Virus record (IMG/VR): IMGVR_UViG_3300011013_000087
Span: 1 to 24,916 of that record
From: a virus
DNA: 24,916 nucleotides
Direction: 5' to 3' (one strand)
The notes under the pieces are model-generated. The model did not search any database. It saw only the letters and a list, made by a program, of their open reading frames with translations, and was not told where the DNA came from. Of the stretch, positions 1 to 24,916 are shown piece by piece. How positions within the stretch are numbered: the first letter of the stretch is position 1; each line of letters starts with the position of its first letter. A program made the translations under genes and the position numbers.

Positions 1-2085
1 GTATTATTATCTGCTGTGCTATAATATCCAGCTTTAGTTCCTAACGTAGTAAGTCCAGCACCTGTTACATTTGTGAATCCTGACTGAAATCCAACCGCTG
101 TATTTTCTGCTGAAGTGGTAGTATTTGCAAGTGCGCTTCCCCCCAGAGCCGTGTTGTAAGAACCCGTTGTAGTTAAACCACCAGAATCTTGACCAAAAAA
201 TGAATTAAGTGTACCAGTTGATACGGCATCACCTGATAATTGACCAACAAATGTGTTAGAAGCTCCTCTACATAGTAATCCTGCGTTTTTACCTACGGCT
301 GTGTTACTACTAGCACTGTTAGTAGTCGCGCCATATAATGCTTGATAACCGATAGCTGTGTTAGCTGTACCAGTAACATTATAATGTCCTGAGTACATAC
401 CAACATATACATTTTGTGCTTCTTCATTGTTGCTATCTGATACTTGATAATAACCTGACTGATAACCTATAGCTATAGATCTATCACCTACTGTTTCATT
501 TCCTAATGCCTGCGTACCGATAGCTATATTAAATCTACCGATTGTCATATCCTCAGCGGCTTTATATCCAAGTGCCACATCGTCTAAGCCTGTTGTAATT
601 GAATCTCCTGCATAACTACCAATTAAAGTGTTAGCTAAACCTGTGCTTACAGATGTACCAGCATGGTATCCAACGGCTACGTTTTCAGCATTTGTAGCAG
701 TTGTAAAGTTTTGTGTTCCTAAAGCATTTCTACCGATAGCAACACTTTTACTACCTTTAGTATCACCTTCTAGTGCATTTTTACCTATTGCTACATTGTC
801 AGAACCAACAGTCAAAACACCTAAAGCATCATTTCCAACGGCAGTATTTTGACCCCCTGTCGTAATAGAATCTCCTGCTTCACTACCGATAAGGGTATTC
901 TGAGTGCCTGTAGTCGTTGCTTGTCCAGCTTCATATCCTACGGCTGTGTTATGACTATCTGTAGCAGTCGTAAAGTTTTGCGTTCCTAAAGCTGATCTAC
1001 CGATAGCTACTGACTTAGATCCTAATGTATCACTTGTAAGAGCATTATAACCTATTGCAACATTTCTATCTGCGTCAGTTAATGCGTCACCTGCATTACT
1101 ACCAAGTATTGTATTCTGCACTCCTGTTGTGATTGCTTTACCAGAGTCAGAACCAATTGCTGTGTTGTAACTACTTGTAGAAGTCGTAAAGTTTTGAGCT
1201 TCAAGAGCCGAATGACCGACTGCTGTATTTTTACTTCCTTTAGTATCAGCACCTAAAGCACCTTGTCCAATTGCAACATTGTTGTCAGCGTCAGTTAAAG
1301 CATCACCAGCGAGGCCACCGATGAGGGTGTTGTTTACGCCTGTGGTGACATCTCCACCAGCCGCATGACCTACTGCTGTGTTATAGTTATCAACATCTGC
1401 ATTTTGATCTCTTAAAGCATTCATGCCGATAGCTACGTTGTAACGCCCTGTGTCTTCTGTAGACAAGGCATTTCTACCCATAGCTACGTTATTAAAACCT
1501 GTTGTAAGAGCGTCAGCCGCTAAAGCACCCACTATAGTATTGTCTGTGCCTGTGGTTACTGCCGTTCCTGCATCATATCCTATAGCTATATTGTAAGCGT
1601 TTGTTGCTGTTGTAAAGTTTTGTGTATCTAAAGCACCTACACCTATAGCAATATTCCTAGCACCTAACGTATCTGATGCAAGTGCGCTAATTCCAATAGC
1701 TACGTTAGAATTACCTGTAGTCATTGCTGAAAGAGAACTTTTACCCAATGCTGTATTATTAGATCCTGTTGTAATCGCATCACCAGATAGACCACCGATA
1801 AGGGTGTTGTTCACGGCTGTGGTTACTGCTACACCTGCATCATATCCAACTGCTGTATTATATGCTGCGGCTCCTGCATTTTGTACTTTTAAAGCACGAT
1901 AACCTATAGCTACACTTTCGCCATTTGCATCTTCAGTAGACAAGGCTTGATAACCTACAGCCACATTCCCATCACCAGTCGTAATTGCAGTACCAGCTTC
2001 GTCACCTACGGTTACGTTGTAGTTACCACCAGAAGCTATTGAGTTACCTGCGTTAACGCCAAGGCGTAGGTTGGATGTACCAGAA
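1..2085 (-). repeat. Two-level tandem repeat inside the fibre gene
   Basis: The DNA encodes a 14- to 16-residue basal repeat (about 42-48 bp). A larger repeat is superimposed on it. The marker TTTTG, part of the codons for the QN(F/A) motif, recurs at 709, 976, 1192, 1402, 1618 and 1879. The spacings are 267, 216, 210, 216 and 261 bp, all multiples of three. The larger unit is therefore about 70-72 residues, with longer units at both ends. Confidence 0.85.
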
Positions 2086-2591
2086 GTTGTGGAAGAATAA
2101 TCCCCCGTCACGGCTACATCTCCAGCAACAGTCAAATCGTCATCAACCAACAAGTCTACTACGTTAAGCGTAGCAAAGGCATCAACCATAGCCGCGCCAG
2201 AGCCTGCACCATCTGAGTAGACAGCCTTAGTTTGTCCCGCTGGAATTGTTATGTTGGCTCCAGATCCTTGAGATATAATAATGTTTTGAGAACCAGAGGT
2301 TGCGTTTTCAATAAACCACAATTTACTAACTGTGTTTGGCCCAATCGTAATTGTACAAGCAGAGTCTAAAGTTCCTGTATATTTCAAGAATATTGACCTA
2401 CCGGGGTCAGTTGCTCCATCCGCAATTGTAGTTGTATGCGTATCTGCGTTTGTTGTGATAGCCTCTGTGCCGTAACTAAACGCTTCTGCAATTAATTCTA
2501 AATTAGTGTTTGTCGTTGTACCCCATGTTCCAGACGCATCGCCCGTAGCCATCTCGTTTAGTCTGAGGTCATTCACATATGTACTTGCCAT
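1..2591 (-). CDS. Long phage tail-fibre protein with YadA-head-like repeats, truncated at the window edge
   Basis: The reading frame is open from an ATG at 2591 to the left edge, giving about 863 residues, and its C-terminus lies outside the window. The start has a good Shine-Dalgarno (TAAGGA) that contains the stop of the upstream gene. Residues 1 to about 165 form a non-repetitive N-terminal domain starting MASTYVNDLRLNEM, probably the virion-attachment part. From about residue 168 onward the protein is almost entirely 14- to 16-residue repeats of the type N-T-A-V/I-G-x-x-A-L/G with TTG turns, the pattern of the left-handed beta-roll in trimeric autotransporter heads (YadA/Hep_Hag). I infer a trimeric receptor-binding fibre or spike. 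Such phage proteins often end in a peptidase S74-type intramolecular chaperone, which would be beyond the edge. It is the last of a run of virion genes. The fibre-like architecture is clear, but the exact receptor role is inference. Confidence 0.85.
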   Translation of the reverse strand, partial: MASTYVNDLRLNEMATGDASGTWGTTTNTNLELIAEAFSYGTEAITTNADTHTTTIADGATDPGRSIFLKYTGTLDSACTITIGPNTVSKLWFIENATSGSQNIIISQGSGANITIPAGQTKAVYSDGAGSGAAMVDAFATLNVVDLLVDDDLTVAGDVAVTGDYSSTTSGTSNLRLGVNAGNSIASGGNYNVTVGDEAGTAITTGDGNVAVGYQALSTEDANGESVAIGYRALKVQNAGAAAYNTAVGYDAGVAVTTAVNNTLIGGLSGDAITTGSNNTALGKSSLSAMTTGNSNVAIGISALASDTLGARNIAIGVGALDTQNFTTATNAYNIAIGYDAGTAVTTGTDNTIVGALAADALTTGFNNVAMGRNALSTEDTGRYNVAIGMNALRDQNADVDNYNTAVGHAAGGDVTTGVNNTLIGGLAGDALTDADNNVAIGQGALGADTKGSKNTAVGHSALEAQNFTTSTSSYNTAIGSDSGKAITTGVQNTILGSNAGDALTDADRNVAIGYNALTSDTLGSKSVAIGRSALGTQNFTTATDSHNTAVGYEAGQATTTGTQNTLIGSEAGDSITTGGQNTAVGNDALGVLTVGSDNVAIGKNALEGDTKGSKSVAIGRNALGTQNFTTATNAENVAVGYHAGTSVSTGLANTLIGSYAGDSITTGLDDVALGYKAAEDMTIGRFNIAIGTQALGNETVGDRSIAIGYQSGYYQVSDSNNEEAQNVYVGMYSGHYNVTGTANTAIGYQALYGATTNSASSNTAVGKNAGLLCRGASNTFVGQLSGDAVSTGTLNSFFGQDSGGLTTTGSYNTALGGSALANTTTSAENTAVGFQSGFTNVTGAGLTTLGTKAGYYSTADNN

Positions 2592-2601
2592 GTTATATTC
2601 C

Positions 2602-3171
2602 TTATGCCGCTATATCCGTCCATGCGGGTGTTTGTGAGGGAGTAGTGCTACTCCAACTAGGTGTTTGTGAAGCTGTTATACCACTCCAACTAGGGGTTTG
2701 TGAAGGAATAATTATTCCCCATACATGTGGTTCGCCAATTTGTCCTGTTGTTGCAACACCAGTTGGATAAACAGTAACGCCTTCTTGAATACTAACATCC
2801 CCGATTGCGCTGGTTGCAGAAACACCCGTCAGTGCAACAGTTCCCGTCGTAACAACAGATTCATTGCCCACTGCGCTAGTTGCAGAAACACCCGTCGGGC
2901 TTACTACTGCGGTTCCCACAACTTGTTCGTCGCCAAAACCTATAGTACCCGTTAAACCTGTTTCTGTAACGACTGCTCCACCCGCTGCAAGAACAGTTCC
3001 TATTGCACCTGTTGCAGAAACCCCTGTAGGGCTTACTACTGCGGTTGTAACAACAGATTCATTGCCAACCGCACCCGTAGCGCCAGCCGCATCGGAAATA
3101 ACAACAGGTATAGGTTCTCCAAAGGTTAATTGACCCCAAGTGCCTCTCCCCCAGCCTGTTATATTAGCCAT
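2602..3171 (-). CDS. Small virion protein made of 22- and 11-residue tandem repeats
   Basis: The protein has 189 residues. The N-terminal 26 residues, rich in G and W, start MANITGWGRGTWG, an opening I associate with fibre or tail accessory proteins of uncultured marine phages. Residues 27-156 are six 22-residue repeats built on TGVSATGAIG, of which the last has 20 residues. Residues 157-189 are exactly three 11-residue repeats SQTPSWSxxxx. Composition is almost all small residues plus T, V and G, with no Cys, which suits an extended beta-structured fibre or decoration protein. It lies directly upstream of the long fibre gene, and its stop codon overlaps that gene's Shine-Dalgarno. A virion role is inferred from position and composition; no enzymatic motif is visible. 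Confidence 0.7.
   Translation of the reverse strand: MANITGWGRGTWGQLTFGEPIPVVISDAAGATGAVGNESVVTTAVVSPTGVSATGAIGTVLAAGGAVVTETGLTGTIGFGDEQVVGTAVVSPTGVSATSAVGNESVVTTGTVALTGVSATSAIGDVSIQEGVTVYPTGVATTGQIGEPHVWGIIIPSQTPSWSGITASQTPSWSSTTPSQTPAWTDIAA
2605..2703 (-). repeat. Three tandem 33-bp units (SQTPSW repeat)
   Basis: Residues 157-167, 168-178 and 179-189 each start SQTP(S/A)W. The DNA repeats are obvious on the plus strand as recurring ccaactaggtgtttgtga-type blocks. This repeat forms the extreme C-terminus of the protein. Confidence 0.9.
2704..3093 (-). repeat. Six tandem 66-bp units (22-residue protein repeat)
   Basis: Unit boundaries fall at protein residues 27, 49, 71, 93, 115 and 137, exactly 22 residues apart. 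Conserved positions are TGVSATxAIG near the unit start and VV.P/L near its end. The final unit is shortened to 20 residues. Confidence 0.85.
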
Positions 3172-3182
3172 TTGTTACCCCG

Positions 3183-3635
3183 TCATGCTATACGAATAAT
3201 AGCATTACTAGCGTCTGCGGTGGGAAATTGGATAGTAAAACTTCCAGAGGAAGAAGATTTATTGCTTCCAAAATCCAATACACAAACAGCTTTGTCGCTA
3301 TTTGTATCGTTATAAATTAAAGCACCCCTAGCCGTAATAGTTGCTGTAGTAAAAGTTATATCAGCAAAATCTGTAAAGGCTGTAGTTCCGCTTGAAGTTG
3401 GAGCAACTTTAGTAAGAGCGCCTCCTCCCGCAGAATACGACCCACTATTTGCTACTTCTCCAGTGGTGACGTAAGCTGTAGATGAAGCACCTAATGTAGC
3501 TGTAGTGCTAGATTTTCCACCGCCACCAATAGCATATAACGCTAACTTAAAAGCATTTCCATTAGTAGCAAAATTATGTGTAGCCGTCAAAAGTTCTGTT
3601 TTGAACGAAGTACACATTGCTTGTGTTATTGCCAT
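3183..3635 (-). CDS. Putative phage virion (tail or fibre-associated) protein
   Basis: The protein has 150 residues and starts MAITQAMCTSFK. Its first 35 residues look helical (SFKTELLTATHNF), followed by a Gly/Ser/Thr-rich, beta-prone region with a KLALY strand and a C-terminal strand TIQFPTADASNAIIRIA. I recall similar short proteins next to fibre genes in marine phages, but no enzymatic motif or catalytic residue is visible. The start is supported by AAGGAG(A) about 7 nt upstream. It is the fourth-last gene of the fibre-side cluster and is separated by only 11 bp from the repeat protein downstream. A structural role is inferred from context. Confidence 0.65.
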   Translation of the reverse strand: MAITQAMCTSFKTELLTATHNFATNGNAFKLALYAIGGGGKSSTTATLGASSTAYVTTGEVANSGSYSAGGGALTKVAPTSSGTTAFTDFADITFTTATITARGALIYNDTNSDKAVCVLDFGSNKSSSSGSFTIQFPTADASNAIIRIA

Positions 3636-3636
3636 T

Positions 3637-3927
3637 TCATATTCTCCTTATGACTTCTGCTAAATCATTTTGACCAGCTTTGCGTAGTTGATGACATATG
3701 TTAGCACGTTCTTCTTTTCTAGCCAACTCTATATAATATTGCAAAAGATTACGAACATTATCTGCAAAAAGGTGAGCTTGCTGTTTTATAGGTTCCGGTG
3801 CATTTTCAGAAATAGATACTATTTTATTAGTTGCTAATTCAGAAATTTGTTCGTTAGACAATCCGCCATCGTCAGAAGTTGTAACGCCGACTTGACCAAC
3901 AGTAATATCACTATTAACGCTAAACAT
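3637..3927 (-). CDS. Small helical phage protein of unknown function
   Basis: The protein has 96 residues starting MFSVNSD. I prefer the ATG at 3927 over one five codons upstream (3942) because GGGAAAG lies at a suitable distance before it, while nothing Shine-Dalgarno-like precedes the earlier one. The N-terminal third is polar and Gly/Thr-rich. From about residue 25 it is helical and charged, ending HQLRKAGQNDLAEVIRRI. It overlaps the upstream Rossmann-like gene by 8 nt and is nearly contiguous with the downstream virion gene, so coupled translation is likely. I do not recognise a function. A tail-assembly or accessory role would be a guess from position alone. Confidence 0.65.
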   Translation of the reverse strand: MFSVNSDITVGQVGVTTSDDGGLSNEQISELATNKIVSISENAPEPIKQQAHLFADNVRNLLQYYIELARKEERANICHQLRKAGQNDLAEVIRRI

Positions 3928-4624
3928 GTGGTTCTTTCCCATTTAATTTTTGAATATCATGCCTTCCAAATATTACAGGGTCTTGATCTATTGGCTCTGG
4001 AGGTTCCATTTTAGATTGTTTTGTTATCAACAATCCCCCGTTTTCGTGTAATTGCACTAGAGGATCATCTAATCTGTGATACCCGTATAGTTTTTCATTA
4101 TCTGGCACATTAGTATCTAAAAGACCTGAGTTATGTGCAACCTCTATTTTTATACCTCTTGTTGTAGCAATAGCACACCAAAACTCAGTACACGCTCTAC
4201 CCGCTTCTGCAATACTGACGTTTTTATATGTAAAGTCTAAACCATATAAAGAAAGGTGCTTTGCCCCAACCCATATTGCATAAGCTATTGCATACGGAAC
4301 CGTGTTATTAAAATAACAAATGTTTAATTCTTTAACGACTTCTTCAAGAGGGTAAGGTTCTAAATGTTTAACCCTATCATCCATTTCACAAGTAATAATT
4401 GGTTTTGTGTTTGTTTTTAAAAAATGCCTAGCTATTCCCGTTTGTGATCCTGCATTTTCGGTATCTAAAAATCTTGAAACAGGGTCCATCATAATAGTTT
4501 TATCTACATGAATTATACCACCAACGCAATTTATTCCCCAAACTTCATCAAATTCTTCTGAACGTATCCGAGCCGCTATGTAATCAGAATAACTTCCTCC
4601 CAAACCAACAATAGCAATCTTCAT
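3920..4624 (-). CDS. Rossmann-like protein resembling the MptE/DUF115 fold
   Basis: The protein has 234 residues. The N-terminus MKIAIVGLGGSYSDY has a beta-strand followed by a glycine-rich loop (residues 7-12), typical of a Rossmann-like nucleotide-binding fold. The middle segment, around residues 108-133, reads as a helix, a strand with VGAKHLSLYGLDFTY and a loop. This fits the MptE-like/DUF115 pattern (A-x-x-lGak-i-l-G-D-x-y) of 6-hydroxymethylpterin pyrophosphokinases and motility-associated glycosyl-transfer proteins. The start overlaps the stop of the adaptor-like gene upstream (ATGA, 4621-4624), so it is translated with connector proteins. It could modify or synthesise a sugar-like substrate on virion or host surface, but that is inference. 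The fold call is moderate and the enzymatic call weak. Confidence 0.6.
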   Translation of the reverse strand: MKIAIVGLGGSYSDYIAARIRSEEFDEVWGINCVGGIIHVDKTIMMDPVSRFLDTENAGSQTGIARHFLKTNTKPIITCEMDDRVKHLEPYPLEEVVKELNICYFNNTVPYAIAYAIWVGAKHLSLYGLDFTYKNVSIAEAGRACTEFWCAIATTRGIKIEVAHNSGLLDTNVPDNEKLYGYHRLDDPLVQLHENGGLLITKQSKMEPPEPIDQDPVIFGRHDIQKLNGKEPHV

Positions 4625-5268
4625 GTTCTTGGCCTCGTAGGTAGTCCTTTGCGATAAGCATCTGAGTTTTCGCGAGCCTCTCCATAATCTTTTAATCGTT
4701 CTAAAGACTGTAAAAAACGATCTTGATAGGTTTTCATTAAGTCTGGTTCACCTTTCATATAAATATTTGCTTCAATTAAACTTCCATAAAGCATTGCGTT
4801 TGGAGCGTTAGTACTTAGCCATGTTGTTCCGCTATCTCCCGCCGCAGTTAAACTAGCGGGTCTATAAAAATAATGCAGTTCTGCGACAGCATTTGCACTA
4901 GGCGTAGGCGCTAAAATAAAATTGTTTATATCAAAATAAGCGTAATATTTTGGAACACCTGTAGTAGCTGAATTTGGATTTACAGATTGTATAAAGTTAA
5001 CGTCTTTTTCTAATAAAAATTCTTTGTTAGAAGAATCTACAACAGATAAACTAAAAGAAGCTAAATAATCACTAGGAACAGCTAAATATTGATTGTCTGC
5101 GGTGACTGTTCCTGTCACATTTTTACGAAAATATTGTAAGTCAATAGAATTTAAAATAGTTTGTTCGGCTGTTTTTATAAAGTTATCTAAATTAGATACA
5201 AAACTTGTTTCCGTATTGTCTACATAATTTTGAATTGCTGTTTTTAAAGAAGAATAAGTAAAGCTCAT
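4621..5268 (-). CDS. Head-tail adaptor-like protein (SU10/P22 gp4-type family)
   Basis: The protein has 215 residues. It opens with a helical segment MSFTYSSLKTAIQNYVDN and a second helix with FIKTAEQTIL. It continues with a beta-rich middle (FILAPTP and ELHYFYRPASL are typical strands) and ends with helices (ANAMLYGSLIEAN-like and DRFLQSLERLKDYG). This arrangement matches adaptor proteins that sit between portal and tail nozzle in short-tailed phages. It is part of a set with the 302-residue protein upstream, with an ATGA-type overlap (5265-5268) to the preceding small gene and another to the Rossmann gene downstream. No catalytic residues are expected. The family assignment is from memory of sequence pattern. 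Confidence 0.65.
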   Translation of the reverse strand: MSFTYSSLKTAIQNYVDNTETSFVSNLDNFIKTAEQTILNSIDLQYFRKNVTGTVTADNQYLAVPSDYLASFSLSVVDSSNKEFLLEKDVNFIQSVNPNSATTGVPKYYAYFDINNFILAPTPSANAVAELHYFYRPASLTAAGDSGTTWLSTNAPNAMLYGSLIEANIYMKGEPDLMKTYQDRFLQSLERLKDYGEARENSDAYRKGLPTRPRT

Positions 5269-5591
5269 GTTGTCACCACCGTTACACTACCTACAGAACC
5301 CGTTGAAACTAATGGGTTCGGAGTTAAACCAAAATTATAGCGTTGCCCTACAGGGTTCCAACCCCAATTAACGCTTCTTTCTTGTGTTACACCTTGAGGG
5401 GGTCTGGCATTTTGAAGAGCTTGTGGATCAGAAACAGTTCTAAACGGACCTAATTGTGGTTGTTTTGGTTCAAACTCATCTTTTCCTACAAGCAATCCGT
5501 TCCATTCTTTTCGCATATCTTTATAAGCGTATCTAAAACCAGACCGATCCGATATTGCATAAGCATTTTTTCCGCTGGCATATTTACTCAT
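5265..5591 (-). CDS. Conserved small phage structural or assembly protein
   Basis: The protein has 108 residues. The N-terminal half carries a striking motif, SDRSGFRYAYKDMRKEWNG followed by LLVGKDEFEPKQPQ, that I recall from many marine phage genomes, always between connector genes. The second half is rich in proline, glycine and asparagine and ends in a V/T strand, so it may be partly extended or disordered. It sits between the two adaptor-like genes with 4-nt and 1-nt overlaps, indicating strict co-translation with them. A role in neck or tail assembly is inferred from this location. No biochemical activity can be read from the sequence. Confidence 0.7.
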   Translation of the reverse strand: MSKYASGKNAYAISDRSGFRYAYKDMRKEWNGLLVGKDEFEPKQPQLGPFRTVSDPQALQNARPPQGVTQERSVNWGWNPVGQRYNFGLTPNPLVSTGSVGSVTVVTT

Positions 5592-6499
5592 TACACGCTC
5601 CCAAGATAATTAACTTTTGGAACAACTGTAAACGAAGCTCTATCCCTATCTTCTGTAGCCGCGCGTTCAAATTCTTCTTCGTACAAAGCTTTTAAAATTT
5701 GAATCCTATCGGGCGCTCTTTTCATAGAAATATAATACGCTAACCCTGCGGCTAAACAAGGATAAAACCTAAATGGTAAATCTAATGTATTTGTATATAA
5801 ATCAGCGTCGTCCATTCGAGTAAGCCTGTTAAACTTAATTATATCAGTGTCATTTTCTGGCGCAGGCCACACTTTCAAAACAGGTGTTATTTGCCTATCT
5901 AAAAAATATTGAGTAATCCTACCAGTCGAAGATTTAGTGGGTATATTAATAAAAGCTTCTCTACTAACACGATCAATACTTAAATCAGTGGAATCTCTCG
6001 TTATCACCGCAGATAATATATCTATTGTACTGTTTGTATTAGAAAAATCTACTGCCGCAGAAACTGTAGTAGACGTTCCGCTAGTGCCTCCTGTAATTGT
6101 TTCTCCAGAAACAAACGTCCCTACTGGTATTGTTATAGCTAAAGTATTAGCCTCTAAATCTCCTACAGAAGATGTCGGTAAATTTGTTATCGTAGCAGTT
6201 GCACTGCTAGTTCCGCCAGTTATAGTCTCTCCAACAGTAAAACCTGCGTGAGAAGCAACTGTCATAATAAGGATGCCTGCGGGATATTCTGTAACACCTG
6301 TTGCAGTAACAAGAGATGTTTCTGTAATAGTCCATTGATTAAGGCCCCGATTACCCCACTCTGCAAGCATTAAATTAAGAGATCTTCTTGCACTTTTTAA
6401 ATCATAACCTGTGCGAACTTCTAAACCGCAACGTTCAAAAGCTTCTTCAACATAATCTGCTACGTCTAATTCAAAGTTTTTTGATCCCGATACTGCCAT
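5591..6499 (-). CDS. Head-tail adaptor (P22 gp4-like) with an inserted repeat domain
   Basis: The protein has 302 residues. Residues 10-60 (DVADYVEEAFERCG, SARRSLNLMLAEWGNRGLNQW) and 160-290 (ILSAVITRD, IDRVSREAFINIPTKS, FLDRQITPVLKVWPAP, then C-terminal helices) give the classic podovirus tail-accessory/adaptor pattern, which joins portal to tail. Between them, residues about 75-155 contain a Thr/Gly/Ser-rich insertion with two copies of GETITGGTS (90-98 and 132-140). The family normally passes directly from the TEY strand to the DILSAVI strand. The start has a GGGGTAACC Shine-Dalgarno. It is translated just after a small membrane protein and 1 nt overlapping the next gene. Adaptor identity is fairly sure; the insert's function is unknown. 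Confidence 0.75.
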   Translation of the reverse strand: MAVSGSKNFELDVADYVEEAFERCGLEVRTGYDLKSARRSLNLMLAEWGNRGLNQWTITETSLVTATGVTEYPAGILIMTVASHAGFTVGETITGGTSSATATITNLPTSSVGDLEANTLAITIPVGTFVSGETITGGTSGTSTTVSAAVDFSNTNSTIDILSAVITRDSTDLSIDRVSREAFINIPTKSSTGRITQYFLDRQITPVLKVWPAPENDTDIIKFNRLTRMDDADLYTNTLDLPFRFYPCLAAGLAYYISMKRAPDRIQILKALYEEEFERAATEDRDRASFTVVPKVNYLGSV

Positions 6500-6501
6500 G
6501 G

Positions 6502-6684
6502 TTACCCCAATAATTTACTTGCAAAAGGCGCTATTAGTATAAGAACAGCTAATGCCCAGACTTTTTGATCTAAAGACCTTAAACTGTTTTTTTGGCTACT
6601 TAATTGTTCTTCAATATTTTTATAACGGATAGAACATTCCGCTTCATGTTTTTCTAATTCTTTTAGTACGTCTGCGGCTTTCAT
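6502..6684 (-). CDS. Small coiled-coil protein with one C-terminal membrane segment
   Basis: The protein has 60 residues. I choose the ATG at 6684, which follows GGTGA and overlaps the region of the upstream stop, instead of a far-upstream ATG whose extra 82 codons merely shadow another gene. Residues 1-40 are a charged helix (VLKELEKHEAECSIRYKNIEEQL), likely a coiled coil. Residues 43-59 (KVWALAVLILIAPFASKLL) form one membrane segment. The layout resembles XhlA-like small phage membrane proteins linked to holin systems, but position in the connector cluster argues equally for an assembly role. Function is uncertain. Confidence 0.65.
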   Translation of the reverse strand: MKAADVLKELEKHEAECSIRYKNIEEQLSSQKNSLRSLDQKVWALAVLILIAPFASKLLG

Positions 6685-6688
6685 AATG

Positions 6689-6973
6689 TCACCATGCTTT
6701 ACAAGACCAGTATCTGGCTGTGAATTTATCTTTTGCCGTATCGCAATTATGCCTAGCCCGAAAGTTTTTTCTTCTGCCCGGTTGATTTTTTTTAATCGAC
6801 ATATTTGGATCGCCAAAGCGAACCAATTTAATGTTGCTACCTTTTTTGGCAAGAACAGCGCTCTTTTTGTTAGCGTTTGGTGTTCTTTTTGGTTTGTTAA
6901 ATCCAGCAAAAGACTCTCCACGATAAACAACTCTTCCAGAAGGCGTACGTTTTACATCTTTTGTAGTAGGCAT
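6689..6973 (-). CDS. Conserved basic phage protein with C-terminal RYWSCKAW motif
   Basis: The protein has 94 residues and is strongly basic. The N-terminal 45 residues are low-complexity K/R/N-rich. From about residue 50 there is a sharply conserved-looking core: VRFGDPNMSIKKNQPGRR, then FRARHNC and a terminal ARYWSCKAW. I recall this core from many marine and T7-like phage genomes, where its function is unreported to me. The two Cys and one His might bind metal or form a small ordered knot; basicity suggests nucleic-acid contact. It has a TAGGGG Shine-Dalgarno and sits between virion genes. Presence as a gene is nearly certain; the role is unknown. Confidence 0.8.
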   Translation of the reverse strand: MPTTKDVKRTPSGRVVYRGESFAGFNKPKRTPNANKKSAVLAKKGSNIKLVRFGDPNMSIKKNQPGRRKNFRARHNCDTAKDKFTARYWSCKAW

Positions 6974-6981
6974 TTTTACCC

Positions 6982-7593
6982 CTATGCGTGATAGAACATC
7001 ATTAAATCAACAGTACCAACAACAAAAGTAACATAACAGCCACTAGGAAACAAAACCCCTTCTTCTGGAATAAACGGGTCTTCCGAAGAACTATCAGTTC
7101 CAATAGTTCTGGCTTGAATTAATTCAGTGCCAGTAGCGCTTGCGTTTCGTATATTAATCTTACCCGCTGATCCTCCAGAAACTGTAGAAAAACCTTTTAG
7201 TCTACATCTTCCTGCAAAAATTACACCTAAAGCATTATTATTAATGCCCGCAGAAACGTTTCCTGCTGGATTACCTACGGCTGTTATACTTGTTATTGTT
7301 TTAAAGTAGCCCGAACTTGTTGCTGTTCCAGTGTTTGCACCTGTAACAGTTTCACTTAAAGCACTACCATTTACATCTGTTCCAACAACAGTAAACGATA
7401 TACCCGAATCATCTCCAGCGGATAAAATTGTAACTTGTCTTCCAGAAGCGTTTGTCACACTACCGCCAGACGCTAAAGCCCCTCCAATAGTTAACGCAGC
7501 ATTGTTTCCAACTGATGCTGCTGTTGAAATACCGTCAGCATCAAGAGCTACCTCATCGCTAACAATGACTGGTTTTACATCTGATCCCGCCAT
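6982..7593 (-). CDS. Putative virion protein, Gly/Ser/Thr-rich beta protein
   Basis: The protein has 203 residues, rich in G, S, T, A and V, with alternating hydrophobic residues that predict beta strands (VTILSAGDDSGISFTVVGTD, YFKTITSITAV). It has no signal peptide, no membrane segment and no catalytic motif. The C-terminal portion, FPSGCYVTFVVGTVDLMMFYHA, looks like closing strands of a jelly-roll or Ig-like domain. A textbook Shine-Dalgarno (AAAGGAG) precedes the start. The gene lies just after a rho-independent terminator and among capsid and connector genes. I infer a decoration or tail-surface protein. Similar proteins of unknown function are familiar to me from marine phages. Confidence 0.65.
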   Translation of the reverse strand: MAGSDVKPVIVSDEVALDADGISTAASVGNNAALTIGGALASGGSVTNASGRQVTILSAGDDSGISFTVVGTDVNGSALSETVTGANTGTATSSGYFKTITSITAVGNPAGNVSAGINNNALGVIFAGRCRLKGFSTVSGGSAGKINIRNASATGTELIQARTIGTDSSSEDPFIPEEGVLFPSGCYVTFVVGTVDLMMFYHA

Positions 7594-7608
7594 TTATTTC
7601 TCCTTTAC

Positions 7609-7636
7609 AAAAACGGTAGGGGTTTCCCCCTACCTG
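7609..7636 (-). terminator. Rho-independent terminator after the 182-residue virion gene
   Basis: Read on the minus strand, a perfect 8-bp stem GGTAGGGG/CCCCTACC encloses a GAAA tetraloop and is followed by GTTTTTG. It starts 9 bp past the stop at 7645. The stem arms are 7615-7622 and 7627-7634. Confidence 0.85.
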
Positions 7637-7644
7637 ATTAAGAA

Positions 7645-8193
7645 TTATGCGATTTGAACGTACTCAATGATGAATGTGAACGATCCTGCTGTTGTAGCAT
7701 CAACTGTATTGGTGATGTTGCAGTAAATAGTTCTTGCGGTGTCTGTATACTGAACAGAAGCTGGTGCAGTTGTACCATCTTGTGTCTGAAGAACCAAACT
7801 AGTCACAGTTACGTTATGCTCAACAACGGTTGTACCGCCATCAAGGATTTCATCAGTCTGAGCCGCAACAATTTGTGCGCCTGAGCTAGATGTACCAACT
7901 TCGTAACCGATATCGCCAGTTCCAATAACAGGAGCTGTGTCACAGAATATCTTAATGTCAGTGATGATTGTGTTTGCTGGTTGAGTGAACTCACCAATTG
8001 CTGGGCTATCCCCTGCTGTAGTGTTAACAGTAACACCTGTCGCAAAACCAACGTGTTTCACATATTTATTTGTGACAATACCTGTTGAGGCAATAACCGC
8101 TGTATCAGTGTATGCGCCTGTTGTAGCATTTTTTGATACTACTTTAAAACCGTTTTCGGAGCGTACTGCTCCTGTAAATGTTGTATTAGCCAT
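7645..8193 (-). CDS. Putative phage capsid decoration or fibre-base protein
   Basis: The protein has 182 residues, starting MANTTFTGAVRSENGFK, an opening I associate with small virion proteins of uncultured marine phages. It is Thr/Val-rich with many beta-strand-like stretches (TIITDIKIFCD, TVVEHNVTVTSLVLQTQD, RTIYCNITNTV, FTFIIEYVQIA). There is no signal peptide or membrane segment. It has an AAGGAG Shine-Dalgarno, a leader of about 100 bp containing a TATAAT, and its own strong terminator just past the stop. It therefore looks like a separately transcribed, abundantly expressed gene, as expected for a major virion component. The structural assignment is inference from this and from composition. 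Confidence 0.65.
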   Translation of the reverse strand: MANTTFTGAVRSENGFKVVSKNATTGAYTDTAVIASTGIVTNKYVKHVGFATGVTVNTTAGDSPAIGEFTQPANTIITDIKIFCDTAPVIGTGDIGYEVGTSSSGAQIVAAQTDEILDGGTTVVEHNVTVTSLVLQTQDGTTAPASVQYTDTARTIYCNITNTVDATTAGSFTFIIEYVQIA

Positions 8194-8226
8194 GTGTGTC
8201 TCCTTGTCTTGGCAAATGTCAGCCGC

Positions 8227-8242
8227 ATTATACGACTGTCAA
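8227..8242 (-). promoter_or_regulatory. Promoter-like TATAAT upstream of the 182-residue virion gene
   Basis: In the 104-bp gap before the virion gene the minus strand has a perfect TATAAT (8227-8232), with TTGACA only 4 nt upstream of it (8237-8242). The two hexamers are too close to serve as a normal -35/-10 pair, and no good -35 lies 16-18 nt away. This is a weak call. Confidence 0.3.
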
Positions 8243-8297
8243 GGTAATTTTACGATACACCACCTTTTTATAAAAAGAAAGAGGGTAACTTATAGAA

Positions 8298-8459
8298 TTA
8301 CTCGCTTGATTTTTCTTTAAGAACCAACCCAAATATTGCACAGATAATTCCTGCCCATGTCAATACAGGCATACTAAATACAATACCTAACCCTACTCCA
8401 ACTACCGCAGCAGCGCCGTAACTAGAAGGTTCTTTTAATCTTCCTTTAATCCAATTCAT
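8298..8459 (-). CDS. Tiny membrane protein, coupled to the basic protein upstream
   Basis: The protein has 53 residues, starting MNWIKGRLKEPSS. Residues 14-46 are hydrophobic (GAAAVVGVGLGIVFS, then a break at MPVLTW, then AGIICAIFGLVL), giving one or two membrane segments, and the C-terminus is charged (KEKSSE). The ATG overlaps the TGA of the upstream gene in an ATGA arrangement, strongly suggesting coupled translation. Short proteins of this kind (WIKGRLKE followed by a hydrophobic stretch) recur in marine phages and are often called holin-like. Here a more convincing holin exists at 12914-13372. Function is unknown; gene reality is well supported by coupling and hydrophobic pattern. Confidence 0.65.
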   Translation of the reverse strand: MNWIKGRLKEPSSYGAAAVVGVGLGIVFSMPVLTWAGIICAIFGLVLKEKSSE

Positions 8460-8656
8460 TTTTTCATCTTTCCTTTCTTTTTAACAGCCCCACCATATTT
8501 CATCCGCGTAGGTTTTTTAGCCGTTTTTGCTGCTTGTGCAAATTGTTTTGCGGTAGGAGCCCCTTTAGTACCGGGTTTTCTCATTTTTTCTCCCGATCCT
8601 GCGGCTATTCTAGCTCTTTTTTTATGAATATTTGCATATAAACCTGTTTTTGCCAT
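8456..8656 (-). CDS. Small, highly basic conserved phage protein
   Basis: The protein has 66 residues, nearly a quarter Lys/Arg, starting MAKTGLYANIHKKRARIAAG and containing GEKMRKPGTKGAPTA. This N-terminal pattern is familiar to me as a small protein of unknown function widespread in marine phages. There is no Cys, membrane segment or catalytic motif. The very high positive charge suggests contact with DNA, RNA or an acidic partner such as a capsid interior. It has a GAGAGGAT Shine-Dalgarno and directly follows the terminator after the major capsid gene, so read-through or an unseen promoter must supply its transcript. Its stop codon overlaps the start of a membrane protein. Confidence 0.75.
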   Translation of the reverse strand: MAKTGLYANIHKKRARIAAGSGEKMRKPGTKGAPTAKQFAQAAKTAKKPTRMKYGGAVKKKGKMKK

Positions 8657-8674
8657 TTTTTATCCTCTCAAAAC

Positions 8675-8702
8675 AAAAAAAGGCGACCAGAGCCGCCTTT
8701 TC
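8675..8702 (-). terminator. Rho-independent terminator after the major capsid gene
   Basis: On the minus strand AAAAGGCG (8694-8701) pairs with CGCCTTTT (8678-8685) around an 8-nt loop, followed by further Ts. It lies about 20 bp past the capsid stop codon (8722). Confidence 0.8.
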
Positions 8703-8721
8703 TATTTTTACAAAAGAGCAT

Positions 8722-9630
8722 TTAAGCTCCCGGAGTTCCGAAGACTCCACGCCAGTCTGAAACACCGAAGCTGTAACGCTCACGGGCTTTAAACCGCATG
8801 TTGCCTGTATCAAAATCGCCTTCCATGGCAGTTTTGATTGAAGAACGATTGAAGTACTTGAAGCCGTTAGGGGCATCAGTTTTAACAAAGAAAGCATCTG
8901 TGTCAGTAAGGAAGTGATTAACTGCCGCACCTTCTGGAAGCATTCCCATGTTCTTCATCGCGTTGTTGTCGTTGTCCGCTGTACCGCTTCGTAGGTTAGA
9001 GTTCATAACCCTTTCTGCAATAAATTGCAGTTCTTTAGGGATAATCAACTTCATACCACGAACCGCAATCTTTAGACCACGCTCATCAGTTAAACCAGCA
9101 ATGTCAATAAGCATTTGCTCAAGAGAAGTCTCGTTGAGGTCTGCCGCAGTTGACAACAAGTTACGCTGGTTTCCAGATAAAGATGGATGCGACGACGAAC
9201 AAAGCGCTGCACCATCACCAATTGCATGAACACCAGTACTAAACGCATTGTTCAATACAGAAGCTGCTTTAATTTGCTTGGTTTGAGCCATGGAACGAGC
9301 CAAAGCTTTAGTGTAGCGTGATGCCAGACGGTCATACAAGTTATCTTCAATAGCTTCCTCAGTAATTGAGAATGCCAAAGCAATCGTATCATGTGTGTAA
9401 CGTGCAGTATATGTTTCCTGCGCGTCATCAAATGATATAGCTCCACCCTCTGTTTTAGTAGGTGCAGAGGCAAAGCCACCAAGCATTACTTCTTCTTCAA
9501 AAGCTCTGTCTGAACTTTCTTCATCAAAAATTTCAGAATGCTCGTTTTCGTAACGATTGTATTCTAACCCAAATAACGCATTCAGGCCCGGTTCTAGCTC
9601 TTTCGCTAGTTGTGCGCGAGATATAGCCAT
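8722..9630 (-). CDS. Major capsid protein (HK97-fold type)
   Basis: The protein has 302 residues. Features that match HK97-fold capsid proteins, especially the Mu gpT-like type, are: an N-terminal arm with FGLEYNRYENEHSEIFDEE; an acidic elongated region with GGFASAPTKTEGGAISFDDA; a helix with SITEEAIEDNLYDRLASRY followed by TKALARSMAQTKQIKAASVLN (spine-like); and a late segment with GLKIAVRGMKLIIPKELQFIAERV, then AVNHFLTDTDAFFVKTDAP. The length is typical for a capsid subunit without a long N-terminal scaffold domain, consistent with a separate scaffold gene upstream. It has a strong Shine-Dalgarno (AAAGGAG) and is followed at once by a terminator, as expected for the most abundant virion protein. 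It assembles the icosahedral shell. Confidence 0.85.
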   Translation of the reverse strand: MAISRAQLAKELEPGLNALFGLEYNRYENEHSEIFDEESSDRAFEEEVMLGGFASAPTKTEGGAISFDDAQETYTARYTHDTIALAFSITEEAIEDNLYDRLASRYTKALARSMAQTKQIKAASVLNNAFSTGVHAIGDGAALCSSSHPSLSGNQRNLLSTAADLNETSLEQMLIDIAGLTDERGLKIAVRGMKLIIPKELQFIAERVMNSNLRSGTADNDNNAMKNMGMLPEGAAVNHFLTDTDAFFVKTDAPNGFKYFNRSSIKTAMEGDFDTGNMRFKARERYSFGVSDWRGVFGTPGA

Positions 9631-9643
9631 GTTTTAAGCTCCT

Positions 9644-10288
9644 TTATACGCCAGTTGTAGAAACAGTAGCCGCTGCAATAGAGCCTGTAGGCGCATTGAA
9701 GTGGTTGTTTATACGAACGATTAATGGGATACCAGCAGCAGTGAAGTCTTCATTAGCAGGATCGTCTACGATCCCCATAATTCTCAACGCCAATGTGTTG
9801 GTGGTTGCAACTGTATTTAAATCCGCTGTCGCAGAAGACATACCAGTAGTTGTAGAACCACTGTTACCATCTGCAAACGCTATGTTTGCAAAAACCGAAG
9901 TTCTTACTTCAGCTTCTGTGTTCTGCCCTGCTACAACGTTGGAAGTAGCAATTTGGAACAATTGATTTGGATCGTCATACAAGAAAGCTTTGACAGGATA
10001 ATCACTATCCGCGCCAGAGCCGGGCCAGTAATTTGACCATACTGTTTCACCAGTAGTCGAAGAAACGTATTCACAGCCGTTAAAAACACCACATATAGCG
10101 ACGTTACCACCAGCCGCAGCTTGTAGATCGTCGATAACACCAGCGGCTAACGGAATAACTGCCATGCCGTGGTAGATTGGGTTGCTATTATCGGATGCAA
10201 TACGATATTCGGACATACCATTAGACGAAGGCGAAGCGCCTTGCCTTGATATTGGTCGGAGGCCATAAGATGAGTCTGTATTTGCCAT
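9644..10288 (-). CDS. Capsid-associated protein (putative decoration protein)
   Basis: The protein has 214 residues, starting MANTDSSYGLRPISRQG. Similar proteins with an AN(T)D-x-x-x-GLRPI opening regularly occur directly beside the major capsid gene in marine phages, as here (13 bp upstream of it). The sequence is Ala/Gly/Thr-rich with beta-prone stretches (NPIYHGMAVIPLAAGVI, ALRIMGIVDDPAN, IPLIVRINNHFN) and no catalytic or membrane motif. It has a good Shine-Dalgarno, CTGGAG. A capsid-decoration or minor head role is the natural reading. The evidence is location and family memory, so the exact function remains unproven. Confidence 0.7.
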   Translation of the reverse strand: MANTDSSYGLRPISRQGASPSSNGMSEYRIASDNSNPIYHGMAVIPLAAGVIDDLQAAAGGNVAICGVFNGCEYVSSTTGETVWSNYWPGSGADSDYPVKAFLYDDPNQLFQIATSNVVAGQNTEAEVRTSVFANIAFADGNSGSTTTGMSSATADLNTVATTNTLALRIMGIVDDPANEDFTAAGIPLIVRINNHFNAPTGSIAAATVSTTGV

Positions 10289-10312
10289 TTATTTTTCTCC
10301 AGTAGTGGTGGA

Positions 10313-10801
10313 TTAATCTTTTCTAGGTCCACCGAAGGTTACTCTTTGTTGACGATCAGGTTTGCTAATCGTCATGGTTGAATGTGCATTCTCGCGCATC
10401 ATATCATGGTCTACAGCCTGCATTTGATCGGTATTTCTTTGATTGAAATGAGCCGTTCTTTCCGCAACTGTTTCTAACGGTATTCTGGCAAGAATTAATC
10501 CGCCTAAACCAAACACACCTGTATATTTACCTGTTTCAATAACCGGGGCTTCAAAATCAGGGTACTCGTCTTTTCTAACAAGTTCCCAGCCCTCGCGCAT
10601 TTTAGCGCTGATGTTTTTAGTATCATCAAATCCTCGCGTTTCCGCTCTTATCCAACGATGCTTATACCCATCTGGTGCAGGGGGTGAGTCCAGTACGGAC
10701 GGTGGAGCCCACGGCTTACGCACAGCCGTCTTCTCTCTAGTTTTATTTGCGCGAGGAGCGCGATCAATTGTGCCTTCCAACTTTGTATTGTTTTCTTCCA
10801 C
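10313..10801 (-). CDS. Conserved phage head-region protein, unknown function
   Basis: The protein has 162 residues and begins with a GTG codon placed 8 nt after AAGGAG; the scaffold gene's stop codon sits inside this leader. The N-terminal 45 residues are basic, proline-rich and likely disordered. Then comes DGYKHRWIRAETRGFDDTKN and MREGWELVRKDEYPD, a conserved-looking compact core. A short hydrophobic part, GVFGLGGLILARIPLE, precedes a helical region with many Met and His. It lies between the scaffold-like gene and the capsid genes, so a head-assembly function is plausible. I have seen related proteins in the same position in marine phages but know of no assigned activity. Confidence 0.65.
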   Translation of the reverse strand: MEENNTKLEGTIDRAPRANKTREKTAVRKPWAPPSVLDSPPAPDGYKHRWIRAETRGFDDTKNISAKMREGWELVRKDEYPDFEAPVIETGKYTGVFGLGGLILARIPLETVAERTAHFNQRNTDQMQAVDHDMMRENAHSTMTISKPDRQQRVTFGGPRKD

Positions 10802-10806
10802 TTTAA

Positions 10807-11679
10807 TTACTCCTTAACGTATTTTGCGTATTCTTCTAATGGCACACCCAATTTCTTTGCTATTGCAACTTGGCTAGGGGTGAGTCTAACCTTTTTCCCA
10901 CTACTGCGCCCAGAATTAGTCCTATTGGCAGAAGCGACGTTCTGGACGACACGCGGCCTCTTGCTCGCAGAAAACTTGTGCGGAAAACTTTCCGCAACCT
11001 GTCTGTCAAGTTCATTATAGTACTCATCGCTCGTCGGGTCAAACCCTTCTTCTTCGACAAGTTTTTTATGTATTCCAAAAGCCGCATATGTCATAGCTTC
11101 GTCTTGACCAAACCACTCATTTTTTTGAGCCCAAGACTCTGCTTTTGGGTCGGGTCTGCGAGGTTGTTGTTGCGGCATAGGCTGTTGAACCGCTGTTTGA
11201 CTTTGCGCTTCAGCCTGCTGTTTATAACGTTCCTGCTGTACTTTTGCCTGTTCCGCACGATCATTCTCTATTGCCAAAGAAGTCATGGTGCGTTGTATCT
11301 TAACCGCTTCTGCGGTATCACCAAGCTCCATTGCTCGCGCTAAATCTTTTTCAGCTTGTTCCATTTGACTAGAAACACGACTAGAGTACTCATTTACATA
11401 GCTAGAATCTAAACTATCCATGCGTTGCTTTAATTTTTGAGATTCCGACGTAACGTTTTTTGCATAATTAACTGCTTCGTTTTCACGCCGCTCCGCTTCT
11501 CTTAATTTTTTAGTCAAACGGTCAATTCTTTTTTGAGTAGCCGTATTACTCTTATCAAATTGATCGGAAGACGAACCCTGCTCTTCCTTTTCTTCCGTTG
11601 CTACAATTTCTTCTACTGATACTTCAGTATCCTCTTCAGTATCTAATTCCAATTCTATTTGATCTGCTTGTTCTGCCAT
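10807..11679 (-). CDS. Capsid scaffolding protein (putative)
   Basis: The protein has 290 residues. The first 45 are very acidic (ELELDTEEDTEVSVEEIVATE). A long, heptad-rich helix runs from about 50 to 165 (KRIDRLTKKLREAERRENEA and so on). Next is a Gln/Pro linker around 165-185 (QQPMPQQQPRRPDP), followed by a globular C-terminus (SWAQKNEWFGQDEAMTYAAFG) and a basic tail with KRPRVVQN and KKVRLTPSQVAIAKKLGVP. An acidic, coiled-coil body and a basic C-terminus that can bind capsid protein are hallmarks of tailed-phage scaffolds. Its position two genes upstream of the capsid gene fits, as does its clear AAAGGAT ribosome site. Identification is by architecture, not by a diagnostic motif. Confidence 0.75.
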   Translation of the reverse strand: MAEQADQIELELDTEEDTEVSVEEIVATEEKEEQGSSSDQFDKSNTATQKRIDRLTKKLREAERRENEAVNYAKNVTSESQKLKQRMDSLDSSYVNEYSSRVSSQMEQAEKDLARAMELGDTAEAVKIQRTMTSLAIENDRAEQAKVQQERYKQQAEAQSQTAVQQPMPQQQPRRPDPKAESWAQKNEWFGQDEAMTYAAFGIHKKLVEEEGFDPTSDEYYNELDRQVAESFPHKFSASKRPRVVQNVASANRTNSGRSSGKKVRLTPSQVAIAKKLGVPLEEYAKYVKE

Positions 11680-11691
11680 AACAATATCCTT

Positions 11692-12138
11692 TTATAAATG
11701 TAAAATATCTTCAGGGTCAGCTATTTTAGCTAAAACCTCGTCGTCATTTAAAATACGAACCTCGCCACCATCTATTTGAAAACGAGATCCAGCATAACGT
11801 GCAAACATTACCCAATCTTTTTCCGCGCACCATGCGCCTGATGGAAATTTTTCAGGATCTTTGTAAGCTAAATCGCCTACTTTAAGCACATACCCCACTT
11901 GCGTGGATATTTTTTGTTGATCTACAACAGAGTCTGGCAATAAAATACCACCGTCTGTCTTACCGTGACCTTTGTACGGAAGAATTAAAATTCTCCATCC
12001 TGTAGGAGAAGGTAGTCGATCTAAAAGGGTTTTTCCTATTGCTTCTGGATTTAAGCTAGGTTTTTCTTGATATGCTGCGGCAAGGTTTTTAACGCCTTCT
12101 TGTGCCGCCGTTAAGTTCACTTTTTCTGGTTCACTCAC
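11692..12138 (-). CDS. groES: GroES-like co-chaperonin (chaperonin-10 family)
   Basis: The protein has 148 residues. The chaperonin-10 core spans about residues 45-140: WRILILPYK strand, mobile loop with KGHGKTDGGILLPDS (56-70), QVGYVLKVG (80-88), WVMFARYAGSRFQIDGGE (109-126) and the final strand DDEVLAKI. These match the E-K-T-x-G-G-I-L-P, G-x-V-x-x-V-G and Y-A-G signatures of GroES. The N-terminal 40 residues are an extra helical extension not usual in bacterial GroES. A GTG start follows AGGAG by 7 nt. Phage co-chaperonins such as T4 gp31 replace host GroES during capsid folding. Lying immediately upstream of scaffold and capsid genes, this one probably helps the host GroEL fold the capsid protein. 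Family call is strong. Confidence 0.9.
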   Translation of the reverse strand: MSEPEKVNLTAAQEGVKNLAAAYQEKPSLNPEAIGKTLLDRLPSPTGWRILILPYKGHGKTDGGILLPDSVVDQQKISTQVGYVLKVGDLAYKDPEKFPSGAWCAEKDWVMFARYAGSRFQIDGGEVRILNDDEVLAKIADPEDILHL

Positions 12139-12328
12139 TTGAACGCTCCTGTTTATCTAGCAGGCTTTTTAATTCCTGTTCCACATGATCTAGGGACTGT
12201 AACATCCCCATAAGCTCACGATAATGCTCCATACTCTTTACTTGATTATGTATCAAAGAGTTATAAATTACTTCGCGCCTCTCCCTAATTATACGAAACG
12301 TAGCTTCTGAAAAAAATATCTCATCCAT
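12131..12328 (-). CDS. Small helical protein upstream of the co-chaperonin
   Basis: The protein has 65 residues starting MDEIFFSEATF. I chose the ATG at 12328 because GGGAG lies 7 nt upstream; a start 13 codons earlier (12367) has no ribosome site. The sequence is amphipathic and highly charged: RIIRERREVIYNSL, SMEHYRELMGMLQSLDHVEQELKS. It is likely one or two long helices forming a coiled coil. Its end overlaps the GTG of the GroES-like gene by 8 nt, so the two are translationally coupled. I recall similar short helical genes next to co-chaperonin genes in marine phages. No function can be read from the sequence. Confidence 0.65.
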   Translation of the reverse strand: MDEIFFSEATFRIIRERREVIYNSLIHNQVKSMEHYRELMGMLQSLDHVEQELKSLLDKQERSSE

Positions 12329-12400
12329 TCGCATACTCCCGTATAGATTACTATTAACTCTTAGCATATCTTATACAGAAAAGACCAGAAGTTTTTTTTA

Positions 12401-12913
12401 TTAATCCATCATTTCCAAAGAAGCTTGCATTGTTTCCTTGTTTCTACGGCTCCATCCTCTACCAAAAGTGTCAAAAGTACCTAAACTTTCGTAAAACATT
12501 TGTCGTTGACTATAAATTTCTTCTATTAAATCTTCTGGGCTGTGATTTGATACTAAGGCAAGTGTAGCAGGTCCAATTGCACCGTCTTCTGTTGCGCCTA
12601 CAATTCTTTGTAAAGCTTTTGCTGCTCTACCTGTTCCAGAATTTACCGCCCAATCAAAAATAGAAAAATCAACGCCAGAATCTAACGAGTTACATTTACA
12701 CCGATCCCAATAGTTTCTTTTGTATATTGGAGCAACCTCTTCTTTTGTAAGATCTCGCATTTCTTGTTCAGATACTTCACGCTCAACCCACTCTTCGTAT
12801 ACTTTCTTAGTAACACCTAAATTTGTAATTCCCCCGGGATCATCCGGATGATTTACAAAGCCGCCTTCGTGTTCTAATAACATTTCTAAGCAATGGTCAT
12901 AATTTTTATTCAT
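12401..12913 (-). CDS. Endolysin, glycoside hydrolase 108-type lysozyme
   Basis: The protein has 170 residues. The N-terminal domain has LLEHEGGFVNHPDDPGG (catalytic Glu16 in the HEGG motif), then TNLGVTKKVYEEW and YKRNYWDRCKCN, the pattern of GH108 muramidases. The C-terminal part has FDWAVNSGTGRAAKALQRIVG and EDGAIGPATL, which matches the predicted peptidoglycan-binding domain (PG_binding_3) that follows GH108. There is no signal peptide, so release through holin pores is expected, and a holin gene is directly upstream and ends 1 nt before the start. The ribosome site AAGGAAA lies within the holin's last codons. It cleaves cell-wall glycan for host lysis. The family call is firm. Confidence 0.9.
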   Translation of the reverse strand: MNKNYDHCLEMLLEHEGGFVNHPDDPGGITNLGVTKKVYEEWVEREVSEQEMRDLTKEEVAPIYKRNYWDRCKCNSLDSGVDFSIFDWAVNSGTGRAAKALQRIVGATEDGAIGPATLALVSNHSPEDLIEEIYSQRQMFYESLGTFDTFGRGWSRRNKETMQASLEMMD

Positions 12914-13372
12914 CTATAATTTCCTTGCTTTATCAATAGCCCTTGACCCAAACCAAAAACTTAGAATTGCTGCAAAGATGGCTTTCGTTTCTTGGTCCCA
13001 CAAAATGTTTATTGCTTCTGAAAAATCAGTTCCTGTTTTTAAAGCTTCCATCAGCAAAGTAACTTCTATGGTGGCAAAGAGAATAAAAAAAGCGTAGGTT
13101 ATCACTGGACGTACAGATTTCTGTAGTCCTGAAATAAAGCCAGTTCCTTTATTAATACTAATGTCGTGCTGTATTAAGCGGTCATGCTCTTTATCAGCAC
13201 CCATAGTTTCATACATGCGTAAGTCTTGGTCATAACCAGCGGCCCGTAATTCAGCCATTGCCTTCATTTTTTCTAACTCATGTTTGTTGTTTTGTTTACG
13301 AGCAAATGAGTCTGTAATCGCTGGAACAGCCGATGTGGCAAATCCCAATACAGAACCTAAAATTGACAACAT
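12914..13372 (-). CDS. Holin (3-TM phage/GTA-type holin family)
   Basis: The protein has 152 residues. It starts MLSILGSVLGFATSAVPAI (first, weakly hydrophobic segment), followed by a charged helix with KHELEKMKAMAELRAAG. Then comes SVRPVITYAFFILFATIEVTLLM (TM, about 87-110) and FAAILSFWFGSRAID (third membrane segment, about 133-147). The order, the VRPVITY motif and the FWFG-R ending match 3-TM holins of tailed phages and gene-transfer agents. It makes inner-membrane lesions that time lysis. The gene is immediately upstream of the endolysin. GGGAAGG, embedded in the end of the previous small gene, is its ribosome site. Confidence 0.85.
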   Translation of the reverse strand: MLSILGSVLGFATSAVPAITDSFARKQNNKHELEKMKAMAELRAAGYDQDLRMYETMGADKEHDRLIQHDISINKGTGFISGLQKSVRPVITYAFFILFATIEVTLLMEALKTGTDFSEAINILWDQETKAIFAAILSFWFGSRAIDKARKL

Positions 13373-13373
13373 T

Positions 13374-13535
13374 TTATGCCTTCCCTTTTTTCAAATGTGT
13401 TTTTTGTATTTTAAAAGAAGCTCGTTTAACGGCTCCTGTATGAGGCTTGTAATCACCTTTCATTAAATTATACCCCGAACCAGATTTCATCCAATGAAAT
13501 CCTTTTGGAGCAGCTACCGTTTTTACTTTTGCCAT
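13374..13535 (-). CDS. Small basic conserved phage protein
   Basis: The protein has 53 residues, starting MAKVKTVAAPKGFHWMKSG, with pI clearly basic (about 13 Lys/Arg, few acidic residues). The PKGFHWMK-x-G-x-x-YNLMKGDY core is familiar to me from small unannotated proteins in marine phages. There are no Cys or membrane segments. The start has TAGGAGAAA at a good distance. It sits between the CxC peptide and the holin, and its last codons carry the holin's Shine-Dalgarno, so it is part of the lysis-region transcript. Basic charge could mean nucleic-acid or membrane-surface contact, but that is only a guess. Confidence 0.65.
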   Translation of the reverse strand: MAKVKTVAAPKGFHWMKSGSGYNLMKGDYKPHTGAVKRASFKIQKTHLKKGKA

Positions 13536-13549
13536 TTGTTTCTCCTATT

Positions 13550-13642
13550 TCATTTATCTTTTCTTCGCTTGCAAATACATTGGTCAATACAAGCGCAGGT
13601 GTCCTGACAGATACATTTCTCACCGCATTTACAATTTATCAT
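13550..13642 (-). CDS. 30-residue cysteine-rich peptide with a perfect CxC-x3 repeat
   Basis: The ORF encodes 30 residues, with Cys at 4, 6, 10, 12, 16, 18, 22 and 24: four copies of C-x-C-x-x-x at an exact 6-residue period, followed by a basic tail KRRKDK. Eight cysteines in 30 residues in perfect register are hard to explain by chance. AGGAAA precedes the ATG by about 8 nt. It starts 11 bp after the EF-hand gene's stop and ends 15 bp before the next gene's start, so it fits a gap otherwise empty. Paired CxC motifs are characteristic of metallothioneins and of some metal-binding peptides; this could sequester Zn(II), Cu(I) or Cd(II) or be a small disulfide knot. There is no signal peptide, so it probably acts in the cytoplasm. 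I do not recognise a named family. Confidence 0.75.
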   Translation of the reverse strand: MINCKCGEKCICQDTCACIDQCICKRRKDK

Positions 13643-13652
13643 ACATTATTTC

Positions 13653-13973
13653 CTATTTCATTTTTGTTTTTGATATAGCAGAACCTGTTATATATGCCGC
13701 AACAATACCAGTGTTTGCAATTAAAAAGGTGGATAAAACAGGAGATACTGTTTCCATCCTGTCAAGAGGAACTATCGGAAGTAACAACAATGCTACGCCT
13801 GCAATAGAAACAACCATAGAAACCAACGCCATCATTCGTTGCGTGTCGGCCTGCTTATCCTCGTTTTCAAGCCTAATCCACATTGCATGGCGATCCATCT
13901 CCTCGTCTGTAACAACGCCATCGCCGTCAGCATCCGCTACAGAATACTTACTGTTTTTTTGCAACTTTTTCAT
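13653..13973 (-). CDS. EF-hand plus two-TM small membrane protein
   Basis: The protein has 106 residues. Residues 14-25 form a canonical EF-hand calcium loop: Asp14, Asp16, Asp18, Gly19, hydrophobic 21, Thr22 and Glu25. A short charged helix follows, and then two hydrophobic segments, about 47-68 (MMALVSMVVSIAGVALLLLP) and about 77-97 (STFLIANTGIVAAYITG), ending in a Lys-rich tail. Only one EF-hand loop is present; such loops normally pair, so it may dimerise or act as a structural calcium site. AAGGA at good distance precedes the ATG. It is located among small membrane genes in the lysis region and may be a holin-associated or regulatory membrane protein. Function is unknown. Confidence 0.75.
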   Translation of the reverse strand: MKKLQKNSKYSVADADGDGVVTDEEMDRHAMWIRLENEDKQADTQRMMALVSMVVSIAGVALLLLPIVPLDRMETVSPVLSTFLIANTGIVAAYITGSAISKTKMK

Positions 13974-13976
13974 GTT

Positions 13977-14279
13977 TTAATCCTTATTGGCAAACGCTGA
14001 TCCCGTTAATATAGCACCAAATGCCAGATGAAACAATCCACCCCCTAAAAGTGTAAAGGGCTCGTGTTGCCCTGTCAGTTTTTTCATCAACTCCATTTGA
14101 ACCATTGGCTCTGACGTAGCGTTAATAATATCCATAAATTCGGAAATATCTGGCCTGTTTAATCCCCACCAAACTGGGCAGAACAAAAAATCATAAAAAC
14201 AAATTAACAAATAAAATATAAGTGCAGTCCATCTCCATGTCATGGTGGACTTCTGTTGAGCTGTGAGTTCTTTGCTCAT
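13977..14279 (-). CDS. Small two-TM membrane protein, possible second holin
   Basis: The protein has 100 residues. The N-terminus is charged and polar (KELTAQQKST), then WRWTALIFYLLICFYDFLFCP (about 15-35) is a membrane segment. A polar middle with many Met and acidic residues follows, and then FTLLGGGLFHLAFGAILTGSAF (about 76-97), a second membrane segment. This layout, with a WRW entry and a GGGLFH-x-x-FGAIL exit, resembles small phage holin-like proteins I recall from marine phages. It follows a 33-residue membrane peptide whose TAA abuts the ATG (TAAATG), so the two are coupled. A 3-TM holin exists further downstream, so this could be a second holin, an antiholin or another membrane effector. 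Confidence 0.65.
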   Translation of the reverse strand: MSKELTAQQKSTMTWRWTALIFYLLICFYDFLFCPVWWGLNRPDISEFMDIINATSEPMVQMELMKKLTGQHEPFTLLGGGLFHLAFGAILTGSAFANKD

Positions 14280-14381
14280 TTAAATGCAGGGAGGAGTACA
14301 CATCGCTTTATCTACCCCATAAAATATTATGACAATGAATATTACCAGTGCCAACCCTATCCATATCCATTTGTTTTTCAT
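14280..14381 (-). CDS. 33-residue single-TM peptide
   Basis: The sequence starts MKNKWIWIGLALVIFIVIIF, a short basic N-terminus and a 17-residue hydrophobic core, and ends with a short tail holding two Cys (MCTPPCI). The ATG overlaps the TGA of the upstream coiled-coil gene (ATGA), and the TAA touches the next ATG. Such tight placement between two membrane-type genes argues for a real small gene even though it is very short and has no clear Shine-Dalgarno. It could be an inner-membrane lysis accessory. No family is recognised. Confidence 0.55.
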   Translation of the reverse strand: MKNKWIWIGLALVIFIVIIFYGVDKAMCTPPCI

Positions 14382-15124
14382 TTTGACATTCCAGACAAAG
14401 GATTTTCCAATGCCTTCCTTATTTTAGTGTCTAAATCATTTTTAAGTTGTTCTATTAACTCTCTATTTTCTTGTAGCATATTTTCTATCATTGTACGATT
14501 TTCTTTGGACAATTTATCCATCATCGCTTGTGTCTCTGCTATTTTAGTATCTAAACGATCTACCATTTTATCTCGACGCTCTTCAGAACTAGCTATTAAT
14601 CCTCTAACAATAGTTACATTATCTGAACTAACTTTATTAACATCTTCTACCGACTGCCTATTTCTTGCGTCTTGTTTTTCAAGTCGATCTTCTTGCTTAC
14701 TTAAATTATCGTTCAATTTATCTGATGTCACCTCAATATGATTGTTTAATTCAGCTACATCTTGGTTCAAATCCATCCGTAAATCGTGAAGATCAGTTTG
14801 AAGGTTTGCAGATATTTCTTTGACACTATTAATTTGTTCACGAATAACTGCCGAAGTCGCCTCGTCAACTTCTTTTAACAGGCTAAACTCTTGCTCAACC
14901 ATTTTAAGCTCTGCATTTGTCTCACTGATGTGAGATTCTACCCATCCCATGTCAGGGCTTACATATTCCTGCACGGCCTCTTTCATGTCTTCGTAATCTT
15001 TGTAAAATTCAAAAACCGCCCAAGATCCTCCGGCCAGTGTACCCATCAAAGGTAAGATCCAAATAAGCTTACCAAGCAAACCTTTGCCAGATACCTTTAC
15101 GCCACCATACTCTACTTCAGCCAT
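14378..15124 (-). CDS. Membrane-anchored long coiled-coil protein
   Basis: The protein has 248 residues. The N-terminus MAEVEYGGVKVSGKG is followed by one membrane segment (about 16-38: LIWILPLMGTLAGGSWAVFEFY). A continuous, highly charged, heptad-rich coiled coil runs from about 60 to 240 (for example EEFSLLKEV, NLQTDLHDLRMDLNQ). A type II (N-in) anchor with a periplasmic coiled coil resembles inner-membrane spanins or tail-length rod proteins. However, inner-membrane spanins are usually shorter, and the partner lipoprotein in this window lies six genes away in transcription order. It overlaps the nuclease gene by 8 nt and the 33-residue peptide by 4 nt. The start has AAGGAC at good distance. 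Role in lysis or envelope disruption is a hypothesis. Confidence 0.7.
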   Translation of the reverse strand: MAEVEYGGVKVSGKGLLGKLIWILPLMGTLAGGSWAVFEFYKDYEDMKEAVQEYVSPDMGWVESHISETNAELKMVEQEFSLLKEVDEATSAVIREQINSVKEISANLQTDLHDLRMDLNQDVAELNNHIEVTSDKLNDNLSKQEDRLEKQDARNRQSVEDVNKVSSDNVTIVRGLIASSEERRDKMVDRLDTKIAETQAMMDKLSKENRTMIENMLQENRELIEQLKNDLDTKIRKALENPLSGMSK

Positions 15125-15515
15125 TAGCTCGTGTCCTTTTAGCTTTTAAATCATCCAAACTTTTATTTTTTTGACCTCCGTCATACTCCCAAGCATAACC
15201 ACGGTAAATCATTTCTTTGTTTAGGTTTGTTTTACCTATGTACAACCAACCAAGCATTCGACCATACTTACCATCTTTTTCTGTACGAACTTTTAATCCA
15301 GAGGGTACGCCATCGTTAAGACGCCTTTCTAAAAATTCTTTAGCTTCTATACCACTTGCCTTTTCCTCTAAGTCCTTAGTTCTAGTTTCAGGTGCATCAA
15401 TGCCCGCTAACCGAACACGTTCTTTTTTTGTAAGACTAAATCCTAAATCAATTTCTATGTCTACAGTATCACCATCAACAACCTTAACAACGTTTTTTAC
15501 AGCATATTCGTACAT
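15117..15515 (-). CDS. Staphylococcal-nuclease-like (thermonuclease) protein
   Basis: The protein has 132 residues. Motifs are VVDGDTVDIEIDLG (10-25), VRLAGIDAPE (34-43) and EKDGKYGRMLGW (79-90), then NLNKEMIYRGYAWEYDGG (98-114). These match the SNase OB-fold with the catalytic residues Arg35, Glu43 and Arg86 and the calcium-binding Asp and Thr residues (Asp14, Asp16, Thr17, Asp40). Unlike the secreted enzyme it has no signal peptide, so it acts in the cytoplasm or in the virion. It would cut DNA or RNA with Ca2+; in a phage it may degrade host or competing nucleic acid, or take part in DNA processing. It overlaps the coiled-coil gene by 8 nt and has AGGAAA upstream. The family call is strong; the biological role is open. 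Confidence 0.9.
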   Translation of the reverse strand: MYEYAVKNVVKVVDGDTVDIEIDLGFSLTKKERVRLAGIDAPETRTKDLEEKASGIEAKEFLERRLNDGVPSGLKVRTEKDGKYGRMLGWLYIGKTNLNKEMIYRGYAWEYDGGQKNKSLDDLKAKRTRANG

Positions 15516-15524
15516 GTATGTTTC

Positions 15525-17228
15525 CTACTCATACTGACTGTTTATTAAACTATTCATTTTTTGACTAGAACCCACTGTTAATAAGTATGCTGCCATATTA
15601 TTGTCTGATAATACAGCATCGGGCACAGTTGCGCTAGAAAAAAATCCCGGTATATCTTTTTGTAATTTTTGAGCGCTAAAAAATGATTTAGTATCAGCTA
15701 TAACATTCATAACAATAAGAGTTTTAAGTTGGTTGGTGGTATCATACCTACCTTTATCTCCCATTTTTTTTACAATTTTAGATCCAGCTTTTTGTTTTTC
15801 TTCTTTTTTTTGTTGTTTAGTTTTAGGCTTACTTTCTTTTTTAGGTGCTACCTTTATTTCTTTTTCAGGCTCTTCTTTTACTTCTTCTGGTTCTTCTTTA
15901 GGCTCTTCTTTTACTTCTTCTTTAGGCTCTTCTTTAACCTCTTCTGATTCTTCTTTTACTTCCTCTGTCTCCTCTTGAGGTTCATCCACCGTTTCTTCTA
16001 CAGGCTCTTCCACCGTTTCAGGCTCCGTATTGTTTTCCGAAACAGTTTCTACAGGCTCTGGTTCGGGCTCTACCGCAGCTACCTCTACTTCCTCTACAGG
16101 GGCCTCAACCTCAATATCAGGTTCCACATTAGTGTCTGGAGAGGGCATTAGATCCATTTCCATTTCCATCTCAACTTCCACCACGGTAATTGGAGTGTCC
16201 ATCGTAATTTCTGGTAAATCAAACTCTATGTCCATGTCAGGTATGTCCATGTCAAAATCTAATTCTAAATCTAATTCTAACTCCACAGTATCATATGAAA
16301 CATCATCTATACCCCCGTCATCGATAGGTTCTAATGTAAATCCTCCGTCAGGCTGTTCAACCATGTCATTATTATTAAATATTTCTTCTACTATATCTAT
16401 TTCAACCTCTGTTGCATCGCTATGTAGATAAACGTATTCTTCTACCGTTGTTATCGTTTGTTGTACGATTTGGCTTACAACATTGTAGATTACATTAATT
16501 GTTACGTCGTCAAAGACAGGACCAACGGCTAAATTAATGTCTCTGCCACCCACCTCAACGATAAGTGTTGTAAGACTATCTGCAAAGTCAAATCCACCAG
16601 AATACGCTGCATAGCCACTATTTACACCTGCTGCGGAAAGAACATCTGTTCCCGCAAACTTAACCGTAGACCCGTCTTTACCCGTTATATGCATGTAAAT
16701 ACTGTCACTAGAATCTTGTTTGTCTACTTTAATTGTGTAGTTTGTACGACCGCCTTTTTCTATACTTAGATTAGAAATATTAACTGTTTGTATAAACGTA
16801 GTACCCATGCCACTGACACCCATCGCAGAAGTATTGTTTCCCGACCCTGTTATCATAGCGCACCTATCTGGACCAAGTTCCCCACAAGAGTTACCCGTAG
16901 GCATACTAGCTGGACCCTGCCCTCCCCAATCACTGTCCATATCACCTTCTTTAGAAGAGGATACAAAACCTGATTCCGAAGACAGTATGTCTCCAGAATC
17001 TTCGTTAATAACTGTGTCAGTAGTTGTCGTAGTAGTAGTGACAGTTGTGGTAAGTTCACCAACACCATCATTTTCTTTAGTAACCTCTATACTTTCAACA
17101 ACCGTTTCAATAACGACGGGGTCACACAATCCTACTGTTCCAGTAGGGCAAACATCATTGGCACTAGAGTAAGAGAAGGAACCCAAGTATCCCAAGAGGA
17201 GTAGCCCATACTTTAACTTTTTCTCCAT
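15525..17228 (-). CDS. Exported protein with long acidic low-complexity region
   Basis: The protein has 567 residues. Residues 1-23 (MEKKLKYGLLLLGYLGSFSY, then SSA) form a signal peptide. Residues 60-71 are a Thr run. Residues about 95-275 are a beta-rich domain beginning KEGDMDSDWGGQGPASMPTG, with YTIKVDKQDSSDSIYMHITG and LIVEVGGRDINLAVGP. Residues 316-360 alternate acidic and hydrophobic residues (LDLELDFDMDIPDMDIEFDL). Residues 369-462 are E/P/V/K low complexity with EEVKEEPKEE repeats. Residues 463-490 are K/Q-rich, and a compact C-terminal domain covers 490-567. AAGGAT lies 7 nt before the ATG. I recall the beta domain from marine phages, with no known function. It could be a periplasmic or surface effector, or a virion protein. 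It overlaps the preceding gene by 65 nt. Confidence 0.75.
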   Translation of the reverse strand: MEKKLKYGLLLLGYLGSFSYSSANDVCPTGTVGLCDPVVIETVVESIEVTKENDGVGELTTTVTTTTTTTDTVINEDSGDILSSESGFVSSSKEGDMDSDWGGQGPASMPTGNSCGELGPDRCAMITGSGNNTSAMGVSGMGTTFIQTVNISNLSIEKGGRTNYTIKVDKQDSSDSIYMHITGKDGSTVKFAGTDVLSAAGVNSGYAAYSGGFDFADSLTTLIVEVGGRDINLAVGPVFDDVTINVIYNVVSQIVQQTITTVEEYVYLHSDATEVEIDIVEEIFNNNDMVEQPDGGFTLEPIDDGGIDDVSYDTVELELDLELDFDMDIPDMDIEFDLPEITMDTPITVVEVEMEMEMDLMPSPDTNVEPDIEVEAPVEEVEVAAVEPEPEPVETVSENNTEPETVEEPVEETVDEPQEETEEVKEESEEVKEEPKEEVKEEPKEEPEEVKEEPEKEIKVAPKKESKPKTKQQKKEEKQKAGSKIVKKMGDKGRYDTTNQLKTLIVMNVIADTKSFFSAQKLQKDIPGFFSSATVPDAVLSDNNMAAYLLTVGSSQKMNSLINSQYE

Positions 17229-17865
17229 TTAACGATCCTTTTTTAGATCTAGCTTCTTTTCTAGCTTTCTTTTTATCAGCTCTAGCTTTTTCTCTAGCTT
17301 CTTTAGCAGCTTTTTCTCTAGCAGCTTTTATTTCAGCTTCTTTTTCCCTATCTTCTTTAGCTTTTTTTCTTGCAGCTTCTATATTTTCTTTTGCAATAAT
17401 TTTTCCAATTTCAGAGTTTAACGGTATTAACTCTTCGTTCTTTTTCCAAGAAGCCTTTGCATCGTCTCCAATAAAACCCATAAACGGACAAGGAGTACCT
17501 GCCATCCACATGGAATCAAATACTCTTGGATCTCCACAAAGCGTCGAAACCGCTGCCACTTTCATACCCATTGCAAATAAAGAACGCGATAACTTTAACC
17601 TTTCACAGTTCTCATCACTAATGGTAACACCCGTTGCCACACCTAATATTTGTGTTTGCACACTCGCTGCCGCTGCCGACTTACACACATCATTATTACT
17701 TACCACAACGGATGGTGCATTTGCCGTAGGAACGCTTTTATCTGTTACAACAGTAGATGAAACCGTGTTTGTTTCTGCTTCCGCAGGACCGTTTAAAACA
17801 ATGTATGCTATCATTACAAAAGCAAAGAAAACCATTATATATGCTAAGATTTTTTTTAAATTCAT
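17164..17865 (-). CDS. Exported protein with charged helix and C-terminal membrane segment
   Basis: With the ATG at 17865 the protein has 233 residues. Residues 1-30 (MNLKKILAYIMVFFAFVMIA, then YIVLNGPAEA) are a signal peptide or membrane anchor with a possible A-E-A cleavage site. Cys 61, 87, 110 and 126 fit an oxidising compartment. Residues 100-135 contain the conserved-looking GMKVAAVSTLCGDPR and AGTPCPFMGFIGDDAK. Residues 155-210 are a Lys/Glu/Ala/Arg single-alpha-helix or coiled coil. Residues 219-233 are hydrophobic (VWATPLGILGFLLLL). I chose this start because it overlaps the lipoprotein stop (ATGA); ATGs at 17874 and 17883 are also possible, the latter with AGGAAAA. An N-terminal anchor, periplasmic helix and C-terminal anchor hint at a spanin-like role, which is unproven. 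Confidence 0.7.
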   Translation of the reverse strand: MNLKKILAYIMVFFAFVMIAYIVLNGPAEAETNTVSSTVVTDKSVPTANAPSVVVSNNDVCKSAAAASVQTQILGVATGVTISDENCERLKLSRSLFAMGMKVAAVSTLCGDPRVFDSMWMAGTPCPFMGFIGDDAKASWKKNEELIPLNSEIGKIIAKENIEAARKKAKEDREKEAEIKAAREKAAKEAREKARADKKKARKEARSKKGSLNGEKVKVWATPLGILGFLLLL

Positions 17866-18008
17866 TTTGCGCCCCATGTGCATAATTTTCCTATTGAAAG
17901 AGCTTCGCCGCCACAATTAAAATTGCTACAGCCAGACAAAAACACTGCCAACACAAAAAAAACAAACAAAATCGGCAACGTTTTCCAGTATATAGTATCT
18001 TTAGGCAT
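17862..18008 (-). CDS. Small lipoprotein (possible outer-membrane spanin)
   Basis: The protein has 48 residues. A lysine-containing n-region (MPKDTIYWKT) is followed by a hydrophobic segment LPILFVFFVLAVF and a lipobox, LSGC, at residues 24-27 (FLSG|C27). Mature protein would be 22 residues with three Cys (27, 32, 43). Length and lipobox are typical of small phage Rz1-like outer-membrane spanins, although the Pro-rich region common in Rz1 is absent. Its TGA overlaps the ATG of the next gene (ATGA), so the lipoprotein and the charged-helix protein are translated together and may be partners. It is only 2 bp from the preceding gene. Confidence 0.7.
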   Translation of the reverse strand: MPKDTIYWKTLPILFVFFVLAVFLSGCSNFNCGGEALSIGKLCTWGAK

Positions 18009-18010
18009 AT

Positions 18011-18223
18011 CTAAAATATACCTCGAAACCTCTGTGGTCGAGCTTTTCTACTAAAATCTGTTGTAATACCCGCACCATAACCTTTTTCAACTAAACCGCC
18101 TTGGTTATACTTAGCTTGAGAATAGGCTATTGCTGCGGCCTGTTTCGCTGGATATCCTTCTCGACGTAACTTACCTATGTTATCACTAATTACGTCAGTA
18201 CTTTTACCCTTTTTTAAGGGCAT
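18011..18223 (-). CDS. Small conserved phage protein with KGKS motif
   Basis: The protein has 70 residues. The N-terminus [19 protein letters not shown] followed by [17 protein letters not shown] is the conserved core of a small phage protein I have seen widely (similar to DUF6496-type sequences, from memory). The second half is Gly-rich and basic ([20 protein letters not shown]). It probably forms a helix-turn-helix-like pair of helices around residues 8-40. GGGAG lies upstream of the ATG, and the gene is 3 bp after the previous stop. Function is unknown; location right after the portal suggests a structural or assembly protein or packaged factor. Confidence 0.7.
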
Positions 18224-18421
18224 CTAGCACTCCCAGTATCCGCCACCTTTAGTAGCCGCACCCATACCTCGCACAGTTCCGCGAGTCATCTTCATCGGTA
18301 TCTTGGCTTCGGCTGTCTTCCCATATGGAATACGGCCCTGATTATCAATCTGAGCGTAAGGAACAGCTTTAGGTGGATTAGCTGGCGGTGTTCCGTTAAC
18401 CGCGATCTTTCTATCTTTCAT
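18224..18421 (-). CDS. Small conserved phage protein next to portal
   Basis: The protein has 65 residues and is basic, with a Pro/Ala/Asn-rich first half (TPPANPPKAVPYAQID) and a Gly/Met-rich ending MRGM-type segment, TRGTVRGMGAATKGGGYWEC. The GAATKGGG-x-x-x-C ending recurs in small marine phage proteins next to portal genes as far as I recall. AGAGGAAAA precedes the ATG, and the stop overlaps neither neighbour but abuts the next gene. No enzymatic motif is visible. Likely part of the head assembly operon; function is unknown. Confidence 0.65.
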   Translation of the reverse strand: MKDRKIAVNGTPPANPPKAVPYAQIDNQGRIPYGKTAEAKIPMKMTRGTVRGMGAATKGGGYWEC

Positions 18422-18423
18422 AT

Positions 18424-20856
18424 CTATTTTCCTCTTTGTTTAAGTAATTCCCGTTCCATAGATGAATCTATGCGGGCCTTTGTTTGACGTTCTTGCGCCG
18501 CCAATCTCTGGTCAAACTGACGATCACGCATCGCCAAGCTCTGTGCATCAAGTTGTATCTTAGCCGCGTCCACTTCAGCATCCTTCTGTTCAGACTGAGC
18601 GCGAATCTGCAACTCTTTCTCTTTAAGCTGTACCAACGGATCAGGACCCTCTTGACCTTCACCCGATATCTGAGCCGATAACTGCTTAACCGTCTGCATA
18701 CCCTGCGCGACAATCTGAGCAATCATTGCTTCCATAGCCATTGGGTCTTGGGCCGTGGCCCCCTGTTGCTGCATCTGTGCCTGCGCTTGCTCAGTCGCCT
18801 CTATCTTAATATGCTCCAAAACATGCTTTTGTAACGCCATCGCAACAGGCGGTAAACTACCCACCATCGCTGACGTTCCAAAGACTAAGTGTGCCATAAT
18901 GTGCGCCTGATGATCCTGACCCTCAAACGCCGTTAACTGCAACATGTCTAACGCATCAATATTCTCTTGTGCAGGGTCCGTGGGCACAGGATCAGTGTCA
19001 GGAACCGCAACCATTATACGGTCTATATCCGTTACACCCAACGCTTCGTACATATCCCTATATACCTCGTGCATATTATGTAACTGAGGCGCCGCCGCAG
19101 CTAACTGCATTTTAGACTGCGCTAACAAAATACGCTGGGATTGACTAAACACATTCGGATTTGACACAGGAATAACATCTACCCTGTCATCAAAATCACT
19201 CGCCATAATACTCGAATTGTCACCCGCGACAGAATATGGATACTCCTGCGGTAAACTCTCCGACATAACCCGCGCAAGTATCTTAAACTCAACACGCATC
19301 GCATAATGCAATCTCTTATGTACAGCCGACATGACCCGCGAGCCTTGTTCCAACATCGCCATAGTGGTTCCAACAGCAGCTTGGTCATTGCCATCGCCAA
19401 CCTTCATATCGGTTATCGTAGCAAATCTCTGTCCAGCTTGAACCACAAAACCTAGTAAATTAAACAAGGTTGCGTCTGGACCCTTAAATGGCAGCGGCAT
19501 AAGGCTGTCACGAATAGCCCCTCCGGGAGCATCCACATCGCGGAACTCACCGGGCTGAAGCGGATCATCGTCGTCTCTGATCCGTAGTCCGCGGGCCTTG
19601 AAACCCGCTGGGAGGTTGGACAACGTACCAGCGTCAATTAACTGCCTCAGTGCCGCCGTGGCGGTTCGTGACAACCCGCCAATAGTGTGTATTAAACCCA
19701 ATCCATAAAACCCAAATCCCGGTAAAAACTTGTAGTGTACAAAATATTGTATCTTACGTTTTTTCTCATCATCTTCGAGATAATTACGCCGTATTGCTAA
19801 AACTTGCCCATTATCTTGCGATATTGTGACAACATAAGGAACCTTAATCCCCGTCTCTTCGCCATCTTCGTCCCTGTCTTCATAACCCTCTAAATCCAAA
19901 TCAACGTGACACTCAAGTATCGTACAGTCATAATCAATATCATTAGGTTCAAAACCCTCGATCTTTGACGCTTGTTCGCTGACTTCACTTAATTCTGCCT
20001 GAGAAGGTATAACCTCCTCGTCTAAATAAAATCCAGATACTTGTTTTTTGCGTAAATCGTTCAACGACATGCGTATGACTTGCGTAATATTAGGACATGT
20101 ATCCAAATCCGATGTTTCATACGGTACAACAAGGTTCTCCGCAGGCACAAATTTACTTACCGCACGACACAACGTCTCGTCATAATACACTTTCTTAAAG
20201 GTACTTCCCGCCAACGGTAAGTAAAACAACATCTGATCCATGTCAGGAGTGTAATCCTCCATAACATTTGTAATGTAATAATTCATAAACTGCTTGACAC
20301 GTTGCGATTGTGCCACTTTTTCCACAGTTTCCTGCCCCATAACCTGCGTTTTTACAGGTCCACTAGGAGGTAATAACTCATTAAACGCCTGTGCTTGGAA
20401 TTGTGTCGCTGCTTCCGCCAGTAACGGATGAGTTACACCAGAGGCTCCACGAAAAGGCTCCGTCCGTTCCGTATGCGTAAATCCTAGTAGTTCTAATCCA
20501 TTAGCATAAGTGTCTTCCCACTCCTGCCGACTAGACTTATTGGCATCATATTCACCCAATAAATCACTCGATATCCTACCTAACTCACGATCTGGTATCT
20601 CTTCGGCAAGATTCATATAAAAATCACCCCCCATACCACGGGCATCAGAAGGTTCAAAATCTACTGTAACACTACCATCCTCATCAGAGGTTATCTCAAT
20701 ATTATCTACATTCTCCGCTTCTACCATAGCCAAAACGTTGTTCTGACTATCGGGAAGCTCTACCTCAAGCTCCGCTCTTAGATCTTCTTCATCCAACTGA
20801 GAAGGAACCCCAGTATCCATCAAACTTGTAAAACCTCTGTTCTCTTTTTCAGCCAT
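18424..20856 (-). CDS. Portal protein (short-tailed phage type)
   Basis: The protein has 810 residues. An acidic N-terminal region (1-100, EEDLRAELEVELPD and DGSVTVDFEPSDARG) is followed by the portal core: RTEPFRGASGVTHPLLAEAA, FQAQAFNELLPPSGPVKTQV, YITNVMEDYTPDMDQMLFYL, then KKVYYDETL, VPAENLVVPYE and, later, AALRQLIDAGTLSNLPAGFK. The C-terminus (from about 700) is Gln/Ala-rich helix (QAQAQMQQQGATAQ) typical of a barrel-like extension. The size and motifs match portal proteins of P22/SU10-like podoviruses found in marine phages. It forms the dodecameric DNA entry vertex. A strong Shine-Dalgarno, TAGGAGG, precedes the start, 14 bp after TerL. Identity is well supported. Confidence 0.88.
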   Translation of the reverse strand: MAEKENRGFTSLMDTGVPSQLDEEDLRAELEVELPDSQNNVLAMVEAENVDNIEITSDEDGSVTVDFEPSDARGMGGDFYMNLAEEIPDRELGRISSDLLGEYDANKSSRQEWEDTYANGLELLGFTHTERTEPFRGASGVTHPLLAEAATQFQAQAFNELLPPSGPVKTQVMGQETVEKVAQSQRVKQFMNYYITNVMEDYTPDMDQMLFYLPLAGSTFKKVYYDETLCRAVSKFVPAENLVVPYETSDLDTCPNITQVIRMSLNDLRKKQVSGFYLDEEVIPSQAELSEVSEQASKIEGFEPNDIDYDCTILECHVDLDLEGYEDRDEDGEETGIKVPYVVTISQDNGQVLAIRRNYLEDDEKKRKIQYFVHYKFLPGFGFYGLGLIHTIGGLSRTATAALRQLIDAGTLSNLPAGFKARGLRIRDDDDPLQPGEFRDVDAPGGAIRDSLMPLPFKGPDATLFNLLGFVVQAGQRFATITDMKVGDGNDQAAVGTTMAMLEQGSRVMSAVHKRLHYAMRVEFKILARVMSESLPQEYPYSVAGDNSSIMASDFDDRVDVIPVSNPNVFSQSQRILLAQSKMQLAAAAPQLHNMHEVYRDMYEALGVTDIDRIMVAVPDTDPVPTDPAQENIDALDMLQLTAFEGQDHQAHIMAHLVFGTSAMVGSLPPVAMALQKHVLEHIKIEATEQAQAQMQQQGATAQDPMAMEAMIAQIVAQGMQTVKQLSAQISGEGQEGPDPLVQLKEKELQIRAQSEQKDAEVDAAKIQLDAQSLAMRDRQFDQRLAAQERQTKARIDSSMERELLKQRGK

Positions 20857-20870
20857 AAAGACCTCCTAAC

Positions 20871-22331
20871 CTAATAGTATACTCGTACTGTAGCAGAGTT
20901 TTCTTCATTTTCCCAGTCATCTGTTGGTAATTGTACAAAATTACCCTGCCTGTATCTCATTAACGCCTGCGTCATGCTATCTACTAAATCATCATATTCA
21001 CCGTTTGGGAAGGCCGCAACCTCTTCTATTAACTCATCTGCAAACGTTTTATCGGGAGCCCACACCATCCCCGCTTCAAATAACGGCGAAACAGAGTGGA
21101 CTCGCGAAACCTTATCATTACCCCTGCTTGGAGTAAAGTTAACTACAGGTATTCCTACATTACGCAACTCGTGCGTCAAGGGCATACCACTCGCCTTGGC
21201 CTCTATAATTACCGTGTCGGGGTCCCAAAACTTGTACTCCTCTAACGCAATTGCTTTTAACTCAGGAAAATCCCATCTACCCTTCTTGCTGTCAAGTAAA
21301 ATTAAATTAGGACCCATACCATCCACAGGATAAAACACACCCCATGTCGTAATCGCAGAATAATCCGCAGTCTCCTTCTTACTAAACGCCGTATCATAAC
21401 TCTGGATCACATACTCTAAACTAGGGACAACCTCCTTTTCCCACATCTGCCACCACTCACGACGAATAATCGCATTCTCCTCACCCGTCGGATTCTGCTG
21501 GTACTGTGCATTCCACTTACTCGGAGGAATCGACGCCTTAACAGATATTAAATCATCCAAAGACCAATACTCAGGCCAACACGGAGTATCATCGTCAAAC
21601 AAAGCAGGTAATTCAACAATCTCCCATTGATCCGCTAAAGGATCTTTAGCCATCGCCCGTATCAACTGACCCGTCATATCTTTCTCAGACCAGCGCGTTT
21701 GTACCAAAACAATACTCCCACCCGGCTGGAGCCTCTGTCGGGGGCCCCCAGTGTACCAATCCCACGCATCATCAAACCCAGTGTTCGACATCGCCGTCTG
21801 CTCCGAATGCGGATCATCAATAATTACTAAATCACCACCACGACCCGCTAAGTTCGAGCCAACACCAACCGCATAGTACATCCCACCAGCACTCGTGTCC
21901 CACCGACCAGACGCCTTGCTGTCCGCAGCTAACTTAACATCAGGAAAAACTTCACGATACTCGTCAGCATCTAAAAGGTTCTTCGTCTTCCGTCCAAAGC
22001 CAACAGCTAACTCAGTCGTGTGCGTCGCCTGAATAATCTTCATCTTCGGGTTCTTGCCCATCATCCACGCAGGAAACAAATAAGACGCAAACTCACTCTT
22101 CGTGTGCCGCGGAGCCATGTTGATAATCAATCTCTTTAACTCGCCGCTCGCGACACGTTCTAACTTTTCTGCGATTATTCTATGATGTCTTCCTGCAATA
22201 AAATCAGGCCACATAGTTTTTACAAATGTTAAAAATTTTTCTTGGCAAGCTTCGTTCTTTTCAAGCTGCGCGAGCCTCAACTGAAGCTTCAAGGCTTTAT
22301 CTTCATAGGCTAAGTTTTGTGCGGCTACCAT
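20871..22331 (-). CDS. terL: Terminase large subunit
   Basis: With the ATG at 22331 the protein has 486 residues. AGGGA lies 5 nt upstream of this ATG, whereas a start 16 codons earlier has no ribosome site. The ATPase domain has a Walker A-like APRHTKSE (73-80), a Walker B LVIIDDP (168-174) and a coupling motif QTRWSEKDMTG (211-221). The nuclease domain has SYDTAFSKKETADYS (Asp313), VIIEAKASG and DDLVDSM acidic positions that chelate metal. This is the motor and endonuclease that cuts and packages phage DNA through the portal encoded next. No small terminase is visible upstream in this window; it may be a diverged gene or encoded elsewhere. Confidence 0.95.
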   Translation of the reverse strand: MVAAQNLAYEDKALKLQLRLAQLEKNEACQEKFLTFVKTMWPDFIAGRHHRIIAEKLERVASGELKRLIINMAPRHTKSEFASYLFPAWMMGKNPKMKIIQATHTTELAVGFGRKTKNLLDADEYREVFPDVKLAADSKASGRWDTSAGGMYYAVGVGSNLAGRGGDLVIIDDPHSEQTAMSNTGFDDAWDWYTGGPRQRLQPGGSIVLVQTRWSEKDMTGQLIRAMAKDPLADQWEIVELPALFDDDTPCWPEYWSLDDLISVKASIPPSKWNAQYQQNPTGEENAIIRREWWQMWEKEVVPSLEYVIQSYDTAFSKKETADYSAITTWGVFYPVDGMGPNLILLDSKKGRWDFPELKAIALEEYKFWDPDTVIIEAKASGMPLTHELRNVGIPVVNFTPSRGNDKVSRVHSVSPLFEAGMVWAPDKTFADELIEEVAAFPNGEYDDLVDSMTQALMRYRQGNFVQLPTDDWENEENSATVRVYY

Positions 22332-22790
22332 AGGGGTCCCTAAACAATATATGCGACTTTCTACCCTTATATAGGACATATTTTATCAATATGAAATATC
22401 TAATAAATATTTGTGAGAAACATGGCATAAACCCCGCTGCCAGATCCGCCGTGGTCGCCGCGCGAAAAACCGCGATTTATCGTTTAAAAACAACGGTTTA
22501 GCCTCTATTGGCGGAATCCTAAAAAAGAGCTGCAAACAAGCTGCACAGTTGCAGCAGCTGCACCGCCCAAACAAAGCGCAGGCAATCCCCTTCGCTTTAC
22601 CAGTTAACCACGGCCCACGGTCCACGCATCAAGCGCCACGGACCACGCATCGAATCCCTAGAGATAAGCCAAGAGGTTAACGGTTTGCGAACTGGCGCCC
22701 ACGGCCCACGGCCCACGGTACGTTTTAAACGGGCTAGGGGCGGCAAGGCGGGGCTTGTTTAACTCTTTTAATCTAATACTAGCGGGCAAT
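22332..22790 (-). other. Gene-poor region upstream of terL, probable regulatory/packaging/origin region
   Basis: About 460 bp without a credible gene lie between a terminator and terL. From 22332 to about 22430 it is AT-rich with several TATA-like motifs on the minus strand (for example TATATAAGG), so a terL promoter is likely here, but I cannot choose one -35/-10 pair. From about 22430 to 22760 it is much more GC-rich. It has repeated GCTGCA/TGCAGC elements with a perfect hairpin at 22540-22555 (stem GCTGCA, loop CAGT), an AAACCG/CGGTTT inverted pair near 22467-22500, and tandem CCACGG heptads. A 79-residue ORF in it (22386-22625) looks spurious. Confidence 0.6.
22608..22718. repeat. Interrupted tandem CCACGG-type heptamer repeats
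   Basis: Copies of CCACGG or CCACGC occur at 22608, 22615, 22622, 22636, 22643, 22699, 22706 and 22713, mostly in 7-bp register. Two of them continue as CCACGCATC (22622-22630 and 22643-22651), making a 21-bp direct repeat. Another three are strictly tandem at 22699-22718. Confidence 0.85.
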
Positions 22791-22817
22791 AAAAAAGGCC
22801 GCTCTAGGCGGCCTTAA
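22791..22817 (-). terminator. Rho-independent terminator of the 145-residue gene
   Basis: On the minus strand AAGGCCGC (22808-22815) pairs with GCGGCCTT (22795-22802) around a 5-nt loop and is followed by TTTTTT. It ends the cassette before the terL leader. Confidence 0.9.
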
Positions 22818-22840
22818 TCGGGTTTGTATGTGGACGGGGT

Positions 22841-23278
22841 TTAATCGTCGTTTAAGCTTATCTGACCCTTAATAAAAGCGCCGCTCAATTCTTCGCGAAT
22901 AATTTCACGAATATCATCTAACTGATTTGGCGCATCGGTGATTTCATCATCTAAGCCGCATATGCTCCTAATCTCATCGGACCAGTCGTTTATATCAAAA
23001 TCGTCGCGGGCAATTTCTGAAATCTCGCTTGAAAATTCCGAGATATCAAAATCATCCAAAGCTTCGCGCGCTTTGTCTTCTGCGATCAATTCCACGTCAT
23101 AAGCCTCTTGATATTCGTACTTGCTGACAACGGGTCTTAATAAATCGGCAAGCGCGTTTAATTGCTCATTGCGCTCAGTTTGTAAATCTGAAAGGCGCTT
23201 TTCTAATTGCTCATTGCGCGCTTTTAAATCCGCAATTTCTGACTCTTCTTTTTTTTGGTCTAATTCTAAATAATCCAT
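22841..23278 (-). CDS. Acidic coiled-coil protein of unknown function
   Basis: The protein has 145 residues. Residues 1-50 are a heptad-like charged helix (EESEIADLKARNEQLEKRL). The remainder is very acidic, with a repeated motif: DDFDISEFSSEISEIARD and DDFDINDWSDEIRSICGLDD, two copies of DDFDI about 17 residues apart. A third acidic helix follows (LDDIREIIREELSG). There is no membrane segment and one Cys. The gene is a self-contained cassette: sigma70-like promoter at 23325-23353, leader hairpin, GGAAAG ribosome site and a downstream terminator. A negatively charged, DNA-mimic or protein-binding role is conceivable but unproven. No family is recognised. Confidence 0.7.
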   Translation of the reverse strand: MDYLELDQKKEESEIADLKARNEQLEKRLSDLQTERNEQLNALADLLRPVVSKYEYQEAYDVELIAEDKAREALDDFDISEFSSEISEIARDDFDINDWSDEIRSICGLDDEITDAPNQLDDIREIIREELSGAFIKGQISLNDD

Positions 23279-23300
23279 TTTATATCTACTTTCCTAAATC

Positions 23301-23316
23301 GGCGGGAAATACCGCC
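23301..23316 (-). promoter_or_regulatory. Leader hairpin of the 145-residue gene
   Basis: The RNA read from the minus strand has stem GGCGG/CCGCC with the loop UAUUUC, located between the promoter and the sequence AUUUAGGAAAG that holds the Shine-Dalgarno. A near-identical element precedes the gene at 24193-24336. Confidence 0.6.
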
Positions 23317-23324
23317 ATAACCAT

Positions 23325-23353
23325 TAAATAGGTTATTTATGCGATTTTGTAAA
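23325..23353 (-). promoter_or_regulatory. Sigma70-like promoter of the 145-residue gene
   Basis: On the minus strand TTTACA (23348-23353) and TATTTA (23325-23330) are 17 bp apart. It starts just past the terminator at 23361-23387 and before the leader hairpin, as expected for restarting transcription. Confidence 0.6.
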
Positions 23354-23360
23354 TAGTCAT

Positions 23361-23387
23361 AAAAAAAGCCCGCTATTATGCGGGCTA
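23361..23387 (-). terminator. Rho-independent terminator after the Cys-rich protein operon
   Basis: On the minus strand AGCCCGC (23380-23386) pairs with GCGGGCT (23367-23373) around a 6-nt loop and runs into TTTTTTT. It follows the 28-residue membrane peptide. Confidence 0.9.
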
Positions 23388-23412
23388 ATTTCTAAAGTTT
23401 TAATTGTCTTTA

Positions 23413-23499
23413 TTAAAAGTAAGTAAACGGGATTAAAACAATAATATATAATATTAGAATTAAACCTAACGTTGCTAAGACATAAATTAAGTTTTTCAT
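23413..23499 (-). CDS. 28-residue hydrophobic peptide coupled to the Cys-rich protein
   Basis: The sequence is MKNLIYVLATLGLILILYII followed by VLIPFTYF, essentially one membrane segment with a Lys near the N-terminus. The ATG overlaps the TGA of the upstream gene (ATGA), and the stop lies 26 bp before a terminator, so the reading frame ends cleanly inside the same transcript. Such coupled mini-ORFs are often real in phages, but its shortness limits certainty. A membrane effector or a toxin-like peptide is conceivable; no family is recognised. Confidence 0.5.
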   Translation of the reverse strand: MKNLIYVLATLGLILILYIIVLIPFTYF

Positions 23500-24200
23500 T
23501 CGGCCCCCAAATCCCCCGCTATATGATGCCGAAGAACGGCGGCGGGATGCAATGTTTTAGAAAAGGCCCGCAGTTGATCCGCGTCACTTAACTCTTGCTC
23601 TTGATCGCTAGTATCTTGCCAATGAATAGCGACGTTACCGCCGCCCGCGTAACATCCGCCTTTTTCATTAGTCGCGGCAAGCTTTTTTTGGGAACCGTGC
23701 GCAGTAAATCCGATAATATAAGCGCGATCTAAGCGAGCGCATAACGGGTTAAAATTGCCGCAATTAAAGCAATTAGATTTTTCCCTATATTCGGCGGGGC
23801 ATCGAACAAATTGGATTTCATCTACAACCTTGTTTCTTTTATTGTTCCAAAAATCCTCTTTAACAACCGTAACAACGGGCACGGCGGGCGCCATCTTTTT
23901 AGTAATAACCGCCTCTTCTATTGTATCGGCGCTATAGTTAATTGTGGTTTTATTAGGTGCAAGCTTAGCGGCCCAATTAATCGGGTTAAAATGCGTATAA
24001 GTCATCGCATGGCCCCGTTTTGGTTTACTATCTAAAACGGCGTTTAAATAATCTTGATCGATTTTATTAGTGCCGCATCCGCTCCCATTTAAAGCGCATG
24101 AAGTGGGGCAAGTATTAAACTTGTTTTGATTGCCCGCGCGATATGTAACCGCGCAACCCTTTGTTTTTTTACTTCTAGATAATTCAACAGTTTTAAGCAT
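23496..24200 (-). CDS. Conserved Cys-rich phage protein, unknown function
   Basis: The protein has 234 residues with Cys at 16, 31, 35, 42 and then 134, 144, 147, 154 and 183. The first cluster is NTCPTSCALNGSGCG; the second is VRCPAEYREKSNCFNCGNF with CARLDR; the last lies in GGCYAGGGNVAIHW. Two four-Cys groups suggest zinc or iron-sulfur sites. The core TYTHFNPINWAAKLAPNKTTINYSA is also strongly patterned. I recall relatives in marine phages and resemblance to the gp88-type family, for which no function is known to me. The gene overlaps the small acidic gene upstream by 8 nt and the 28-residue peptide by 4 nt. A metal- or radical-type enzymatic role is speculative. Confidence 0.75.
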   Translation of the reverse strand: MLKTVELSRSKKTKGCAVTYRAGNQNKFNTCPTSCALNGSGCGTNKIDQDYLNAVLDSKPKRGHAMTYTHFNPINWAAKLAPNKTTINYSADTIEEAVITKKMAPAVPVVTVVKEDFWNNKRNKVVDEIQFVRCPAEYREKSNCFNCGNFNPLCARLDRAYIIGFTAHGSQKKLAATNEKGGCYAGGGNVAIHWQDTSDQEQELSDADQLRAFSKTLHPAAVLRHHIAGDLGAE

Positions 24201-24336
24201 TGTCTAAACCCTCCAATAATTCGTTTTCAAATGATGCGTCGAAATCCAATAGATCTGACATTTGAACATTACATAAAAGATTAAATTCTTTTATTTTATC
24301 GGTGGTAATTACTGTATAATCTGACGAATTAAACAT
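24193..24336 (-). CDS. Small acidic protein leading the Cys-rich operon
   Basis: The protein has 47 residues, starting MFNSSDYTVITTDK. It is rich in Asp, Glu, Leu and Phe (DLLDFDASFENELLEGLDNA), with one Cys and no membrane segment. GGAAAGGG lies about 7 nt before the ATG, and the gene is placed correctly behind a promoter and a leader hairpin. The stop overlaps the start of the Cys-rich gene by 8 nt, which supports coupled expression. No family or function is recognised. Confidence 0.65.
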   Translation of the reverse strand: MFNSSDYTVITTDKIKEFNLLCNVQMSDLLDFDASFENELLEGLDNA

Positions 24337-24359
24337 AATATAACCCTTTCCTAAATTAA

Positions 24360-24373
24360 ACGGGAAGTACCGT
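24360..24373 (-). promoter_or_regulatory. Leader hairpin of the Cys-rich operon
   Basis: The RNA has stem ACGG/CCGU and loop UACUUC, followed by AUUUAGGAAAGGG. It matches the hairpin at 23301-23316 with one compensated stem pair (G-C there, A-U here) and a conserved loop. Confidence 0.55.
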
Positions 24374-24382
24374 CATATTGAC

Positions 24383-24412
24383 TATATCGCATATAACAGC
24401 CTTACTTGTCAA
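24383..24412 (-). promoter_or_regulatory. Sigma70-like promoter of the Cys-rich operon
   Basis: On the minus strand a perfect TTGACA (24407-24412) and GATATA (24383-24388) are 18 bp apart. It lies immediately downstream of the terminator at 24421-24446. Confidence 0.65.
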
Positions 24413-24420
24413 ATCGCATA

Positions 24421-24446
24421 AAAAAAGGCCGCATAATAGCGGCCTT
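24421..24446 (-). terminator. Rho-independent terminator of the edge gene
   Basis: On the minus strand AAGGCCGC (24439-24446) pairs with GCGGCCTT (24425-24432) around a 6-nt loop, followed by a T run. It is 25 bp past the stop at 24471. Confidence 0.9.
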
Positions 24447-24470
24447 AATTATTCGCAATTTATTAAAAGA

Positions 24471-24916
24471 TTAAGCGGCGACGGCGACGCGGTTCCAATC
24501 AGATTTAGACATATTTAAAACTTGCCCGCCGCGCTTCTGCCAATCGTCAACATTATCACAATCAATATTTGGATTATTCGCAACGGCGGTTACGGCGTTA
24601 ACCATAGTCGCACGGCTAACAGGTTGCCCCGCATACCCCGACTGACTAATTGTTTGCATTAAACCATCTAAAACATTTTTGTTTTCAAGTTTAGTTAATT
24701 GTAAAACCTTGCCTAAATTTTCCGCGGCGGTATTGACTGAGCCTTCCACAATATCGTTTGCGGCGTCGCGCATCTTTTGAATAGTTTCATCAAAATTTTG
24801 ACGGCTAGAATAAGCTTTAACTAGGTCGCGCGTCTTTAGTTCTAAGGCGTGGTTATCAGCGGCCTTAGACTCCGAACTAAGGAGGCCGTAATCATCCTGA
24901 GATCGAGCGCTTGTAA
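24471..24916 (-). CDS. Conserved phage protein, 5'-truncated at the window edge
   Basis: The frame is open from the right edge to the TAA at 24471, giving 147 residues of the C-terminus; an in-frame ATG at 24773 is internal. The sequence is mainly helical: DYGLLSSESKAADNHALELK, then TRDLVKAYSSRQNFDETIQK, and a C-terminal conserved-looking end DWQKRGGQVLNMSKSDWNRVAVAA. One Cys is present and there is no membrane segment. I recall proteins of this type in marine phage early/middle regions but know no function. It ends with its own terminator. The start, and so the full length, lies outside the window. Confidence 0.75.
   Translation of the reverse strand, partial: TSARSQDDYGLLSSESKAADNHALELKTRDLVKAYSSRQNFDETIQKMRDAANDIVEGSVNTAAENLGKVLQLTKLENKNVLDGLMQTISQSGYAGQPVSRATMVNAVTAVANNPNIDCDNVDDWQKRGGQVLNMSKSDWNRVAVAA

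Follow-up and report, generated by a model that had tools for sequence, protein, structure and literature searches.

A thirty-codon cysteine-rich reading frame

The stretch of DNA considered here (the window, 24,916 bases) is a whole IMG/VR virus record, IMGVR_UViG_3300011013_000087, and between two of its minus-strand genes lies a short open reading frame whose translation, MINCKCGEKCICQDTCACIDQCICKRRKDK, runs for 30 residues to a TGA stop (Table 1). The cysteines fall at positions 4, 6, 10, 12, 16, 18, 22 and 24; that is, as four CxC pairs with a 6-residue period. The complete frame, the Shine-Dalgarno sequence and the eight cysteine positions of the original prediction were all reproduced by translation, and AGGA or AAGGA also lies 5′ of the ATG in the peptide reading frames of relatives. 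Likewise, the spacing is as non-random as had been claimed: the window holds a single match to the eight-cysteine DNA pattern and 100 dinucleotide shuffles gave 0, with 3e-8 matches expected from base composition. The 18-bp units are not near-identical as DNA; the regularity exists at the level of the protein.

The genes around the peptide form a compact minus-strand series. The next gene upstream had been described as an EF-hand membrane protein; it does adjoin the peptide in the window, but its EF-hand match is sub-threshold (E 0.018) and it is no fixed partner, since the peptide has different neighbours in most carriers. The nearby holin that had also been proposed is likely; it matches PHROG 6637 (a family of unknown function) clearly and a holin PHROG weakly, although the Pfam GTA_holin_3TM score is sub-threshold (E 0.0018). 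Farther upstream, beyond the coiled-coil gene, two exported-looking proteins with signal-peptide-like N-termini are encoded at 15525-17228(-) and 17164-17916(-), one of them a 567-aa protein with Glu/Val-rich repeats; this block has counterparts in other carriers (for example L204:411-2208) and no significant Pfam match. The gene at 11692-12138(-), judged from its sequence and position, resembles that of a GroES-type co-chaperonin; in Pelagibacter phages HTVC023P and HTVC027P a gene with this annotation lies close to that for the capsid.

Table 1. Features of the peptide locus in the window, and loci of other cysteine-rich proteins in other contigs.
Feature	Position	Strand	Basis
Endolysin, glycosyl hydrolase family 108	12401..12913	-	profile matches
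Likely holin (phrog_6637; weak GTA_holin_3TM)	12914..13372	-	profile matches
53-aa basic protein, next gene downstream of the peptide; position held by a 56-aa gene in empty-slot relatives	13374..13535	-	
Direct-repeat copy 2 (AAATGAAATAGGA), over the peptide stop codon and the next gene's Shine-Dalgarno	13543..13555	-	read from sequence
Family A peptide gene, 30 aa, four CxC pairs, basic C-terminal tail (KRRKDK)	13550..13642	-	translation, homologues
Shine-Dalgarno AGGA, 8 nt 5′ of the ATG, overlapping the upstream gene's stop codon	13651..13654	-	
Direct-repeat copy 1 (AAATGAAATAGGA), 13 bp, upstream of the peptide	13651..13663	-	read from sequence
106-aa membrane protein, weak EF-hand-like N-terminus (phrog_27150), next gene upstream of the peptide	13653..13973	-	
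Coiled-coil protein, one N-terminal membrane stretch (MAEVEYGGVKV...)	14378..15124	-	
Family B peptide genes	L507:673-759, L551:1242-1328, L476:2333-2419 and nine more		
Phage proteins with (CK)n tails	L208:7336-8043, L230:4309-5103, L232:11967-12689, L236:3684-4424		

A conserved peptide family under purifying selection

Its shortness and high cysteine content put the peptide out of reach of BLAST, so homologues were sought by scanning viral contigs with degenerate DNA patterns; tblastn against GenBank phages returned no match, where the BLAST low-complexity filter may mask the peptide. The pattern CKC-x3-CxC-x3-CxC-x3-CxCK matched at least 47 stretches and, once low-complexity repeats and unrelated proteins had been removed, the same peptide, at 27–30 aa, was present in at least 36 IMG/VR contigs in addition to that of the window. 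We refer to it as family A, defined as MxCKCxxKCICKxxCACxxxCxCKxRK with a Shine-Dalgarno-like site, a definition that the window peptide fits; the consensus is MTCKCxxKCICKDTCACIDKCICKERK. Members contain 27–30% Cys and no His, carry a charge of +3, and have an aromatic residue in Tyr-19 variants only. The window peptide is 83% identical to the member in contig L213, and a 16.4-kb record among the carriers has a peptide region identical to that of the window. A looser four-CxC pattern returned mostly low-complexity repeats such as (CK)n, as did a scan of bacterial genomes with a four-CxC pattern, which showed no family A member among the matches listed. Peptides of neither family A nor the second family described below were found in Pelagibacter phages HTVC023P and HTVC027P, in 023Pt_psg01 and DSL-LC04, or in phages Hodr, C72C1, C48C1 and Mosig, several of these being covered in part.

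Sequence variation within family A bears the mark of purifying selection, which answers the Ka/Ks-type check proposed at the outset: pN/pS is about 0.2 across homologues. Over the 22 distinct sequences among the matches listed it is 0.20, and A17, R27 and K28 (window numbering) are invariant even though the search pattern does not demand them; K5, K9 and I11, together with A17, are near-fixed among the cysteines. Since pattern matches are pre-selected for intact cysteines, a second set of loci was fetched without cysteine selection, through the downstream gene of the largest group. The 367-aa product of that gene contains an HTH and weakly matches a metallophosphatase. The peptide is intact, with all eight cysteines, at 24 of the 25 loci holding that stretch; at the remaining one (L368) it is cleanly absent, and the upstream gene reaches straight to the downstream start. 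Across 13 haplotypes of this set, changes in the cysteine codons number 4 synonymous and 0 non-synonymous, as against 8 and 12 elsewhere, with an overall pN/pS of 0.24; the 25 loci are closely homologous and therefore represent one lineage. Comparison of the window with L213, L222, L237, L241 and L204, whose members were found via the cysteine pattern, spans more divergence and gives pN/pS values of 0.09–0.24.

The gene is tightly packed, and its partners vary. In most carriers there is a 1-nt gap after the upstream stop, and the peptide stop and the start of the next gene share the 4 nt GTGA, arrangements typical of translationally coupled phage genes. The coiled-coil protein of Table 1 is encoded one to four genes upstream in most carriers with sequence extending that far. 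The gene 3′ of the peptide encodes the HTH-phosphoesterase in most carriers; downstream lie a holin and a GH108 lysin in the window and L213, a different holin and a GH108-like lysin in L241, and a holin and a T4-type lysozyme in L222 and L237 (lysin types in these last three judged from sequence), and in the remaining carriers a small basic gene follows. These arrangements bear on the idea that the peptide is a thiol/redox factor or lysis accessory whose disulphides regulate the neighbouring holin or endolysin. The peptide gene does stand directly before the holin in L213 and L237, and one small gene away from it in the window. However, what follows the peptide gene in most carriers is the HTH-phosphoesterase instead of a lysis gene, holins and endolysins belong to different families in different carriers, and a peptide with no signal peptide should stay reduced in the cytoplasm; we consider this reading improbable.

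A gene that moves on its own

The carriers of family A are not simply relatives of one another. With the window's terminase as query, no match was found in 16 carrier records (some of them short fragments), and its capsid protein matched one, the near-identical 16.4-kb record. The two longest carriers examined (34.5 and 36.3 kb) have terminases of other kinds than the window's, one closest to that of Pelagibacter phage Hodr (64%) and the other to that of phage C72C1 (59%); the latter carrier also has integrase-like and repressor-like genes, as judged from sequence. When a 3.3-kb region of the window was compared by blastn with five carriers, the peptide reading frame was the best-conserved or the sole clearly alignable DNA, with identities of 86% in L213 (where the endolysin is also alignable, at 75%), 81% in L241, 80% in L204, 78% in L222 and 76% in L237. 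The alignments stop no more than a few bases from the start and stop codons of the peptide.

Close relatives of the window phage present the converse picture. Their holins are up to 89% identical to that of the window, and the peptide was not found in the other 79 relatives fetched through the holin, among the matches listed and within the stretch fetched. In three of them (L130, L131 and L152) the slot is empty and a 56-aa gene directly follows the membrane-protein gene. The window has two copies of the 13-bp repeat AAATGAAATAGGA flanking the peptide, while L131 has it once at the matching junction and L152 has a one-base variant of its start; a single repeat in empty slots and two around the peptide are what would be expected if the unit had been gained, or lost, through short repeats. 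A search for tRNAs as attachment sites or as clues to hosts found none. Stops, frameshifts or lost cysteine spacing at related loci had been named beforehand as evidence against a conserved gene. The peptide is indeed absent from close relatives, but what they show is a clean empty slot, with no stops, frameshifts or lost cysteines. The peptide reading frame is thus a mobile mini-gene of about 90 bp, present in phages with unrelated structural genes.

These observations also decide the most sceptical alternative, a chance reading frame or a regulatory DNA or RNA spacer. The frame is very short and is missing from most close relatives; nonetheless, the negligible number of pattern matches expected, the low pN/pS, the intact copies at nearly every locus of the unselected set and the conservation bounded by the reading frame in unrelated phages rule this out, and we give it practically no weight. 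The claim of a genuine small phage gene is borne out by its occurrence across contigs with fixed spacing, by selection, by tight packing and by the confinement of conservation to the frame. As was also foreseen, a frame of 27–30 codons lies under the usual gene-calling cut-offs and would therefore be missed by routine annotation. The evidence strongly supports the window frame as a real, conserved and overlooked small phage gene.

A second family and other CxC proteins

Looser patterns recovered a second set of phage peptides, family B (MPKCECGPDCNCGDNCQCTDCECKKEEK and variants), in at least 12 contigs. These are 27–28 aa long, with a Shine-Dalgarno sequence, a charge of -3 and eight cysteines spaced CxC-x3-CxC-x3-CxC-x2-CxC. 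Their pN/pS is 0.20 over five haplotypes, and since members were found by cysteine pattern, the conservation of the cysteines is partly by construction. Family B occupies a head-gene module homologous to the window's own, where its neighbours correspond to window genes 5591-6499 and 5265-5591 (36% and 54% identity); the window has nothing at that slot. Against Pfam Metallothio, family B scores below the cut-off (E 0.005–0.007; 16.9 versus 23 bits), and the top four PDB matches are metallothioneins without exception, with insignificant E-values of 0.2–9; it is more metallothionein-like than the family A peptide of the window. That two families of opposite charge share the same architecture makes a common metal-thiolate function more likely.

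Related cysteine arrangements occur in several other proteins. DUF6321-type proteins that start M[AST]CKCK[GN]KCxC are encoded at L246:1302-1634, L248:2792-3130, L249:10848-11384 and L250:4364-4699, with the DUF6321 profile confirmed in L246 and L248. Phage proteins of 235–264 aa, possibly structural, have a conserved N-terminal domain (...YTTNCNCKCKCQCKCKCK) and, following it, long (CK)n tails. Another CxC-rich short phage reading frame (MSCECEIECICEEGCECELDTCECITC...GCPCGDNCQC) is identical in L425 (12248-12448), L428 and L463. Bacterial CxC-x3 repeat proteins (e.g. CKCGEDCKCAPKCDCAPKCNCKK) occur in genome contigs L256, L285, L304, L331, L335 and L342; they have the spacing of family A, apparently independently, and several of the repeats are C-terminal in long proteins.

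Resemblance to metallothioneins and alternative functions

That the family A peptide binds metal can reasonably be inferred from its cysteine layout. Metallothioneins are recognizable by composition (small, about 15–35% Cys in CxC or CxxC motifs, few or no His or aromatic residues), and the window peptide, with 30 residues, 27% Cys, four CxC pairs, and no aromatic residue or His, fits this description. CxC has been described as the commonest cysteine arrangement in metallothioneins (PMC4755600). Nevertheless, family A had no significant match in Pfam, NCBIfam, PHROG or the PDB and matched no metallothionein profile; a Pfam search up to E 10 gave only a chance conotoxin match.

It is informative to compare the family with known systems. 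The fungal family 8 copper metallothioneins of Neurospora crassa and Agaricus bisporus (26 aa, 7 Cys) are alike in size, cysteine content, chain of CxC pairs and, as predicted for family A, cytosolic location, but their pattern is X2-CXC-X5-CXC-X3-CXC-X2-C-X3 (PMC4755600), whereas family A has a strict CxC-x3 period, 8 Cys and Lys-rich linkers, has no sequence match to family 8 and falls outside its pattern. The basic tail, too, is unusual for a metallothionein. The N-domain of plant type 1 metallothioneins has three CxC pairs, CxC-x3-CxC-x3-CxC, a spacing that family A may share, although without a Pfam match; the plant domain has one pair fewer, and the plant proteins add a second cysteine domain and a long spacer. 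Compared with vertebrate and plant Ec metallothioneins (Pfam Metallothio and Metallothio_PEC), the phage peptides are single short domains; family B lies below the cut-off on both profiles and family A matches neither. Bacterial SmtA/BmtA and MymT are small, Cys-rich, cytosolic prokaryotic metal proteins, as family A may also be. SmtA-type proteins have a folded zinc-finger-like core and His ligands, but family A matches no SmtA/BmtA profile and has no His and no CxxC, placing it outside that group. Cys9His clusters have been described in bacterial metallothioneins (PMC7387436). Given the absence of a family match, a spacing unlike that of family 8, and the lack of SmtA-type CxxC or His, we call the peptide metallothionein-like rather than a metallothionein. 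No phage metallothionein was found in the open literature, as far as our incomplete coverage extends.

We also consider a different use of the same cysteines, in which the peptide is a zinc-knuckle-like regulator with two Zn(Cys4) centres and a basic tail (K/E-R-K) that binds nucleic acid or a host protein and tunes late transcription, translation or lysis timing. The invariant R27 and K28 and the near-fixed residues among the cysteines suggest more than a bag of thiols, and the CxC-x3-CxC half-unit is also fused ahead of basic DUF6321 proteins in other phages. In those proteins the N-terminal CKCKxKC[SA]C stands right after the start, as in family A, but has four cysteines only and is followed by the DUF6321 domain. 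Family A, however, matches no zinc-finger or knuckle family, its partner genes vary, and to our knowledge CxC-x3-CxC is not a standard zinc-finger spacing; we regard this reading as unlikely, if worth bearing in mind. A host-directed inhibitor, stripping Zn2+ from a host metalloprotein or otherwise poisoning host metabolism, would fit a peptide without a fixed phage partner, and very small host-take-over proteins are frequent in phages. Host-take-over genes are usually early, though, and this one sits among late genes, which leaves such a role quite doubtful.

The reading that we favour, and think probable, is that family A is a phage-borne metallothionein-like mini-gene whose product forms Zn2+ or Cu+ thiolate clusters and buffers metal late in infection. 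Expressed from a late operon with lysis and adjacent late genes, the 27–30 aa peptide would appear in the host cytoplasm; it has no signal or membrane segment and should therefore be cytosolic and reduced. Its eight thiols may fold around about 2–3 Zn2+ or 4–6 Cu+, so that metal ions and, in second place, oxidants would be buffered or sequestered as host metal homeostasis fails. It would act alone, its ~90-bp unit transferring among unrelated phages; the lack of a fixed partner gene fits a buffer acting independently better than a dedicated chaperone. Compatible benefits might include shielding late protein synthesis from released Zn2+ or Cu+, supplying metal to phage enzymes and scavenging oxidants. 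Counting against the metallothionein-like reading are the facts that most close relatives of the window phage live without the peptide and that the carriers have no metal-related gene fixed beside it.

Hosts and implications

Pelagibacter phages HTVC023P and HTVC027P and phage DSL-LC04 have capsid proteins that share 70–73% identity with that of the window. On the basis of terminase and capsid similarity to pelagiphages, the carriers probably include relatives of phages infecting SAR11, the ocean's most abundant bacteria. It is tempting to generalize, and we do so tentatively, as something that could well prove otherwise: marine tailed phages, pelagiphage-like ones included, may carry self-contained, transferable mini-genes for metallothioneins, in two families or more, that insert at the start and stop boundaries of late genes and control free Zn2+ and Cu+ as the host dies. 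If true, such a role in metal handling would be new, none being recorded for phages in the literature searched, and the peptides, if they bind metal, would rank with the smallest viral metalloproteins and be a first concrete phage tool for metal control. The peptide gene itself is a clear case of a mini-gene in which neither selection nor mobility extends beyond about 90 bp.

Follow-up and report, generated by a model that had tools for sequence, protein, structure and literature searches.

A hypervariable array of 7-bp repeats upstream of terL as a candidate packaging site in a family of marine and freshwater phages

Results

Organization of the region upstream of terL

The window, i.e. the whole stretch of DNA analysed, is a virus record of 24,916 bases whose minus strand carries the main genes. 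The features around the large terminase gene terL are as follows.

18424-20856, minus strand: portal gene
20871-22331, minus strand: terL, terminase large subunit, 486 aa (phrog_38, E 4.9e-105; start set by conservation)
22334-22340, no strand assigned: GGGNCCC dyad adjoining the start of terL; conservation extends over the window family and the HTVC027P group
22341-22402, minus strand: AT-rich stretch before terL, promoter-like as judged from sequence
22403-22426, minus strand: anchor C, GCCATGTTTCTCACAAATATTTAT, conserved and strictly linked to terL (alignment; 107/107 loci that extend 300 bp or more past anchor C)
22498-22526, minus strand: place where most relatives have anchor B (GGGNCCC..TATCGGGTCA); the sequence of the window has diverged here (alignment)
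22527-22607, no strand assigned: variable part with GCTGCA/TGCAGC inverted repeats, unconserved even in L010, the closest relative
22608-22718, minus strand: core array of heptads, grouped 3+2 and 3 on a single 7-bp register; read towards terL, the eight units are CCGTGG/GCGTGG
22719-22726, minus strand: conserved AAAACGTA block directly before the array (alignment of relatives)
22757-22764, minus strand: anchor A, AGTTAAAC, a conserved sequence that bounds the region on the left (alignment of 49 relatives, 26 of the 49 rows)
22795-22815, minus strand: hairpin resembling an intrinsic terminator, after the upstream gene; same kind of hairpin at the same place in the aligned relatives
22841-23278, minus strand: upstream gene, 145 aa, no match in PHROGs and none in Pfam above the cut-off
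23496-24200, minus strand: gene of a DUF7227 protein (E 8.6e-31)

The alignment of relatives placed the likely start of terL at 22331, adjoining a conserved RCCCCTATG. The order of blocks in the window family is terminator, AGTTAAAC, a GC-rich block, an AAAC-TA block, the array, GGGNCCC..TATCGGGTCA, a variable stretch and GGCTAGGGCCATGTTTCTCNCAAATATTTA (anchor C), followed by promoter-like AT-rich DNA and RCCCCTATG at the start of terL. No consensus promoter was reported in 22341-22402. The DUF7227 gene lies between terS and terL in the related genome G001 and has a homologue in the phage DSL-LC04, while none was detected in three HTVC-type genomes. At the far end of the window, a long open reading frame of short NTAVGYQAG-type repeats (3-2591, minus strand) looks tail-fibre- or adhesin-like by eye.

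The heptad array of the window

An initial annotation, made from the sequence of the window, had drawn attention to eight CCACGG/CCACGC copies within about 110 bp, mostly in 7-bp register. All eight were found, on the plus strand at 22608, 22615, 22622, 22636, 22643, 22699, 22706 and 22713. The gaps between them are 7, 7, 14, 7, 56, 7 and 7 bp; every gap is a multiple of 7 and all eight copies share a single register, a stronger regularity than had been claimed. Read in the direction of terL the unit is CCGTGGN. Dinucleotide shuffling of 22430-22790 (n = 5000) yielded a mean of 0.49 copies with a maximum of 4, and eight were reached in none of the shuffles. One extra copy is present on the minus strand (22454-22449). 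The strongest lag-7 window of the entire record starts at 22587 (score 0.228, sd 0.04).

The annotation was also right about the surroundings of the repeats, which lie upstream of the minus-strand terL and after the terminator-like hairpin. GC content is about 0.50 compared with 0.35-0.42 just upstream, and the family mean is 0.59 in the region versus 0.46-0.50 around it. The absence of a credible gene was borne out as well: the only candidate is a mechanical 79-aa frame with a GTG start (22386-22625, minus strand) in a stretch where relatives are unalignable and no conserved frame was seen, and a hidden gene was rejected. The GCTGCA/TGCAGC hairpins stood as inverted repeats (about 22529-22566, e.g. 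22540-22555) but not as a structure. As DNA, the 361-nt stretch folded only slightly better than its shuffles (z -1.78), and among 28 relatives no fold was consistently steadier than shuffles (mean z -0.6 and -0.85 for the two strands). Together with the lack of an Rfam match in the repeat region this led us to dismiss a structured RNA. Elsewhere in the window, near the capsid gene, Rfam reported the Mu-gpT-DE RNA RF03012 (8191-8244, minus strand; 64.6 bits, E 4.2e-13).

Period and consensus in relatives

Comparison of the gap among relatives, as the annotation had proposed, was based on a TerL search, which retrieved 80 IMG/VR loci whose TerL is 84% or more identical; the deposited records at 57-63% identity were HTVC027P, 023Pt_psg01, DSL-LC04 and HTVC023P. 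Anchor C was matched by 162 loci and not by another 31. Loci in which the left anchor was unrecognised or the contig ended too early were omitted, and removal of near-duplicates from the 74 loci with both anchors left 49 relatives.

In this set the array is 109-355 bp long (median 185) and lies between the upstream terminator and the putative terL promoter. Autocorrelation gave z values of 21, 20, 15, 15, 11 and 11 at lags of 7, 14, 21, 28, 35 and 42, so that the 7-bp period extends to at least 42 bp. The top lag was 7 in 32 and 14 in 7 of the 49 relatives. A cyclic 7-state model gained 0.133 bits per base compared with 0.001 for shuffled sequences, its consensus in the direction of terL being NCCGYGR, and the forward orientation scored better in 44/49. 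The genome-wide strongest lag-7 window fell in the array in five of eight records (window, G001, G004, G005 and DSL-LC04); the lag-7 window of the array ranked fourth in G002 and G006, and the top window of G003, with its start about 490 bp ahead of terL, probably falls just past the array. Some members have weak arrays (L040, z 1.3; L043, z 1.8), and other periods occur, namely 11 and 15 bp in L085 and 12 bp in L254. In L254 five tandem copies of the 12-bp unit GGATCCTTAGCA are located 420 bp upstream of terL.

DSL-LC04 is a phage from a freshwater metagenome with a TerL 58% identical to that of the window. In its clade, defined by TerL identity of at least 76% to DSL-LC04, lags 7 and 14 were the two top lags in all nine loci with enough DNA. 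An independent fit to seven DSL-clade loci recovered period 7 only, with 0.126 bits per base (other periods among 5-12 at most 0.044) and the consensus NCCGTGG. Furthermore, after training on window-family loci, a heptad model scored 9/9 held-out DSL-clade loci at z 6.5-14.8. For the other groups we entered 25 loci with 54-66% TerL identity and the first 40 of 80 HTVC027P loci, which were scored if 600 bp upstream were available (23 and 35, respectively). The same model exceeded z 3 in 3/23 loci of the 54-66% group, in 1/10 of the group at about 30% and in 0/35 HTVC027P loci. The reverse complement of the DSL arrays had a mean z of 8.0 versus 10.2 forward, the forward orientation being better in 8/9; it scores high because the heptad unit is close to its own complement. 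By the stricter measure of at least four SCGYGR units that share a register inside 120 bp, 13/64 window-family and 5/9 DSL-clade loci were positive and none of 113 loci from three other groups, with an expectation of 0.0 in each group.

Arrays that cannot be aligned thus share one consensus, which suggests selection on the unit and its register. The common register, the consensus found in two distant clades, the preferred orientation and the lack of a consistent RNA structure give good support, at the level of DNA, to the annotation's idea of an iteron-like array, which would bind a protein.

The HTVC023P/HTVC027P pelagiphages resemble the window family in a homologous TerL, a noncoding gap and the GGGNCCC dyad, which occurs in 72/72 HTVC027P-type and 71/71 window-family loci. 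They differ in that heptads are missing upstream of terL, where short GC-rich hairpins are found instead. With frequencies of 6/9 in the DSL clade, 2/40 in the 54-66% group and 1/10 in the most distant loci, the dyad was ruled out as a universal element. The HTVC027P group, whose terL is about 60% identical, thus supplies part of the counter-evidence that the annotation had named, namely relatives that share terL and lack the repeats. Yet the HTVC027P group also has a different small terminase subunit (TerS), so its members limit the feature to one TerS lineage rather than refute it.

Turnover of the array

About 99% identity in terL can go along with unalignable arrays. L010 (TerL 99%) has a strongly different array, while most 50-bp bins of its terL are 92-100% identical to the window. 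The loci L016 and L017 are 99.7% identical in terL DNA with upstream regions only 60% alike; L074/L083, L021/L032 and L045/L057 likewise combine high terL identity with divergent upstream DNA. Other pairs (L070/L071, L024/L029 and others) are 99.4-99.7% identical in terL and 100% identical upstream. Turnover is thus episodic. Upstream genes also change in some of the pairs, which marks the region as a recombination joint, and in L074/L083 the array was swapped between conserved flanks. A scan of genome contigs for satellite or host copies of anchor C returned 2 MAG contigs only, one of them as long (21061 b) as an IMG/VR contig that the set already included, and this candidate was dropped.

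Fast turnover and the additional periods of 11, 12 and 15 bp would fit a neutral minisatellite, in which slipped-strand copying yields functionless tandem 7-mers in noncoding DNA. Such drift would hardly produce one consensus and one orientation in two clades with unalignable arrays, nor place the genome-wide maximum of period 7 in the array, or rank it fourth, in most of the records, nor keep the flanking blocks conserved. From the shared consensus and orientation we judge this explanation unlikely, and markedly so.

Array type and TerS

The window is too short to hold terS, and TerS (Terminase_2) was found in 15/16 records searched. With TerS of DSL-LC04 as reference, identity is 55-62% in 11/11 window-family records and 57-93% in four DSL-clade records. 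Identity drops to 30-41% for 15 records of other groups that had been brought in by TerL similarity, and to 33-34% for HTVC027P and HTVC023P. 023Pt_psg01 gave no match in this search and 25% in tblastn. Among 33 records that contributed to these values, a further 14, mostly short contigs, gave no TerS match. All aligned carriers of the array have a similar N-terminal TerS segment, which is different in non-carriers. In L257 and L268 terS directly precedes terL and there is no array.

Among the genes compared, TerS separated the two groups most clearly, with 56-62% identity to DSL-LC04 in carriers versus 25-35% in non-carriers, in a comparison that rests on few independent clades. The control genes did not: the corresponding figures were 70-73% vs 69-73% for the major capsid protein, 57-58% vs 55-61% for TerL and 49-51% vs 46% for the portal. 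PolA, UvrD, primase and their neighbours are also closer among carriers, to a smaller degree than TerS (PolA 55-58% vs 46-50%, primase 50-52% vs 26-44%). Because replication genes track the array too, co-inheritance of the early region is a confounder. The most telling case is the L282/L290 group. Its primase (47%) and PolA (53%) are near the 50-58% of carriers, its TerS has only 34-36% identity, and CCGYGR heptads are absent, with a weak period 7 (z 2.9 and 3.8). In place of the heptads L282 and L290 have two copies, and the related L244 three copies, of TGTGACATNNTGTCGCAGG, which among the loci compared was found only upstream of terL.

The link to replication genes raises the question whether the heptads serve a phage initiator as iterons, with the AT-rich stretch around anchor C and the promoter as unwinding element. 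The annotation had listed an origin among its options. A GC-rich array of short tandem direct repeats does adjoin AT-rich DNA, as in iteron origins. In addition, the window and six relatives show a rise in the GC3 skew of coding sequence at terL: values lie between -0.16 and -0.02 over the preceding 5 kb and between +0.22 and +0.51 over the following 5 kb, the window's own value before terL being blurred because the short record was treated as circular. The positive skew covers the first 5 kb from terL (window 20871-22331; terL/portal of G001-G006) and then falls. However, the skew is highest inside terL, and among 11 records the step was restricted to these seven of the window family; it was absent from DSL-LC04 (W01), which has heptads, and from the HTVC genomes, in which sign changes lie elsewhere. 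The array also follows primase and PolA less closely than TerS, as L282/L290 illustrate. We therefore regard an origin as possible but doubtful.

parS-type sites downstream of the array

Palindromes of the parS type, TGTTTCACGTGAAACA / TGTTCCACGTGGAACA, often exact and paired, were located 44-117 bp after anchor C and before terL in L014, L019-L023, L036, L079 and others, and in L238, L240 and L242 of the DSL clade. None was detected inside terL, which served as control, and G001, G004 and G006 have no other sites in the record.

The omega protein of plasmid pSM19035, of the ribbon-helix-helix type, binds heptad operators/parS, 7-bp units near promoters. The array of the phages resembles these in unit length and location near promoters; it differs in sequence and in being hypervariable between relatives. 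By analogy, a phage or host protein of the ribbon-helix-helix or ParB type could occupy the heptads to repress, activate or tether the DNA, i.e. the region might serve late-operon control or partition. The array does lie upstream of a promoter-like stretch, and many carriers have exact or near parS sites between anchor C and terL (59/108 loci; 36/76 and 3/11). On the other hand, the core array of the window ends about 200 bp upstream of that stretch, and parS is absent from the window and from about half of the carriers. ParB_N was detected in just 1/16 genomes (E 1.1e-7), one without parS, which spoke against a phage-encoded ParB. When the ORFs of G001 were compared with DSL-LC04 and the HTVC genomes for a carrier-specific DNA-binding protein other than TerS, the DUF7227 protein and replication genes came up, and no known regulator; only TerS and the DUF7227 protein were noticed as carrier-only candidates in a search run without ribbon-helix-helix families. 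We hold a control or partition site to be a tentative alternative with a low probability.

Contig ends around the array

Of the contigs with a length of 30 kb or more, 10/11 extend across the region, as do all five that reach 40 kb. Among the matches listed, contig ends within 500 bp of anchor C were more frequent upstream (32/115) than downstream (6/115), spread over 9-468 bp with no single end point. The excess in the array is better explained by the sharp sequence divergence there. Thus a cos site with fixed ends, one of the two packaging sites that the annotation had considered, is disfavored by the crossing contigs and the scatter of the ends, while the other, a pac site, is favored since array type follows TerS best.

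Discussion

We give about even chances to the view that the region is a pac-type packaging-initiation site recognised by TerS. Several observations point this way. A noncoding array lies directly upstream of terL, with anchor C preceding terL at every one of the 107 loci. Array type follows TerS best, while capsid, portal and TerL do not separate the groups, and at the N-terminus of TerS carriers resemble one another but not the non-carriers. The heptad model finds all nine held-out DSL-clade arrays and none of the 35 HTVC027P loci. Known pac sites have short direct repeats, and the present array has compact direct repeats as at the pac sites of P1 and SPP1. Finally, long contigs cross the region and genomes of relatives were circularised, as expected for permuted or redundant ends; for 81 HTVC023P-type genomes, circularisation from overlaps has been reported (PMC9599517).

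The putative pac site would be a noncoding cis element between the end of the upstream module and the late operon, read by TerS to start packaging of the concatemer. Several TerS subunits, each with an N-terminal domain of the HTH type, would bind the CCGYGRN register co-operatively, so that number and spacing of the units may matter more than any one heptad. TerL, recruited next, would cut for the first time close by, perhaps at or near the conserved blocks B and C; headful packaging would follow and leave no fixed ends. What the sequences show is the array with its register, common to two clades with related TerS, missing from phages with related TerL but other TerS types, and not marked by a sharp contig end; TerS binding, cutting, the position of the cut and the headful mode we infer.

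The closest parallel is pac of P1, with seven hexamers in two clusters, HEX4 and HEX3, within about 160 bp (PMC10028697). The present array likewise falls into two clusters of short direct repeats, its eight heptads (5 and 3) taking up 111 bp. In P1, however, the site is inside pacA and the hexamers are Dam sites, whereas the array is noncoding, upstream of terL, in 7-bp register and, in relatives, 4.4-5 kb from terS. The SPP1 pac (pacL-pacC-pacR in SPP1/SF6) comprises direct repeats in three sets, which overlap promoters. Shared with the present phages are the direct repeats in the vicinity of terminase promoters and a TerS matching Terminase_2; the SPP1 site overlaps the start of terS and has repeats of another type. 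Lambda cosB has three TerS sites (R1-R3) beside the cut site, and the heptads may likewise be repeated TerS-binding sites, but lambda has fixed cohesive ends and three sites only, while the contigs analysed here speak against fixed ends.

Some points argue against a pac site. In genomes of the window family terS is about 4.4-5 kb upstream of the array, while pac sites usually lie in or next to terS, as in P1 and SPP1. Replication proteins differ between carriers and non-carriers as well, although less so. Several arrays are weak (L040, L043), and strict units were confined to the 13/64 window-family loci mentioned above. The DNA-binding domain of SF6 TerS shows little sequence preference in vitro and box repeats were reported to be of little weight (PMC4737164). 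Because a period of 7 bp does not match the helical repeat of DNA, the register is not explained by simple wrapping.

A more speculative extension, to which we assign a small probability, is a packaging site that evolves like a centromere. Slippage and phage recombination would replace the letters of the units, while the 7-bp register and a loose NCCGYGR would be kept because a multi-subunit TerS, as ring or filament, reads spacing and number rather than a single sequence. In many carriers this site would be paired with a host-type parS that could tie packaging or late transcription to the ParB of the host.

A literature search, with most subscription journals outside its coverage, found no report of this array. 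To our knowledge, it is poorly understood how headful phages choose their own DNA. The recombination joint upstream of terL bears on module exchange among these marine and freshwater phages. If the array is a TerS site, its many natural variants with constant spacing and changing letters would make a putative recognition rule readable from sequence.
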